A stretch of 64,000 nucleotides of DNA from Tardiphaga sp. vice304 (GTDB lineage Bacteria; Pseudomonadota; Alphaproteobacteria; Rhizobiales; Xanthobacteraceae): assembly GCF_007018905.1 (NCBI RefSeq), contig NZ_CP041402.1:744001-808000 (forward strand). Direction: 5' to 3'. Below the pieces are notes generated by a model. It saw nothing but the letters and a program-made list of their open reading frames with translations, did not search any database and was not told the origin of the DNA. This document shows positions 1-64,000 of the stretch, piece by piece. Made by a program: the position numbers and the translations under genes. Each line of letters starts with the position of its first letter. Position 1 is the first letter of the stretch.

Positions 1-373
1 AGCTCAGCATGTCCTGCGCCGGCCCGTCGCCGGCCAAGGCGGCGGCGCGGTAGAGTTTCGCGGCGCGCCGGAAATCTTCCGCCACGCCGTCGCCGCGGAA
101 ATACAAAGCCGCCAGATTGCGCTGGCCCTCGGGATCGCCGGCGTCGGCCGCCAGCGTCAGCCATTTCGCCGCCAGCGGATAATCCGGCTCGACGCCCCAG
201 CCCTCCGCAAAGCAGGCGCCGACATAGGCCTGCGCGCCGCTGATCCCGGCATGCGCCAGCGGCCCCCAGATCTCCAGCGCGCTGGCATAGTCGCCAGCCA
301 CGAAGGCCTGGCGCGCGGACTCCATCTGGTCCGGCACCGAGCCCGCATCGAGCCTCGCCGGTTCAGGCGGCAT
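1..373 (-). CDS. Sel1-repeat (TPR-like) protein, 3' end beyond window
   Basis: I translated this frame by hand; it is open from an ATG at 373 to the left edge, giving 124 residues without a stop. It contains alpha-helical repeats of the Sel1 type (A..G...A...L...Y..G.GV..D...A..WL..AA..GD), for example the A-LYFRGDGVAEDFRRAAKLY segment. Such proteins are usually scaffolds or regulators; no partner is visible here. The ATG lies inside the last 11 bases of selA, so translation is probably coupled to selA. Its position next to selA suggests it belongs to the selenoprotein/formate dehydrogenase operon, and selB may follow beyond the edge (inference). No signal peptide is seen at the N-terminus. 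Confidence 0.75.
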   Translation of the reverse strand, partial: MPPEPARLDAGSVPDQMESARQAFVAGDYASALEIWGPLAHAGISGAQAYVGACFAEGWGVEPDYPLAAKWLTLAADAGDPEGQRNLAALYFRGDGVAEDFRRAAKLYRAAALAGDGPAQDMLS

Positions 374-1775
374 CGGACGCCTCCGACAGATCGAGCGAGG
401 CAAGCGTCATCGCAAAGCCGGCCTCGTCATCGAGACAGCGCAGGTCGAGGACCAGGGCCTGATCCTCGACACGGCCGACGACCGGCCGATCCAGCCTGCG
501 CAAGGCGGACGACAGCCGCTTCAGCAGGCCGCCCGCGCCGCGCGCGGCGATGGGCCGGATCGCCAGCCCGGCGCTCGGCAGCGCCACCATGGGCAGCGCG
601 CCGGAGCCGACCTGGCTGGCGCAAGCTACCATCTGGACGGCGAAGGCGTCGCCGAGTGCGGCCTGCAGCACCGGCGCCATGCGACGCGCGCGGGCCTCGA
701 TGTCTTCGATGGGCTGCGACAGCAGGCGAAATGTCGGCAGCTCCTGCGCCAGCCGGTCGGGATTGCGGTACAGCCGCAGCGTCGCCTCCAACGCAGCGAT
801 ACGCATCTTGTCGAGGCGCAGCGCGCGCTTCATCGGATTGCGATTGATGGCGGCGATCAGATCGCGGCGGCCGACGATGAAGCCGGCCTGCGGGCCGCCG
901 AGCAGCTTGTCACCGGAGAAGGTGACGAGGTCTGCGCCGTCGGCGATCGCTTCGGCCACGGTCGGCTCGTGCGCGAGGCCGAACGGCATTAGATCGACCA
1001 GCGTGCCAGAGCCCAGATCGTGCAGCAGCGGGATCTTGTGTTCGGCGGCAATGAGCGCGAGGTCGCGGGCGGCGACCTCCTTGGTGAAGCCCTCGATCCG
1101 GTAGTTCGAGGTGTGCACCTTGAACAGCATGCCGGTCTTCGGCCCGATCGCGCCTATGTAGTCCTTCGCATGGGTGCGGTTGGTGGTGCCGACCTCGACC
1201 AGTTTCGTGCCGGCGCGCGACATGATCTCGGGCAGCCGGAACGCGCCGCCGATCTCGGTCAGTTCGCCGCGCGAGACGATCGCCTCGCGGCGCAGCGCCA
1301 GCGTGTTCAGCACCAGCAGCACTGCGGCTGCATTGTTGTTGACGGTGGTGGCGTCCTCGGCGCCGGTCAGTTCGCACAACAGTTCGCGCAGATGATCGTC
1401 GCGCTCGCCGCGGCGGCCGTCGCCGAGATCGAATTCCAGCGCCACGGCCGAGCGCATCGCCGCGGTGGCGGCAGCAATTGCCGGTTCGGCCAGCAGCGCG
1501 CGGCCGAGATTGGTGTGCAGCACGGTGCCGGTGAGATTGAACACCGGGCGGAGGCTGGGCCTGTCGCGCGCGCCGAGCTGAACGATCGCCTCGGCGATCA
1601 CCTCCTCGGGCTGGCCGGGATCGGCGCCGCCGCTGCGGCTGTCCGACAGGATGCGCCGGATGGCGCCGAGCACGGCCGGACGACCGAAACGTTCGATCGC
1701 GACGGGGGCCGCCGCCGTCCGCAGCACGACATCGACCGAGGGCAGTTTGCGCAGCAGGCTCGCGGTCTTCGCCAT
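363..1775 (-). CDS. selA: L-seryl-tRNA(Sec) selenium transferase SelA
   Basis: This is a 470-residue PLP enzyme that converts seryl-tRNA(Sec) to selenocysteinyl-tRNA(Sec) using selenophosphate in the cytoplasm. The length fits the family (E. coli about 463). The PLP-lysine motif SGDKLLGGPQAG is present with the lysine at about residue 290, and the conserved NLTGTVLHTNLGRA and TVNNNAAAVLL segments are visible. The open frame extends upstream to 1871, but ATG 1775 gives the family N-terminus (MAKTASLLRKLPSVD). It sits 7 bases after fdhE and overlaps the Sel1-repeat gene, so it is probably part of the operon running leftward from the formate dehydrogenase genes. It is required to make the Sec residue of FdoG. 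Confidence 0.96.
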   Translation of the reverse strand: MAKTASLLRKLPSVDVVLRTAAAPVAIERFGRPAVLGAIRRILSDSRSGGADPGQPEEVIAEAIVQLGARDRPSLRPVFNLTGTVLHTNLGRALLAEPAIAAATAAMRSAVALEFDLGDGRRGERDDHLRELLCELTGAEDATTVNNNAAAVLLVLNTLALRREAIVSRGELTEIGGAFRLPEIMSRAGTKLVEVGTTNRTHAKDYIGAIGPKTGMLFKVHTSNYRIEGFTKEVAARDLALIAAEHKIPLLHDLGSGTLVDLMPFGLAHEPTVAEAIADGADLVTFSGDKLLGGPQAGFIVGRRDLIAAINRNPMKRALRLDKMRIAALEATLRLYRNPDRLAQELPTFRLLSQPIEDIEARARRMAPVLQAALGDAFAVQMVACASQVGSGALPMVALPSAGLAIRPIAARGAGGLLKRLSSALRRLDRPVVGRVEDQALVLDLRCLDDEAGFAMTLASLDLSEASDAA

Positions 1776-1782
1776 CGCGCCC

Positions 1783-2700
1783 TCAATAGCCGAGCAGGAG
1801 CGGATTGACGCTGCCCCGCCGATAGCCGGTCTCGCGCAGCAGCAGATCGAGCGCGAGACTGGCGACGTCATCGGCGACCGGATCGAGGCCCGGGTTCTTG
1901 TGCTGATGCAGGATTTTCACATAGCCGTGGCAGGAGGCGCAGGTCTCGCCCCACAGCGTGCCGTCGCCACCTTCCACCTCTTTATAAGAGATGCCCTCGT
2001 TCGAGCTGCACAGCGTGCATTTGATACGCACGTAATTCCACTGCGTCGCGCATCCCGAGCAGACGCAGAACCGCGCGCCATGCGCGCCCGGCCAGCCGAC
2101 CACCAATGATGCCACCGGCGCGCCGCCGCAGGCCGGGCAGACGCCGTCCCCGACCGGCACCAATTGTTTGGCGTCCAGCCCCGCCGCCAGCCGCGCATAA
2201 TGCACCTGTAGTGCTGCGGCGACGAAGACGTGGCTGGCGACCTGTTCGACCGGGATTTCATGGGCGAGAACGGCGCGCGCCATTTCCGCGATGGCAGCGG
2301 CGTCTGCGGCGCAGACCGCCGCCAGAGCCGCATGCGCCGCGGCCGGCATGTCGAGGTGTGAGGCAAGCTCCAGCAACCGCTGCAACGTGGCGGCAAAGGC
2401 GGGATCGCCGTCCTGCCGAGCGGCGCCGAGCGGCGGCATCGCATGCGTATGGGCGCGCTGACGTTCGGCGTCAGAGGGCAGCTCGATGGCGGGCAGCGCT
2501 TCCTGCAGCGCATGCTGGCACGACGACAGGCCGGACAGGAATTGCAAATAGGGCGCCAGTGGATGCTGCGCGGCCAGCGCCTGAAACCGTTCGGCGCGGA
2601 TCTTGAAAAGCGTCGCCGGATCGGGAAGCCGCACGAAAGGCGGCTCGGCCACCTCGCCGATCACGGTCGGATCGGGCTGCAGCGAATCGATTTTACTCAT
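1783..2700 (-). CDS. fdhE: formate dehydrogenase accessory protein FdhE
   Basis: This is a 305-residue cytoplasmic maturation factor for respiratory formate dehydrogenases, thought to act on the Sec/Mo catalytic subunit before Tat export. The C-terminal half carries the family's rubredoxin-like Cys pairs: CPACGG, CSGC, CTLC and CASCHG. ATG 2700 is preferred over the TTG codon just before it, because GAGG lies seven bases upstream. It lies between the fdo structural genes and selA in the same orientation, consistent with joint expression. A 94-base gap separates it from fdoI. Confidence 0.95.
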   Translation of the reverse strand: MSKIDSLQPDPTVIGEVAEPPFVRLPDPATLFKIRAERFQALAAQHPLAPYLQFLSGLSSCQHALQEALPAIELPSDAERQRAHTHAMPPLGAARQDGDPAFAATLQRLLELASHLDMPAAAHAALAAVCAADAAAIAEMARAVLAHEIPVEQVASHVFVAAALQVHYARLAAGLDAKQLVPVGDGVCPACGGAPVASLVVGWPGAHGARFCVCSGCATQWNYVRIKCTLCSSNEGISYKEVEGGDGTLWGETCASCHGYVKILHQHKNPGLDPVADDVASLALDLLLRETGYRRGSVNPLLLGY

Positions 2701-2794
2701 CAAAAGACCTCACGAACCCCCCGGGCCACGTGCAGAGCATTACACGGACAATTATCGAAGCAGCGGCGACAAGCAAGGATGATCACAAGGACGA

Positions 2795-3475
2795 TCAACC
2801 GGCGCGGTCGGTCTTGCCACTCACCAGTTCGCGCAGCCATTTGCGGTGATGGCGCCAGGCCCAGCCGCCGGTGACCTGGCCGCGGGTCATGGCGCTGATG
2901 GTGCCACGTACCCAGATCGCGGCATAGACGTGCACGATCCAGACGCAGATCATCGCCACCGCACCGAGCGCATGGAGCAGCACGGCGACGCGCTTCTGAT
3001 CGACCGTGGTGTAGGACGCGAAATATTGATCCCAGATCACGAAACCGCTTGAGATCAGCACCAGGATCAGCAGCGACATTCCCCAGAACACGCCCTTCTG
3101 GCCGGCATTGTACTTGCCGATCTCGGGCAGGCGATCTTCGTGACCGGCGAGCACGTCGCGAATCCGTGCCAGCCAGGTGCCGTCCTCGCTGCGCCACAGA
3201 TTGGCGCGCCAGAACCGCAGGAACAGCCCGGCAAAGGAGAAGAACAGCACGACGCCGAGCCACGGGTGGACGGCGCGGGTCCACTGCCCGCCGCCGAACA
3301 GGGCGGTCAGAAAATACAGGCCGGGGGTGAACAGCGCGAAACCGGACAGCGCCAGCAGTACGAGGCAGGTCGCGGTGATCCAGTGGTTGATCCGCGCGCT
3401 CCTGGTGTAACGGTCCACGATGACCGGGTCGCCGGCGTGGACCTGATCACCGCTATTGACGTCATAGGCCGTCAT
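2795..3475 (-). CDS. fdoI: formate dehydrogenase gamma subunit, cytochrome b556
   Basis: This is a 226-residue integral membrane diheme cytochrome b that passes electrons from the iron-sulfur subunit to quinone. Four hydrophobic helices are visible at roughly residues 33-52, 65-85, 128-148 and 168-192. Histidines in the first helix region (ARINHWITA), in the second (AVHPWLG) and in the last (LLHALGA, IVHVYAA) are candidate heme ligands. The start overlaps the fdoH stop by four bases (ATGA), which indicates translational coupling. The length matches FdnI/FdoI-type subunits. Confidence 0.94.
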
Positions 3476-4407
3476 CGATCACCCCCGGCCAGCTTCTTGG
3501 CGTTCTGTTCATCCTCGGGCTGGACGCGATTGGCACCCGAGACCAGATGGTGCATGAAGCTGACCGCCGCGAAGGCGCCGATCGTCGCCATGCCGACATA
3601 TTTGGTGACGCCCTTCCACGCTTCGACGATCGGGCTGATCTTCGGATTGTTGGGCAGATTGGCGTAGATCTGCGGCTTGTCGGCGTGGTGCAGCACATAC
3701 ATCACATGCGTCCCGCCGACGCCCGGCGGATCATAAAGGCCGGCATTCTTGTAACCGCGCGACTTGAGGTCGGTGATGCGGACGTCCGCCCACTTCTTCA
3801 TGTCGTCCTTGGTGCCGAACACGATCGCTTGGGTCGGGCACGCCTTGGCGCAGGCCGGGCCCTGGCCGACGGCGACCCGGTCCGAGCACAACGTGCATTT
3901 GTAGGCCTTGTTATCGACCTTGGAGATGCGCGGGATGTTGAACGGACAGCCCTTGATGCAATAGCCGCAGCCGATGCACTTGTCGTGATCGAAATCGACG
4001 ATGCCGTTGGAGTATTGCACGATGGCGCCGGGCGCCGGGCAGGCCTTCAGGCAGCCCGGATCTTCGCAATGCATGCAGCCATCCTTGCGGATCAGCCATT
4101 CAAGATTGTCGGACTCCGGATTGATCCATTCGGTGAAGCGCATCACCGTGAGGCTCTGCGCCGTCAGGTCGAGCGGATTGTCGAACACGCCCTGATTGAC
4201 GCCGACCTCCTCGCGCAGATCGTTCCATTCCAGGCAGGCCGACTGGCACGCCTTGCAGCCGATACATTTCGAGACGTCGATCAGCTTGGCGATCGGCTCG
4301 AGCTGACGCGCGGGCGCGGCCACGCTCGAGGCCGAGCGGCGCACCAGGTCCTGCTCGCCGAATTTCGGCTGCGCCTGCAGGGAAGGATTCGGGATCGGTG
4401 GAAACAC
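3472..4407 (-). CDS. fdoH: formate dehydrogenase beta subunit, 4x[4Fe-4S] ferredoxin
   Basis: This is a 311-residue electron-transfer subunit linking the catalytic subunit to cytochrome b. Four ferredoxin-type cysteine clusters are visible: [35 protein letters not shown] and CTLCSD...CAKAC. A C-terminal hydrophobic segment (around [16 protein letters not shown]) would anchor it on the periplasmic face. The start is GTG at 4407, with a strong AGGAGGAGG ribosome site just upstream. fdoG ends 13 bases before it and fdoI overlaps its end. Confidence 0.95.
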
Positions 4408-4420
4408 GGCATCCTCCTCC

Positions 4421-7400
4421 TTAAGCGACGGGGCCAGCGATGGCTTCGAGATTGACCAGGAACGCCTTGAACTCCGGCGTCTCGATATTGGCGTCGCCGA
4501 CGAACGGGGTCAGCGAGTTCGGGCCCCAGCCCTTCTTGGTTTCGCCCATGAAACCCCAATGGATCGGGATGCCGACGACATGCACCGCCTTGCCGTCGCA
4601 GATCAGCGGACGGATGCGCCTGGTGACCACCGCCTTGGCCTTGATCGAGCCGCGCTTCGACCAGACGCGCACCCAGCCGCCATGCGTGACGCTTTTCTCC
4701 TTGGCCAATTCCTCGCTGATCTCGACGAAGAACTCCGGCTGCAGCGAGGCGTTGATCGCGGCGTGCTTGGTCCAATAATGGAAATGCTCGGTCAGCCGGT
4801 ACGACGTCGCCGCATAGGGGAATTCGGCGACGGTGCCGAACTGCTCCATGTCGTTCTTGAACACGCGGGCGGCCGGATTGCCGCGAATCTTCGGCGCGAC
4901 GACATTGACGACCGGGGATTCGAACGGCTCGTAATGCGCCGGGAACGGCCCGTCGCGCATCATGCCGCGCGTGAACAGCCGTGCCGAGCCTTCCGGGTTC
5001 ATGATGAAGGGGCCGACGTCCTGCGGCTTCGCGTTCGGCGCGATATCCGGCACGTCATAGCCGGTCCAGGCCGTGCCGTTCCATTCCAGCAGCTTGCGGC
5101 TGGGATCCCACGGCTTGCCGTTGAGATCGGCGGAGGCGCGGTTGTACAGGATGCGGCGGTTGACCGGCCACGACCACGCCCATTTCAGATAGGCGCCGGT
5201 GTTGTCGGGATCGCTGGTGTCGCGACGCGCCATGTTGTTGCCGGCCTCGTTGTAGCAGCCGGAATAGATCCAGCATGCACACGCCGTCTTGCCGTCATCG
5301 CGCAACGCCGCGAAGGACACCACCTGCTTGCCCTTGGCCAGCACCACCTTGGTCGGGTCAACGGGATCCATGACGTCCTCGAGCACCGAGCCGTTGAGCT
5401 CGCGCGCCAGTTCGTCCGCGGTCGGCTCGCCCGGATCCTTGTAGCGCCAGTCGAGATTGAGGATCGGCTCCGGAACCGCGCCGCCCTCCTTGCGATACAA
5501 TTCGCGCATGCGCAGGAAGATCTGCGCCATGATCCAGTTGTCGGTCTTCGCTTCGCCGGGCGGCGAGCCGGCCGGCCAGTGCCATTGCAGCCAGCGGCCG
5601 GAATTGGTCAGCGAGCCCTCGTCCTCGGCGAAACAGGTGGTCGGCAGCTCGATCACCTCGGTCTGGATCTTCGCCGTATCGACGTCGTTGTGCTCGCCGT
5701 GGTTCTGCCAGAACCGCGAGGTCTCGGTCTGCAGCGGATCCATGATCACGAGCATCTTGAGCTTCGACAGCGAATCCGTGATCTTCTTTCGGTTCGGGAA
5801 CGCCATCAGCGGGTTGAAGCCCTGGCAGATGTAGCCGTTCATCTTGCCTTCGTTCATCAGTTCGAAGGCGCGCAGGATGTCGTAGGTCGGCACGTCCATC
5901 TTCGGCAGCCAGTCATAGGCGAAGTTGTTGGCCGGCGTCGCCGCCTCGCCCCACATCGCCTTCTGGAAGCTGACGAAGAACTTCTTGTAGTTCTGCCAGT
6001 AGCTCATCTGGTTCGGCAGCAACGGCTTGAAGCCGCGCGTCGACATGTAGCTGTCGAAGGTCGGCTCGCGCTCGATCGGCAGCGTCAGATAGCCCGGCAG
6101 CATGTTGGACATCAGCCCGATGTCGGTCAGCCCCTGGATGTTGGAGTGGCCGCGCAAGGCATTCATGCCGCCGCCGCGCACGCCGATATTGCCCAGAATG
6201 AGCTGCAGCATCGCCATGCCGCGGATGTTCTGCGAGCCCTTGGAATGCTGGGTCCAGCCGAGCGCATACATCGACGTCATGGTTTTGGTCGGCGACGAAC
6301 ACTCGCCGATCATCTCGCAGATCTTGACATATTTATCGATCGGCGTGCCGCAGATCCGGCTCACCAGTTCCGGCGTATAGATCGAAACGTGCTTCTTCAG
6401 CAGGTTCCAGACGCAGCGCGGATGCTGCAGCGTCGGGTCGGTCATGACGTAGCCGTCCGGCCCGATCTGGTAATCCCAGCTCGAGCGGTCATAATCACGC
6501 TTGGTCTCGTCATAGCCCGTGAACAGGCCGTCCTGATAGTCGAAGCCGTCCTTGATCAGATAGGACGCGTTGGTGAAGGCCTTGGTGTATTCCCACTGCA
6601 CCTTGTCGTTCAGCATGCAGTAATTGATGACGCCGAGCAGGAAGGCGATGTCGCTGCCCTGGCGGATCGGCGCATAATAATCCGCGACCGATGCCGAACG
6701 CGTGAAGCGCGGATCGACGACGATCAGCTTGGCGCCGCGGCTCTGCTTGGCCTCGGTGACCCATTTGAAGCCGCACGGATGTGCTTCGGCGGCATTGCCG
6801 CCCATGATCACGACGAGGTCCGTATTCCGGATATCGGTCCACGAATTGGTCATTGCGCCGCGGCCGAATGTTGGAGCCAGACTGGCTACCGTAGGGCCGT
6901 GTCAGACACGCGCTTGATTGTCAAAGACGACCATCCCGGCGCTGCGGGCGACCTTGTAGGTCGTCCACGCGGTCTCATTGGTTGTCGCGGAAGCCGCGAG
7001 CATGCCGGTGGTGGTCCAGCGGTTGACGGTGACGCCATCATTGTTGCGCGCGACGATGTTCTTGTCGCGGTCGTCCTTCATGAAGCGCGCGATGCGATCC
7101 AGCGCGTAATCCCACGATACCCGTTCGAACTTGTCGGAGCCGGGCTTGCGGACCTGCGGATAAAGCGTGCGGGTCTTGGCGTGCACGATGTCGAGCAGCG
7201 CCGCGCCCTTCGGGCACAGCGTGCCGCGATTGGTCGGGTGATCGGTATCGCCCTCGATGTGGATGATGTCGGCGTGCTCACCCTTTTTCACATCCCCCTT
7301 GGCATAGATGATGATGCCGCAGGCGACCGAACAATAGGTGCAGGTATTGCGGGTCTCGGTCAGGCTGGCCAGCTTGTAGGGGCGGATCGACGCCGCATAG

Positions 7401-7501
7401 GCGGCTTCGATATCACCGAAGCCGAACGCCCCCAGGGTGGTGACCGCTAGTCCGGCACCGGCCCCTTTCAGGAAATGGCGCCGCGACAGTTCCATGTTCA
7501 T
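4421..7501 (-). CDS. fdoG: selenocysteine-containing formate dehydrogenase alpha subunit
   Basis: This is the catalytic molybdopterin subunit, about 1,026 residues, oxidising formate to CO2 in the periplasm. ATG 7501 follows a GGAGGGG ribosome site and gives a twin-arginine leader ([10 protein letters not shown]). A [4Fe-4S] site begins CTYCSVACG. The frame is interrupted only by TGA at 6902-6904 (codon 200). The residues on both sides ([23 protein letters not shown]) match FdnG/FdoG, where this codon encodes Sec, and a SECIS hairpin follows at once. An annotation pipeline blind to Sec would split the gene into 7501-6902 and 6853-4421. It is first in the order fdoG-fdoH-fdoI-fdhE-selA. A FixK-like box lies 161 bases upstream. 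Confidence 0.96.
6862..6904 (-). promoter_or_regulatory. UGA Sec codon and bacterial SECIS hairpin in fdoG
   Basis: The TGA at 6904-6902 is followed by an apical hairpin: GG (6890-6889), an unpaired T (6888), AGCC (6887-6884), loop AGTCT (6883-6879), GGCT (6878-6875), CC (6874-6873). The bulged U is the 17th base counting from the U of UGA, exactly where E. coli fdhF and fdnG have their SelB-contacted bulged U17. The loop differs from the fdhF GGUCU by one base. This supports Sec insertion rather than termination. Confidence 0.9.
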
Positions 7502-8144
7502 CGGTGTCCCCTCCGAGGCCAGACTCCAGACCGCATGCGGTTCAAGACATGCGGTTTCAGGGGTCGATTCCACTGCAACGTAGAATCCGTCTAACTTCTC
7601 CAAAATAGGATTGCGTCATCATGCAAGTCAACTCCGCAGTCTTGGTGGCTGCGTGAATTGTTTGACGCGACGCAACAAAAACTTTCGTTGTGGTACTACA
7701 AGTCCGCATCTGCGCTGCGACGCAGCACAATCGATGACGGTTAGCTGATCGCAGCCGCGACGATTTGAATTGACGTCGTCCCATCGCGATCTTCATATCC
7801 CCGGGTGATCCGGCGAAGGGCTCCCGAGGTTCGGGGCGGACAGTTTGGAGATGCGAAGCGATCGCTGGGCGCCATGGCCCTGGCGACATGCCTCGTGTCG
7901 GCGACACAGCCGACCTCCATGGCCAACGAACTGGCGCACTTCGATGGCCACAAGCCATCCTTCAACCACCGCCAGCCTGCGGCTCGATTGCCTCGATCCG
8001 GACACGTTCAACTACACCATCACCGCGAAGGAACTGAGCGCATGACGCGATCTGCTTTATCGCGGGAGGCTGTGAGTCCAAATCGCTTCGGAACCTTTTC
8101 GCCGTCCGGGCCGTTTTTCGTTCCCTTGCCAACAGGAGGCGGTG
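7502..8144. other. non-coding region between fdoG and the small secreted gene
   Basis: These 643 bases separate divergent genes. The fdoG side holds the FixK-like box at 7662-7675 within a fairly A/T-rich stretch (7590-7760). Open frames crossing 7793-8045 on both strands have no ribosome site, no family I recognise and atypical composition. I looked for tRNA-Sec (a TCA anticodon flanked by a long acceptor/T stem) and did not find it. Confidence 0.6.
7662..7675. promoter_or_regulatory. candidate FixK/FNR-type box upstream of fdoG
   Basis: TTGACGCGACGCAA fits the Bradyrhizobium FixK2 consensus TTG(A/C)-N6-(T/G)CAA. It lies 161 bases before the fdoG ATG and nothing codes across it. The right half-site uses GCAA rather than TCAA, so it is weaker than the boxes in the 34-42 kb island. 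Oxygen-responsive control of formate dehydrogenase would make biological sense (inference). Confidence 0.4.
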
Positions 8145-8480
8145 ATGAAAAACCTTGCTCTCATGCCAATTGCTGCTGCCATGTTGATGGTTGTTGCAAC
8201 CGGAACGCTGGCCCAGAACAACACCCCGCCCGCCACCACGGTGGAGCAACCGACCACGGCGAAGCAGCCGAACAACAGCAGCGGCACCTCGCCCGCGGAA
8301 ATGGGCGCCACCGGCTGGACCGGCGCCACCCGCGGCCAGACCCAGGATTCTGCGACCGTCAGCGGCCCCGGCGCGAGCGCCAGGGATACCGAAGCCGCCA
8401 AGGATCAGCCGGCGATGGCCACCGGCGCGGACCTCAAGGGCCCGTCGGCGCAATTCCCGGCCAACAAGACCCCCGAGTAA
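8145..8480 (+). CDS. small secreted low-complexity protein
   Basis: This is a 111-residue protein. ATG 8145 follows AGGAGG at 8134-8139 by five bases, better placed than the GTG at 8142. The N-terminus is a signal peptide ([20 protein letters not shown], cleavage near TLA-QN). The mature part is rich in Thr, Pro, Ala, Asn and Gly with no Cys and no recognisable domain, so it is probably a disordered periplasmic protein. It resembles in composition, not clearly in sequence, the secreted protein at 22955-23242. selD begins 37 bases after its stop, so the two may be co-transcribed. Function unknown. Confidence 0.75.
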
Positions 8481-8517
8481 CCCACAGCGGCCCGCGCGTT
8501 GCCGCGGAGCCGATCTT

Positions 8518-9564
8518 ATGAACATCCAGAACCTTCGCCTCACGAGTCTTGCGCATGGTGGTGGCTGCGGCTGCAAGCTGGCGCCGTCTGTGCTGCAGCA
8601 ATTGCTAGGCAAGCCCGGGGTGCAACCGTTCGAGCGACTGCTGGTCGGCACCGAGACCGGCGACGACGCCGCGGTCTGGCAGCTCGACGACAACACCTGC
8701 GTGATCGCCACCACCGACTTCTTCATGCCGATGGTCGATGATCCCTTCGAATTCGGACGGATCGCCGCCACCAATGCCATCTCCGACATCTATGCGATGG
8801 GCGGCACGCCGATCATGGCGCTGGCGATTCTCGGCATTCCGATCGACAAGATGCCGGCCGAGATGGCCGCATTGATCCTGCAAGGCGGTCAGGCCGTTTG
8901 CACGGCGGCGGGGATTCCCGTGGCCGGCGGTCACTCGATCGATTCGCCGGAGCCGATCTACGGCCTCGCGGTGATCGGCACCTGCAGGCCGTCCGACATT
9001 CGCCGTAACAAGGACGCGCGGCCCGGCGACGCTCTCATTCTCACCAAACCGCTCGGGGTCGGCATCTACGCCGCAGCTTTCAAGAAGAACGCGTTGTCGG
9101 ACAGCGGCTATGCCGACATGATCCGCTCGATGACGCTGCTCAACAAGGTCGGCACGCGGCTGGCAAAGCATGAAGCGGTGCATGCGATGACCGACGTCAC
9201 CGGCTTCGGCCTGTTCGGTCACGCGATGGAGATGGCGCGCGGCTCGGGCGCGACCGTGGTGCTGGAGGCCGCGCGCGTCCCGTTGCTGCCCGAGGCGGCC
9301 GAACTGGCGCAGCAGGCATTCGTGACGGGCGCCTCGATCAGGAACTGGGCCAGCTATGGCGATGGCATCGAGCTCGCTGCCGGTTTCCCGGAGTGGCGGC
9401 GCCATCTTTATACGGACCCACAGACCTCCGGCGGATTGCTGATCGCCTGTGCCGCGGACAAGGCAGAGGCGATCCTGCGAATGATCGTGGAGGACGGCTA
9501 TCCCTACGCCCGCATCATCGGCCGCATCGAGCAGGGCGAGGCCGTGGTCAAGATGCGGGATTGA
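8518..9564 (+). CDS. selD: selenide, water dikinase (selenophosphate synthetase)
   Basis: This 348-residue cytoplasmic enzyme makes selenophosphate from selenide and ATP, the selenium donor for SelA. The N-terminal glycine-rich loop [11 protein letters not shown] has Cys17 and Lys20 at the same numbers as the essential Cys17 and Lys20 of the E. coli enzyme; here the catalytic residue is Cys, not Sec. Downstream motifs GDDAAVW, TTDFFMP, AGGHSID and [16 protein letters not shown] are the usual PurM-like ATP-binding segments. ATG 8518 with GGAG eight bases upstream is chosen; the open frame extends further upstream but crosses the preceding gene. It is transcribed away from the fdo/selA operon. 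Confidence 0.96.
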
Positions 9565-9612
9565 GGCGCGCTCAATTGGCGACAAGGAAAGCAACCCGGC
9601 AACGGCCTATCC

Positions 9613-9639
9613 GCACCTCTCCCCAACGGGGAGAGGTGC
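9613..9639. repeat. perfect intergenic palindrome, CCTCTCCCC family
   Basis: A 12-bp arm (GCACCTCTCCCC), a 3-base loop and its exact complement lie between selD and a convergent hypothetical gene. The same core recurs near 15490, 15600 and 59759. It could act as a bidirectional terminator, though no T-run follows it. Confidence 0.7.
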
Positions 9640-9674
9640 CAGAGCGTCGTTGCAAGCATCGCAATCTAAAGCCG

Positions 9675-10025
9675 CTACCCTTGCTCCAGCACCTTGATGG
9701 CCTCGAGATTGTCCGCCGCGCGGGCGTCGTCGATATAGGCCACCAGCAGGCGATTGATCGCGGTGGCATCGAGCAGCCGGAACTGGCGCGGATCGATCCA
9801 GCCGTCGAAATAACGGTCGAGATAGCCGGATTGACTGTCTTTCTCCTCGACCCAATTGGGTCCGATCAACCGTGCCGGAGAGGTCTCCCAATAGCACGAC
9901 ACCAGATGGCCCTGACCGACATGGCCCAGAATACGCTGTCCACTCCGTGGCGCTTCGCTCATCGGCCGAAGAAACTGGCCATATTCCCTTAAAACCCGCT
10001 CGACCTGCATACGACGCGATTCCAT
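9675..10025 (-). CDS. conserved-type small hypothetical protein
   Basis: This encodes about 116 residues, of which the portion from VERVLREYGQFLRPMSEAPR to the end looks like a folded soluble domain. It has a W-rich middle (SCYWETSPARLIGPNWVEEK, YFDGWIDP) and no signal peptide or membrane span. The SEAPRSGQRIL start of the core resembles the APRDG..IL motif of short Rhizobiales proteins, but I cannot assign a function. The start is uncertain: ATG 10025 and ATG 10010 both lack a clear ribosome site and the frame is open further upstream. It is convergent with selD. Confidence 0.55.
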   Translation of the reverse strand: MESRRMQVERVLREYGQFLRPMSEAPRSGQRILGHVGQGHLVSCYWETSPARLIGPNWVEEKDSQSGYLDRYFDGWIDPRQFRLLDATAINRLLVAYIDDARAADNLEAIKVLEQG

Positions 10026-10532
10026 CTGCGGAGAGCGCCGAGGGGGCGCCCGCTGTCGACAACGATCCATCGATGTTTTGTTTCCGGCGTCGCGATGCAA
10101 GACGCGGCGGCTATTTGCAGCCGGCATCTGGACCATCAAACCATCCGGCCAGAATGCCATCCACCGATTCAACTAGTGGTGCGACTTCCAGGCCCTTGCC
10201 AACCGAGAATGTATCATGCGGAACCTTGCGGGAGCGCGCACCAAACCGCCATCGCAAGATTTTTTCACACCACCTGAGATTTAGCGAAGATAAAGTCGCT
10301 TCCTTTTGCGCACAAAAAAGGTACCACGGTCCGCGAAACCACTGAAAATTAAGGCGGTATTAAGGTTTCATTAAGCCTGTATTAAGCACGAAAAATCGCG
10401 GCTTTGCAGATAGTTCGGATGTCTTGGCCTGTGGCGAATGGGTGACAGTATTTTAGTCAGAAGCCGTCTAAATCACGGCCATGGACAGAGCCACCACGGC
10501 TCATTCAAAACAGTTTTCTGGAGACTACCCCA
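10026..10532. other. long intergenic region upstream of the outer-membrane protein gene
   Basis: This 507-base stretch contains no gene I would support. Its right half becomes A/T-rich from about 10250 and carries the TTAA array at 10349-10385. A long leader precedes the omp start. GGAG at 10518-10523 is the ribosome site for the gene at 10533. Confidence 0.6.
10349..10385 (+). promoter_or_regulatory. array of overlapping CtrA-type sites (TTAA-N7-TTAA)
   Basis: TTAA occurs at 10349, 10360, 10371 and 10382, each pair separated by exactly seven bases and each copy extended to ATTAAG. TTAA-N7-TTAA is the core of the alphaproteobacterial CtrA binding site, so the array makes three overlapping full sites on one helix face (11-bp period). 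It lies about 150 bases before the outer-membrane protein gene. Binding is inferred. Confidence 0.6.
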
Positions 10533-11264
10533 ATGAAGAACTTCCTGCTCGGTACTGTGGCCCTCATCGCTCTCGGCGCTGCCGTTCCGGCAATCGCTGC
10601 TGACATGGCTCCCCGCAGCTACACCAAGGCACCGGCCTACGTCGCAGCCCCGATCTACAACTGGACCGGCTTCTACGTCGGCGGCAACATCGGCGGCGCA
10701 TTCGGCGGCGGCAATGGCTTCACCGGCGCTGTCAACAACAGCAGCAGCAATGGCAAGTTCATGGGCGGCGTCCAGGGCGGCTACAACTATCAGTTCGCTC
10801 CGAACTGGGTGATCGGTGTCGAAGCCCAGTACGACTGGACCAGCAACAGCGGCGCTACCGTGACGTTCCCGCTGGCTCCGGCCTACACCTACAACACCAG
10901 CCTCAATGGCCTCGGCTCGGTGACCGGCCGTCTCGGCTACACCTGGGGTCCGGCCATGCTGTACGCCAAGGGCGGTTACGCCTTCACTGACCGCAGCCGT
11001 TCGGTTACCGGTCTGCCCGCCGTCGGCGTCAACGGCAACACCGATGGCTACACCGTCGGTGGTGGTCTGGAATACATGTTCACCCAGAATTGGTCGGGCA
11101 ACATCGAATATCAGTACTACAACTTCGGCAAGACCACCTTTGCCTCCGCTCCGCTCGCCGCCTATGGCTCGGCGACCAGCGAACAGCACACCGTCAAGGC
11201 TGGCCTGAACTACCACTTCAACCTCGGTAACTTCGGCAGCGGCATGGTTCCCGCCAAGTATTGA
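10533..11264 (+). CDS. Omp31/RopB-like outer-membrane beta-barrel protein
   Basis: This is a 243-residue outer-membrane protein. The signal peptide ([22 protein letters not shown]) is followed by a short linker with the [19 protein letters not shown] segment typical of small alphaproteobacterial beta-barrels. Alternating aromatic/polar strands follow ([46 protein letters not shown]). The AGLNYHFN strand near the C-terminus is the usual final barrel strand, here followed by a short tail. Codon use is strongly biased, suggesting high expression. A CtrA-type array lies upstream and a strong terminator follows. Confidence 0.88.
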
Positions 11265-11302
11265 TCTGATCGAAGCTTCTCGCGAAGCTTCATTGATCTC
11301 GG

Positions 11303-11335
11303 AAAGGCCGGCGCTTTGCGCCGGCCTTTCTGTTT
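11303..11335 (+). terminator. rho-independent terminator of the omp gene
   Basis: A perfect 12-bp stem (AAAGGCCGGCGC), TTT loop and complement span 11303-11329, followed by a T-rich tract. It begins 38 bases after the omp stop codon. Confidence 0.9.
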
Positions 11336-11463
11336 GTCGGCCTTCAACCGCGCAACGCGCAGGGCGGCGCGCGCAAGGCGGCCTTGCCACTCCCGCCGAA
11401 ATCGTGGACTGCTGGGGTCGAAAATCAACGTGCGGCGTCAACGAGCGTCCGAGGGATCGCACT

Positions 11464-12492
11464 ATGAACCAGATATTTGCCGCCCCGCTCGGGCATGCCG
11501 ATTCGGCAAATCTGCCGCGCCATGACTGGCAGCGCGACCAGGCGCAGGAATTGTACGACCTGCCTTTCGCCGACCTGATGTTTCAGGCGCAGAGCGTTCA
11601 CCGCGCCCATTTCGATCCGAATCACGTCGAGACCGCGAGCCTGCTCAGCATCAAGACCGGCGGCTGCGCCGAGGATTGCGGCTACTGCTCGCAGAGCGCG
11701 AAATACGACACCGACGTCACGGCCACGAAGCTGATGGATTGCGAATCGGTGGTCGCCACCGCGCAGCGCGCCAAGGAGGCCGGCGCCAGCCGCTTCTGCA
11801 TGGCGGCGGCGTGGCGCAACCCGAAGGACCGGGATCTCGACCGGGTCTGCGAGATGGTCAGCGCCGTCAAGGGTCTCGGCCTCGAGACCTGCGCCACTCT
11901 GGGCATGCTGACGCCGGACCAGGCGCAGCGCCTGCAGGATTCCGGCCTCGATTTCTACAACCACAACGTCGATACCTCGCGCGAATTCTACGGCAAGATC
12001 ATCTCGACCCGGACCATGGAAGACCGCATCGAGACGCTGGCGCATGCGCGCCACGCCGGCTTGAAGGTCTGCTGCGGCGGTATCGTCGGGATGGGCGAGC
12101 AGGTCGAGGACCGGCTGGGCATGCTGGTGCTGCTGGCCAACCTGCCGCATCACCCGGAAAGCGTGCCGATCAACATGTGGCAGGAGGTCCGTGGCGTGCC
12201 GGTCAACGACATGGCCGAGCGTCCCGACCCGATCGCGCTGGTGCGGATGATCGCCACCGCCCGAATCATGATGCCGCGATCCGTGGTGCGGCTGTCCGCC
12301 GGCCGGCAATACATGACCGATGAATTGCAGGCTTTGTGCTTCCTCGCCGGCGCCAACTCGATCTTCATCGGCGACGTGCTGCTGACGACGAAGAATCCGC
12401 AGATCGACCGCGATTCGGCGCTGCTGGGCCGCCTCGGCATCACCTCCGCGCTCGACCATGTGAAAACGTCCGCGACAGCCAATCCAGCCTGA
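11464..12492 (+). CDS. bioB: biotin synthase
   Basis: This 342-residue radical-SAM enzyme inserts sulfur into dethiobiotin. The SAM-binding cluster is C68-x3-C72-x2-C75 ([16 protein letters not shown]). The [13 protein letters not shown] and [13 protein letters not shown] segments are characteristic. ATG 11464 is chosen because GAGG precedes it and it gives the family N-terminus; the open frame upstream runs through the omp terminator. No other biotin gene lies nearby, so the remaining pathway must be elsewhere. The hydrolase at 12510 follows after 17 bases and is probably co-transcribed. Confidence 0.96.
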
Positions 12493-12509
12493 GACAGATT
12501 GCAATCGCC

Positions 12510-13574
12510 ATGCATTCGAAAACCCACACCACTAAAGCATCCGCCGACGGCCTGCGTTACCCGTGGGAGAGTCATCCCGGCGCCGACCAAGTCGTCGAGG
12601 TCGCGCCCGGCATTTTGTGGGTACGGCTCGACCTGCCGTTCCGCCTCAACCATGTGAACATCTATTTGATCGCCGACGGTGACGGCTATGCGATGGTCGA
12701 TACCGGAATCGGCAACGAGGCGACGATTGCGGCATGGACGACGCTGTTCGAGGGCGTCTTGCGCGGCAAGACCATCAGCCGGGTGATCGTCACCCACGCA
12801 CATCCCGACCATGTCGGCCAGGCCGGCTGGATGGTGCAGCGATTCCATTGCCCGTTCTACATGTCGCAGGTCGAATATCTGCAGGGCGTCTATCACCAGA
12901 ACCGCCGCACCGACGAGCGGGTGGTGAACTCGCGCAACTTCTTCCGCCGCCACGGCATGGACGAGGCGATCACCGAGCAGTTGCTTGGCCGCGGCCAGGA
13001 TTATCTGAAGAAGACCGTGCCGCTGCCGGCCGCCTATGTCCGGCTGTCGGACGGCGATGACATCACGATCGGCCAGCGCCGCTTCCGCGTGATCACCGGC
13101 GCCGGCCATTCGCCGGATCAGGTGATGCTGTATTGCGCCGAGGACGGCCTGTTTCTGTCGGCCGATCAGGTGCTCAGCAAGATTTCCCCGAATGTCAGCG
13201 TCTGGGCGCACGAGCCCGACGAAAACGCGCTCGGCTCCTATCTGCACTCCCTCAACCGCCTCGGCGAAGTGCTGCCGGACGACGTGCTGGTGCTGCCCGG
13301 TCACGGCGTGCCGTTCTACGGGCTCAAGATCCGCACCCGGCAGCTTGCCGACCACCACGAGGAGCGCTGCCAGATGATCGTCGCGGCGTGTGCGGCTAGC
13401 GCCAGAACCTCGGCCGAACTGGTGCCGGTGGTGTTTTCCAAACACAAGCTCGACGCGCATCAGACCGGCTTTGCCGCCGGCGAACTGATCGCCCATGTCA
13501 ATTACATGCTGGCGCAGAAGCGGCTGACATCGGAACTTGGAGTCGACCAGGTGCTGCGGTTCAGCAGCCGCTGA
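12510..13574 (+). CDS. metallo-beta-lactamase-fold hydrolase
   Basis: This is a 354-residue soluble MBL-fold protein. The di-metal motif THAHPDHVGQAG (HxHxDH) is present, followed by the expected later ligands GAGHSPDQ, SADQVL and PGHGVPF. The C-terminal region (SELVPVVFSKHKLDAHQTGFAAGELIAHVNYM) resembles the winged-helix-like tail of the MBL subfamily related to LACTB2. The substrate cannot be named. ATG 12510 starts 17 bases after bioB and the frame upstream overlaps bioB, so earlier starts are unlikely. Confidence 0.88.
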   Translation: MHSKTHTTKASADGLRYPWESHPGADQVVEVAPGILWVRLDLPFRLNHVNIYLIADGDGYAMVDTGIGNEATIAAWTTLFEGVLRGKTISRVIVTHAHPDHVGQAGWMVQRFHCPFYMSQVEYLQGVYHQNRRTDERVVNSRNFFRRHGMDEAITEQLLGRGQDYLKKTVPLPAAYVRLSDGDDITIGQRRFRVITGAGHSPDQVMLYCAEDGLFLSADQVLSKISPNVSVWAHEPDENALGSYLHSLNRLGEVLPDDVLVLPGHGVPFYGLKIRTRQLADHHEERCQMIVAACAASARTSAELVPVVFSKHKLDAHQTGFAAGELIAHVNYMLAQKRLTSELGVDQVLRFSSR

Positions 13575-13614
13575 GGCCGTAATGGCCCGGATCGGTAAAT
13601 AAACCATCGCGGGA

Positions 13615-13628
13615 TTGATCCAGAGCAA
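13615..13628. promoter_or_regulatory. candidate FixK-type box upstream of hemA
   Basis: TTGATCCAGAGCAA satisfies TTG(A/C)-N6-(T/G)CAA and lies 140 bases before the hemA start in a non-coding gap. The right half (GCAA) is the weaker variant. Heme synthesis genes are commonly oxygen-regulated by FNR/FixK proteins in this group; assignment here is inference. Confidence 0.35.
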
Positions 13629-13768
13629 GGATAAGCCCTGCTCCGCGCGCAACCCTTGCAGCTTCAATCGGACGTGAAAACGGCCGTTTCGGCTCGCATT
13701 CGGGCTGGAAGCCTTCTAAAACGGCTGTGGGGATGTAACCTTCCGGCTTCCATTTCGGGTATTTTGCT

Positions 13769-14998
13769 ATGGATTACAGCAAGTTCTTCACCGACGCTCT
13801 CGCCGTACTGCATGACGAGCGGCGCTACCGCGTTTTCGCCGATCTCGAGCGCATTGCCGGGCGCTTTCCGCATGCGGTTTGGCACACGCCGACCGGCGCC
13901 AAAAACGTCGTGATGTGGTGCTCCAACGATTATCTCGGCATGGGCCAGCATCCCAAGGTGGTCGGCGCGATGGTCGAGACCGCGACGCGGGTCGGCACCG
14001 GCGCCGGCGGCACCCGCAACATTGCCGGCAATCATCACCCGCTGGTGCAGCTGGAGGCCGAACTCGCCGACTTGCACGGCAAGGACGCGGCGTTGCTGTT
14101 CACCTCGGGCTATGTCTCGAACCAGGCCGGCATTTCGACGATCGCCAAATTGATGCCGAACTGCCTGATCCTGTCGGATGCGCTCAACCACAATTCGATG
14201 ATCGAGGGTATCAAACAGTCCGGCTGCGAGCGCGTGGTGTGGCGCCACAACGACGTCGCCCATCTGGAAGAACTGCTGATCGCCGCCGGACCCGACCGGC
14301 CGAAGCTGATCGCCTGCGAGAGCCTGTATTCGATGGACGGCGATGTAGGCCCCTTGGCCGCGATCTGCGACCTCGCCGAGCGCTATGGTGCCATGACCTA
14401 TGTCGATGAAGTTCATGCCGTCGGCATGTATGGCCCGCGCGGCGGCGGCATCGCCGAGCGCGAGGGCGTGATGCATCGCATCGACGTGCTCGAAGGCACG
14501 CTCGCCAAGGCCTATGGCTGCCTCGGCGGCTATATCGCGGCGAACCGTGACATCATCGACGCCGTGCGCTCCTACGCGCCGGGCTTCATTTTCACCACCG
14601 CGCTGCCGCCGGCGATCTGTTCGGCCGCGACCGCCGCGATACGCCATCTCAAGACCTCGATCTGGGAGCGCGAGCGCCACCAGGACCGCGCCGCGCGCGT
14701 CAAGGCGATCCTGACCGCCGCCGGCCTGCCGGTGATGCCGAGCGACACCCACATCGTGCCGGTCTTCGTCGGCGATCCCGAGCACTGCAAGAAGGCCTGC
14801 GACCTCTTGCTGGCAGACCACGGCATCTACATCCAGCCGATCAACTATCCCACCGTCGCCAAGGGCGCCGAACGGCTGCGCATCACGCCGTCGCCATATC
14901 ATGACGACGCGCTGATCGACCGGCTTGCCGAGGCGATGGTGGTGGTCTGGGAGCAGCTCGGGCTGAAGCTCAATGCCAGGGCGCTGGCGGCCGAATAG
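13769..14998 (+). CDS. hemA: 5-aminolevulinate synthase
   Basis: This 409-residue PLP enzyme condenses glycine and succinyl-CoA, the first step of heme (and, where present, bacteriochlorophyll) synthesis in alphaproteobacteria. The N-terminus [11 protein letters not shown], the motif [13 protein letters not shown], the glycine-rich [10 protein letters not shown] and the PLP lysine at 247 in [14 protein letters not shown] are all typical, as is the length. It has its own 194-base upstream gap with a candidate FixK box. The GlpM-like gene follows after 25 bases. Confidence 0.97.
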
Positions 14999-15023
14999 GC
15001 TCTGCCGTCAGGACAATCCGCCG

Positions 15024-15353
15024 ATGGATATCGTCTGGAAAGGTATCGTCGGGGGCCTGATGACCGCCGCGATCGTCTGGCTGTCGAAGCGCGGCAATAC
15101 GCTGCCCGGCATCCTGCCGCTGTTTCCGACCTTCGGGCTGATCGCGCTGCTAGTGGTGGGCGCCAAGCATGACAATGCCGGCTTCCGCGAGGCTTGCCTC
15201 GCCGGCGCCAAGACCATCCCGGCCTATCTGGCGTTCCTGGCGGTATGCTATTTCGGCATCGAGCGTTTCGACTACCGGATCGCGCTGCTGGCCGGCCTCG
15301 GCGTCTGGCTCGCCGTCGCCCTGGCGGTATTCTTCGCGCCGCGCTGGCTCTGA
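15024..15353 (+). CDS. GlpM-like small membrane protein
   Basis: This encodes 109 residues with four hydrophobic helices, at about 6-22, 29-48, 63-82 and 86-105. The PGILPLFPTFGLIALLVVG stretch matches the LVPLFPTF signature of the GlpM family of inner-membrane proteins, whose function is unsettled. ATG 15024 gives the family-length protein. It lies 25 bases behind hemA in the same direction and may be co-transcribed with it. Confidence 0.8.
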   Translation: MDIVWKGIVGGLMTAAIVWLSKRGNTLPGILPLFPTFGLIALLVVGAKHDNAGFREACLAGAKTIPAYLAFLAVCYFGIERFDYRIALLAGLGVWLAVALAVFFAPRWL

Positions 15354-15483
15354 CGATGATGCGGTGATCGATGGCTCGCCGGGGATGGTGGCGGTCCGGG
15401 AGCAACGCGAGCTGAAGCTCGCGGTCGGGGGGCTGGCGGCAGAGCAAGCTCGCTTGAAACTTTGTTGCCCACATCGACGCTCG

Positions 15484-15626
15484 AACACCTCTCCCCGCCG
15501 GGGAGTGGTCGACCGGCGAAGCCGGGCGGGTGAGGAGACGCGGCGCCCTCGATAGTTCTGTGCCCCTCACCCGGAGTCTTGCTGTCGCAAGGCTCCGACC
15601 TCTCCCCGATGGGGAGAGGTGAAGGA
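15484..15626. repeat. composite intergenic palindromic repeat
   Basis: Two CCTCTCCCC..GGGGAG hairpins (about 15487-15509 and 15599-15622) flank an inner inverted pair CGGGTGAGG / CCTCACCCG. It occupies much of the 375-base gap (15354-15728) between the GlpM-like gene and the kinase gene. The same family is seen at 9613, 22037 and 59759. Nothing codes here. Confidence 0.7.
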
Positions 15627-15728
15627 GGCCGCCGCGCTTGGCCACTCCCGCTAATCCCTATCGCTTGCGCCTTGCCGACGCGCTAGTTTCCCTCGCGGAG
15701 CGCCAACGCTCCACGGGGAGCGCGCGCG

Positions 15729-18700
15729 ATGCTGCATGACTGGGGCGTGATTCTCGTCGCCCTTGGCTACATCGGTTTTCTGTTCTGCGTCGCCAGCTAT
15801 GGCGACCGCATTGCGCTGTTCCGGCGTGCGCGGATGGGCGCGCTGATCTATCCGCTGTCGCTGGCGATCTATTGCACCTCCTGGACCTTCTTCGGGTCGG
15901 TCGGCTTCGCCAGTCGCACCGGCGTGGAATTCCTCGCGATCTATCTCGGCCCGATCCTGATGATTGCGTTCTGCACGCCGATCCTACGCCGGGTGATCCA
16001 TCTGGCGAAATCGCAGAACATCACCTCGATCGCCGATTTCATCGCCGCACGCTACGGCAAGAGCCAGGCGGTGGCGGCCACCGTCGCCGTGATCGCGATC
16101 ATCGGCTCGGTGCCCTACATCGCGCTGCAATTGAAGGCGGTGGCATCGTCGCTGGAAACCATCCTAGGCGACGACAAGACGATCGCCGGCGTGCCGGTGG
16201 TCGGCGACATGGCGCTGGTCGTCACCCTTGCGATGGCCGCCTTCGCCGTGCTGTTCGGCACCAGGCAGACCAACGCCACCGAACACCAGCACGGGTTGAT
16301 GCTGGCGGTCGCCACCGAATCGATCGTCAAGCTGGTGGCGTTCATCGCCGCCGGCCTGTTCGTGACGTTCTGGATGTTCGGGCCGTCCGAACTGATCGAG
16401 CGCGCGATAAAGACGCCGGAGGCGTTGCGCGCCATCAGCTACACGCCCTCGATCGGCAATTTCCTCACCATGGTACTGCTGTCGTTCTGCGCCATCATGC
16501 TGCTACCGCGGCAGTTTCATGTCAGCGTGGTGGAGAATTCCAGCGACGACGAGGTCGGCCGGGCGCGCTGGCTGTTTCCGACCTATCTGATCGCGATCAA
16601 CCTGTTCGTGATACCGATCGCGCTGGCCGGCCTTGTCACCTTCCCGTTCGGCGCCGTCGATAGCGACATGTATGTGCTGGCGCTGCCGATCGAAGCCGGC
16701 GCCAGTCTTCTCAGCGTCCTCGTCTTCATCGGCGGGCTATCGGCGGCCACCGCCATGGTGATCGTCGAATGCGTCGCGCTGGCGATCATGGTGTCGAACG
16801 ACATCGTGCTACCCATGGTGCTGCGGCGCGGCCCGCGCCCGGCCGGCGTGCCGACCGACTATGGCAACCTGTTGCTCAAGGTGCGGCGGTTCTCGATATT
16901 TGCCATCATGGCGATGGCCTATTTCTATTTCCGGGCGCTCGGCAACACCCAGCTCGCGGCCATCGGCCTGTTGTCCTTTGCCGCGATCGCCCAGTTCGCG
17001 CCGGCCTTCTTCGGCGGGCTGATCTGGCGCCGCGCCACCGCGCGGGGCGCGATCGGCGGCATGGTGATCGGCTTCATCGTCTGGGCCTATACGCTCTTCA
17101 TTCCGAGCTTCCTTGAAGGCAGTACGGCCGGTCTCATGCTTTTGCAGCATGGCCCGCTCGGCATCGAGGCGCTGCGACCGCAGGGCCTGTTTGGCGCCGA
17201 CCTGCCGCCGTTGATGCATGGCACGCTGTGGAGCCTGTCGCTCAACATCCTCACTTATATCGTGCTGTCGCTGATGCGGGCGCCGTCGTCGATCGAGCGG
17301 CTGCAGAGCGAGTTGTTCGTGCCGCCGACGCTGGCGCCGATCACGCCGACGTTCCGGCGCTGGCGCAGCACCGTCACGGTGCAGGACATCCAGGGCACGG
17401 TGACGCAATATCTCGGGCCGGAGCGCGCCCGCGAATCCTTCGAGGCCTTCGCCACCCGCCGCCGCGTCGATCTCGACCCGGCGGCGCCAGCCGATTTCGA
17501 ACTGCTGCAGCACGCCGAGCATCTGATCGCCTCGTCGATCGGCGCGGCCTCCTCGCGCATGGTGATGTCGCTCTTGCTGCGCAAGCGCACCGTGTCCGCG
17601 AAAGCCGCGCTGAAACTGCTCGACGATTCGCATGCCGCCTTGCATTTCAACCGCGAGATCCTGCAGACCGCGCTGAACCATGTCCGCCAGGGCATCGCGG
17701 TGTTCAATCCCGACCTGCAGCTGATCGTCTCCAACCGGCATTTTGGCGACATCCTCGGGCTGCCGCCGCCGATCGTGCAGATCGGGATCCCGCTGCGCGA
17801 AATCATCGAGTTCATCGGCCTGCAGGGCGCCTCGGCGGGCAACCACAGCGAGGCGCTGACGCAGGCGCGGTTGTTGGCCTATACGACCGAGGGCGAGCCC
17901 TATCTGGAGCGGCTGCCGGACCGCCAGATCGTCATCGAGGTCCGCACCAACCGGATGCCGGACGGCGGGCTGGTGCTGACCTTCTCCGACGTGACGCCGA
18001 GCTTCGAGGCCGCCGAGGCGCTGGAGCGCGCCAATGCGACGCTGGAAAAGCGCGTCCGCGACCGCACCGAGGAACTGACACGGCTGAATACCGAGCTGGC
18101 GCTGGCCAAGAGCACGGCCGAAGACGCCAACATCTCCAAAACCCGATTCCTTGCCGCGGCCAGCCACGACATCCTGCAGCCGCTGAACGCGGCCAGACTC
18201 TATGTCACCAGCCTGGTCGAGCGGCAGAGCGGCGGAGAGGACGCGCGCCTGGTCGAGAACATCGACGACTCGCTGGAGGCGATCGAGGAAATCCTGGGCG
18301 CGCTCCTCGACATCTCGCGGCTCGATGCGGGCGCGATGAACCCGTCGATCTCCAGCTTCCGGATCGGCGACCTGATGCGCTCGCTGGAGATCGAATATGC
18401 GCCGATCGCGCGCGCCCGCGGCGTCGCGCTGCAATTCGTGCCGTGCTCGCTGCCGGTGAAATCCGACCGCTTGATGCTGCGCCGGCTGTTGCAGAACCTG
18501 ATCTCCAACGCCATCAAATACACGCCGCATGGAAGGGTGCTGGTCGGCTGCCGGCGGCGCGGCCAATCGCTGCAGATCGGCATTTATGACACCGGCGTCG
18601 GCATTCCGATCCTCAAGCGCGGCGAGATATTCAAAGAGTTCCACCGGCTCGAGCAGGGCGCGCGGATCGCACGCGGGCTGGGCCTCGGCCTGTCGATCGT

Positions 18701-19247
18701 GCAACGTCTGGCCTCGGTGCTCAATCACGGCATCGCGCTGGACGCCAACCGCGGCGGCGGCTCGTTCTTCTCGGTGACGGCGCCGATCGCCACGGCGATC
18801 GACCACACCACCGCCGTCACCAGCGCGACGCCGCTGTCGAAATCACCGATGTCCGGCACGCTGATCGTCTGCATCGAGAACGATCCTGCAATTCTCGATG
18901 GCATGCGGACGCTGCTCAGGGCTTGGGATGCCACCGTGATCGCCGTCGCCGACCCGGAAGCTGCGATGGCGGCGATTGCGGAGATCGAAGCATCGGGCCG
19001 GCAGTTGACCGGCCTCCTGGTCGACTATCATCTCGACCGCGGCAATGGCATCGCCGCGATCCGCGAAATCCGCAGCCGCTTCGGGTCCGCCATTCCGGCG
19101 ATCCTGATCACCGCCGACCGCAGCCCGCACGTCCGCGAAGCCGCCCGGCAGTCGGAAATCGCGGTGCTCAACAAGCCGGTCAAGCCGGCCTCGCTGCGCG
19201 CCCTGCTCGGGCAATGGCGCACCCGGCAGATGACGGCGGCGGAGTGA
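15729..19247 (+). CDS. SSS-domain hybrid sensor histidine kinase (CrbS-like)
   Basis: This is a 1,172-residue inner-membrane sensor. The first ~500 residues form a 12-13 helix sodium:solute-symporter domain. A linker follows, then a PAS-like region (about 640-755), a coiled coil (EALERANATLEKRVRDRTEEL), a HisKA domain with phospho-acceptor His813 (AASHDILQPL), a HATPase domain (NAIKYT, DTGVGIP, GLGLSI) and a C-terminal receiver with Asp1099 (LLVDYHLDRGNG). This order and length match CrbS-type kinases, which with the LuxR-type CrbR control acetyl-CoA synthetase in other bacteria. The convergent neighbour is exactly such a regulator. GGGGAG precedes the ATG. Whether the SSS domain transports or only senses is unknown. 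Confidence 0.9.
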   Translation: MLHDWGVILVALGYIGFLFCVASYGDRIALFRRARMGALIYPLSLAIYCTSWTFFGSVGFASRTGVEFLAIYLGPILMIAFCTPILRRVIHLAKSQNITSIADFIAARYGKSQAVAATVAVIAIIGSVPYIALQLKAVASSLETILGDDKTIAGVPVVGDMALVVTLAMAAFAVLFGTRQTNATEHQHGLMLAVATESIVKLVAFIAAGLFVTFWMFGPSELIERAIKTPEALRAISYTPSIGNFLTMVLLSFCAIMLLPRQFHVSVVENSSDDEVGRARWLFPTYLIAINLFVIPIALAGLVTFPFGAVDSDMYVLALPIEAGASLLSVLVFIGGLSAATAMVIVECVALAIMVSNDIVLPMVLRRGPRPAGVPTDYGNLLLKVRRFSIFAIMAMAYFYFRALGNTQLAAIGLLSFAAIAQFAPAFFGGLIWRRATARGAIGGMVIGFIVWAYTLFIPSFLEGSTAGLMLLQHGPLGIEALRPQGLFGADLPPLMHGTLWSLSLNILTYIVLSLMRAPSSIERLQSELFVPPTLAPITPTFRRWRSTVTVQDIQGTVTQYLGPERARESFEAFATRRRVDLDPAAPADFELLQHAEHLIASSIGAASSRMVMSLLLRKRTVSAKAALKLLDDSHAALHFNREILQTALNHVRQGIAVFNPDLQLIVSNRHFGDILGLPPPIVQIGIPLREIIEFIGLQGASAGNHSEALTQARLLAYTTEGEPYLERLPDRQIVIEVRTNRMPDGGLVLTFSDVTPSFEAAEALERANATLEKRVRDRTEELTRLNTELALAKSTAEDANISKTRFLAAASHDILQPLNAARLYVTSLVERQSGGEDARLVENIDDSLEAIEEILGALLDISRLDAGAMNPSISSFRIGDLMRSLEIEYAPIARARGVALQFVPCSLPVKSDRLMLRRLLQNLISNAIKYTPHGRVLVGCRRRGQSLQIGIYDTGVGIPILKRGEIFKEFHRLEQGARIARGLGLGLSIVQRLASVLNHGIALDANRGGGSFFSVTAPIATAIDHTTAVTSATPLSKSPMSGTLIVCIENDPAILDGMRTLLRAWDATVIAVADPEAAMAAIAEIEASGRQLTGLLVDYHLDRGNGIAAIREIRSRFGSAIPAILITADRSPHVREAARQSEIAVLNKPVKPASLRALLGQWRTRQMTAAE

Positions 19248-19256
19248 CAAGCGGAG

Positions 19257-19931
19257 TTACGACGTCGGTTCGCTCTGGCGCCATTGGCCGCCGGCGATCC
19301 TGGCGGCGGCGATCACCGCCTGGGTACGGCTTTCGACGCCGAGCTTCTGCAGGATGGCAGACACATGCGCCTTGATGGTCGCTTCCGACACGCTGAGCTC
19401 ATAGGCGATCTGCTTGTTGAGCAGCCCCTCCGACAGCATCATCAGCACCCGTACCTGCTGCGGCGTCAGCGTCACCAGGCGGTCGCGAAGCTTGGTCATT
19501 TCCGGATCGGCCGCCGCCGCCATATCGATATCCGGCGGAACCCAGACATCGCCCTCCATCACCTTGAGGATGGCGTCGCGCAGCGTATCGACGCCGAACC
19601 GCTTCGGAATGAAGCCGGAAGCGCCGAAATCCAGCGACTGCCGGATGGTGCCGACATCGTCGCTGGCCGACACGATCACCACGGGGGCGGCCGGATATTG
19701 CGCCCGCAGATAGATCAGCCCCGAGAACCCGGAAATGCCGGGCATCGACAGGTCGAGCAGAATCAGATCGACCTCTGAATCCTGTTCCAGCAGCTTGGTC
19801 AGATCCTCGAACGTACCGGTTTCGTCGATCCGGGCCTCCGGCAGAACGCCCGCGACGGCTTGTCGCAGCGCACCGCGAAACAGCGGGTGATCGTCCGCAA
19901 TGATGAGGCGTGTGGTGGCTGTGACCGACAT
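19257..19931 (-). CDS. LuxR/NarL-family response regulator (CrbR-like)
   Basis: This is a 224-residue regulator with an N-terminal receiver (acidic pocket D13-D14, phospho-acceptor D60 in LILLDLSMPG) and a C-terminal LuxR helix-turn-helix (LTPQQVRVLMMLSEGLLNKQIAYELSVSEATIKAHVSAIL). It is convergent with the SSS hybrid kinase, ending 9 bases from it, and is the likely partner. ATG 19931 gives a normal NarL-length protein; the longer frame upstream has no regulator-like sequence. The symporter at 20274 is divergent and a plausible target. Confidence 0.92.
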   Translation of the reverse strand: MSVTATTRLIIADDHPLFRGALRQAVAGVLPEARIDETGTFEDLTKLLEQDSEVDLILLDLSMPGISGFSGLIYLRAQYPAAPVVIVSASDDVGTIRQSLDFGASGFIPKRFGVDTLRDAILKVMEGDVWVPPDIDMAAAADPEMTKLRDRLVTLTPQQVRVLMMLSEGLLNKQIAYELSVSEATIKAHVSAILQKLGVESRTQAVIAAARIAGGQWRQSEPTS

Positions 19932-20273
19932 CAAGATCCATGCAAAAGGTTCGGCAATCCGGTGGCAGCGACTGCCATTTCCACCATAATGCGTTCTGCC
20001 GGCAAGTGTCGTCTGCCGTCTCGCATCTGGCAAGCGCGCATTGCTGCCACGCCGCAACTTGGCGGCTGTCGCCCATGCTGCAGCGCAACAATCCGAGGCA
20101 TGAGACCCGTCCATCTGCGACGAGTCCGCGCACTCCCCTTGCACAGGGTCTAAAGTCGTATTGGGTCCACTTTCGCTGCAATGTAACTTGGAATTGGGCT
20201 CCCTGCATCTAGCCGGCATCAGTTCGGCGCAGCGAGTGAGACATCCGCAACGAATTCGGGGAGCGATTCAAAC
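19932..20273. other. divergent promoter region between regulator and symporter genes
   Basis: This 342-base non-coding interval separates the LuxR-type regulator (leftward) and the MHS symporter (rightward). GGGGAG at 20260-20265 is the symporter ribosome site. I see no box I can name; CrbR operators would be sought here. Confidence 0.55.
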
Positions 20274-21965
20274 ATGTCTACAATTGCAGCTACATCGCCC
20301 AAGGCGGCCGGAATGACGAAGGACGAACGCTTCGTCATCTTCGCATCTTCGCTCGGCACTGTGTTCGAATGGTATGATTTCTACCTGTTCGGCTCGCTCG
20401 CCGGCATCATCGGCGCGCAGTTCTTCGGCGTGATCGATCCGGCCACCAACCAGCCGATGTTCAACCAGGCGACGCGCGACATCTTCGCGCTGCTGGCCTT
20501 TGCCGCGGGCTTCATCGTCCGTCCGTTCGGCGCCATCGTGTTCGGTCGCGTCGGCGACATCGTCGGCCGCAAATACACCTTCCTCGTCACCATCCTGTTG
20601 ATGGGCATTTCGACCTTCATCGTCGGCCTGCTGCCCAATGCCGCGACCATCGGCATTGCCGCGCCGATCATCCTGATCTCGCTGCGCCTGCTGCAGGGCC
20701 TCGCACTCGGCGGCGAATATGGCGGTGCCGCAACCTACGTCGCGGAACACTCGCCACCCGGCAAGCGCGGCTACTACACGTCGTTCATCCAGACCACGGC
20801 AACGCTGGGCCTGTTCCTGTCGCTGCTGGTGATCCTGTTTACCCGAACGATCCTCGGCGAGCCGGAATTCGCGGCCTGGGGCTGGCGCATTCCGTTCCTG
20901 GTCTCGGTGGTTCTGCTCGGCGTATCGGTCTGGATCCGGTTGCGGCTGAACGAATCCCCGGTCTTCAAGAAGATGAAGGAAGAGGGCAAGAGCTCGAAGT
21001 CGCCGCTCACCGAATCGTTCGGCAACTGGAGCAACGCCAAGATCGTGCTGATCGCCCTGATCGGCGGCACCATGGGCCAGGGCGTGGTCTGGTACACCGG
21101 CCAGTTCTACGCGCTGTTCTTCATGCAATCGATCCTCAAGGTCGACGGCTACACCGCCAACCTGCTGATCGCATGGTCGCTGCTGCTCGGCACCGGCTTC
21201 TTCATCTTCTGGGGCTCCTTGTCGGACAAGATCGGCCGCAAGCCGATCATCCTGGCGGGTTGTCTGATCGCGGCGCTGAGCTTCTTCCCGATCTTCCGGA
21301 TGATCACGTCTAACGCCAATCCGGCGCTGGAAAAGGCGATCGAGACCGTCAAGGTGGAAGTCGTCTCGGATCCCGCGCAGTGCGGCGATCTGTTCAATCC
21401 GGTCGGCACCCGCGTGTTCACCAAGCCTTGCGATACGGCGCGCGCCTATCTGGCACAGTCGTCGGTCAAGTACTCCTCCGCCCCCGGTCCGGCCGGCTCC
21501 GGCGTCAAGGTCGTCGTCAACGGCAAGGACACGCCCTATACCGACGCCAAGGCCTCCAATCCGGCGGTCCTCGCGGCGGTGCAGGCAGCGGGTTATCCGA
21601 AGGCGGGTGACGCGCAGATCGTGAAGATGTCGACCCCGTTCGATATCTTCCGTCCGCAGGTGGCGGCGGTGATCGGCCTGCTGTTCATCCTGGTGATGTT
21701 CGTCACCATGGTGTACGGCCCGATCGCGGCCCTGTTGGTCGAACTGTTCCCGGCCCGCATCCGCTACACCTCGATGTCGCTGCCTTACCACATCGGCAAC
21801 GGCTGGTTCGGCGGCCTGCTGCCAGCGACCTCCTTTGCGATCGTGGCCTCGACCGGCGATATCTATGCCGGCCTGTGGTATCCGATCATCTTCGCCACCA
21901 TCACCGCGGTCGTCGGCTTCTTCTTCCTGCCGGAGACCAAGGACGTCGACATCAGTCACACCTGA
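20274..21965 (+). CDS. MHS-family metabolite:H+ symporter with a large loop insertion
   Basis: This is a 563-residue MFS permease. The N-terminus SSLGTVFEWYDFYLFGSLAG and the loop GRVGDIVGRKYTFL are the MHS-family signatures; a second half-loop GSLSDKIGRKPIILAG follows. Twelve hydrophobic helices can be counted. Residues ~342-455 form an unusual hydrophilic insertion between helices of the C-terminal half, containing two cysteines (PAQCGDLF, TKPCDTA) that could form a disulfide. Its position beside the CrbS/CrbR-like pair suggests a small carboxylate as substrate, but that is inference. A strong terminator follows. Confidence 0.9.
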   Translation: MSTIAATSPKAAGMTKDERFVIFASSLGTVFEWYDFYLFGSLAGIIGAQFFGVIDPATNQPMFNQATRDIFALLAFAAGFIVRPFGAIVFGRVGDIVGRKYTFLVTILLMGISTFIVGLLPNAATIGIAAPIILISLRLLQGLALGGEYGGAATYVAEHSPPGKRGYYTSFIQTTATLGLFLSLLVILFTRTILGEPEFAAWGWRIPFLVSVVLLGVSVWIRLRLNESPVFKKMKEEGKSSKSPLTESFGNWSNAKIVLIALIGGTMGQGVVWYTGQFYALFFMQSILKVDGYTANLLIAWSLLLGTGFFIFWGSLSDKIGRKPIILAGCLIAALSFFPIFRMITSNANPALEKAIETVKVEVVSDPAQCGDLFNPVGTRVFTKPCDTARAYLAQSSVKYSSAPGPAGSGVKVVVNGKDTPYTDAKASNPAVLAAVQAAGYPKAGDAQIVKMSTPFDIFRPQVAAVIGLLFILVMFVTMVYGPIAALLVELFPARIRYTSMSLPYHIGNGWFGGLLPATSFAIVASTGDIYAGLWYPIIFATITAVVGFFFLPETKDVDISHT

Positions 21966-21988
21966 TCTCGCATCCTGTCCTCAACAAG

Positions 21989-22020
21989 CCGGCCGCGGAG
22001 CGATCCGCGGCCGGTTTTTT
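21989..22020 (+). terminator. rho-independent terminator after the symporter
   Basis: A perfect 10-bp stem (CCGGCCGCGG), a 6-base loop and its complement are followed by six Ts. It starts 24 bases after the stop codon. Confidence 0.92.
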
Positions 22021-22036
22021 GTTGCTTCCTTTCTTC

Positions 22037-22170
22037 CTTCTCTCCTTGTGGGAGAAGGTGGCGCGGACGAAGTCCGCGACGGATGAGGGGTTTCTGAGCT
22101 CAGAGCTTGTGGCACCCCTCACCCGTCCGCGCTGCGCGCGGCCACCCTCCCCCACAAGGGGAGAGGGAAG
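22037..22170. repeat. long imperfect intergenic palindrome
   Basis: CTCCTTGTGGGAGAAGGTGG at the left end is mirrored by CCACCCTCCCCCACAAGGGGA at the right, with inner arms GATGAGGGG / CCCCTCACCC and CGCGGACG / CGTCCGCG. It fills the gap between the symporter terminator and yjbQ. It is related in layout to the 15484 element but has different outer arms. Confidence 0.7.
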
Positions 22171-22186
22171 AGGGCAGCGCGTTCTG

Positions 22187-22660
22187 CTACCCCGCCGACC
22201 CGACGAATTGCAGCACCACTTCGCGCGCATGCGGGCGGCGGCGGTGCTCGATCAGATAGATCGCCTGCCAGGTGCCGAGCGCGAGCTGGCCGGCCAGCAC
22301 CGGAATGTGCAGCGAGGTGGCGGTGAGCAGGGTGCGGACATGGGCCGGCATGTCGTCGGGGCCTTCGCTGTCGTGGGTCCAGCCGAAATCCTGCGGCGCC
22401 AGCCGGTCGAGCACCGTCATCAGATCGACCAGCACGGAGGGATCGGCATTCTCCTGGACGGTCAGCGACGCCGAGGTGTGGCGGATGAACAGCGTCAGCG
22501 CGCCTTCGCGCCCACCCGCCTCGGCGACGAATTTGGCAACCTCGCGCGTCAGATCGACGAAGCCGGGGCCGCTTGTCTGCACCGTCAGCATCGAGGAGGT
22601 GACCGTCGTGGTGGTGACGGACGATGGCGCGGATCGGGAGATGGATTTCGGCGACGTCAT
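22187..22660 (-). CDS. YjbQ-family (UPF0047) protein
   Basis: This encodes 157 residues of the YjbQ fold, a family with weak secondary thiamine-phosphate synthase activity reported and uncertain true role. The conserved LFIRHTSASLTVQENADPSVLVDL core, the DDMPAHVRTLLTATSLHIPV stretch and the TWQAIYLIEHRR end are diagnostic. ATG 22660 is the best start within a longer open frame; ATG 22591 would shorten it to about the family minimum. A convergent palindrome follows its stop. Confidence 0.88.
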   Translation of the reverse strand: MTSPKSISRSAPSSVTTTTVTSSMLTVQTSGPGFVDLTREVAKFVAEAGGREGALTLFIRHTSASLTVQENADPSVLVDLMTVLDRLAPQDFGWTHDSEGPDDMPAHVRTLLTATSLHIPVLAGQLALGTWQAIYLIEHRRRPHAREVVLQFVGSAG

Positions 22661-22736
22661 GATCGGGAGCCTGCAAGTCGAGCCTGGGATGAACCATACC
22701 ACGGCTGCCGCGTTCCCTTTGGAAAGGGAGAGTAAC

Positions 22737-22901
22737 ATGCAGCCGAAAACATCCAGGGACATTTCAGGGCAAGAGCCACGCAAGGACAGCGAGCGCGAGC
22801 AGCGGCAGGCTATCATCAAGGATGCCGACAAGACCGGACAGTCCGATTGGGACCGCGTCCACGGCGTCGGCGACGAGATCGGGCTCGACGACAAGAAGTA
22901 A
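22737..22901 (+). CDS. 54-residue hydrophilic protein
   Basis: This small gene has a good ribosome site (GGGAG at 22726-22730) before ATG 22737 and a rho-independent terminator immediately after its stop. The protein is highly charged with no signal peptide (begins MQPKTSRDISG; ends GVGDEIGLDDKK) and is probably a soluble stress-type or partly disordered protein. I do not recognise a family. It is divergent from yjbQ, with 76 bases between starts. Confidence 0.6.
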   Translation: MQPKTSRDISGQEPRKDSEREQRQAIIKDADKTGQSDWDRVHGVGDEIGLDDKK

Positions 22902-22911
22902 TGCACAACGC

Positions 22912-22941
22912 AAAAGGCCCCGGATCGCTCCGGGGCCTTTT
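22912..22941. terminator. bidirectional terminator between convergent small genes
   Basis: A perfect 13-bp stem (AAAAGGCCCCGGA) with a TCGC tetraloop has T/A runs on both sides, so it can serve both the 54-residue gene on the plus strand and the secreted-protein gene on the minus strand. Confidence 0.9.
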
Positions 22942-22954
22942 CGTTGAAGCCGGC

Positions 22955-23242
22955 TTACTTGGTGCCGGCAGTGCCTGCGCCGGTGCCCGGCGCCTGATTC
23001 GGATTGGTGGTGGCGGACGAACCGCTCATGCCGGTGCCCGTGGTTCCGGGCCTGGTCATCGACGAACCGGTGGTAGCCGAGTTCTTGTCCATCTGGTTGG
23101 TCGTGGTGCCGTTGTTCATGCTGTTGGAAGAATTGCTGGTCGGGCTGGTAGCCGCGCCGCCCTGGCCGGAGCTCGGCTGCGCCGCAGCAAACGTGGTCGA
23201 CAGCGCGAGAGCAAGCGTGGTGGCGATAATGGCCTTCTTCAT
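22955..23242 (-). CDS. small secreted Ser/Thr/Gly/Asn-rich protein
   Basis: This is a 95-residue protein with a clear signal peptide (MKKAIIATTLALALSTTFAAA, then QPSSG). The mature chain is low-complexity Ser/Thr/Asn/Gly with no Cys and no known domain, and is probably disordered in the periplasm. The ATG has a purine-rich GAGGAA upstream. It is convergent with the 54-residue gene, sharing the terminator. Function unknown; the composition recalls the protein at 8145-8480. Confidence 0.75.
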   Translation of the reverse strand: MKKAIIATTLALALSTTFAAAQPSSGQGGAATSPTSNSSNSMNNGTTTNQMDKNSATTGSSMTRPGTTGTGMSGSSATTNPNQAPGTGAGTAGTK

Positions 23243-23447
23243 GGAAGTTCCTCACTGATGTTGTTCGTGGTCCGGGTGAAGAACGAGAAGCGACAAGAGC
23301 CGTTCCTGCGGGGGATGAAGTAAATTCCGGGAACGAAACTTGATAGTTTGATGATACCAGATGATCCTGCTGGTTCCCTCCACGCCATGCCGGCCCAGCG
23401 AGCGCCGAGCCGGGACGACAGCGCGCCGCTACCGGCCTTTCCAACTA

Positions 23448-23927
23448 TCAGATCTTTCCGCCGGAATCGCGATGCAGGCGGGTGGCGATGTCGATCAGCT
23501 TGCGCCAGGCGCTTTCGAGAAAGCTCATCGCGCGATCGATGTCCTTGTCGCTCGGCAGCGGGATTTCCAGCTTGCGCTCGCCGTCCGATTTGGGCTGCAG
23601 CGAATCCTGCTTGGGCAGGGCTTCGTCGATCTTGCCGGTGACGGATGGATCGCGCTGCGCCAGCTCGGCCTTCAGCGCGGCGTTGTCCGTGAGCAGCCGG
23701 CCGATCTCGGCGTCATAGGCCGCGCGCTCGTCCGGAACGATCGTGCAGGCCCAGCCACTGCCCTTGCCCGTGCAGGTCGAAACCGTGCCGGTGCGGGTAT
23801 CGAGCCGCACCACGCCGTCAGCCATCGGCGACAGCGCGTAGCGGCCATTCTCGGTATCCGGCAGCGTCTGTGCGCAGACGCTGCCAGTGATGACAAGAGA
23901 CGTAAACAACGCGACAGCCATTTTCAT
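23448..23927 (-). CDS. periplasmic hypothetical protein with predicted helical C-terminus
   Basis: This encodes 159 residues. ATG 23927 is preferred over the in-frame ATG six bases upstream because GCGGAG lies at correct spacing only for the later one. A signal peptide (MKMAVALFTSLVITGSVCA) precedes a short domain with a Cys pair (STCTGKGSGWACTI) and the phrase GRYALSPMADGVVRLDTRTG, which recurs in alphaproteobacterial periplasmic proteins. A helical region (YDAEIGRLLTDNAALKAELAQ) follows. It lies 28 bases downstream of the isomerase gene and is likely co-transcribed. Function unknown. Confidence 0.75.
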   Translation of the reverse strand: MKMAVALFTSLVITGSVCAQTLPDTENGRYALSPMADGVVRLDTRTGTVSTCTGKGSGWACTIVPDERAAYDAEIGRLLTDNAALKAELAQRDPSVTGKIDEALPKQDSLQPKSDGERKLEIPLPSDKDIDRAMSFLESAWRKLIDIATRLHRDSGGKI

Positions 23928-23955
23928 GGTCATGCTCCGCGGTCGAACCAGGGGT

Positions 23956-24579
23956 CTAGACCGCTGATGTGTAGGGCGCGCGCTTCGATTGCAATGCGTC
24001 CGCGAGCAATTCGAGGCGGTCCTGGCCCCAGAACACCTCACCGTTCAGCACATAGGCCGGCGAGCCGAATACGTCGGCGGCCAGCGCGTCCTCCTGGTTC
24101 TTGGCATAGGCCGCGCCGATGTCCGCCGACGCCGCGCGCTCGACCAGTTGCCGGCCCGGCAGACCCGATTCGTCCGCCAGCTTGATGAGCACGTTGGAAT
24201 CGGCAAGGTCGAGCTGCGCTTCCCAGATGGCGGCAAAGGCGCGGCGCAGCAGCGGATCGGGATCGAAGCCGGCCTCGATCGCCGCGATCACCATGCCGTC
24301 CGGCAGCCGCCCGTCGAACGGCCAGTGTTTAGGCTGCGGGTGAAAGTCGAGGCCGCGCTTGTCGCGCCAGCGCTGCAATTCCAGCATCCGGTAGCGCTGC
24401 CGCACCGGATGGCGCTTGCCGAGCGGCAGCCCGCCGGTTTCTGCGAACAATTCGCCGAGGAAGACCGGCTTGTAATTGACCTTGAGATCGTGGGTTTTCA
24501 CCAGATCCATGAACAGCTTGTGGCCGATATAGGCCCATGGCGACGGCAGCGAGAAATAGTAGTCGATCGGTTGCGGCAT
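23956..24579 (-). CDS. 2-hydroxychromene-2-carboxylate isomerase-type DsbA-fold protein
   Basis: This is a 207-residue cytoplasmic protein of the DsbA/kappa-GST fold. The N-terminus DYYFSLPSPWAYIG carries the Ser-Pro-(W/Y)-Y signature with the glutathione-activating Ser in place of a CxxC. The C-terminal VFGSPAYVLNGEVFWGQDRLELL is the family's cis-proline loop. The real substrate is not inferable: naphthalene-pathway neighbours are absent, so the name marks only the family. It is followed by the periplasmic hypothetical at 23448. Confidence 0.88.
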   Translation of the reverse strand: MPQPIDYYFSLPSPWAYIGHKLFMDLVKTHDLKVNYKPVFLGELFAETGGLPLGKRHPVRQRYRMLELQRWRDKRGLDFHPQPKHWPFDGRLPDGMVIAAIEAGFDPDPLLRRAFAAIWEAQLDLADSNVLIKLADESGLPGRQLVERAASADIGAAYAKNQEDALAADVFGSPAYVLNGEVFWGQDRLELLADALQSKRAPYTSAV

Positions 24580-24755
24580 GCAGACTCCGGCGGATCAAAG
24601 TTCGGGAACGCGCGACACCTGACCAGAGCCGTCCGTGCCGTGCAAGATAGAGGCAGCCGAATGCGCTGTTGCGGTGCGGCGATCCCGCGCGGCGGGAAAT
24701 CAATTTCATCAATAACTTCAAGCGAATCAAGGCGCTAACAGGAGATCAGCTAATC

Positions 24756-24784
24756 TTGACTTGGCAACACGCGGTAAGTATGGT
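24756..24784 (+). promoter_or_regulatory. candidate sigma-70-type promoter of the atp operon
   Basis: TTGACT (24756-24761) and TATGGT (24779-24784) are separated by exactly 17 bases in a non-coding gap, about 70 bases before the atpI ATG. This is the best -35/-10 pair in the interval. Confidence 0.5.
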
Positions 24785-24853
24785 CCGCCCGGCTTTGAAG
24801 GGTTGCGGGGCGATATTTCCAGCATTTGCAGCGTTATTTCGGGTGTCGAAAGC

Positions 24854-25225
24854 ATGACCGACGACACGCCGGACAACGATGGCAAGAGCGGAGGTGGACT
24901 TCCGGCGCACGATGAAGCCGCGCTGTCCGCAAGGCTCGGAAGCCTGGATCAGAAGTTGTCCAAGATTCGGGACGACCGCAAGTTCCAGGCTGACCAATCC
25001 GAAACCGGAAGCGGGAACGCGCAATCCAGAGCTTCGGCGATGGCAGTGGGTCTCCGGCTTTCTTCGGAACTGGTCGCGGGGGTGGTCGTCGGCACGATTC
25101 TGGGCTGGGGCTTCGATCGTCTGCTGTCGACTTCACCGTGGGGGCTGATCGTATTCATGCTGCTCGGCTTCGTCGCCGGCGTGATGAACGTGATGCGTTC
25201 GGCCGGCGTCGCTCCGAAGTCATGA
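24854..25225 (+). CDS. atpI: ATP synthase assembly protein AtpI
   Basis: This 123-residue membrane protein assists assembly of the F0 c-ring and possibly Mg2+ supply. It has a charged N-terminal third and two hydrophobic helices in the C-terminal half, around SELVAGVVVGTILGWGFDRLL and LIVFMLLGFVAGVMNVMRSAG, the typical AtpI layout. ATG 24854 starts the family-like sequence; upstream sequence in the frame is promoter region. It is the first gene of atpI-B-E-G-F. Confidence 0.9.
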   Translation: MTDDTPDNDGKSGGGLPAHDEAALSARLGSLDQKLSKIRDDRKFQADQSETGSGNAQSRASAMAVGLRLSSELVAGVVVGTILGWGFDRLLSTSPWGLIVFMLLGFVAGVMNVMRSAGVAPKS

Positions 25226-25312
25226 GATTCGCGCATTTGCGCAGCGTTTGAGACCGCCGGGTTGTCCGGCACACATGCCGGGCGTTCCGGCAGAGATGAA
25301 AGACCGACGTGG

Positions 25313-26062
25313 ATGGCCGATCCGATCCATCAATTTGAGATCCACAAGATCTTCAGCCTGGGCCATATCGGCAACCAGGAAATTGCGTTCACCAATTCGT
25401 CGGCCTACATGTTCGGCGCCGTGGCGATCGTGTCCGTGCTGATGCTCGGCGGCAGCGCCGGACGCGCGCTGATCCCGAGCCGGTTCCAGTCGGTCGCCGA
25501 ACTGTCCTACGAATTCGTGTCCAATACGGTGCGCTCCAGCATCGGCGAAGAGGGCATGAAGTTCTTCCCCTTCGTGTTCTCGCTGTTCATGTTCATCCTG
25601 ACCGCGAACCTGATCGGCATCGTTCCCTACACCTTCACCGTCACCAGCCACCTGATCGTCGCCGTCGCTTTGGCGCTGATGGTGTTCCTGACCGTGCTGA
25701 TCTACGGCCTCTATAAGAACGGCTGGAAGTTCTTCAAGCTGTTCGTGCCCTCCGGCATCCCGATGTACATCCTGCCGCTGGTGACCGTGATCGAGGTGAT
25801 CTCGTTCCTGTCGCGCCCGGTGTCGCATTCGGTGCGTCTGTTCGCCAACATGCTGGCCGGCCACATCACGCTGAAAGTGTTCGCGGGCTTCGTGACGTCG
25901 CTGAGCGCGCTTGGCGCCATCGGCGTGTTCGGCGCGGTGCTGCCGCTGGCGATGACCACGGCGCTGACCGCGCTGGAACTGCTGGTCGCCTTCCTGCAGG
26001 CCTACGTGTTCACGATCCTGACCTGCATCTATCTCAACGACGCCCTTCATCCGGGACACTAA
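25313..26062 (+). CDS. atpB: ATP synthase F0 subunit a
   Basis: This 249-residue integral membrane subunit forms the proton half-channels against the c-ring. The essential arginine sits in the conserved helix [19 protein letters not shown], and the C-terminal helix [21 protein letters not shown] is typical. ATG 25313 gives the family start [14 protein letters not shown]. It lies 87 bases after atpI and 59 before atpE. Confidence 0.97.
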
Positions 26063-26121
26063 GCGACCCGGCCGAAATCACCCCTCACCTCTCTTAATCC
26101 CTATCCCAAAGGAGTTTTACC

Positions 26122-26349
26122 ATGGATCCCATCGCAGCTAAGTACATCGGCGCTGGCATTGCTTGTCTCGGCATGGGCGGCGCCGGCATCGGCGTCGGCA
26201 TGATCTTCAGCCAGTTCCTCGCCGGCGCGCTGCGCAATCCCTCGGCTTCGCAGGGCCAGTTCGCGAACCTGATCTTCGGCTTCGCCGTGACCGAAGCGCT
26301 CGGCATCTTCTCGCTGCTGATCGCGCTGCTGCTGCTGTTCGCCGTCTAA
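26122..26349 (+). CDS. atpE: ATP synthase F0 subunit c
   Basis: This is a 75-residue two-helix hairpin that forms the proton-carrying ring. The glycine-rich first helix ([20 protein letters not shown]), the polar loop RNPSASQGQ and the carboxylate Glu58 in [10 protein letters not shown] are all present. AAGGAG precedes the ATG by nine bases, a strong site fitting the high stoichiometry. Confidence 0.97.
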
Positions 26350-26411
26350 GCTGAAAACTGATCCGGTCGCGCCCCCTTCGGGGCGCGCTTCCGATCGATA
26401 AGGAGTCTGCT

Positions 26412-26981
26412 GTGGCTGAAGGTCAGGGCAAATCCAAAGCCGTGGAGCACGGTACCGCCGCGCACACCGCGGCGGACGGTGGTCACAAGGCCGCATTCCC
26501 GCCGTTCGAGAGCAACACCTTCGCTTCGCAGCTGGTGTCGTTCGCGATCGCGTTCGGTGTGCTCTATCTGATCGTGTCCCGCCTGGCGCTGCCCCGCGTC
26601 GGCGGCGTTCTGGCGTCCCGGCAGCAGGTCATCGATACCGACCTGAACGAAGCCGCGAAGCTGAAGGCCGATTCGGATGCGGCGCTGAAGGCCTATGAGA
26701 CCGAACTCGCCACTGCCCGCGCCAAGGCGCAGGCGATGGCGGCCGAGGTTCGCGAAAAGCTGAACGCGCAGCAGGACGCCGCCAAGGCGGAGCTGGAAGC
26801 AAATCTGGCGACGCGGCTCACCGCCGCCGAGCAGACCATTGCCAGCACCCGCGCAATGGCGATGGGCAATGTTCGCGGCATCGCTGCCGACACCGCCGCG
26901 GCGATCGTCGAACGGCTGACGGGCACCAGCCCGGCACCGGCCGTCGTCAACGCAGCTCTCGACGCTTCGTTGAAGGGATAA
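26412..26981 (+). CDS. atpG: ATP synthase F0 subunit b'
   Basis: This is the 189-residue peripheral-stalk subunit b', one of two b-type subunits in alphaproteobacteria. An N-terminal extension rich in Gly/His/Ala precedes one membrane helix ([19 protein letters not shown]) and a long Ala/Glu/Lys coiled coil. The start is GTG at 26412, with AAGGAG ten bases upstream. It ends three bases before atpF. Confidence 0.93.
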
Positions 26982-26984
26982 CCC

Positions 26985-27473
26985 ATGTTCGGTTTGCAAG
27001 CAGAATTCTGGGTTGCGGTCGCTTTCGTCATCCTGATGGGCGTGTTCGGCTGGTTCGGCATTCACCGCACCATCCTGAAGGCGCTGGACATCCGTAGCGA
27101 GCGCATCAAGCAGGAACTCAACGACGCCCGTCGCCTGCGCGACGAAGCGGCTTCCCTGCTCGCCAGCTACAAGGCGCGTCACGCCTCGGCGGAACGCGAA
27201 GCCGCCGACATCATTACCTCCGCCAAGGAAGAGGCCGAGCGCATCGCCGCGGAAGCCAAGACCAAGATGGAAGATTTTGTCGCCCGTCGTACCAAGACCG
27301 CCGAGAGCAAGATCGCTCTCGCCGAAGCCCAGGCCGTGGCCGACGTTCGCGCCGCCGCCGCCGACGCCGCCGTGACCGCCGCGACCACCATCCTGTCGCA
27401 GTCGGTTACAGGTTCGGTCGCCGACGACCTGATCGCTAAGGGCATCACTGAAGTCCGCGCCAAGCTGAACTGA
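26985..27473 (+). CDS. atpF: ATP synthase F0 subunit b
   Basis: This is a 162-residue peripheral-stalk subunit. One N-terminal membrane helix ([21 protein letters not shown]) precedes a long charged coiled coil that reaches F1. The F1 genes are not in this window, as expected where F0 and F1 operons are separate. A strong terminator ends the operon. Confidence 0.95.
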
Positions 27474-27491
27474 GGCTCGGGTTACACATTC

Positions 27492-27528
27492 AAAAGCCGG
27501 CGCGATGAAAATCGCGCCGGCTTTTTTT
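27492..27528 (+). terminator. rho-independent terminator of the atp operon
   Basis: A stem of about 15 bp (AAAAGCCGGCGCGAT against its complement, loop GAAA) is followed by a T7 run. It begins 18 bases after the atpF stop. The IS5 relic begins directly at its distal edge. Confidence 0.93.
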
Positions 27529-28089
27529 ATGTGGTGAAGTGCAGTTGCGACAGGCGCCGCTTTCTTACCTTCCCCTGAGGGGGATCGTCGCGTAATTGGC
27601 TCAATGGGGTCTTTGCGCTCGTTTTGACGGCTCTGAGGCCCTGCGCTGTCCGGTTCAGCGAACGGCGCATGTTGTAGGCAAGCGCGACCATGTTGAAGTG
27701 GGCGATGTTCTTGGGCAGACCGCGGTAGCGGACGCGGACGAAACCCAGCCATCGCTTCAGCGTCGCGAACACGCCTTCGACCTCGGCCCTGATCTTGCTG
27801 ATCAGCCTGGTGTGCCGCTTCTGCGAGGCACGGACCTTCGGGCCGCCAGCAGCAAGCCGCGCTGATGTTCGGCATCTGACAGCCCGCACCACTGCTGCAG
27901 CAGCTACGCCTTTAGCATCAGCAGCGGATCGCAGGGCGGCCGGCCCGCGCCCTCCGGCTTGAGCCGCGCCAGCAGCTTCTCGAAACGGTACCACTTCACG
28001 TCCCGGATCAGCCGTTCAGGCGTCTGGTTATGCCCGACCTTGTGCGAAACCAGCGCTTCCACAAGGCTCAGTTGATCCCGTTCCGCCAT
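27527..28089 (-). pseudogene. IS5-family transposase relic (internal deletion and stop)
   Basis: The N-terminal part (28089 to 27904) has the IS5 opening: WYRFEKLLARLKPEGAGRPP and DPLLMLKA, then a TAG stop. The IS5 text continues past the stop (LLQQWCGLSDAEH) and then changes frame near 27855. There the C-terminal part resumes with the block AEVEGVFATLKRWLGFVRVRYRGLPKNIAHF. The central catalytic region is missing, so the element is dead. The DPLLMLKA-LLLQQW arrangement is typical of the IS5 group of alphaproteobacteria. No terminal inverted repeats were identified. It separates the atp terminator from hisD. Confidence 0.85.
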
Positions 28090-28317
28090 CGTCCGTCTCC
28101 GATCAATGCATCCCAGCACTGAATCACAGATCGGTAATTACCCAACGATCCCCCTTGCGGGGAGGGTGAAAATCAGTAATCCGGCGAAGGCCGTCGTGGC
28201 GGATGGGCCGGTCCCGGATTGGTATCCGGGCTACGGGCCTCACCGGGGTTGACGACCTCCACCTGCCGCGCCATTGAGCAGGGGGCTCTGGCCGGCAGGG
28301 CCCCCCGGGATACCACC

Positions 28318-29609
<1,292 letters not shown>

Positions 29610-29613
<4 letters not shown>

Positions 29614-30104
29614 GCACCTCACCCCCCTCGGACGACACCGAGAACCGCATCAGCGCGGTGACGCTCGATGAGGAATCGATCGGCCGCTCCGGACCGGACA
29701 TCGAGCACGAGCGCGCGATCGCGATCTACGATCTCGTGGAGAAAAACCTGTTCGCGCCGCAGGGCGCCGATGCCGGCCCGTTCACGCTGCATATCGGCAT
29801 CACCGGCAACCGGCTGATGTTCGACATCCGCCGCGAGGATGGCACGCCGGTCGTCGTGCACCTGTTGTCGCTGACGCCGTTCCGCCGCATCGTGAAGGAC
29901 TACTTCATGATCTGTGACAGCTACTACCAGGCGATCCGCACCGCTACCCCGGACAAGATCGAGGCGATCGACATGGGCCGCCGCGGCATCCACGACGAGG
30001 GCTCGAACACGCTGATGGAGCGGCTCGACGGCAAGGTGCGGATCGATTTCGAGACCGCGCGCCGGCTGTTCACGCTGATCTCCGTGCTGCACTGGAAGGG
30101 TTGA
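29610..30104 (+). CDS. UPF0262 family protein
   Basis: This is a 164-residue soluble protein of the alphaproteobacterial UPF0262 family, function unknown. The conserved blocks are [50 protein letters not shown] and [13 protein letters not shown]. The ATG overlaps the hisD TGA. The hisD-UPF0262-phosphatase order is widely conserved in Rhizobiales. Confidence 0.93.
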
Positions 30105-30107
30105 GCC

Positions 30108-30158
30108 GGCGCATGATTCCGAAACGCGTCACCCGGTTTTCGGACCCCATCATGCGCC
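30108..30158. repeat. intergenic palindrome, GCATGAT..ATCATGC type
   Basis: GGCGCATGAT and ATCATGCGCC flank an inner CCGAAA / TTTCGG pair. This is the general form of a short repeat scattered through Rhizobiales genomes. It sits between UPF0262 and the phosphatase gene. Confidence 0.65.
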
Positions 30159-30178
30159 AGAACAAGCGGGCTTGAGGC

Positions 30179-30646
30179 GTGGCAGAACCGCCCCGCGCCC
30201 GCATGCCGCAGGCTGTGTTGTTCGCCTGTGGCCAGAACAGCATCCGCTCGGTGATGGCGGAAAGCCTGTTGCACCACATGTTTCCGAAGGCGATCTACGT
30301 CAAATCCGCCGGCGTGAAGAAGGGCGAGCTCGATCCCTTCGTGGTCGCGGTGATGGCCGAACTCGGCCACGACGTCTCCAAGCACAAGCCCACCACCTTC
30401 GAGGAGCTCGACGACTGGGAGGGGCTGAACTTCGACCTGATCGTCACGCTGTCGCCGGAAGCGCACCACAAGGCGCTCGAACTGACCCGCACCAACGCCG
30501 CCGACGTCGAATACTGGCCGACTGCCGACCCCTCCGGCACCGAAGGCAACCGCGAACAGAAACTCGCGGCCTATCGCGAGGTGATGGACGGATTGCTGCT
30601 GCGGATCAGGAAGCGATTTTCGAAGGGCGGCGCGGCGAGCGGGTGA
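30179..30646 (+). CDS. low-molecular-weight protein tyrosine phosphatase family protein
   Basis: This is a 155-residue cytosolic phosphatase/arsenate-reductase fold. The P-loop is CGQNSIRS (C-x5-R-S, Cys17), and the general-acid aspartate lies in EYWPTADPSGTEG. The GTG at 30179 is used here; ATG 30203 is an alternative and neither has a strong ribosome site. It lies in the conserved place after UPF0262. Its stop is about 20 bases from the IS110 insertion. Confidence 0.85.
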   Translation: MAEPPRARMPQAVLFACGQNSIRSVMAESLLHHMFPKAIYVKSAGVKKGELDPFVVAVMAELGHDVSKHKPTTFEELDDWEGLNFDLIVTLSPEAHHKALELTRTNAADVEYWPTADPSGTEGNREQKLAAYREVMDGLLLRIRKRFSKGGAASG

Positions 30647-30663
30647 GGCCATCGTAGCAACCA

Positions 30664-31616
30664 TTAAAGCGCGGCCTGCTTTTCAACCCATGGCGTGCCG
30701 CGCTCGACGACGGTGTTGGCGTAGATGAGGAGCTTGCGAGCGCAGGCGATGAGCGCCTCGTTGTGGCCTTGCCGCGGGCTTTCAGGCGCTCGTAGAGCGC
30801 GCACAGGGCCTTGTTCCAGCGGAACGAGGCCGGCAGCGCCGCAGCAAACAGCGAGCGACGCAGGCGGCTTCGACCACCTGCAATGTGGCGCTGCCCCCTA
30901 TGCTTGCCGCTGTCATCGTCGAACGGCGCAAGGCCGGCAAGAGCTGCCGCCTTCTCCCGGCTGATTTGGCCGAGCTCAGGCATGCGGATGATCAGCGCCA
31001 GCGCAGTCCGCTCGCCGATGCCGGGGACGCTGAGCACCAGATCGAGGCGCCGCGCCAGATCCGGATGGTCGCGCAGTTGGCCCGCGATTCGTAGGAGTTC
31101 GGTGGCTCGGCGCGCCTTCAGCCGATCGATGTCGTTGAGGACCAGACGCCGCCGTCGTGGCTCGTCGATATGTTCGAGCCGAGTCTTGAGGCGGACCATG
31201 TCTTCCTCGATCTGTTCGACGAAGGTCAGGTGATCTGCCAGCTCCGTGAGCCTTGGATCCGCGTCGACAGATGGAGGATCGAGCACCGCCGCGCAGGCGG
31301 CGACCAGCACGGCATCCAGGGCGTCGTTCTTGGCGCGCCGCAGATGCAGCCTGGCAAAGTTCTTGACCTGGATCGGCTGCAGCACCAGCACGACGAAGCC
31401 TTTGGTGCGCAAATGCGTAACCACGCCACGTTCATAACCACCGGTGGCCTCGATACCGACTTTGGTGACGCCTGCCTTACCGAGATCGGCCGCCAACTGC
31501 CGCCATCCCGCCGCTACGTTGGGCACCTGCCATCGCTGCTCCCGGCCATGCACCGCAATGTCGAGCTTGTCTTTGGCCGTATCGATGCCGGCCGTTTCCG
31601 TGTTATTGTTCGTCAT
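30664..31616 (-). pseudogene. IS110-family transposase, single-base frameshift near the C-terminus
   Basis: This is a DEDD-type recombinase of about 317 residues. Seen: GIDTAKDKLDIAVHG (first Asp), VGIEATGGYERG (Glu), RAKNDALDAVL (Asp pair), then the C-terminal catalytic-Ser region GLAPFDDDSGKHRGQRHI. After LYERLKARGK at about 30767 the frame is lost: one missing C (plus strand) near 30767-30768 switches the reading frame, which then runs past the normal stop into the phosphatase 3' end. Adding one base restores EALIACARKLLIYANTVVERGTPWVEK and a TAA at 30664. ATG 31616 is the family start. Confidence 0.85.
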
Positions 31617-31749
31617 CTTCGTCGACCCCTGCCTTGTGAAGCGAACCAACTTGTTCCGGCAACCATCCGGGTCCGATGAAGGAGCTGGCGCGATCCCGCT
31701 ACGGGGCAGTCTCAGACGACTCAGGGCGGATACGATCCGATCGCCAGCC

Positions 31750-31781
31750 GCTCTGCCGCGGATGGCCGTCCGCGGCAGAGC
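31750..31781. other. perfect hairpin in the IS110 non-coding leader
   Basis: A 13-bp perfect stem (GCTCTGCCGCGGA) with a 6-base loop lies about 135 bases upstream of the transposase start. In the IS110 group this leader can encode the structured bridge RNA that directs target choice, so the hairpin is a candidate piece of it (inference). Confidence 0.4.
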
Positions 31782-31826
31782 ATTCCTCTCGGAACGAGCT
31801 GACAATATCCCGATTTGCTATTACAA

Positions 31827-31913
31827 GGGCGGGTTAGCGCGCAGCGCGTAACCCGCCGCCTCTCGATGATCCGACGGGCGGCGGGTTACGGCGCAAGGAC
31901 GCCTAACCCGCCC
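31827..31913. repeat. paired GGGCGGGTTA..TAACCCGCC palindromes
   Basis: Two inverted-repeat units stand side by side: GGGCGGGTTAGCGC / GCGTAACCCGCC (31827-31857) and GGCGGGTTACGG / CCTAACCCGCCC (31876-31913). They are a common intergenic repeat type in Bradyrhizobiaceae. No gene crosses them. Confidence 0.75.
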
Positions 31914-31969
31914 TACGCGGTTCGACCAGCCGCAAGAAATTTCACCAAAGCGATATTGACAATCTTCCT

Positions 31970-32745
31970 ATAAGACCATATGCCTATGTTCGTCCCGCCC
32001 CATCGAGAGGGGCGTTTCGCGATCGTCACGGTTCGCGGGGCGGGATGCGGTGGACGCGGCAGCGTCGCGCCGCGGTGCTTTGGCCAGGGCGCGGCCCGGC
32101 AGATGAGCGGCGCCCACAAGGGCCGCTTTGACGCCCACAGCCGCGTGAGGACGGGCATCGCGGTGGACGACGACGCTGTGCGGTGCGGACCGGGGTGGAG
32201 ATGCGCCCCATTCGTATCGCCTTGCGCGGCGGCCCAAATCGTGTGGTCCCGACCGAAATCAGGTCTGCTGCCGACGCGTCCAAATCCGGGCGGCGTCGGG
32301 AACCGGCGGAGACGACGGCGAGCAGGTTACGACCGTTGCCGGGGAGAGCGCGAAGCAAGCCGACAGACCATCGCGTGCGGAACGCCGGACGATTCGGTGC
32401 TTTCGTGGTGACTAGGCTCGTGTGCTTTCTACACTTTGCACACGAGGCTGCGGACGCACCTGGCGTCCGGCGTTCCGCGCGCCCTCTTTTCGGAAAGAGG
32501 GGGCTGGAAATACCCACAACCCGGGCGCCTCGGCGCCGCGGGATCGCGGAAACATGGCTGTGATCCAAAACTGTCATTCCGGGGCGCAGGCGGCGCCAGC
32601 CGCATGCGAACCCGGAATCCCGTGCGGCTCCAGCGCTGTCCCCATCATGTCGGGATTCCGGGTTCGCGCCCGCCTCGCGGCGCTCGCGCCCCGGAATGAC
32701 AGTGTGAGGCGCCCCGGAATGACCGCCTTCGCCAGGTTGCCGCGC
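31970..32745. repeat. repeat-rich non-coding stretch before maf
   Basis: No supportable gene lies here although long frames exist on both strands. The right part contains inverted pairs such as GTCATTCCGGGGCGC (32573-32587) against GCGCCCCGGAATGAC (32686-32700), and an inner GAACCCGGAATCCCG / CGGGATTCCGGGTTC pair. The translated text of the left part (RDDRETPLSMGRD) resembles spurious hypothetical proteins repeatedly predicted in Bradyrhizobium-type intergenic repeats. I treat the whole as a mosaic of such repeats. Confidence 0.6.
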
Positions 32746-32793
32746 CATCCCCCTTCCGATACGTTCCGCGCGCCCTCCAGGATCAATCAATCA

Positions 32794-33417
32794 ATGCCCG
32801 GCCGTCCCAAACTCGTTCTCGCCTCCGGCTCGCCCCGCCGCCTCAGCCTGCTCAACCAGGCCGGCATCGAGCCCGATGCGCTGCGCCCCGCCGATGTCGA
32901 CGAGACGCCGAAGCGCGGCGAGCTGCCGCGCGGCTGCGCCAATCGCCTGGCGCGCGCCAAGGCCGAGGCGGCGCTGAAGGCTGTGCAGCTCGACGACGAT
33001 CTGCGCGGTTCGTTCATTCTCGCCGCCGATACCGTGGTCGCGGTCGGCCGCCGCATCCTGCCCAAGGCGGAACTGGCCGACGAGGCCTCGCAATGCCTGC
33101 GGCTGCTGTCGGGGCGCAACCACCGCGTCTATACCGCGGTGTGCATCGTGACCCCGAAGGAAGGCTTCCGGCAGCGGCTGATCGAGACCCGCGTGCGGTT
33201 CCGGCGGCTGACCGAGGACGACATCCGCGCCTATATCGATTGCGGCGAATGGCGCGGCAAGGCCGGCGGCTACGCCGTGCAGGGCATTGCCGGCTCCTTC
33301 GTGGTCAAGATGGTCGGCTCCTACACCAACATCGTCGGCCTGCCGCTCTACGAGACGGTGTCGCTGCTGTCCGGCGAAGGCTTTCCGGCTCGCGACGGGT
33401 GGCTCAATGCCAGCTGA
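32794..33417 (+). CDS. maf: Maf-family nucleotide pyrophosphatase
   Basis: This is a 207-residue house-cleaning nucleoside triphosphate pyrophosphatase. Seen: [14 protein letters not shown] (P-loop-like start), [41 protein letters not shown] and GLPLYET. ATG 32794 matches the family start; the frame upstream runs into repeat sequence. yacG overlaps its end by 11 bases. In related genomes infA commonly lies just upstream, but here IS110 and repeats occupy that place. Confidence 0.95.
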
Positions 33418-33580
33418 GTCCTCCGCCAAAGCCAGACCGTGCCCGATCTGCAACAAGCCGTCGGTCGAGGCCTCCAAGCCGTTCTGCTCGGAGCGCTGCC
33501 GCGACGTCGATCTGAACCGCTGGCTGTCGAATTCCTATTCGATTCCCGGCAAACCCACCGACGACGAGGACGCCGACTAG
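33407..33580 (+). CDS. yacG: DNA gyrase inhibitor YacG (zinc-binding)
   Basis: This is a 57-residue zinc-ribbon protein. The four ligands are in CPICNKP and [14 protein letters not shown], the YacG signature, followed by an acidic tail. It overlaps the maf stop by 11 bases and is likely translationally coupled. In E. coli YacG binds GyrB and inhibits gyrase. Confidence 0.93.
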
Positions 33581-33717
33581 CCCGCGCGCTCTCGCGACGC
33601 CGCCCTGAGCGTTGATTTCACGGCGAAATCGGCTTTTTCAGCAATCGCCCACGGGCGGGTGGACATGGGCCGCCAGCCTGCCTATAAACCGGCGCTCCCG
33701 GATGCGTTCGGGACCCT

Positions 33718-33793
33718 GCCCGGGTAGCTCAGTTGGTAGAGCATGCGACTGAAAATCGCAGTGTCGGTGGTTCGAATCCGCCCCCGGGCACCA
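33718..33793 (+). tRNA. tRNA-Phe (GAA)
   Basis: This is a 76-base cloverleaf. The acceptor GCCCGGG pairs with CCCGGGC. The D arm is AGCTCAGTTGGTAGAGC, the anticodon loop CTGAAAA has GAA in a TGCGA/TCGCA stem, the T arm contains GTTCGAATC, and CCA is encoded at 33791-33793. Confidence 0.97.
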
Positions 33794-33883
33794 TTTTAAA
33801 TTCCGCATTTCTTCCGACGAAACCAGCCGATGGCGCGCCGCCTGCAGCGTGCGGTTGACGGATCGCGCGGTCACCTTCCTTTC

Positions 33884-33897
33884 TTGACCTGTATCAA
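33884..33897. promoter_or_regulatory. FixK/FNR-type box upstream of the CBS-BON gene
   Basis: TTGACCTGTATCAA fits TTG(A/C)-N6-(T/G)CAA and lies 58 bases before the ATG at 33955, a good distance for an activator centred near -41. Confidence 0.65.
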
Positions 33898-33954
33898 TCC
33901 GGCCGCGAGACGCTTGGCGTAACCCTTGGGGAAACATCTCTCCCGGAGGATGCC

Positions 33955-34683
33955 ATGCGAACGCATCAGATCATGACCCGCCATGTCATTACGGTCGATG
34001 CGGAGACGCCGCTGATCGAGGCCGCCAAGCTGATGCTGCAGCATCACATCAGCGGGCTGCCCGTGGTCGACAGAGCGGGCAAGCCGGTGGGCATCGTCTC
34101 CGAGGGCGACTTCATCCGCCGCAGCGAAATCGGCACGCAGCGCAAGCGCGGCCGCTGGCTCAAATTCCTGCTCGGTCCCGGCAGCTCCGCCAAGGACTTC
34201 GTTCACGCGCATGGCCGCAAGGTCGGCGAGATCATGACCGAGGATCTGTGCACCGTCACGGAGGAGGTGCCGCTCGAGGACGCGGTGCGTCTGATGGAGC
34301 GCCGCAATGTCAAACGCCTGCCGGTCGTGCGCGGCGAGACGCTGGTCGGCATCCTGACCCGGTCCGACCTGCTCCGCACGGTCGCCAGCCTGGCGCGCGA
34401 TGTGCCGGATCCGACCGCCGATGATGATCATATCCGCCATCGCGTGATCGCGGCCATCCAGAACAACGACTGGACGCCGATGCAACTCGGCGTGATCGTG
34501 CGGGAAGGCATCGTGCATATCAGCGGCATCATTCCCGATGAGGATTACCGGAAGGCGATCATCGTGGCCGCCGAAAACGTCGCGGGCGTCCGGCTCGTCC
34601 ATGACCATCTGTCGTGGTTCGATGCGATGTCCGGCATTTCCTTCCGGTCGCCGGAAGACGAAGATTGGGCCAAGGTCGGCTAG
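33955..34683 (+). CDS. CBS-pair plus BON domain protein
   Basis: This is a 242-residue soluble protein. The first CBS motif lies at about 1-60 (IMTRHVITVDAETPLIEAAKLM, GIVSEGDF), the second at about 90-150 (IMTEDLCTVTEEVPLEDAVRLM, GILTRSDLL), and a BON-like domain at about 155-225 (LGVIVREGIVHISGIIPDEDYRKAI). CBS pairs usually bind adenine nucleotides; a CBS-BON combination suggests a stress or energy-status sensor, partner unknown. CGGAGGA precedes the ATG. A FixK-type box lies upstream, and the host-attachment gene follows after 24 bases. Confidence 0.88.
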   Translation: MRTHQIMTRHVITVDAETPLIEAAKLMLQHHISGLPVVDRAGKPVGIVSEGDFIRRSEIGTQRKRGRWLKFLLGPGSSAKDFVHAHGRKVGEIMTEDLCTVTEEVPLEDAVRLMERRNVKRLPVVRGETLVGILTRSDLLRTVASLARDVPDPTADDDHIRHRVIAAIQNNDWTPMQLGVIVREGIVHISGIIPDEDYRKAIIVAAENVAGVRLVHDHLSWFDAMSGISFRSPEDEDWAKVG

Positions 34684-34707
34684 CGGGTTCTGTCAGGATT
34701 TAAACTC

Positions 34708-35160
34708 ATGAAACTGAAAATTCCGCATGGTGCGTTCGTGTTCGTCGGCGACGGCCGCAAGGCGCTGTTTCTGCGCAACGATGGCGATGAAAAATTCCCG
34801 AACCTGAAGACCGAGAAGGTTTTTCTCGATGACAATCCGCCGACTCACGAGCAGGGGGCCGATCGGCCGGGCCGGGTGCACCAGGCCGCTCCGGGCGAGC
34901 AGCGTAGCGCCGTCGGGCAGCCGGACTGGCATGATATCGAAGAGCAGCATTTTGCGCGGCGCGTCGCCGTCTCGCTGGAGCAACTGATCCGGTCGAGCAA
35001 AGCGCGTGCGCTCGTCGTCGTGGCGCCGCCGCGAACCCTCGCCGAGTTGCGGGACGCATTCCATGCCGACATCAAGGGCCTGATTCTTGCCGAGATCAAC
35101 AAGGACCTCACCAAGCATCCGATCGGCGATATCGAGAAGTATCTGACCGAAGCCGTCTGA
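34708..35160 (+). CDS. host attachment protein family (Host_attach)
   Basis: This is a 150-residue soluble protein of the family originally named for Agrobacterium attachment to plant cells, with an eRF1-like fold. The segments FVFVGDGRKALFLRNDGD, the basic/acid middle and LVVVAPPRTLAELRDAFHADIKGLILAEINKDLTKHPIGDIEKYL are typical. It lies 24 bases behind the CBS-BON gene and is likely in the same FixK-controlled unit. Its biochemical role is not established. Confidence 0.88.
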   Translation: MKLKIPHGAFVFVGDGRKALFLRNDGDEKFPNLKTEKVFLDDNPPTHEQGADRPGRVHQAAPGEQRSAVGQPDWHDIEEQHFARRVAVSLEQLIRSSKARALVVVAPPRTLAELRDAFHADIKGLILAEINKDLTKHPIGDIEKYLTEAV

Positions 35161-35274
35161 CATCGCGACGTGCCGGCGTGCGATCTTTGCCGCAACGCTG
35201 ACGCAATGCGCTCGGCCGGTGATCGCGCAGAAACGAACCCGTGCCTGCGCTGGGAATGGCCAGCATTGCCGCGC

Positions 35275-35288
35275 TTGATATCAATCAA
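35275..35288. promoter_or_regulatory. FixK/FNR-type box upstream of the BA14K gene
   Basis: TTGATATCAATCAA matches TTG(A/C)-N6-(T/G)CAA with ideal half-sites and lies 52 bases before the ATG at 35341. Confidence 0.7.
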
Positions 35289-35340
35289 ACGCATCGATGA
35301 ACAATCGTTCTACGATGCAAGCAGGATGGAGGACTGTATC

Positions 35341-35745
35341 ATGCGCGGATATACCTATATTCGAAGTGCGTTCGTCGCGGCGGGAATTCTCGGTATCATG
35401 GGTTCGATGCAGCCGGTGGCCGCGGTTCCACTGGCGCCGGCGGCGCGCTTGATGGCCTCGGCCAGCACGGCCGACATCGTGCAGGTCCGCGGTGGTCGCG
35501 GCGGGGCGGCACTGGCGGCAGGTCTCGCGACCGGGCTCATCGTTGGCGGCCTGCTCAGCGTGCCGCATTATTACGACGGGCCGTATACGTACTATCGTCG
35601 CAGTTACTATCCGCCGCCGTATTATGGCCCGGTCGGCTACGCTGGTCCGAGCTGGGAAGCATATTGCTTCTCGCGCTATCGATCGTTTGATCCGATCAGC
35701 GGGACTTATCTGGGCTATGACGGGCGGCGGCATCTCTGCCAGTAG
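35341..35745 (+). CDS. BA14K-family cell-envelope protein
   Basis: This is a 134-residue exported protein. An N-terminal hydrophobic signal (RSAFVAAGILGIMGSMQPVAA) is followed by a Gly/Ala-rich segment and a Tyr-rich stretch (YYDGPYTYYRRSYYPPPYYGP). The C-terminus WEAYCFSRYRSFDPISGTYLGYDGRRHLC is the BA14K domain signature with its two cysteines. GGAGG at correct spacing selects ATG 35341 over the in-frame ATG 35326. A FixK-type box lies upstream. The family includes Brucella lectin-like antigens; here the function is unknown. Confidence 0.88.
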   Translation: MRGYTYIRSAFVAAGILGIMGSMQPVAAVPLAPAARLMASASTADIVQVRGGRGGAALAAGLATGLIVGGLLSVPHYYDGPYTYYRRSYYPPPYYGPVGYAGPSWEAYCFSRYRSFDPISGTYLGYDGRRHLCQ

Positions 35746-35797
35746 CTGATCGCCGGCGGACGTCCCCGCCACGGGATGCCAGCGAAGCGTCCATTTG

Positions 35798-36283
35798 TCA
35801 GAACTTAGGCCGCTGTTTGCGATCGGCGCTGTCGGTAGCAGGTCGGCGGGCCGTAATGCCGGCCGCGATCTGCATGGTCGCCCCTGCAAACCAGAACACG
35901 CCAAGCATGATGGCCGAGACAGGTCCTGCGGCAAGGTCGAGAACGACAATAGCGGCCGAGATACCCGAGGTCATGGCGACCAGAAACGTGCCGGCGGCAC
36001 TGAGCAGCTGAATCCGAACCCTGGTCGTCGCCGGCAGATGCGCCGATCGTGCCCCGGGTTTCTGCGGGCCGCGGGGAAGATCGATTCCGGTATAGAAGCC
36101 GGCCGAGCCATAGATGAGGACGGCCAGAAACGGGATGGCCGTTTCGACGAAGGCGACGTGAACGCGCCCTTCGAGAATGGCGACGAACATCGCAGACAGG
36201 CCGCCGGTCAGCGCAAGCCCGGTCCGTTCCAGCAAATGAGCGGCGCCCAGTAGGGTACGACGGGGTTGCGATGCATCGGTCAT
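35798..36283 (-). CDS. hypothetical membrane protein, four helices
   Basis: This is a 161-residue protein with hydrophobic helices at about 22-42, 46-64, 90-112 and 118-140 and a basic C-terminal tail (ARRPATDSADRKQRPKF). No family is recognised. AGGTGAG precedes ATG 36283. It is transcribed in the same direction as the three-BON protein, with a 14-bp hairpin and 124 bases between them, so read-through from the FixK-boxed promoter at 37183 is possible. Confidence 0.7.
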   Translation of the reverse strand: MTDASQPRRTLLGAAHLLERTGLALTGGLSAMFVAILEGRVHVAFVETAIPFLAVLIYGSAGFYTGIDLPRGPQKPGARSAHLPATTRVRIQLLSAAGTFLVAMTSGISAAIVVLDLAAGPVSAIMLGVFWFAGATMQIAAGITARRPATDSADRKQRPKF

Positions 36284-36318
36284 CGTCAGAATCTCACCTG
36301 AAGGCTCCAACCGCGAGC

Positions 36319-36350
36319 GCAGCAGGCCGTCCACGCGGACGGCCTGCTGC
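36319..36350. other. perfect 14-bp hairpin between BON and membrane-protein genes
   Basis: GCAGCAGGCCGTCC, loop ACGC and its complement form a very stable stem. Neither side has a T run, so it is not a classical terminator; it may attenuate read-through or stabilise mRNA ends. Confidence 0.55.
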
Positions 36351-36407
36351 GTATCAGCCGGCGCGAGAAAAAACCGTCCGCCAGCGCCGGTCCGGCGGCA
36401 AAACGTT

Positions 36408-37057
36408 TCAGGAGATCGTCAGCCGGTCCTCGACGGCAGCAACACCGGGCGCCGACCACGCCGCATTCTCGACGGCGCGACGCTCGTCCCAGTTATCGAC
36501 CTTGCCTTCGAGCACCACCTTGCTGCCGTTCTGCACGCTGACGCGAATTCCGCTGGCTTCCACTTCAGCATGCCGCTTCAGCGCCGCCTCGATCTTTTTT
36601 TCACGTCGATCGCGTCGATATGCGGCTTGATCGTGATTTTGTTAGTGATGCCGCGCACGCCGGACAGCTTGCGTACGTCGTCTTCCGCCGCGGTCTTTTC
36701 ATAGTACCAGTTGACGGTGCCGCTCAGGGTCACCCAGCCGTCCTGGACCAGCACATCCACGGCGCCTGGCGGCACCACGACATCCCACTCCGGAATGTCG
36801 ATAGCCCGCTTGGCAATCTGGTCATCGGCGATCTTGGCCTGGTAGGTATATCGTACCTCTATATTCTCGGCGATAGCGTGAACGCCCTTGACGCGCCGGG
36901 CGGCCGCGATGGCTGCAAGCTTTTCCGCGTAGCTGTTGACATGGCCGCTCAGGCTGACGACGTTCTTATCGACCGCGACGCCGACATGCTCGCCATTGAA
37001 GCGCGGGTCGAACTCGAACTCGTCGATCACATCCTGTCGCAGTTGTGAATCGGTCAT
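36408..37057 (-). pseudogene. three-BON-domain protein with homopolymer frameshift
   Basis: The gene encodes an OsmY-like protein of about 216 residues with three BON domains. From ATG 37057 the frame is intact through two domains (GVAVDKNVVSLSGHVNSYAEK; LVQDGWVTLSGTVNWYYEK). A run of seven T (plus strand) at 36595-36601 then shifts the frame, giving KKRSRRR and a stop at 36578. Adding one base restores KIEAALKRHAEVEASGIRV, a third domain (SKVVLEGKVDNWDERRAVENAAW) and the natural stop at 36408. This may be a true slip, phase-type variation or a sequencing error. A FixK-type box lies 126 bases upstream. Confidence 0.85.
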
Positions 37058-37182
37058 TTGACGATTCCTCCATTTCGATGTGAAGTGTCAGATCGACTGA
37101 TGTTCGACATATCAGAAAGCAGGTTTTAACTGGAGCGCGACGCCAGTGGCCAACACCCTAGACGTGGGTGCCTCGGGAAACC

Positions 37183-37196
37183 TTGATATTGATCAA
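37183..37196. promoter_or_regulatory. FixK/FNR-type box between BON and phaB genes
   Basis: TTGATATTGATCAA is a near-perfect FNR/FixK palindrome. It lies 125 bases upstream of the leftward BON gene and 275 upstream of phaB, so it more probably serves the BON gene. Confidence 0.7.
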
Positions 37197-37388
37197 GCGC
37201 GAAGTGGCCATCCGGCAAGACGCTCCGCTTCGAAGGGACGGGCGTTACGTTCGCTTGCCGACCCTTGGCGCATCGTGCGATCAGCGCGTCATACTGAATA
37301 AACAGGCCATCCAGCAAGATGGGCGGGCGGCGCTTCGAAGTAACAAGATGACCAATATGACCGTAGCCGACTGTCGCTGCCAAAGTTG

Positions 37389-37402
37389 TTGATTCATCTC
37401 AA
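37389..37402. promoter_or_regulatory. FixK-type box upstream of phaB
   Basis: TTGATTCATCTCAA satisfies TTG(A/C)-N6-(T/G)CAA and lies 69 bases before the phaB ATG. Together with 37183 it gives each divergent gene its own box within the 414-base non-coding gap 37058-37471. Confidence 0.55.
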
Positions 37403-37471
37403 TGGTCATTGAGCGGTCTGGTCCTAAGCTGCCCGTACAGCTTGTGTCGTGACCGATCGTGAGGTTTCGGA

Positions 37472-38197
37472 ATGGCGAGGATCGCGTTGGTCTCGGGCGG
37501 TACGCGCGGCATTGGTGGTGCGATTTCCGAAGCGCTGCTGGCCGCGGGCTACCGGGTCGCGGCGAATTATGCCGGCAACGAGACTGCCGCCGCGGCATTT
37601 CACGCCAGGACCGGAATTCCCGTTTTCCGGTGGGATGTCAGCGATTTCGACGCCTGCGCCGAGGGAATTTCGAAGGTGCAGGCCGCGCTCGGTCCGATCG
37701 AGATCCTCGTCAACAATGCCGGGATCATCCGCGATTCCGCGCTCCACAAGATGAGCAAATCGCAATGGGACCCGGTCATCGCGACCAATCTCGGCGGCCT
37801 GTTCAATATGTGCCGTCCGGTGGTCGAGGGCATGCGGGCCCGCAAATTCGGCCGCATCATCAACATCTCCTCGGTCAATGGTCAGAAGGGTCAGTTCGGC
37901 CAGTCGAATTACGCCGCGGCCAAGGCCGGCGAACTCGGTTTCACGCGCTCGCTGGCGCTTGAATCGGCCCATAGCGGCGTCACCGTGAATGCGATCTGTC
38001 CCGGCTACATCCATACCGAGATGCTGGATGCCGTCGCGCCGGAGATCCTGACCAAGAGCATCCTGCCGCTGATCCCGGTCGGCCGCCTCGGCGCGCCGGC
38101 CGACATCGCGCGCGCGGCGGTGTTTCTCGCCGCCGACGACGCCGGCTTCATTACGGGCTCGACGCTGGCGATCAATGGGGGCCAGTTGATGTGTTGA
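37472..38197 (+). CDS. phaB: acetoacetyl-CoA reductase (PhaB-type SDR)
   Basis: This is a 241-residue NADPH-dependent short-chain dehydrogenase making (R)-3-hydroxybutyryl-CoA. Seen: the glycine motif SGGTRGIGGAI, NNAG, the catalytic Ser in INISSVNGQKGQFGQ, and Y-x3-K in SNYAAAKAGELGF. The C-terminus FITGSTLAINGGQLMC is as in PhaB. Context supports PhaB over FabG: a CBS gene follows, then a PHA synthase. A FixK-type box lies upstream. Confidence 0.92.
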   Translation: MARIALVSGGTRGIGGAISEALLAAGYRVAANYAGNETAAAAFHARTGIPVFRWDVSDFDACAEGISKVQAALGPIEILVNNAGIIRDSALHKMSKSQWDPVIATNLGGLFNMCRPVVEGMRARKFGRIINISSVNGQKGQFGQSNYAAAKAGELGFTRSLALESAHSGVTVNAICPGYIHTEMLDAVAPEILTKSILPLIPVGRLGAPADIARAAVFLAADDAGFITGSTLAINGGQLMC

Positions 38198-38236
38198 CCG
38201 CGGAGGGACAGCGATGACGAGCCTGTCGAGGGTGCC

Positions 38237-38719
38237 ATGAATGTCTCCGATATCATGCGACGCTCGTTTGCGTCGATCCGTCCGGACGCCTCGTTGCTGG
38301 AGGCGGCCGACCTGCTGATCGAGACCAACCAGCGCGGGCTGCCCGTTGTCGATGCCGAGGGTAATCTGCTGGGCATGATCTCCGAAGGCGACTTCCTGCG
38401 GCGGACCGAACTGGATGTCGATCTGCCGCGGGACAACTGGTTTGGCAAGATCCTCGGCGGCGACAAGCATGAGCCTTCCCGGCGGCGAATGAGCGCCCTG
38501 GTAGTGGGCGAGGTGATGAGCCGGCATCCGCTGTGCATCAGCGATGAAGCGCCGGTCAGCGAGGTCGTGGCGATGATGGCCGCACGCCGCATCGCGCAAT
38601 TGCCCGTCGTCTGTGGCGATACGCTGGTCGGCGTGGTGGGCCGGGCCGAGTTGCTCGTGGCGGTGGCGAGCGTGCTGCGCGCCGCCCAGGCGGACCACGA
38701 CAGCCCGGCACAAACGTAA
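38237..38719 (+). CDS. CBS-pair protein
   Basis: This is a 160-residue soluble tandem CBS module: DIMRRSFASIRPDASLLEAADLL...GMISEGDFLRR, and VMSRHPLCISDEAPVSEVVAMM...GVVGRAELL. It resembles the N-terminal part of the CBS-BON protein at 33955 without the BON domain, suggesting a paralogue. It lies between phaB and phaC in one transcription unit and may sense adenylates; target unknown. Confidence 0.88.
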   Translation: MNVSDIMRRSFASIRPDASLLEAADLLIETNQRGLPVVDAEGNLLGMISEGDFLRRTELDVDLPRDNWFGKILGGDKHEPSRRRMSALVVGEVMSRHPLCISDEAPVSEVVAMMAARRIAQLPVVCGDTLVGVVGRAELLVAVASVLRAAQADHDSPAQT

Positions 38720-38763
38720 CTATCAAGTTTTAAGTATCAGTCTCAGAAATCAGGTAATATGCC

Positions 38764-40596
38764 ATGCCCGGACGCTTGCCATCGCCAGTACCCGACGAGA
38801 CGGCTGTTGCGCCGTCGTCCCAGGCCCCGGCTGTGGAGCCGGCCACGCCGGTGCAACCCTGCGCAAGCCCTGCCGGTCTCGAAGCGGCCAGCGATATGCT
38901 GGATCGCGAATTGCATGCGGCGGCTGCGGCCCTGACCGGCGGTCTGTCGCCATCGGCGCTGACGCTGGCCTTTGCCGACTGGTTGATCCATCTGGCCACT
39001 TCTCCCGGAAAGCAGATGCAACTGGCCGCGGCTGCAGCCTCGGGCGCGGCACGGCTGGCCGAGCAGGTCAGCCAGCTGTCGCCGCATTTCAGGCCGTGGT
39101 CGGTGATCGCGCCGACCTCCGTGGATCGGCGGTTTGCCGGCGCAGACTGGAATATGGCGCCGTACAATATGGTGGCGCAGGGATTCCTGCTGGCCGAACA
39201 ATGGTGGCAGGCCGCCACCAATGTGCGCGGCGTTGCCCGCGATCATGCCGCGATCACGGCGTTCACGCTGCGCCAGATCCTGGACACCGTGGCGCCGAGC
39301 AATTCCCCGCTCACCAATCCCGAAGTGGTACGGAAAACGCTCCAGACCGGCGGAAAAAACGTCATCGACGGATACAACAATTGGCTGCAGGATATTCAGG
39401 GACTCAGGCAGGATGGCAGCGTCGATCACGACGGTCGTTTTGTCGTGGGCGAGAGCGTGGCGACCGCACCGGGCCGGGTCGTGTTCCGCAATCATCTGAT
39501 CGAACTGATCCAGTATGAGCCCGCGACCGAGACGGTCCGTCCGGAGCCGGTGCTGATCGTCCCGGCCTGGATCATGAAATATTACATCCTGGATCTGTCG
39601 CCACATAATTCCCTGGTCCGCTATCTGACGCAGCAGGGCTTCACCGTGTTCATGATTTCGTGGCGCAACCCGACCCGGGCCGACCGCGACCTCTCGCTCG
39701 AAGACTATCGCATGCTCGGCGTCGAGGCGGCATTGTCTTCGGTGCAGTCGATCGTTCCCGGCCGCGCGGTGCACGCCGCCGGCTATTGCCTCGGGGGAAC
39801 GCTGCTGGCGATTGCCGCCGCCGCGATGACGCCGGAGCGGCGCAGCCATCTTCGAACGCTGACGCTGCTGGCCGCGCAGACCGATTTCACCGATGCCGGC
39901 GAGCTCACTTTGTTCATCAACGAAAGCCAGATCAGTTTCCTGGAAGACGTGATGAATCACAGCGGCGTGCTGGCCTCGCAGCAAATGGCCGGGGCCTTCC
40001 AGATGCTGCGATCGAACGATCTGGTCTGGTCCCGGATCGTGCGCGGCTATCTGATGGGAGAGCGCTCGGCGCCGAACGACCTGATGGCATGGAATGCGGA
40101 TGCCACGCGGATGCCGGCCCGCATGCATTCCGAATATTTGCGCAAGCTGTTCCTCAATGACGACCTAGCCGAGGGGCGCTATGTCGCCAATGGCCGGCCA
40201 GTCGCCCTGTCCGACCTGCGCGCGCCGATGTTCGTGGTCGGAACGTCGAGGGACCATGTCGCGCCCTGGCGGTCGGTGCACAAGATCCATTTTCTCGCCG
40301 ATGCCGACGTGACCTTCGTGCTCGCCGGCGGTGGCCACAATGCCGGCATCGTCGCGCCGCCCGGCCAGCAGGGGCGCTCTTATCAGATCATGAGCAAGGC
40401 GGCAGAGGGCCCCTATATCGGGCCCGACCAGTGGAGCAGTGAAGCCCCCGTCCACGAGGGCTCCTGGTGGCCCGCCTGGGCCGCATTCCTGGCGGCGCAT
40501 TCGGAGGAAAGGACGGCGCCGCCGGCGTTTCCCGCGGCGCTGCCGGACGGCACGCCGCTGCCCGCCGCGCCGGGAGAGTATGTGCGCCAGCACTGA
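38764..40596 (+). CDS. phaC: class I polyhydroxyalkanoate synthase
   Basis: This is a 610-residue polymerase forming PHB from hydroxybutyryl-CoA at granule surfaces. The lipase-box-like site AAGYCLGGTLLAIA has the nucleophile Cys342. The conserved tryptophan/aspartate region (FMISWRNP...DRDLSLEDY), the catalytic Asp in GTSRDHVAPW and the His in GGGHNAGIV are present. Length fits class I. A TIGR-type N-terminal domain (NVRGVARDHAAITAFTLRQIL) precedes the alpha/beta-hydrolase fold. The upstream gap carries only a weak AGG ribosome site. Confidence 0.95.
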   Translation: MPGRLPSPVPDETAVAPSSQAPAVEPATPVQPCASPAGLEAASDMLDRELHAAAAALTGGLSPSALTLAFADWLIHLATSPGKQMQLAAAAASGAARLAEQVSQLSPHFRPWSVIAPTSVDRRFAGADWNMAPYNMVAQGFLLAEQWWQAATNVRGVARDHAAITAFTLRQILDTVAPSNSPLTNPEVVRKTLQTGGKNVIDGYNNWLQDIQGLRQDGSVDHDGRFVVGESVATAPGRVVFRNHLIELIQYEPATETVRPEPVLIVPAWIMKYYILDLSPHNSLVRYLTQQGFTVFMISWRNPTRADRDLSLEDYRMLGVEAALSSVQSIVPGRAVHAAGYCLGGTLLAIAAAAMTPERRSHLRTLTLLAAQTDFTDAGELTLFINESQISFLEDVMNHSGVLASQQMAGAFQMLRSNDLVWSRIVRGYLMGERSAPNDLMAWNADATRMPARMHSEYLRKLFLNDDLAEGRYVANGRPVALSDLRAPMFVVGTSRDHVAPWRSVHKIHFLADADVTFVLAGGGHNAGIVAPPGQQGRSYQIMSKAAEGPYIGPDQWSSEAPVHEGSWWPAWAAFLAAHSEERTAPPAFPAALPDGTPLPAAPGEYVRQH

Positions 40597-40658
40597 CGGG
40601 GTGCATCATCGATGCGGCCGGGCAAGCCTGCCGGGCGCGGCGATCTGTCCCTGCTGTC

Positions 40659-41492
40659 TCAGTGCGACATCAAAGCGGGAATCGTCAGCGAGTGAAACAT
40701 CTCGCGCGTCGTGCCGCCAAGGAGTAGTTCGCCGAGCGGCGAATGACCGTAGCCGCCGATCACCAGATAATGGCTGCCGAGATCGGCGGCGAGCGACAGG
40801 ATCGTGTTGTGAACCTGACCTGGCTCCGCGGTCGCATGATGGACGGTTACGGCCAGTCCATAGCGATCGAGATGGGCCGACAGTTGATCGATGCTGGTGT
40901 CGCAGGCGGAAGCGTGGGTGGATTGGACCGAGATGGCGTCGATGGTCCGCGCCTTGCGTAGCAGCGGCATGGCATCGTGCAAAGCGCGCGCGGCAGCCCG
41001 GCCGCCGTCCCAGCACACCAGGGCACGGGTCAGATGGAGAGGCCCGCGGTGAATGTAGGGCACCAGCAACATCGGGCGACCGGACTGCAGCAGCAAGGTC
41101 TCCGCGAGATGGCGGTCGTGGCTCGGGTGCTCCGCGTCAGGCTGCGTCACAACGCTGAGATAAGCCATCCGCGACACCGCGGCCAGCGCCTGATTGGCCA
41201 GGCGGGGCGTATCCGAGATGCAGCCGGTCGTCGCCGGAATGCGCGCCGCCCGTGCGGCCTTCTCAAATCGGGCCAGCCTGTCATTGGCCGCCTGGGGATC
41301 GGTATTGTACTCGGTCGATAGCGCAAACCGGGCGGCCGAAGGGCCGACATCGATGGCCGGGTTGATCACCTGATAGGTCGCGACGATCCCCTGAAGATGC
41401 GCGGCAAAGCTGGCCGCCAGCGACATCGCGCAATCGAGCACGGGCTCCATGGGCCGATCGACCGGGAGATGAACGGCGATATCCTTGATCAC
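40659..41492 (-). CDS. tandem universal stress protein (UspA)
   Basis: This is a 277-residue protein with two Usp folds. The C-terminal one carries the ATP-binding motif GGYGHSPLGELLLGGTTREM (G-x2-G-x9-G-(S/T) type); the N-terminal one (MIKDIAVHLPVDRPMEPVLDCAM) is degenerate. Such proteins accumulate under oxygen limitation and stasis. It is divergent from the Pat-type gene and shares the FixK-type box at 41558, 66 bases upstream of its start. It is convergent with phaC. Confidence 0.9.
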   Translation of the reverse strand: MIKDIAVHLPVDRPMEPVLDCAMSLAASFAAHLQGIVATYQVINPAIDVGPSAARFALSTEYNTDPQAANDRLARFEKAARAARIPATTGCISDTPRLANQALAAVSRMAYLSVVTQPDAEHPSHDRHLAETLLLQSGRPMLLVPYIHRGPLHLTRALVCWDGGRAAARALHDAMPLLRKARTIDAISVQSTHASACDTSIDQLSAHLDRYGLAVTVHHATAEPGQVHNTILSLAADLGSHYLVIGGYGHSPLGELLLGGTTREMFHSLTIPALMSH

Positions 41493-41557
41493 GGCGTGCC
41501 CCGATTGCTTCAGACGAGCCCGAAAACAAACCGTCGCACGCCGACAGGATTTCGGAG

Positions 41558-41571
41558 TTGATTTTCGTCAA
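41558..41571. promoter_or_regulatory. FixK/FNR-type box between usp and pat genes
   Basis: TTGATTTTCGTCAA matches TTG(A/C)-N6-(T/G)CAA. It lies 65 bases from the usp start and 49 from the acetyltransferase start, placed to serve either or both divergent promoters. Confidence 0.68.
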
Positions 41572-41620
41572 ATCTTTAAATGGAGTTGATACTACATCTA
41601 AAGCGAATTGCGGAGGGCGG

Positions 41621-44317
41621 ATGTCGATCTATCGTTTGACCAATTTGCTTGCGCCGCGGTCCGTTGCACTCGTCGGCGCCAGCGCGCGCCCGGGGTCGGT
41701 CGGGCAGGCGGTGTTGCGAAACATTCTGGATGCAGGCTTTCCCGGTCCGTTCGGTGTCGTCAACGCCCGCCGCCACGAGATTGACGGACGTGTCACCGTC
41801 GGCAGCCTCTCCGAACTTTCCTTTGTGCCCGAGCTGGTGGTCATCACCGCGCCGGCAAGAGCGATTCCCGGTCTGGTCGAGGAAGCCGGACGCATCGGCA
41901 GCGCCGGGGTGGTGATCATCTCGTCCGGGCTGGGGCATGGCCCCGGCTCGCTGGCCGCCGAGGCCGAAGACGCCGCGCGTCGTCACCACCTGCGGCTGAT
42001 CGGCCCGAACTGCGTCGGCCTGGCGATGCCGGATGTTCACCTCAACGCCAGCTTTGTCACCGGCACGCCGCGTGCCGGAGGGCTGGCGCTGATCTCGCAA
42101 TCCGGCGCGATCGTCGCGGCGATGGTCGGCTGGGCCGCGCAGCGCGCGGTTGGCTTTTCCGGCCTTGTCTCGGTCGGCGATCAGCTCGACGTCGATATCG
42201 CCGATCTGCTCGATTTCTTCGCGCTGGACCCCAAGACCCGCGCCATCCTGCTCTATCTCGAAGCCGTCACGGACGCCCGCAAGTTCATGTCGGCCGCGCG
42301 CGCCGCCGCCCGGGTCAAGCCGGTGATCGTCGTCAAGGCCGGGCGCATGGCGCAGGGGGCGAAGGCGGCCGCGACCCATACCGGGGCGCTGGCCGGCTCG
42401 GACGCGGTCTATGACGCGGCCTTCCGCCGCGCCGGCCTGCTCCGCGTGCCGGATCTGCGCGAGATGTTTGATTGCGCCGAGGCGGTCGGCCGGATTGCGG
42501 CGCCAGCCGGCAAGCGGCTGGCAATCCTGACCAATGGCGGCGGCATCGGCGTGCTGGCGGTCGATCGGCTGGTCGAGCTGGGCGGCGTCGCCGCGCCGCT
42601 ATCGGCCGCGACCCGCCAAAGGCTCGATGCCATACTGCCGCCGACCTGGTCCGGCGACAATCCCGTCGATATCATTGGCGACGCGGATGCGGCGCGCTAC
42701 TCCGCCGCGGTCGATATCCTGCTGGCCGATCCGGACAGCGACGCCGTGCTGGTGATTTACGTCGAGGCGGCCATCGCGTCGGCTGACGCCATTGCGTCCG
42801 CGGTGTTGCAGGTCGTCGCCGCCGATAAACGGGCTCACGGTGATTCCGCCAAGCCGGTACTGGCGGCATGGGTCGGCGCCGACGCGGCGACGCGCGAAAC
42901 GCTGAGCGCGGCCGGCATTCCCAACTACGCGACGGGCGGCGACGCGGTGCAGGGATTCATGCATCTGGTGCTGCATCGTGAGCTGGTCGAAACGCTGGCC
43001 CAGGTGCCGCCCGCGTTGCCGCAAGCATTCGAGCCGGATCTTGCTGTCGCCCGAAATATAGTGGTGGCCGCCGTCGACGAGGGGCGGCAATGGCTGGGTC
43101 CGATCGAGATCAAGCGGCTGTTCGATGCCTACCGGATCCCGATGATCGCGACCTTCGTCGCCACCGATGCCGCGCAGGCCGCGCATAACGCCGCGGGAAT
43201 TCTGGCCGAGGGCGATGCGGTCGTTCTGAAAATCCTGTCGCGCGACATCACGCATAAATCCGATGTCGGCGGCGTGGTGCTCAACCTCTCAAGCGTGGAG
43301 GCGGTGCGTGTGGCAACCGTCGATATGCTGGCGCGCGTCCGATTGGCGCGCCCCGAGGCCGATATTGCCGGCGTGATGGTGCAGGCGATGCTGAAGCGGC
43401 CGAATGCGCGCGAACTGATCCTGGGCCTGGCCGACGACGCGACCTTCGGCCGGGTGGTGGTGTTCGGCCGCGGCGGCACGGCCGTCGAAGTCGTCAACGA
43501 CAAGGCGCTGGCGCTGCCGCCGCTCGATCTGCCGCTGGCGCGGCAGTTGATCGCGCGCACGCAGGTGTCGCGGTTGCTGCCGGCCTATCGCGATGTGCCA
43601 GCGGTGCAGCCCGATGCGGTGGCGCTGGCGCTGGTCAAGCTGGCGCAGATGGCGGTCGATCTTCCACAGATCCGCGAGCTCGATATTAATCCGCTGCTGG
43701 CCGACGAACATGGCGTGATCGCGATCGATGCCCGCGTGGCGATCGGTGCCGTCGTTCCGAAATTCGGCGGCAGGGAGGCCGGCCATCTCGCGGTCCGGCC
43801 CTATCCCTCGCAATGGCAGCGGCATCTCAAGGTCCGGGATGGCTGGCATGTCTTTGTCCGCCCGATCCGCCCGGACGACGAGCCCGGGATCCAGGCGTTT
43901 CTGACCCATGTCAGCAGCGAGGACCGCCGGCTTCGTTTTCTGGCGCCGCTGAAAGAGTTCAGCCACGCCTTCATCGCCCGGCTGACGCAGCTCGATTATT
44001 CGCGCGCGATGGCCTTCGTCGCCTTCGATGCGGCCTCCGGCGACATGGTCGGCGTGGTGCGGCTGCATTCCGACTCGGTCTATGAGAGCGCCGAATACGC
44101 CATTCTGCTGCGCTCCGACCTGAAGGGCCGCGGACTGGGATGGGCCCTGATGCAATTGCTGATCGACTATGCGAAATCCGAAGGTCTGAAGCGGATCTAT
44201 GGCGACGTGCTGCAGGACAATACCGTGATGCTGGCGATGTGCCGCGAACTGGGCTTCGAGGTGAAGACCAGCGCGGAAGAGCCGTCGCTGTGCCACGTGG
44301 TGCTACCCCTGGGGTGA
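41621..44317 (+). CDS. Pat-type protein: NDP-forming acyl-CoA synthetase fused to GNAT acetyltransferase
   Basis: This is an 898-residue protein. A CoA-binding Rossmann domain (about 1-140) comes first, then a succinyl-CoA-ligase-like part (140-460), an ATP-grasp domain (about 500-715; LKILSRDITHKSDVGGVVLNL) and a GNAT acetyltransferase (about 735-898; LRSDLKGRGLGWALMQLL). His253 in THTGALAG occupies the place of the phospho-histidine of ADP-forming acetyl-CoA synthetases. This architecture is that of Pat/PatZ lysine acetyltransferases, which inactivate acetyl-CoA synthetase; R. palustris has such an enzyme. GCGGAGGG selects ATG 41621. A FixK-type box precedes it. Confidence 0.9.
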   Translation: MSIYRLTNLLAPRSVALVGASARPGSVGQAVLRNILDAGFPGPFGVVNARRHEIDGRVTVGSLSELSFVPELVVITAPARAIPGLVEEAGRIGSAGVVIISSGLGHGPGSLAAEAEDAARRHHLRLIGPNCVGLAMPDVHLNASFVTGTPRAGGLALISQSGAIVAAMVGWAAQRAVGFSGLVSVGDQLDVDIADLLDFFALDPKTRAILLYLEAVTDARKFMSAARAAARVKPVIVVKAGRMAQGAKAAATHTGALAGSDAVYDAAFRRAGLLRVPDLREMFDCAEAVGRIAAPAGKRLAILTNGGGIGVLAVDRLVELGGVAAPLSAATRQRLDAILPPTWSGDNPVDIIGDADAARYSAAVDILLADPDSDAVLVIYVEAAIASADAIASAVLQVVAADKRAHGDSAKPVLAAWVGADAATRETLSAAGIPNYATGGDAVQGFMHLVLHRELVETLAQVPPALPQAFEPDLAVARNIVVAAVDEGRQWLGPIEIKRLFDAYRIPMIATFVATDAAQAAHNAAGILAEGDAVVLKILSRDITHKSDVGGVVLNLSSVEAVRVATVDMLARVRLARPEADIAGVMVQAMLKRPNARELILGLADDATFGRVVVFGRGGTAVEVVNDKALALPPLDLPLARQLIARTQVSRLLPAYRDVPAVQPDAVALALVKLAQMAVDLPQIRELDINPLLADEHGVIAIDARVAIGAVVPKFGGREAGHLAVRPYPSQWQRHLKVRDGWHVFVRPIRPDDEPGIQAFLTHVSSEDRRLRFLAPLKEFSHAFIARLTQLDYSRAMAFVAFDAASGDMVGVVRLHSDSVYESAEYAILLRSDLKGRGLGWALMQLLIDYAKSEGLKRIYGDVLQDNTVMLAMCRELGFEVKTSAEEPSLCHVVLPLG

Positions 44318-44391
44318 GCGAAGCACAGGCCTTGTCGAATTCCCGCCGGATGCCGTACGACGGTAGGCCAGAGAATAGACAGGGGAACGCA

Positions 44392-45210
44392 ATGACGACG
44401 GTTCAGGTGAGCAAGCGGGTGGCGGTGGTGGGGCTGGGTGCGATCGGGCGCGCCGTCGCGACGGCGCTGGACCGCGGCATGGACGGGCTGGTGCTGTCGG
44501 CGGTTGCCGTCAGCCATCCCGACAAGCATCGGGAGTTTCTCGCGGGCCTATCCACTCCGCCGCCGATCCTGCCGATCGATGGCCTGGCGGACGCGGCCGA
44601 CATCGTGATCGAATGCGCGCCGGCCGCCCTGCTGCGCGGAATCGTCGAACCGTTCGTGAGGAGCGGCAAGACGGCGATCATCCTCAGCGTCGGTGCCTTG
44701 TTGGTGAACGACGATCTGATCGCGATTGCCAAGGCCCATGGCGGCCAGATCGTGGTGCCGACCGGCGCGCTGATCGGTCTCGACGCCGTCACCGCCGCCG
44801 CCGAGGGCGAGATCCATTCGGTACGCATGGTAACGCGCAAACCGGTCCGGGGCCTGGCGGGTGCGCCCTATATCGTCGAGCACAACATCGACATCGAGAG
44901 CATCACCGAGCCGCTGAAGATTTTTGATGGCAGCGCCCGCGAGGCGGCCAAGGGCTTCCCCGCCAATCTGAACGTCGCCGTCGCGCTGTCGCTGGCGGGC
45001 ATCGGCCCGGACCGCACCCGGCTGGAAATCTGGGCGGATCCCGCGCTGACCCGCAACGTCCACCGCGTCGAGGTGGATGCGGACTCCGCCAGTTTCTCGA
45101 TGACGATCGAGAACATCCCGTCGGAGAACCCGAAGACCGGCCGCATCACGGCGCTCTCGGTGATCGCCTATCTGCGCAAGCAGGGCGCGGCGTTGCGCGT
45201 CGGCACCTGA
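44392..45210 (+). CDS. L-aspartate dehydrogenase
   Basis: This is a 272-residue NAD(P)-dependent enzyme converting aspartate to iminoaspartate, which can feed NAD synthesis. The Rossmann motif VAVVGLGAIGRAVATAL, the PTGALIGLDAV segment and the C-terminal FPANLNVAVALSLAGIGPDRTRLEIWADP are characteristic of the AspDH/NadX family. ATG 44392 lies 74 bases after the Pat-type gene in the same direction. NAD supply for the nearby sirtuin is an attractive but unproven link. Confidence 0.92.
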   Translation: MTTVQVSKRVAVVGLGAIGRAVATALDRGMDGLVLSAVAVSHPDKHREFLAGLSTPPPILPIDGLADAADIVIECAPAALLRGIVEPFVRSGKTAIILSVGALLVNDDLIAIAKAHGGQIVVPTGALIGLDAVTAAAEGEIHSVRMVTRKPVRGLAGAPYIVEHNIDIESITEPLKIFDGSAREAAKGFPANLNVAVALSLAGIGPDRTRLEIWADPALTRNVHRVEVDADSASFSMTIENIPSENPKTGRITALSVIAYLRKQGAALRVGT

Positions 45211-45298
45211 TCCGGTTGCGGATTGAGAAAGGGCGCGAACATGCTTACAGACGTGTTCATTCCGCCCGCTGGCGCCCTCTGCACTCCTGGAGCCCCTG

Positions 45299-46888
45299 AT
45301 GCTTGAAACACCGCGCGCCCGCCGGGGCATGGTCACGTCGCCGCATCATCTGGCGTCGCAGGCCGGGCTCGATATCCTGAAGGCCGGCGGCACGGCGGTC
45401 GAGGCCGCGATCGCGGTCGCGGCGTGCCTGTCGGTGGTCTATCCGCACATGACCGGGATCGGCGGCGATGGCTTCTGGCTGATCGCCGAGCCGGGTAAGC
45501 CGCCGACCACGGTGGACGCCTGCGGCCGCGCCGGCGCCGCGGTGGATCTGGCCTATTACGCCAAGCACGGCTGCCAGACGATTCCGTTCCGCGGGCCACT
45601 GGCCGCCAATACCGTCGCCGGCACGGTGTCGGGCTGGCAGAAGGCGCTCGATCTGTCGAAACACTGGCAGACGCCGCTGTCGCGCGAGCAATTGCTGGAG
45701 AGCGCGATCTACTATGCCGAGAGCGGCATCGTGGTGACGCGCAGCCAGTCCGAGCTCACCGCCGAGAAGGCGCCGGAGCTGCAGGACCAGCCGAACTTCG
45801 CCGCCGCCTTCATGCCGGGCGGCAAGGCGCCGGCGGAAGGCGACGTGCTCAAGCTCGCCGCGCTGGGCGCGACGCTGAAGCGGCTCGCCGCCGACGGCTT
45901 CGAGACCTTTTATGAGGGCAAGCTTGCCGACAGCATTGCCGCGGATCTCGTCCGCGTCGGCGCGCCGGTCACTGGCGACGACCTCCTGCGCCATCAGGCC
46001 AGCGAACGCCCGCCGCTGTCGGTCGCGGTGCACGGGGCAGAGCTGTTCAACATGGCGCCGCCGACGCAGGGTCTGTCGTCGCTGATGATCCTAGCGCTGT
46101 TCGACCGGCTCGGCGTGACGCAGGCCGAAGGTTTCGACCACATTCACGGCCTAGTCGAGGCGACCAAGCAGGCGTTCCTGGTTCGTGACGAGCATGTCGG
46201 CGACCCCGATTACATGACCGTCGATCCCGCCTCGTTCCTCGACGAGGCCTTGCTCGATGAGATGGCGAGCCGCATCGATCGCACCAAGGCGCTGCCGTGG
46301 CCGCATGTGCGAAAACCCGGCGATACGATCTGGCTCGGCGTCATCGACGGCCAGGGTCGCTCGGTGTCGTTCATCCAGTCGGTCTATTTCGAGTTCGGCT
46401 CTGGCGTGGTGCTGCCGGAAACCGGCATCTGCTGGCAGAACCGCGGCGCCTCGTTCCGCCTGCAAGCGTCCGGGTGGAATGCGCTGAAGCCGAACCGCAA
46501 GCCGTTCCACACGCTGAACCCGGCGATGGCGATCTTCGACGATGGCCGGCGCATGGTCTATGGCAATATGGGCGGCGAGGGCCAGCCGCAGACCCAGGCC
46601 GCAGTGTTCTCGCGCTACGGCATGTTCGGCACGCCGCTGCAGCAGGCGGTCAGCGCGCCGCGCTGGCTGCTCGGCAAGACCTGGGGCGACGAGAGCGTGA
46701 CGCTGAAGCTGGAAGACCGCTTCGATCCCGCGCTGATCCGGCAGTTGAAGGACGCCGGCCACGAGGTCGAGGTGCTCGGCAGCTATACGAGCACGATGGG
46801 CCATGCCGGCGCGATCGTGCAGCATGCCAACGGCGTGCTGGAAGGCGCCACCGATCCACGCTCCGATGGTGCCGTGGCGGCGTGGTGA
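45299..46888 (+). CDS. gamma-glutamyltransferase family protein without signal peptide
   Basis: This is a 529-residue Ntn-hydrolase that should self-cleave before Thr343 (in KPGDTIWLGVIDGQG, matching the TTHxSVVD-type site). Upstream, ASQAGLDILKAGGTAVEAAIAVAACLSVVYPHMTGIGGDGFWL is the family start; PETGICWQNRGASF and NMGGEGQPQTQ are downstream motifs. The N-terminus MLETPRARRGMVTSPHHL has no signal peptide, unlike classical periplasmic GGT, so it may act in the cytoplasm on an unknown gamma-glutamyl or acyl substrate. GGAG precedes the ATG. Confidence 0.88.
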   Translation: MLETPRARRGMVTSPHHLASQAGLDILKAGGTAVEAAIAVAACLSVVYPHMTGIGGDGFWLIAEPGKPPTTVDACGRAGAAVDLAYYAKHGCQTIPFRGPLAANTVAGTVSGWQKALDLSKHWQTPLSREQLLESAIYYAESGIVVTRSQSELTAEKAPELQDQPNFAAAFMPGGKAPAEGDVLKLAALGATLKRLAADGFETFYEGKLADSIAADLVRVGAPVTGDDLLRHQASERPPLSVAVHGAELFNMAPPTQGLSSLMILALFDRLGVTQAEGFDHIHGLVEATKQAFLVRDEHVGDPDYMTVDPASFLDEALLDEMASRIDRTKALPWPHVRKPGDTIWLGVIDGQGRSVSFIQSVYFEFGSGVVLPETGICWQNRGASFRLQASGWNALKPNRKPFHTLNPAMAIFDDGRRMVYGNMGGEGQPQTQAAVFSRYGMFGTPLQQAVSAPRWLLGKTWGDESVTLKLEDRFDPALIRQLKDAGHEVEVLGSYTSTMGHAGAIVQHANGVLEGATDPRSDGAVAAW

Positions 46889-46928
46889 GCGCTCTTGCGA
46901 ATCGTCCGCCGCGGCATAACTGAGGCGG

Positions 46929-47735
46929 ATGATTTCAAGCGTTCTCGAAGAATTCGTCGACCGGCACCAGCGGCTGTTCGTCCTGACCGGCGCCGGTTGC
47001 AGCACGAATTCCGGCATTCCGGATTACCGCGACGCCGACGGCAACTGGAAGCGCACGCAGCCGATGACGTTCCAGGCCTTCATGGGCAGCGACGCCACAC
47101 GGCGGCGCTACTGGGCGCGTAGCCTGCTCGGCTGGCGCCGCTTCGGCAGCGCGCAGCCCAATGACGCGCACCGCGCGCTGGCGCGGCTGCAGCAGATCGG
47201 CAAATGCGAGGCGCTGCTGACGCAGAACGTCGACGGCCTGCATGACGCCGCCGGCCACACCGGCGTGATCGACCTGCACGGCCGGCTCGACCAGGTGCGC
47301 TGCATGGGCTGCGAGCGCCGCATCCCCCGAGACGAGTTTCAGCACGAGATGGGCTTGCGCAATCCGGGCTGGCTCCTGCTCGACGCCAAGGCGGCGCCCG
47401 ATGGCGACGCCGATCTGGAGAGCGATTATTTCGCCGCCTTCGACGTGCCGCCCTGCGCGCAATGCGGCGGCATCCTCAAGCCGGATGTCGTGTTCTTCGG
47501 CGAGACGGTGCCGCGCGAGCGCGTCGAGACCGCGATGGCGCATCTCGCAAAGGCCGACGCCATGCTGGTCGTCGGCTCCTCGCTGATGGTCTATTCCGGC
47601 TATCGCTTCGCGCAGACCGCGGCCAGGGGCGGCCTTCCGATCGCCGCGATCAATCTCGGCCGCACCCGCGCCGACGAGCAACTCGCTTTCAAGATCGAGC
47701 AGCGCTGCGAAGATGCTTTGGCGTTTTTGCTCTGA
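46929..47735 (+). CDS. NAD-dependent protein deacetylase, sirtuin family
   Basis: This is a 268-residue Sir2 protein. Seen: the NAD motif TGAGCSTNSGIPDYRD, TQNVDGLHDAAG, the catalytic His in VIDLHGRLDQVRC, the zinc ligands CMGC and CAQC, and KPDVVFFGE. The NSGIPDYRD form and the long insertion between Cys pairs fit class II (SIRT4-like) bacterial sirtuins. It lies 2.6 kb from the Pat-type acetyltransferase, the activity it would reverse. It starts 40 bases after the gamma-glutamyltransferase gene. Confidence 0.94.
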   Translation: MISSVLEEFVDRHQRLFVLTGAGCSTNSGIPDYRDADGNWKRTQPMTFQAFMGSDATRRRYWARSLLGWRRFGSAQPNDAHRALARLQQIGKCEALLTQNVDGLHDAAGHTGVIDLHGRLDQVRCMGCERRIPRDEFQHEMGLRNPGWLLLDAKAAPDGDADLESDYFAAFDVPPCAQCGGILKPDVVFFGETVPRERVETAMAHLAKADAMLVVGSSLMVYSGYRFAQTAARGGLPIAAINLGRTRADEQLAFKIEQRCEDALAFLL

Positions 47736-47838
47736 GCGCGAAATCTGGCGCCGCCAGCGTGTGGCATTGCGGCAGTGCTCGAACCGTTCCGTCTATCGGA
47801 GCATCCGACATTCGAGGCCGCGCCGGAACGGATAGATC

Positions 47839-47854
47839 TTTGTCCCTGCGCAAA
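47839..47854. promoter_or_regulatory. weak FNR/NNR-like dyad upstream of nnrS
   Basis: TTTGTCCCTGCGCAAA has TTTG/CAAA ends around an 8-base centre, 77 bases before the nnrS ATG. The left half-site (TTGT) departs from the FixK consensus. It is recorded because NnrS genes are usually under NO-responsive FNR-family control. Confidence 0.25.
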
Positions 47855-47931
47855 GAGAAGCAGTCGAAACCGGATAGCTTCGCGCGGTCGAGTGCCGCAG
47901 CGAAAGTCGGCGCGGCCTGAAAGGTGCTGTC

Positions 47932-49104
47932 ATGCCGAGCCCCAAGCTGAAGAATTATCGCGGACCGGCGCTGTTCTCGTTCGGTTTCCGGCCGTTCTTC
48001 CTGTTCGGTTCGCTCTATGCGGGCGCCGCCATGCTGGTCTGGCTGCCGGTTTTCTACGGCACGCTCGGGCTGGGCACGGCCTTCGCGCCGCGCGACTGGC
48101 ACATTCACGAGATGCTGTTCGGCTACATCGCCGCGGTGCTCGCGGGCTTCCTCTTGACGGCGATCCCGAACTGGACCGGAAGATTGCCGCTGCAGGGCCG
48201 GCCGCTGATGGTGCTGTTCGCGGTGTGGGTCGCCGGGCGCATCGCGGTCAGCGTGTCGGCCACGATCGGCTGGGGTGCCGCGGCCGTCATCGATGGCGCG
48301 TTTCTCGTCCTGTTGGCGGCAGCCGCGGCGCGCGAAATCATCGCCGGTCGCAAATGGAGCAATCTCAATATCGTGGCCGTGGTCAGCCTGCTCGCGGCCG
48401 GCAATATCTTCTTCCATCTGGAAGCGCATGTCAGCGGGCTGGCCGACTACGCCAGCCGCGCGGGCATCGCCGTGGTGATGATGTTGATCTCGCTGATCGG
48501 CGGGCGCATCATCCCGAGCTTCACGCGCAACTGGCTGGCGAAGCGCGGAGCGGGACGGCTGTCGATCCCGTTCGGGCGGTTCGACATGATCACGCTGGGC
48601 ATCAGCGCGCTGGTGTTGATCGGATGGATCGTCCGCCCGCTCGAGCCCGTGACGGGCGTTGCCCTGTTGATATGTAGCGGCCTGCACATCGCGCGCCTCG
48701 CGCGCTGGACCGGATACCGCACGACGTCCGACCGGCTGGTGCTGATTCTGCATCTGGCTTACGCCTTCGTGCCGCTGGGCTTCGTCCTCGCCGCGCTGAG
48801 TGCGTGGGATCTGGTCGCCCCAAGCGCCGGCATTCATGCCTGGACCGGCGGCGCCATCGGCACCATGACGCTCGCCGTCATGACGCGCGCCACGCTGGGC
48901 CACACCGGCCAGACCCTGCGGGCATCGCCGGCGACCCATCTGATCTATGCGGCGGTGATCGTTGCTGCCTTGTCGCGGGTCTGCGCGGTGCTGCAGCCCG
49001 ATCATGCCGGACCGTTGCTGGCCATCGCCGGCGTGGCCTGGGCAGCCGCCTTCACCGGCTTTGCTGCGGCCTATGGCCCGGCGCTGTGCCGGCGCATGAA
49101 GTGA
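47932..49104 (+). CDS. nnrS: NnrS family heme-copper membrane protein
   Basis: This is a 390-residue protein with about twelve hydrophobic helices. The N-terminal ALFSFGFRPFFLFGSLYA and DWHIHEMLFGYIAAVLAGFLLTAIPNWTG are NnrS signatures, with histidines suited to metal or heme binding; MTRATLGHTGQTL is another family block. NnrS proteins lessen nitrosative stress in NO-handling bacteria. No denitrification genes are in the window. GAAAGG-type purines precede the ATG. Confidence 0.92.
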   Translation: MPSPKLKNYRGPALFSFGFRPFFLFGSLYAGAAMLVWLPVFYGTLGLGTAFAPRDWHIHEMLFGYIAAVLAGFLLTAIPNWTGRLPLQGRPLMVLFAVWVAGRIAVSVSATIGWGAAAVIDGAFLVLLAAAAAREIIAGRKWSNLNIVAVVSLLAAGNIFFHLEAHVSGLADYASRAGIAVVMMLISLIGGRIIPSFTRNWLAKRGAGRLSIPFGRFDMITLGISALVLIGWIVRPLEPVTGVALLICSGLHIARLARWTGYRTTSDRLVLILHLAYAFVPLGFVLAALSAWDLVAPSAGIHAWTGGAIGTMTLAVMTRATLGHTGQTLRASPATHLIYAAVIVAALSRVCAVLQPDHAGPLLAIAGVAWAAAFTGFAAAYGPALCRRMK

Positions 49105-49123
49105 GCAGGTCTGCGCTGACCGT

Positions 49124-50674
49124 CTACGGCGCGGCGAGCTGGCGCAGCGTGCCGGCGCTTTCGCCGGCGACGATGTGCGGCCCGGTATTGACGTCGACGA
49201 CCGCGGGGATCGAACTGATGATCGCGCCGTCCCAGCCGCCGCCGAGCGCCTTGGCCAGTGCGATGTATGACGTCGCGATCGCCACCCGGCTGATGATCAG
49301 GCTGTCTTCGGCGGTGTAGAACGAACGCTCCGCCGTCAGCGCTTCGAGGAAGCTGGTCGAGCCGGACGTATAGAGCGCGCGCGACAGCCGCGTCGCCTCG
49401 CCGTAGCGCCGCGCCGCCTCGCTCAGGCGCTGGATCTTGATGCGCTCCTGCGCCATCGAGACCAGCGCGTTCTCGACATCCTCCAGCGCGGTCAGCACCG
49501 ATGAACGCCATGCCAGGTAATACTGGTCGCGCTGGGCGCCGGCGATATCCACCGCGGCGCGCAGCTTGCCGCCGTTGAAAATCGGCACGGAGAGGCTCGG
49601 TCCGACCGACCAGCCGATCGTGGACGCCTTGCCGAGGTCGCCGATGTTCAGCGCGGAGGTCGATACCGATCCGGTCAGGCTGACGCTGGGGTAGAGCGCG
49701 GCCTCGGCCTGGCCGACCCGGGCGGTGTATTGCGCATATAGCCGTTCCGCCTTGCGCACGTCCGGTCGCAGGATCAGCACGTCGGCGGGAATTCCCGTCG
49801 GCAGAGGCAGCCGCGGCGCGGGAATTTTCGCGACGCGCTTGAATGGCAGCGCCAGCGCGGTCGGTTCGCGGCCGAGCAGCACGCCGATGCGGTGCACCGC
49901 TTCGGCATAGCTGACTTCGTAGGTCGGGATGTAGGATTCGGTGGTCGCGGCGAGGCCCGCGGCATTGGCGGCGTCAACGGCCGAGGACGAACCGGCCTCG
50001 AATTTCTGCTGCGTCAGCAGCGCGGTCTGGCGCTGCGAGGCGGCGGTGCGGCGGGCCAGCGCGATCCGCGCCTGGTAGCCGCGCATCTCGACGTAATAGG
50101 CGGCGACGTCGCCGACCAGCGTCAGCAGCGTCGCGCGCAAATCGTCCTCGGCGGCATCGACGCCATAGGTCGCGGCTTCCACGGCGCGTTTGTTGCCGCC
50201 GAACAGGTCGAGCTCCCAGCTCGAATCGAAGCCGGCCTGATGCAGATTATAGGTGAACGGTGTTGCGCCGGCGCCGGCAGTACTGCCTGACGTGGCGGTG
50301 CTGGTGCCCGTCTGGTTATAGGTGCTGGAGCCGAAGCCATCGACCAGCGGCAACAGCGCGCCGATCGCCTGCCGCCGCGTCGCGCGGGCCTCGCGAATGC
50401 GCGCCTTGGCGGAGGCGACGTCGAGATTGCCTTCGACGGCCTCCTCGATCAGCCTGTTGAGCGTGGGGTCGCCGAGCCTGTTCCACCAATGCGCCAGCGA
50501 CACCGGTCGGGTCACGGCGCTTGGCTTGGCATTGCCCCACTGCGTCGGCAGCGCGATCGGCGCGCCGAAATAGTCCGGGCCGACGGCGCAGGCGGACAGA
50601 GTGGTGCCGATCATCAGCAGGGCGCCGAGGCGTGTCGCCAGCGAGCGGCGGGAGGCGTTGGACGGATGGCTCAT
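49124..50674 (-). CDS. RND efflux outer-membrane lipoprotein (NodT/OprM family)
   Basis: This is a 516-residue TolC-like channel. The signal ends in a lipobox ([12 protein letters not shown]), so Cys is acylated and the protein is anchored in the outer membrane. Two tandem OEP repeats are visible: [36 protein letters not shown] and [33 protein letters not shown]. It is the last gene of the operon; its ATG overlaps the RND pump stop by four bases. Confidence 0.94.
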
Positions 50675-53600
50675 GGGGACACCGAGGGTGAAGCCGGCTT
50701 GATCTCGGCGGTTGCGTCAGTTTTCACGGGTTGTTTGCGCTTGAACAGGCGGCGGACCGCGACGAACAGCAGCGGCACGAAGAAGATGCCTAGCAGAGTC
50801 GCGGCGATCATGCCGCCCATCACGCCGATGCCGATCGAATTCTGCGCGCCGGAGCCGGCGCCGGAGGCGATCGCCAGCGGCGTGACGCCGAGGATGAAGG
50901 CGAACGAGGTCATGATGATCGGCCGCAGCCGCTGCCGCGCGGCATCCAGCGTGGCCTCCACCACGCCCATGCCGGAGGCCTCGCGTTCGATGGCGAATTC
51001 GATGATCAAAATCGCGTTTTTCGCGGCTAGGCCGATCGTGGTCAGCAGGCCGACCTTGACGTAGACGTCGTTGGTCTGACCGAACAGGAACGCGCCGAGC
51101 AAGGCGCCGAAGATGCCGATCGGCACCGACAGCATCACCGCCAGTGGGATCGACCAGCTCTCATAGAGCGCGGCGAGGCACAGGAACACCACGACCAGCG
51201 AGATCGAATACAGCGACGCCGCCTGGTTGCCGGACAGTCGCTCCTGCGCGGACAGCCCGGTCCATTCATGGCCGTAGCCGGATGGCAGTTCGGTCATCAG
51301 GCGGTCGATCTCGTCCATGCCGGCGCCGGAGCTGATGCCCGCGGCCGACTCGCCCTGGATTTCCACGGCGGAGGAGCCGTTGAAACGTTCGAGCCGCGGC
51401 GAGCCGAAGGTCCAGTGCCCGGAGGCGAAGGCGGAGAACGGCACCGTCACGCCCGACGCATTGCGGACGAACCAGCGGCCGATGTCGTCCGGCTGCATGC
51501 GAAAGTCCTTGTCGCCCTGCAAATAGACTTTCTTGACGCGGCCGCGGTCGATGAAGTCGTTGACATAGCTCGAGCCCCACGCAGTCGACAGCGTGGTGTT
51601 GACGTCGTCCAGCGACACGCCGAGCGCGCTGGCCTTCTCCTGGTCGATCTCGACCGAGTATTGCGGCTCGTCTTCCTGGCCGTTCGGACGGGTATTGGCG
51701 ATCTGCTTGCTCTGCCCCGCGGCGGCCAGCAACTTGTTGCGGGTCTCGATCAGCGCGGCATGGCCGGCGCCGTTGATGTCCTGCAAATAGAAGCTGAAGC
51801 CGTTGGAATTGCCCATGCCCTGGATTGCGGGTGGCGCCAGCGCGAAGACGCGGGCGTCCTTGATCTTCGAAAAGAACGCCATCGCGCGGCCGGCAATCGC
51901 CGGCGCCGTCGAGGCCGCGCCCTTGCGCTCGTCGAACGGCTTGAGCTGGATGAAGGCGATGCCGATGTTCTGCCCGGCGCCGCCGAAGCCGAAACCGGCC
52001 GAGGCGAAGATGCCCTGCACGGCGTCCTTTTCGTTCTGGGTGTAGAAGTCCGTCACCTGCTTCAGGACGCGCAAGGTGCGGTCCTGGGTGGCACCGACCG
52101 GCAACTGTACGGTGGTGAGCAGGATGCCCTGGTCCTCCTGCGGCAGGAACGAACTCGGCAGCCGCGCGAACATCACGCCGGTGGCGACCGTGATCGCCAC
52201 GAACAGCATCAGAAAGCGCTTCGATCGCGAGATCAGGCCTGCGGTGCCGTTGCGGTAGGCATGTGAGCTGCGGGCGAAGGTGCGGTTGAACCAGCCGAAG
52301 AAGCCTTTCTTCACGGCGTGTTTCTCGGGCTTCTTCAGCAGCGTGGCGCACAGTGCGGGCGTCAGGATGATGGCGACGATCACCGACAGCACCATCGCCG
52401 AGACGATGGTCACCGAGAACTGCCGGTAGATCACGCCGACCGCACCGCCGAAGAACGCCATCGGGATGAACACGGCGGACAACACCGTGGCGATGCCTAC
52501 CAGCGCGCCGGTGATCTCGTCCATCGATTTGCGAGTCGCTTCCTTGGGCGACAGGTCTTCCTCTTCCATCACGCGCTCGACGTTCTCGACCACGACGATG
52601 GCGTCGTCGACCAAGAGGCCGATCGCCAGCACCATCGCGAACATCGTCAGCGTGTTGATGGAATAGCCGAAGATCGCCAGCACGCCGAAGGTGCCGAGCA
52701 GCACGACCGGCACTGCTAGCGTCGGGATGATGGTGGCGCGGATGTTCTGCAGGAACGCATACATCACGATGAAGACCAGAACGATCGCCTCGATCAGCGT
52801 CTTGACGACGTCCTCGATCGACAGCCGCACGAACGGCGTGGTGTCGTAGGGATACACCACCTCGACGCCCTGCGGGAACGTGGTCGACAGACGCTTGATG
52901 GTGGACTGCACGGCCTCGGCGGTGGCGATCGCGTTGGCGCCGGTTGCCAGCGTGATGGCGAGGCCGGCGGCGCTCTTGCCGTTATAGGTGGCGCTGGTGG
53001 TGTAGCTCTCGGCGCCGAGTTCGACGGTGGCGACATCGTTGAGTCGCACCAAGGATCCGTTGGTGTCGCTCTTCAGGATGATGCTGCGGAACTGCTCGGG
53101 GGTCTGCAATCGGCTGCGTACGGTGATGCTGGCATTGAGCTGCTGGCCGGGGCGAGCCGGCACGCCGCCGAGCTGACCGGCGGAAACCTGCGTGTTCTGC
53201 GCCTGGATCGCGGCGGAAACGTCGCTCGGCATCAGGGCATATTTGGCGAGCTTGTCCGGGTCCATCCAGATACGCATCGCATAGCCGGCACCGAACAGCT
53301 GCGTCTCGCCGACGCCGGTGACGCGCTTCAGGGTGTCGTTGAGCGTGCTGTTGACGTAGTCGGCGAGGTCGTTGGACGACAATTTGCCGTCGCTGGAGAC
53401 GAAGCCGATCACCATCAGGAAGCCGGTGGCCGATTTGGTGACCGCAAGCCCCGTAGTCTGCACGATCTGCGGTAGCAGCGCGGTGATCAGCTGCAGCTTG
53501 TTCTGCACCTGCATCTGCGCGATGTCGGCATTGGCGCCGCTCTTGAAGGTGATGGTGATGGTGGCGGAGCCGGTCGAGGTCGAGGTCGACGTCATGTAGT

Positions 53601-53826
53601 CGAGGTTGTCGATGCCAGTCAGGCCCTGCTCGATCACCTTGGTGACCGAGTTTTCTACCGTCTGCGCGTTGGCGCCCGGATAGGTGGCGTTGATCTTGAC
53701 GGTGGTCGGCGCGATCTGCGGATATTGCGCGATCGACAGCCCGGTCAGCGCGAGCAGGCCGCCCAGCATGATCGTGATGGCGATGACCCAGGCAAAGATC
53801 GGGCGGTCGATGAAGAAGCGCGACAT
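50671..53826 (-). CDS. RND multidrug efflux pump, HAE1 family inner-membrane subunit
   Basis: This is a 1,051-residue AcrB-like proton antiporter. The start [23 protein letters not shown], twelve helices, two large periplasmic loops, the helix-4 Asp pair region ([23 protein letters not shown]) and the repeated [14 protein letters not shown] / [19 protein letters not shown] segments are typical of hydrophobe/amphiphile pumps. It begins three bases after the adaptor stop. Substrates cannot be inferred. Confidence 0.96.
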
Positions 53827-53829
53827 CGA

Positions 53830-55092
53830 TCAGTTCCCGCCCGTGGCGGGTGCGGTCTCGCGCGTCGCCAGTCGGGTGCCGGTATCGAGGCTCCCCCGCT
53901 TGGTGCCCTTCACTTCGCCGGTGTTGTTGTCGATCGTGACCTCGACGGCCGTGACGGCGGCGCCGGGCTTCACCATCTGCGCGCCCTCGACGATGATGCG
54001 GTCGCCATCCTTGACGCCGGACGTGGCCAGCCAGTTGTTGCCGACATTGCTGGAGACCGCGAGTGTGCGTTGTTCGACCTTGCCTTCGGCGGTGATGAAC
54101 ATGCCGGTGGCTTCGCCCTTGGTGTTGCGGGTGATGGCCCGCTGCGGAATGGCAAAGCTGTTCTCGGCGATGCCCTGCTCGATCACGGCGCGGGCGTAGG
54201 TGCCCGGCAACAGGATGCGATCGGGGTTGGGAAATTCCGCGCGCAGCGCGAAGGTGCCGGTGGTCTGGCTGACATTCGACTCGGCAAAGGCCATCTTGCC
54301 GGTGTGATTATAGGTGGTGCCGTTTTCCAGCTTCAGCTTGACGCTGACATCGGCGCCGTCGAACTTGATGCGCCCTTCGCTGACCGCCTGCCGCCAGTTC
54401 AGCAGGTTGGTGCTGGATTCCGTGACATCGACATAGATCGGATCGAGCGTGCGGATGGTTGTCAGCGCGGTGGTCTGGCTGGCCGTCACCAGCGCACCCG
54501 GCGTCAGCGACGATCGGTCGATGCGGCCGCTGATCGGCGCCTCGATCCTGGTATAAGCGAGATTGAGACGCGCGGTATCGACGCTGGCATTGTTGGACGC
54601 CACATCGGCCTTGACCTGCGCCAGCGCGGCCACGGAATCGTCGAGGTCCTGCTTGCTGACGGCGTTCTGCTTGATCAGTGTGCGATAGCGCTCGAGCTTG
54701 GCTTCGGCATTGGGCACGGCGGCCTCGGCCTTCTGCAAGGCGGCCACGGCGCTGTCGAGCGCGGCCTGGTAGGCGGCGGGATCGATCTGGTACAGCATGT
54801 CGCCGGCCTTGACCTCGCTGCCTTCCTTGAACAGCCGCTCCTTGATGATGCCGTTCACCTGCGGGCGGACCTCCGCGACCAGCGAGGCCGTGGTGCGGCC
54901 CGGCAGTTCCGACGTGATCGCGATCGATTGCGGGCGCAACGTGACGACGCTGACCTCGGCGCGCGGCGGCGCGCCAGCGTTCTTCGCGGCCTTGTCGCCG
55001 CCATCGCCGCATCCGGCCAGCAGCAACAAGGAGAGGCCGGCGATGCAGGCTTTGGCGTATCGGCCGCGGATAAACAGAAAATATGCGGCCAT
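53830..55092 (-). CDS. RND efflux periplasmic adaptor (membrane fusion protein)
   Basis: This is a 420-residue AcrA-like lipoprotein. ATG 55092 gives a signal with lipobox (LSLLLLAGCGDGG); the longer upstream frame reads through the regulatory gap. The barrel-sandwich motif (PGRTTASLVAEVRPQVNGIIKERLFKEGSEVKAGDMLYQIDP), coiled-coil hairpin and IEAPISGRIDRSSLTPGALVT are characteristic. It is the first gene of the three-gene operon; a TetR gene is divergent. Confidence 0.94.
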   Translation of the reverse strand: MAAYFLFIRGRYAKACIAGLSLLLLAGCGDGGDKAAKNAGAPPRAEVSVVTLRPQSIAITSELPGRTTASLVAEVRPQVNGIIKERLFKEGSEVKAGDMLYQIDPAAYQAALDSAVAALQKAEAAVPNAEAKLERYRTLIKQNAVSKQDLDDSVAALAQVKADVASNNASVDTARLNLAYTRIEAPISGRIDRSSLTPGALVTASQTTALTTIRTLDPIYVDVTESSTNLLNWRQAVSEGRIKFDGADVSVKLKLENGTTYNHTGKMAFAESNVSQTTGTFALRAEFPNPDRILLPGTYARAVIEQGIAENSFAIPQRAITRNTKGEATGMFITAEGKVEQRTLAVSSNVGNNWLATSGVKDGDRIIVEGAQMVKPGAAVTAVEVTIDNNTGEVKGTKRGSLDTGTRLATRETAPATGGN

Positions 55093-55113
55093 GCGCGGGA
55101 GGACCTTGCGATT

Positions 55114-55138
55114 ACAGTACGGTACAGTACTAGTATTG
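55114..55138. promoter_or_regulatory. candidate TetR operator between efflux operon and regulator
   Basis: The gap (55093-55205) contains two ACAGTAC direct copies (55114-55120 and 55124-55130) around GTACGGTAC, followed by TAGTATTG. It is the only repeat-like element there and is A/T-richer than its surroundings, as expected for an AcrR-type operator overlapping the efflux promoter. Confidence 0.45.
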
Positions 55139-55205
55139 GCCGAAGGCGCCCGGGTCAATCTAGGTTTGATTGCTGTCGGTATCACAAGGCTGTTAGAGTC
55201 ACGAA

Positions 55206-55883
55206 ATGGACACGAATGCGAAAGCACCCACGGCGATTGCGGTGCCCCGTCACCGCGGACGGCCGAAGCTGGTATCCGACGACACGCAGCGGTCGTTGAT
55301 CGCCGACGGTGCGCGTCAATTGTTCATTGAAAAGGGCTATGGCCGGACCACGACGGACGACGTTGCCGCACGCTGCAAGATTTCAAAACAGACGTTGTAC
55401 CGGCTGTTTCCCGGCAAGCCCGCGCTTTTCGCCGCGGTGGTGGACGCGCATCGCTACAGCATGCTGGCGCTGCCGGGCGACTACGACGACTTGCCGATCG
55501 ATCAGGCCCTGCAGCAGATTTTCCGGATCGACATCGATCCGCAGTCGGAACGCGACAATCTCGCCTTGCTGAGGCTGGTGATGGTGGAATCGCAGCAGCA
55601 CCCGGAACTCGAGGAACTGCTGTTCCGCTACGGCGCCGAAAAGGCGCGCGCCGATCTCGCGAAATGGCTCAAGGCACGGTGCAAGCGTGAGCGGATCGAA
55701 CTCCGTGACGCCAACAGCGCGGTCCATATCCTGCTCGACATGATCTTCGGTCCGATGGTGCTCAAGCTCGACGCGGCGGTGGCGCGGAGACGCCCACCGA
55801 AACGCCAGGATCATATCCGGCGCTGCATCTCGATCTTCCTGTATGGCATCAGCGGAAACGACAGCGGCCGAAGCAACGCCTGA
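55206..55883 (+). CDS. TetR/AcrR-family repressor of the efflux operon
   Basis: This is a 225-residue regulator. A basic N-terminus (PRHRGRPKLVSDDTQ) leads to the helix-turn-helix (TTDDVAARCKISKQTLYRLFPGKPALFAAVVD); the rest is an alpha-helical ligand/dimer domain with a TetR_C-type end. It is divergent from the RND operon with 113 bases between, the usual arrangement of a local repressor. Confidence 0.92.
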   Translation: MDTNAKAPTAIAVPRHRGRPKLVSDDTQRSLIADGARQLFIEKGYGRTTTDDVAARCKISKQTLYRLFPGKPALFAAVVDAHRYSMLALPGDYDDLPIDQALQQIFRIDIDPQSERDNLALLRLVMVESQQHPELEELLFRYGAEKARADLAKWLKARCKRERIELRDANSAVHILLDMIFGPMVLKLDAAVARRRPPKRQDHIRRCISIFLYGISGNDSGRSNA

Positions 55884-55922
55884 TGGCGAAGGCTTCGGCC
55901 GCGAATGATGCGAAAGACGCTG

Positions 55923-56357
55923 TTACAGCGTCACTTCGCCTTCCTCGGTGCCTTCCCAATAGGTGATGCGCCGGGCCTTCACCTTGATCAGCACGATACC
56001 GGGCGTATCGATACCCTTTTCGAACCACTTGTCGAGATCGGGCGTCCAGTGCTTCTCGAAGGCGGCCCTGTCACGGATCAGTTCGGCGTTGCCCTCGACG
56101 GCCACGTAGAGCCCGGAGCCGCTGAACCATCCGCCTGGTGCGGAAAATCCGAGCGCCACTTTGGGGTCGGCGGTGATATCGGACACCGCGCGTGCCTGCT
56201 CATAGGTGAAGTAATATGACGTGCCGTCATAGCTGACGTCGCCGTTATTGCTCATCGGCCGATTGGCAATTTCGCCATTCTCGGTGTGCGTCGACAGGAT
56301 CGCGATGTCGATCCCGGCCATCTTGTCGGCGACCTCGGCCAGCGTCTTCTTGTTCAT
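55923..56357 (-). CDS. pyridoxamine 5'-phosphate oxidase-fold protein (general stress type)
   Basis: This is a 144-residue split-barrel flavin-binding-fold protein resembling general stress protein 26. Seen: MAGIDIAILSTHTENGEIANRPMSN, SYYFTYEQARAVSDITADPKVALGFS and YVAVEGNAELIRDRAAFEKHWTPDLDKWFEKG. GGAGAAC precedes ATG 56357, which cuts off a spurious upstream extension. It lies downstream of the DUF1810 gene in the same direction. Confidence 0.9.
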   Translation of the reverse strand: MNKKTLAEVADKMAGIDIAILSTHTENGEIANRPMSNNGDVSYDGTSYYFTYEQARAVSDITADPKVALGFSAPGGWFSGSGLYVAVEGNAELIRDRAAFEKHWTPDLDKWFEKGIDTPGIVLIKVKARRITYWEGTEEGEVTL

Positions 56358-56415
56358 CTCGGTTCTCCATGTTGCGCCGATCAACGGCGCCGAAGCCCGC
56401 CGGTTCCCGTGAAGC

Positions 56416-56829
56416 TCAAAGTCGCTCGAGCGTCGCCGGGTCGCGCTGGCCGCCATAGAACCGCGCCAGCGCCTCGTCGAACATGCCGTCCGCGGCGACG
56501 GCATCGAACGGCGTCATGCACGATCGAAACTTGATATCGTCCGGCGAGCCGAAGATGGCGTTGGCGGTGCTGTCGGACACGGCGAGAACGGCCTGCGTGC
56601 ACTCGCGCAGCCGCGGGCCCAGAACATCATGCGCGACGTAGGCCTTTGCTTCGTCACGCGATGCGACCGCGTAATGCCGCGCCATCGCACTGTGGCCGAG
56701 GCCGGCGATCTGCGGAAACACGAACCACATCCAGTGAGTACGCTTGCGGCCGGCGCGCAATTCACCGAGCGCGGTGGCGTATATGTCCGTCTGGGCCTCG
56801 ACGAAACGCTGCAGGTCGCCGTCCGTCAT
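56416..56829 (-). CDS. DUF1810 family protein
   Basis: This is a 137-residue soluble protein of unknown function. The family core RKRTHWMWFVFPQIAGLGHSAMARHYAVASRDEAKAYVAHDVLGPRLRECTQAVL and SPDDIKFRSCMTPFDAVA is nearly complete. The length fits. The PNPOx-fold gene follows after 58 bases. There is a 256-base gap before the divergent ABC transporter gene. Confidence 0.9.
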   Translation of the reverse strand: MTDGDLQRFVEAQTDIYATALGELRAGRKRTHWMWFVFPQIAGLGHSAMARHYAVASRDEAKAYVAHDVLGPRLRECTQAVLAVSDSTANAIFGSPDDIKFRSCMTPFDAVAADGMFDEALARFYGGQRDPATLERL

Positions 56830-57085
56830 GTGAAATCCGTGAAATCCTCAAACAACGCTCGAACGTAGCATGAGATGAATCGTTCCTGCGCAGGGGCAGC
56901 AGGCGCCACCCAGGCTGCGCATGCGTGGACCTCCGCCCGCGCCCGGCTTCAGGTCGTCCCGACGGTCGCACGACGGCCGCCCCGGCTTCCGGTGCTGCGA
57001 CCGAAAGCCTGGAAATTGACTCTGGCGAAACTCCATGCTGCCATGCAATATCATGACAGTATTATTCGGCTGGGGAGACGGCATA

Positions 57086-58030
57086 ATGAAGTTGATTAGC
57101 ATTTCCGCGGCGGCGATGCTCGCCGCTCTGGTGGCCACGCCGGCGATGGCGCAGACCAAGGTGACCATCGCCATTTCCGGCTGGACCGGTTTCGCCCCGC
57201 TGACGCTGGCCAAAGAGGCGGGCATTTTCGCCAGGAATGGCCTCGACGTCACCATCAAGAAAGTCCCGCAGGCCAGCCGTCACCTCGCCATCGCGTCCGG
57301 CGACGTACAATGCGCAGCGACCACGGTCGAGACCTGGGTGGTCTGGAATGCCAACGGCGTCGCCACCACGCAGTTGTTCCAGCTCGACAAATCCTATGGC
57401 GCCGACGGCATGGCCGTACGCGGCACCACCGGCTCGATCAAGGACCTGAAAGGCAAGACCGTCGCCGCGTCCGCGCCCGGTACCGCGCCATATTTCACGC
57501 TGGCCTGGTTTCTGAAGAAGAACGGCATGTCGGTGAAGGACGTCAGCGTCGTCAACATGGAGCCCGGCCCGGCCGCGCAGGCCTTCATCGCCGGGCAGAA
57601 CGATGCCGCGATGACCTATGAGCCCTATCTCTCCGCGGTGCGCGAGAAGCCTGAAGCCGGCAAGATCATCGCCACCACGCTGGACTACCCGATGATCATG
57701 GACACGTTCGGCTGCACGCCGAAATTCATCGCGGATAATGAGGCCGCGGTGAAGGCGCTGACCAAGAGCTATTTCGAGGCCGTTGCCATGATCAAGTCGG
57801 ATCAGGCGAAGTCTTATGAAATCATGGGCGCCGACGTGAAGCAGTCCGGCGAAAAATTCGGCGCCTCTGCGCAGTACCTGCGCTGGCAGGACCAGGAGCA
57901 GAACAAGAAGTTCTTCGCCGGCGAATTCCAGGCTTTCTCCAAGGAAGCCGCCGAACTGCTGCTCGAGATAGGCGTGATCAAGGAAATCCCGGATCTCACC
58001 AAGATCGTCGACACGCGGTTCATCCAGTAA
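57086..58030 (+). CDS. NitT/TauT-type ABC transporter substrate-binding protein
   Basis: This is a 314-residue periplasmic protein. The signal peptide MKLISISAAAMLAALVATPAMAQ is followed by the SsuA/TauA-like fold: ISGWTGFAPLTLAKEAGIFARNGLDVTIKKVP, GDVQCAATTVETWVVWNANG, GKTVAASAPGTAPYFTLAWFLKKNG. Substrates of this class include sulfonates, taurine, nitrate, cyanate and pyrimidine precursors; none is indicated here. GGGGAG selects ATG 57086. A repeat lies between it and the permease gene. Confidence 0.93.
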   Translation: MKLISISAAAMLAALVATPAMAQTKVTIAISGWTGFAPLTLAKEAGIFARNGLDVTIKKVPQASRHLAIASGDVQCAATTVETWVVWNANGVATTQLFQLDKSYGADGMAVRGTTGSIKDLKGKTVAASAPGTAPYFTLAWFLKKNGMSVKDVSVVNMEPGPAAQAFIAGQNDAAMTYEPYLSAVREKPEAGKIIATTLDYPMIMDTFGCTPKFIADNEAAVKALTKSYFEAVAMIKSDQAKSYEIMGADVKQSGEKFGASAQYLRWQDQEQNKKFFAGEFQAFSKEAAELLLEIGVIKEIPDLTKIVDTRFIQ

Positions 58031-58047
58031 TCACCGGCCCCATCGCC

Positions 58048-58132
58048 GTCATTGCGAGCGAAGCGAAGCAATCCAGTTGCTTCGCTTCGCTGCTTTCTGG
58101 ATTGCTTCGTCGCAAGGGCTCCTCGCAATGAC
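58048..58132. repeat. GTCATTGCGAG..CTCGCAATGAC palindromic repeat
   Basis: Outer arms GTCATTGCGAG (58048-58058) and CTCGCAATGAC (58122-58132) enclose inner arms GAAGCAATCCAG / CTGGATTGCTTC. The element forms a long hairpin inside the ABC operon, between the binding-protein and permease genes, and may tune their relative expression. Confidence 0.85.
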
Positions 58133-58156
58133 GAATTCACCCGCAGATCATAAATC

Positions 58157-58930
58157 ATGAAACCTCTCGCCCCCGTTTCCTCCTCCGCGCGTGTCGTGCT
58201 CGGCATCTCGTTCTTCGTGCTGTTCGTCGCCGCGTGGTCCTATGCGACCTTCGGCGGCTTCGTCTCGAAAACCTTCCTCGCCAACCCTCTCACCATGCTG
58301 AATGACGGCTGGTGGCTGCTGACCAAACAGGGCTTCCTGTTCGACATCGGCATGACGATCTGGCGGGTGATCGGCGGCTTCGTGCTGGCGGCGCTGGTCG
58401 CGGTGCCGCTCGGCATCCTGATGGGCGCCTACAAGCCGGTCGAAGCCTTCCTCGAGCCCTTCGTATCGTTCGCCCGCTATTTGCCGGCCTCCGCCTTCAT
58501 TCCGCTGCTGATCCTGTGGGCCGGGATCGGCGAGTTGCAGAAACTGCTGGTGATCTTCATCGGCTCGGTATTCCAGATCATCCTGATGGTCGCGGTCACC
58601 GTAGGCAGCGTGCGCCGTGACCTCGTCGAGGCCTCGCTGACGCTCGGCGCGCGTGATGTCGGCGTGCTCCGGCGCGTGCTGATTCCCTCGGCGGCGCCGG
58701 GCATCGCCGAGATCCTGCGCCTCGTGCTCGGCTGGGCCTGGACCTATGTCATCGTCGCCGAACTGATCGGCTCGTCCTCGGGCATCGGTCACATGATCAT
58801 CGACAGCCAGGCGCTGCTGGCGACCGGGCAGATCATCTTCGGAATCATCGTGATCGGTATCATCGGGCTAATCTCGGACTACGCCTTCAAGGCCGCCAAC
58901 CGCGCGATGTTCCCGTGGAGCGTCCTGTGA
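58157..58930 (+). CDS. NitT/TauT-type ABC transporter permease
   Basis: This is a 257-residue inner-membrane protein with about six helices. The EAA loop reads EASLTLGARDVGVLRRVLIPSAAPGIAEILRL. The ASAFIPLLILWAGIGELQKLLVIF block is typical of SsuC/TauC permeases. It is downstream of the binding protein and overlaps the ATPase start (GTGA). Confidence 0.94.
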   Translation: MKPLAPVSSSARVVLGISFFVLFVAAWSYATFGGFVSKTFLANPLTMLNDGWWLLTKQGFLFDIGMTIWRVIGGFVLAALVAVPLGILMGAYKPVEAFLEPFVSFARYLPASAFIPLLILWAGIGELQKLLVIFIGSVFQIILMVAVTVGSVRRDLVEASLTLGARDVGVLRRVLIPSAAPGIAEILRLVLGWAWTYVIVAELIGSSSGIGHMIIDSQALLATGQIIFGIIVIGIIGLISDYAFKAANRAMFPWSVL

Positions 58931-59712
58931 GCAAGCTGGTCATCGAGAACGTCTCGCGCATCTTCCCCGCGGTGCGCGGCGGCACGCCCACGCGGGCGCT
59001 GGAGCCGGCCAACCTCGCGGTCGCCGACAACGACTTCGTCACCATTCTCGGCCCCTCCGGCTGCGGCAAGTCGACGTTGCTGCGCATGGTGGCCGGGCTG
59101 GACACGCCGACCACCGGCCACATCCTGCTCGACGGCAAGGCCATTACCGGCCCCGGCGCCGACCGCGGCATGGTGTTCCAGTCCTACACGCTGTTCCCCT
59201 GGCTGACGGTGTCGGAGAACATCTCGTTCGGGCTGCGCGAGCGCGGCGTCTCGTTGCGCGAACGCAATGCGATCGCCGCCGAATGGCTCGACAAGGTCGG
59301 CCTCACCAGCTTTGCGCATCATTTTCCGAAACAGCTCTCCGGCGGCATGCAGCAGCGTACCGCGATCGCCCGCGCACTCGCCAACAGCCCGAAAATCCTG
59401 CTGCTCGACGAGCCGTTCGGCGCGCTCGACAACCAGACCCGCGCCTTGATGCAGGAACTGTTGCTCGGCATCTGGGAGCGCGAGCGCAAGACCGTGATTT
59501 TCGTCACCCACGATATCGAGGAGGCGGTGTTTCTCGCCTCCCGCGTGGTGGTGATGTCGGCGCGACCCGGCCGCATCAAGGCCGATGTCGCCGTCGATCT
59601 GCCGCATCCGCGGCACTACACGATCAAGACCAGCCCGGAATTCTCGGCATTGAAGGCAAGGTTGACGGAAGAGATCCGCGTCGAGGCCGTGCTGGCCGCA
59701 GAAGCGCATTAG
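58927..59712 (+). CDS. NitT/TauT-type ABC transporter ATP-binding protein
   Basis: This is a 261-residue ATPase. Walker A is GPSGCGKST, the Q-loop follows in MVFQSYTLFPWLTV, the signature is LSGGMQQR, Walker B is LLLDEPFGAL, and the H-loop is FVTHDIEEA. The start is taken as GTG 58927 (MSKLVIENVSR), overlapping the permease stop; GTG 58915 is also possible. Confidence 0.94.
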   Translation: MSKLVIENVSRIFPAVRGGTPTRALEPANLAVADNDFVTILGPSGCGKSTLLRMVAGLDTPTTGHILLDGKAITGPGADRGMVFQSYTLFPWLTVSENISFGLRERGVSLRERNAIAAEWLDKVGLTSFAHHFPKQLSGGMQQRTAIARALANSPKILLLDEPFGALDNQTRALMQELLLGIWERERKTVIFVTHDIEEAVFLASRVVVMSARPGRIKADVAVDLPHPRHYTIKTSPEFSALKARLTEEIRVEAVLAAEAH

Positions 59713-59758
59713 ACGGTTGACTTATTCTTGAGCTGATCGCCGTCGGCCAAGTTCATCC

Positions 59759-59783
59759 CACCTCTCCCCGCTGGTGAGAGGTG
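59759..59783. repeat. CCTCTCCCC-family palindrome between convergent genes
   Basis: CACCTCTC..GAGAGGTG hairpin with an imperfect centre. It lies between the ATPase stop and the stop of the convergent kinase and may act as a shared terminator. Confidence 0.6.
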
Positions 59784-59795
59784 ACCTGAGCGCCG

Positions 59796-61397
59796 CTACT
59801 TCTTGTCCAGCATCTCCCGGATCTTTGCCGCCAGCGTCGCCTGCGGAATCGGTTTTTGCAGCAGCGACACGCCGGCATCCAGTCGCCCGTTGTGCACGAT
59901 GGCGTTGCGGGAATAGCCGGTCATGAACAGCACCCTCAACCCCGGCTGGCGCTTTTGCATCTCTCCGGCGAACTGGCGGCCGTTCATGCCGGGCATCACG
60001 ACGTCCGTGAGAAGCAAATCGATCGGCGACGGGTCGCGTTCGAAGTCGGACAGCGCCTGATCGGCATTCGGTGCGAAGCGGATGCGGTAGTCCAGCCCCT
60101 CCAGCGTCTCGACCAGGTAGGCGCGCACGTCCGGATCGTCTTCCACCACCATGATGGTCTCATGGCCGCTTCCGCCGATCACCACGCTGTCGGTCTCGAT
60201 CGCCGCTTCCGCCGTTTTCCGGCTGCGCGGGAGATAGATCTTGATGGTCGTACCGAGGCCTGCCTCGCTGTAGATCTTGACGTGCCCGCCGGACTGCTTG
60301 ACGAAGCCGTAGACTTGGCTGAGGCCGAGACCGGTGCCGAGGCCAGGTTCCTTGGTCGTGAAGAACGGATCGAAGGCGCGCTCCTGCACCTCCTTCGGCA
60401 TGCCGGGGCCGGTATCGCTCACGGCAATCTGGACATATTGACCGACCGGCAGATCGGCATGCTGCTGCGCGTAGGCTTCGTCGATGAAGGCGTTGCTGGT
60501 CTCGATCGTCAGGCTGCCGCGGTCCGCCATGGCGTCGCGCGCGTTGACGACGAGGTTGAGGATGCCGGCTTCCATCTGACCGCGATCGACCTCGACCTGC
60601 CACAGCCCGGCGCCGCCGACGATTTCCAGCTCGATGTTTTCGCTGAGCGTGCGCTGGAAGAAGTCCGACATGCCCTGCAGCAACTGGTTGACATTGATCG
60701 GCTTCGGATCGAGCGGCTGGCGTCGTGCGAAGGCCAGCAGGCGCTGCGTCAGGACGATCGCGCGCTGCGCGCCGCCCGCGGCGCTGGCGATCACGCGCCT
60801 GAGGCGCGCTTGCGAGCCATCGGTCCAGTTGTTGACGGTGCGTTCGGCGATTTCGAGATTGCCGATGATGATGGTCAGAAGGTTGTTGAAATCATGCGCG
60901 ACGCCGCCGGTGAGGTGGCCGATCGCTTCCATCTTCTGCGATTGACGCAGCATGTCCTCGGCCTCGCGGCGATAGCGGCCTTCCTCGACCAGCGCCAGTT
61001 GGGCTTCGTGCAATTGCGCCGGCGACGGAATCGCCAGCAGCCGCGGCAGCAGCGGCCAAAGGATTGCTGCCGTGATCACGGATGCGACCGCGGTGATCGC
61101 CTTGACGATGCCCTGAATTCCGTAGATCGGCACCCACAGCGTGATGATCGAAAGCACATGCGTGAGGCCGCAGGCCATGATGAAGATCGCAAAAGCCCAG
61201 AAGATCCAGCCGAACTCCACGTCGCGCCGCCGCATCACGAAGATCGTCAACACCACGGGGATCGAGAAGTAGGCCAGCGCGGTCAAGACATCGGAGCCGA
61301 CATGCAGCCAGATCAGGCCGGGTTCCCACAACAGGCAGATGCCGTGCGGTGCAAAAAGGGAGGTGTCGAGAAGATTTTGGAAGAAGGCCCACATCAT
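59796..61397 (-). CDS. ethylene-receptor-like (ETR1-type) hybrid sensor histidine kinase
   Basis: This is a 533-residue membrane kinase. Residues ~30-120 form three helices. Against plant ETR1, Asp36, Tyr43, Ile46, Pro47, Cys76 and His80 fall at exactly +11 from ETR1 D25, Y32, I35, P36, C65 and H69, the copper/ethylene site ([18 protein letters not shown]). HisKA follows with His168 ([11 protein letters not shown]), then a HATPase domain ([24 protein letters not shown]) and a receiver with Asp465 ([13 protein letters not shown]). ATG 61397 is used; an in-frame TTG lies 30 bases upstream. A lone receiver gene precedes it in the same direction. Ligand binding is inferred. Confidence 0.88.
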
Positions 61398-61468
61398 CGT
61401 GCTCAATTTTGGAACGGTGTCGAGCAAGCAGCGTGGACGGGAGCCGATGGAGCGTCAACCCGCGTCAG

Positions 61469-61912
61469 TCAGGCGACGGCCTTGGCCAGGTCACGAAGTG
61501 TGGAAATGATCTGATGGGAGAGATAGGGCTTGGCGATAAACACCCCGCCCGCCGGCAGATCGCCGTCGCGCATCTGGAAATGGCCGGACGTTGCCACGAT
61601 CCGGATTGGCGGCCATCGGTTGGCCACGGCGTGCGCCAGCTTCAGTCCGTTCATCGAACCCGGCATGTCGATATCGGTAAAGATGACGGCGATATCCAGA
61701 CGGGTCTCCAGCAATTTGATCGCTTCGTCGGCGTTCGGTGCTTCCAGAACTTTGAAGCCGGCCTCTTCGATCATTTCGGCAGCGTGCATCCGCAACAGCG
61801 TATCGTCTTCGACGACCAGGACCACTGGCCGCGATCTCGTGTTTCCGACGATGTCATTGTCGAGTGATTGCACTCCGCCTTCAGGTTTGGCGTGTGGCTT
61901 CGCATAAGTCAT
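61469..61912 (-). CDS. single-domain response regulator
   Basis: This is a 147-residue protein with one receiver domain after a ~28-residue leader. The acidic pocket is E35-D36-D37, the phospho-acceptor Asp80 (VIFTDIDMPGSMNG), Ser104 in VATSGH, and Lys in IAKPYLS. It has no output domain. It lies 71 bases upstream of the ETR1-like kinase in the same direction and is its likely partner or phosphate sink. Confidence 0.9.
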   Translation of the reverse strand: MTYAKPHAKPEGGVQSLDNDIVGNTRSRPVVLVVEDDTLLRMHAAEMIEEAGFKVLEAPNADEAIKLLETRLDIAVIFTDIDMPGSMNGLKLAHAVANRWPPIRIVATSGHFQMRDGDLPAGGVFIAKPYLSHQIISTLRDLAKAVA

Positions 61913-62028
61913 TTTTCAAATAGCCTTGGCTTGATATCCGAGCCATCGGCGTGCGCCTTTCGGCAGAAATCTCCGGTGACGTACGCGGACTAAGGCGTTG
62001 AGCGACCGATCGTTCCAGCCGGGGCCGA

Positions 62029-62505
62029 TTAATCGACCGGGTGGTGCCGTGGTATCGTTGTTCGTGCCGGATGCCCGGCATCGGTACGGTCGCGTACAGT
62101 CTTGAACACGCCATGCGCGGTGGCGACGACACGGTCGCCGACGCAAACTTCGGTGCTCATGAAGATCAGGCTGCGGGTCGCGCGCAGCGCCTTCGGCCGC
62201 GAGATCATCAACTCCCCGATCCGCGCGGCATCGACGAAAAACGTGTCCATCTGTACGGTAGCCAGCGCATCGGCGCCGGACACGGCGCGTGCCGTCATCC
62301 CGCAACTACGATCCGCCAACGTCATCAGCACACCGCCCTGTACCACGCCGCGGCGGTTGCGGTGCTTGTCCCGACCGACGATCGCAAACTCATGGTCGGT
62401 GCCGACCATGCGGTGCCATACCGGCCCGACCAGATGAATGAAGCCGTCATCGTCCATGATGGACCAGCCGGCTTCCAGCAGCTCGGCATTTATGGCTTCG
62501 GTCAT
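62029..62505 (-). CDS. PaaI-type hotdog-fold thioesterase
   Basis: This is a 158-residue thioesterase-superfamily protein. The hotdog motif NRRGVVQGGVLMTLADRSCGMTARAV has the usual position of the acidic catalytic residue, and the strand ALATVQMDTFFVDAARIGE follows. AAGGAC selects ATG 62505. Acyl-CoA specificity unknown. It is divergent from the Nudix gene. Confidence 0.88.
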   Translation of the reverse strand: MTEAINAELLEAGWSIMDDDGFIHLVGPVWHRMVGTDHEFAIVGRDKHRNRRGVVQGGVLMTLADRSCGMTARAVSGADALATVQMDTFFVDAARIGELMISRPKALRATRSLIFMSTEVCVGDRVVATAHGVFKTVRDRTDAGHPARTTIPRHHPVD

Positions 62506-62604
62506 GCAATGTCCTTGGGGGAGCGTCGGAACGGGAGCCCGTTCTACAAAGGCCGGGGCAGGGTGCCTAGTGCGGCGGCCGCCGGGCTCGTGTAATCCAT
62601 TCGC

Positions 62605-63231
62605 ATGACGCATCCATTCACGTCCCATACGCGGCAGATGATTGCGGTCCGCGGTGCCGACTTTGTCCGCGCGGCGGAAGCGCCGCCTTCCGGTCTGAAG
62701 CAAGCGGCCGTCGCCATCGTGCTGGTCGAGGCCAGTGATGGCCGCGATACGGCGATGCTGCTGACCTTGCGGGCCTCCGGGCTGCGCGCCCATGGTGGCC
62801 AATGGGCCTTGCCGGGTGGCCGCTGCGATCCCGGCGAGACGGTCATCGACGCCGCCCTGCGAGAGCTGCATGAGGAACTCGGCCTGCGGCTGACGCCGGC
62901 CGATGTCATCGGCACGCTCGACGACTATCCGACGCGGTCGGGCTACCTCATCACGCCGGTTCTGGCGTGGGCACAGGACAGCCGCAGCCTCCTGCCCAAT
63001 CCGCACGAGGTCGCCTCGGTACATCGCATCGCGCTGTCCGAGATCGCGCGGACGGAAGCGTTCGATTTCGTGACGATCCCGGAGAGCGAGCGCCGCGTCA
63101 TCCGATACCGCCATGCCGGCCAGTTCATTCACGCGCCGACGGCGGCGCTGATCTACCAGTTCAGCGAGCTGCTCGCCGGCCGCGACACCCGCGTTGCCGA
63201 CCTCGAGCAGCCAGTATTCGCCTGGAAATGA
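62605..63231 (+). CDS. Nudix hydrolase (CoA pyrophosphatase-like)
   Basis: This is a 208-residue hydrolase. The Nudix box is GGRCDPGETVIDAALRELHEELGL. Upstream, LLTLRASGLRAHGGQWALPGG resembles the L..R......H.GQ..FPGG signature of NudL-type CoA diphosphatases. The C-terminus ends normally (LEQPVFAWK). The ATG has no strong ribosome site. The function is inferred from these motifs only. Confidence 0.88.
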   Translation: MTHPFTSHTRQMIAVRGADFVRAAEAPPSGLKQAAVAIVLVEASDGRDTAMLLTLRASGLRAHGGQWALPGGRCDPGETVIDAALRELHEELGLRLTPADVIGTLDDYPTRSGYLITPVLAWAQDSRSLLPNPHEVASVHRIALSEIARTEAFDFVTIPESERRVIRYRHAGQFIHAPTAALIYQFSELLAGRDTRVADLEQPVFAWK

Positions 63232-63409
63232 CCGTGGCCTCCCGGCCCGCGACACGGTGTCGTGGCCGTGCCGGAACTCGTACTGGCAACACATTCTTCA
63301 CCATGCTGCGCCAAGCTCTTTGAACCAACTTTTCCGGATTGGGCCGGCACGGAGAATCCGTGCGGCCCCATGAATTCGATGCGCGCCGCGCGCCAGCCTG
63401 ACAGGTCCC

Positions 63410-64000
63410 ATGCTTCATTCGCTTTGTTTACGGCTTGCTTCGGTTTCCCTTGTCCTGCTGCTGACCGCGCCGCAGGCCATGGCTTTCGACGTTTCCACGC
63501 TGCCGCCCGGCGTCGTGAATGCGATGGCCCAGCAGGCCTCGCCGCAGGCAATCGCCGATTACCGCCGGAAGCTGCAGGAATATCAGGAGGCCCGCGCGGC
63601 CTTCGATGCGGAAGCCGAGCCCTATTGGAGCGCGATCGCCGAGAAGCGCAAGATTCGCAACGCCAAGCGTCGCAGCGGCGAAGCGATCGGCCTAAATGAT
63701 TACGTGCTGGAGCAGGCGCCGCTGTATGACGGACCGAAGCGCCCGGTCGATCCGCAGCCGGAGCCGGAAGAGCCCAGGGCGCCGCGCAAATCGCTGCCGG
63801 TGGTGGCCGATTTCCTGAAAGCTGCAGCCGAGCAATTCCAGTTCCGGCCGCAGCGCCCGGCCAGCGAACTCGAATTCAAGCGTGCCTATGCCCGCGCGGC
63901 CATCGAAGCCGGGCTGACCCGGGAGCAGGCGATACGGGTCTATGCGTTCGAGACCGGCGGCAACGGCAATCACGAGATGCAGTCCGGTCTCAGCGCCTCG
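63410..64000 (+). CDS. secreted hypothetical protein, cut by right edge
   Basis: The frame is open from ATG 63410 to the window end (197 codons). The signal peptide MLHSLCLRLASVSLVLLLTAPQAMA precedes FDVSTLPPGVVNAMAQ, a charged helical region (YRRKLQEYQEARAAFDAEAE), a Pro/Glu linker and then SELEFKRAYARAAIEAGLTREQAIRVYAFETGGNGNHEMQSGL. The last part resembles a domain of alphaproteobacterial periplasmic proteins with a lysozyme-like look (ETGG), but I cannot assign a function. Other upstream ATGs are out of frame. Confidence 0.75.
   Translation, partial: MLHSLCLRLASVSLVLLLTAPQAMAFDVSTLPPGVVNAMAQQASPQAIADYRRKLQEYQEARAAFDAEAEPYWSAIAEKRKIRNAKRRSGEAIGLNDYVLEQAPLYDGPKRPVDPQPEPEEPRAPRKSLPVVADFLKAAAEQFQFRPQRPASELEFKRAYARAAIEAGLTREQAIRVYAFETGGNGNHEMQSGLSAS

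Follow-up and report, generated by a model that had tools for sequence, protein, structure and literature searches.

A putative ETR1-type ethylene receptor kinase at a conserved thioesterase-receiver locus of Tardiphaga

The window analysed here, a stretch of 64,000 nucleotides from the genome of Tardiphaga sp. vice304, contains three consecutive genes on the minus strand that are the subject of this report. The first of them (62029..62505, (-)) codes for a protein of the 4HBT thioesterase superfamily, and it is followed by a lone receiver, that is, a single-domain response regulator of 147 aa (61469..61912, (-)). The stop codon of the latter lies 74 bases from the ATG at 61394, where the coding sequence of an ETR1-type hybrid histidine kinase starts (59796..61394, (-); 532 aa from this ATG, which is backed by homology). 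An earlier note, made from the letters of this DNA, had pointed to a lone receiver gene upstream of the kinase, and this gene is real (Response_reg, 57.9 bits); it matches three other places in the genome of the window. Neither promoters nor terminators above chance were found at the locus. Past the end of the kinase gene, and convergent with it, there are genes of an ABC transporter similar to SsuABC/TauABC (57035-59712, (+)); the ATPase of this transporter has a match with an E of 1e-90 or lower in 16 of the 18 genomes of Tardiphaga. Further along (55923-56829, (-)), overlapping frames code for a DUF1810 protein and for a pyridoxamine-oxidase-like protein, the true start of which is probably internal to the listed frame.

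At its full length, the reading frame of the kinase extends from 59796 to 61427 (-), and it has two in-frame starts upstream of the ATG at 61394, namely an ATG at 61397 and a TTG at 61427. Because a Met-Trp pair at 61394 is common to 14 of 15 orthologues, and the 19 columns that precede it vary much (mean identity of 0.32 among 11 Tardiphaga), the ATG at 61394 is the likely start, and the residues would then be displaced by +10 with respect to those of ETR1.

The protein begins with a domain of the ethylene-binding type, ETR1_N (Pfam PF25487; residues 27-122; 61029..61316, (-)), which was matched with 129.1 bits and an E of 7.6e-38, the cut-off being 27 bits. This domain is followed by HisKA (residues 160-226; 60717..60917, (-); 29.5 bits), with the phospho-acceptor His167, by HATPase_c (residues 277-391; 60222..60566, (-); 67.3 bits) and by a fused receiver, Response_reg (residues 414-526; 59817..60155, (-); 69.4 bits), with the acceptor Asp464, each of them scoring above its own Pfam cut-off. 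Hydropathy analysis revealed three membrane stretches, centred at residues 43-46, 68-81 and 102-113. The architecture that had been described for this gene, a three-helix N-terminus joined to HisKA, HATPase and a receiver, was consequently recovered in full. Between the edge of ETR1_N (residue 122) and that of HisKA (residue 160) there are 37 residues, where no GAF or PAS family was found at E 0.001 (Pfam). All of the 10 aligned orthologues have both His167 and Asp464. Searching by sequence, no solved structure was found to match the sensor.

As the reference for the binding site, we used the N-terminus of Arabidopsis ETR1, and we take I62 to be a seventh required residue, absent from the six (D25, Y32, I35, P36, C65 and H69) that had been listed before. 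All seven are matched in the kinase with one constant offset, and K91 of ETR1 is also matched, by K98. Numbered from the ATG at 61394, the residues of the site are D35, Y42, I45, P46, I72, C75, H79 and K98. The claim of the earlier note that six ETR1 residues are present at a constant offset is therefore correct, but its figure of +11 is obtained only from the ATG at 61397, as the likely start gives +10. According to a study on Azospirillum brasilense (PMC11819568), the seven residues have been reported as needed for ethylene binding by AtETR1.

The conservation of the cysteine and the histidine among close orthologues had been named as a test of the assignment, and it withstood it, as none of the seven residues varies among the 10 aligned orthologues, nor among the 40 compared domains of the clade of the kinase (see below). 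In a wider comparison, the complete set was observed in 63 of 95 unique domains and in 19 of 28 class-level domains, figures that describe chosen sets, not random ones; the loci behind the 95 domains comprised named relatives, the best 30 of the family matches, 60 hand-picked regions (8 of them re-fetches and many deliberately low-scoring) and 8 plasmid loci. The 95 domains have at least 80 residues and 20 bits; L110, read only through its first, weak domain line, is in no residue count, and the class-level set leaves out L191, which belongs to a family genome. Six split or frame-broken relatives with short frames (L077, L096, L100, L103, L106 and L115) were compared only as separate pieces. 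Pairwise comparison of the 11 Tardiphaga kinases gave median dN/dS values of 0.098 for the sensor, 0.109 for the kinase part and 0.133 for the receiver (55 non-independent pairs, with synonymous sites far diverged); sensor and kinase part are under purifying selection of similar strength.

The ETR1_N profile finds a single gene in the 5.79 Mb genome of the window. Chance resemblance to ETR1_N was rejected, given the E of the match and the lack of any match to the profile in 14 control genomes. Of the 18 Tardiphaga genomes, 11 have the domain and, as the other 7 have no match, the kinase gene is dispensable. At larger scales, it was detected in 130 of 391 family genomes (128 over the cut-off) and in 28 of 385 genomes of a class sample, including that of the window and one family-mate. 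The N-terminus also matched 18 of 72,556 plasmid records, from Azospirillum (7), Novosphingobium (2), Rhodovastum (2) and Acaryochloris (2), with single matches in Kovacikia, Pseudanabaena, Eleftheria, Blastomonas and Rhizobium. One response-regulator gene adjoins the ETR1_N kinase of the Novosphingobium plasmid p2 (L175), and two adjoin that of the Blastomonas plasmid (L180). Plasmid p2, for which conjugation is predicted, also has a cas9 gene in the vicinity of the kinase. The earlier guess of a plant-associated or soil alphaproteobacterium as the source of the DNA fits Tardiphaga; the best relatives that bear a name are Tardiphaga MAGs and T. robiniae.

Eight short ETR1_N proteins were also observed in Nitrobacteraceae (L135-L140, L143 and L150; open frames of 218-303 aa). 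They have the seven residues of the ethylene site, do not keep K91, and continue with a phospho-acceptor stretch of the HisKA_2 type; Pfam analysis of 4 of the 8 gave HisKA_2 over the cut-off and no ATPase domain. Judging from their sequences, these proteins look like receptors with an ethylene site that would be unable to self-phosphorylate.

In a tree of the domain (116 rows and few columns, with SH-aLRT as the only support, after dropping L077, L115, L132, L133, L146, L147, L208 and L210), the kinase falls within a clade of 40 domains (support 90), all 40 of which have the seven residues. Its sister (joint support 92) is a clade of 17 paralogous domains (support 100) from Nitrobacteraceae (L116-L125, L127, L128, L131 and L151-L153, with two domains in L119), in which the ETR1_N-kinase-receiver order is the same, but only 0 to 3 of the seven residues are present. 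The changes are P36A in 17/17, Y32F in 16/17, H69R in 15/17 and I35T in 10/17, with I62 altered in 17/17 (mostly to V or A), and D25, C65 and K91 are each retained in 14/17. When the 66 positions that are almost invariant in the 40-domain clade were compared, the residue was missing from most of the 17 domains at 5 of the 7 site positions versus 18 of the 59 other positions (Fisher p 0.045). As this enrichment is weak, part of the loss is a consequence of general divergence; perhaps the sister clade has another ligand or metal geometry. A frame in Bradyrhizobium erythrophlei GAS478 (L077, 7904-9415) is a relative of this clade by its residues, and it breaks after helix 2.

Thioesterase, lone receiver and kinase are consecutive on one strand in all of the 11 kinase-bearing Tardiphaga. 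The thioesterase is present in the 18 genomes of the genus, and the receiver adjoins it in 16 of them, including five that have no kinase (G002, G006, G007, G008 and G009). In G002, G006 and G009, the gene order is ABC-transporter ATPase, receiver and thioesterase, and the aligned ends of the ATPase and the receiver are some 73-173 bases apart, at the place where the kinase would be expected. G007 and G008 have the thioesterase-receiver pair without a kinase beside it. In G013, both receiver and kinase are absent, and the thioesterase comes directly after the ATPase. In G010, a contig ends about 270 bases from the thioesterase, and the presence of the other two genes cannot be judged there. 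The assemblies of G006, G009, G010 and G013 are 81-87% complete; an assembly artefact was rejected as the cause of the absence for G002, G006, G009 and G013, where the sequence covers the locus and has no kinase in it. When mapped on the thioesterase gene tree, kinase presence requires 5 changes, and well-supported branches force at least 3 of these; its clustering does not exceed that of shuffled labels. The number of changes cannot separate gain from loss; our reading is that there was one early gain followed by several losses, as the domain tree, in its Tardiphaga portion, broadly agrees with the thioesterase tree.

Purifying selection acts on the receiver whether the kinase is absent (median dN/dS of 0.134 in 10 pairs; 0.014 for G006-G009) or present (median of 0.177 in 55 pairs), and to a similar degree. 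As it is kept under selection without the kinase, it probably has kinase-independent work. If "dedicated" is understood as confined to genomes with the kinase, which is our own definition and not that of PMC11819568, the presence of the receiver in 5 of the 7 kinase-free Tardiphaga contradicts it. Position and selection together indicate that the receiver is not simply the dedicated partner of the kinase, and any pairing of both genes implied by the earlier note is weakened. What is conserved at this locus is the thioesterase-receiver pair, to which the kinase seems to be an input that can be removed.

Every key position of the ETR1 site is matched and, consequently, the kinase probably senses ethylene. 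We are thus fairly confident that this bacterial protein is an ethylene receptor like ETR1, SynEtr1 and AzoEtr1, with a site that would bind copper and ethylene by homology, although matching residues alone do not prove copper loading. In the model proposed here, the dimer, the copper, ethylene binding and the sign of the output are taken from homologues. The three N-terminal membrane helices would form a dimeric site, in which Cu(I) would be held through C75 and H79. Once ethylene is bound to the copper, a change could run from helix 3 (K98) via the short linker into the dimerisation domain of HisKA; in its simplest form, this route would lead from the copper site down helix 3 straight to the dimerisation helices, and neither a GAF nor a PAS domain was detected on the way. 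To judge from characterised receptors, the kinase probably autophosphorylates less at H167 when ethylene is bound, an effect on kinase activity that is drawn from ETR1 and, indirectly, from SynEtr1, as discussed in PMC11819568. The phosphate would go to the fused receiver (D464) and thence, or directly, to free receivers, among which the upstream lone receiver is one candidate.

It could also be argued that the copper site has been kept, but that something other than ethylene is the main ligand or signal, be it a different gas or small alkene, the redox state of the membrane or how much Cu(I) is available. No linked gene for ethylene metabolism was found, and the changes Y32F, P36A and H69R show, in the sister clade, that this scaffold is open to remodelling. 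Nevertheless, the residues retained are all seven of the ethylene site of ETR1, beyond the metal ligands, and AzoEtr1, which has the seven as well, is an ethylene binder, so we regard a different ligand as quite unlikely. It is still harder to see in the kinase a decaying relic whose gene is being lost because ethylene sensing is no longer important. The patchy distribution in the genus (11/18) and its probable repeated loss would be expected from such a relic, but purifying selection acts on the sensor, kinase and receiver parts alike, and no catalytic residue has been lost, making this explanation very improbable. A link to ethylene metabolism via ACC deaminase was also considered and rejected in Tardiphaga, where the enzyme (at the family cut-off) has about equal frequency in genomes with the kinase (6/11) and without it (4/7); none was found over that cut-off in the genome of the window.

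The proposal that kinase and upstream receiver form a dedicated two-component pair, like that suggested for AzoEtr1 and its receiver, deserves more credit, although we lean against it. The adjacency of the three genes in every kinase-bearing Tardiphaga speaks for such a pair, and receiver genes also adjoin some other ETR1_N kinases. However, the receiver is maintained by selection in kinase-free strains, a search up to 1.5 kb from four orthologues (L009 and L010, both from Bradyrhizobium, L104 and L107) gave no receiver gene, and the kinase carries a fused receiver of its own. A broader reading, which we put forward tentatively and hold to be rather doubtful as a whole, is that an older thioesterase-receiver pathway of Tardiphaga has the ethylene receptor as an input that strains can do without, and that the same domain was remodelled in two further ways in the family, namely in the P36A/H69R clade and in the short ETR1_N-HisKA_2 proteins without an ATPase domain. 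If this were true, ambient ethylene would, in strains with the kinase, determine how strongly a receiver with another use in nearly all strains is phosphorylated, and the loss of the kinase would unplug ethylene while leaving the pathway intact.

The Bradyrhizobium-Tardiphaga family includes root-nodule bacteria and, if the kinase binds ethylene, it would join the few bacteria shown to read this plant hormone directly. A literature search found neither binding nor physiology data for such receptors in the family, nor, by listings that covered few subscription journals, any paper on them in Tardiphaga or Bradyrhizobium. Ethylene binding would also make the very short connection between sensor and kinase useful for studying how a gas signal crosses the membrane. 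Strains of the same genus with and without the kinase, together with the sister paralogues that lost the site, are natural controls.

Among known systems, the hybrid kinases of the CckA/PRK13557 type resemble only the kinase-receiver half of the protein, the sensor half being uncovered. The NCBIfam matches to PRK13557 (406 bits) and CckA (340 bits) are both below their curated cut-offs; for CckA, scores of 340 and 283 bits stand against a cut-off of 1000. The best solved-structure matches of the kinase half are PDB 5idj, a histidine kinase, and 5idm, from CckA, a protein that passes phosphate onward through a phosphotransferase. The degenerate Nitrobacteraceae paralogues (17 domains) share ETR1_N, a HisKA-type kinase and a receiver in the same order, but their ethylene site is altered. 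Arabidopsis ETR1, a member of subfamily 1 in which a kinase-type protein is followed by a receiver, has in common with the Tardiphaga kinase the seven binding residues and K91. By contrast, subfamily 1 is described in PMC5285503 as having a GAF domain, and ETR1 is stated to signal mainly via a Ser/Thr kinase (PMC11819568). PMC5285503 also describes ethylene-receptor homologues in early fungi. SynEtr1 of Synechocystis, compared here only through its description in PMC11819568, likewise has an ethylene-binding domain on a signalling histidine kinase, but it also senses light, and its response regulator is known (slr1213).

The closest analogue is AzoEtr1 of A. brasilense, the first 130 residues of which contain the seven residues and bind ethylene, and in this bacterium ethylene reduces biofilm formation and root colonisation (PMC11819568). 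The statement of the earlier note that few bacterial ethylene sensors are characterised holds, yet AzoEtr1 is already a proven ethylene binder according to that source, whose authors state that many bacteria carry predicted ethylene-binding domains, as is likewise stated in PMC7700396 and PMC6682694. The likeness extends to an ethylene-site N-terminus, an adjacent lone receiver gene and a plant-associated alphaproteobacterial host, and even to the numbers D35, C75, H79 and K98, which are identical when the Tardiphaga kinase is counted from the ATG at 61394. The H69-K91 spacing is therefore the same in both proteins, and 3 residues shorter than in AtETR1. In tblastn, the Tardiphaga sensor has about 53% identity over 138 aa with plasmid loci of A. 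brasilense. The differences are that a binding domain, a PAS domain and a kinase are reported for AzoEtr1 in PMC11819568, whereas the Tardiphaga kinase has no PAS and has a fused receiver, and that the receiver gene of AzoEtr1 is downstream and overlapping, whereas that of Tardiphaga is upstream and 74 bases away. The Tardiphaga kinase adds to a kind of receptor that is already known in other bacteria.
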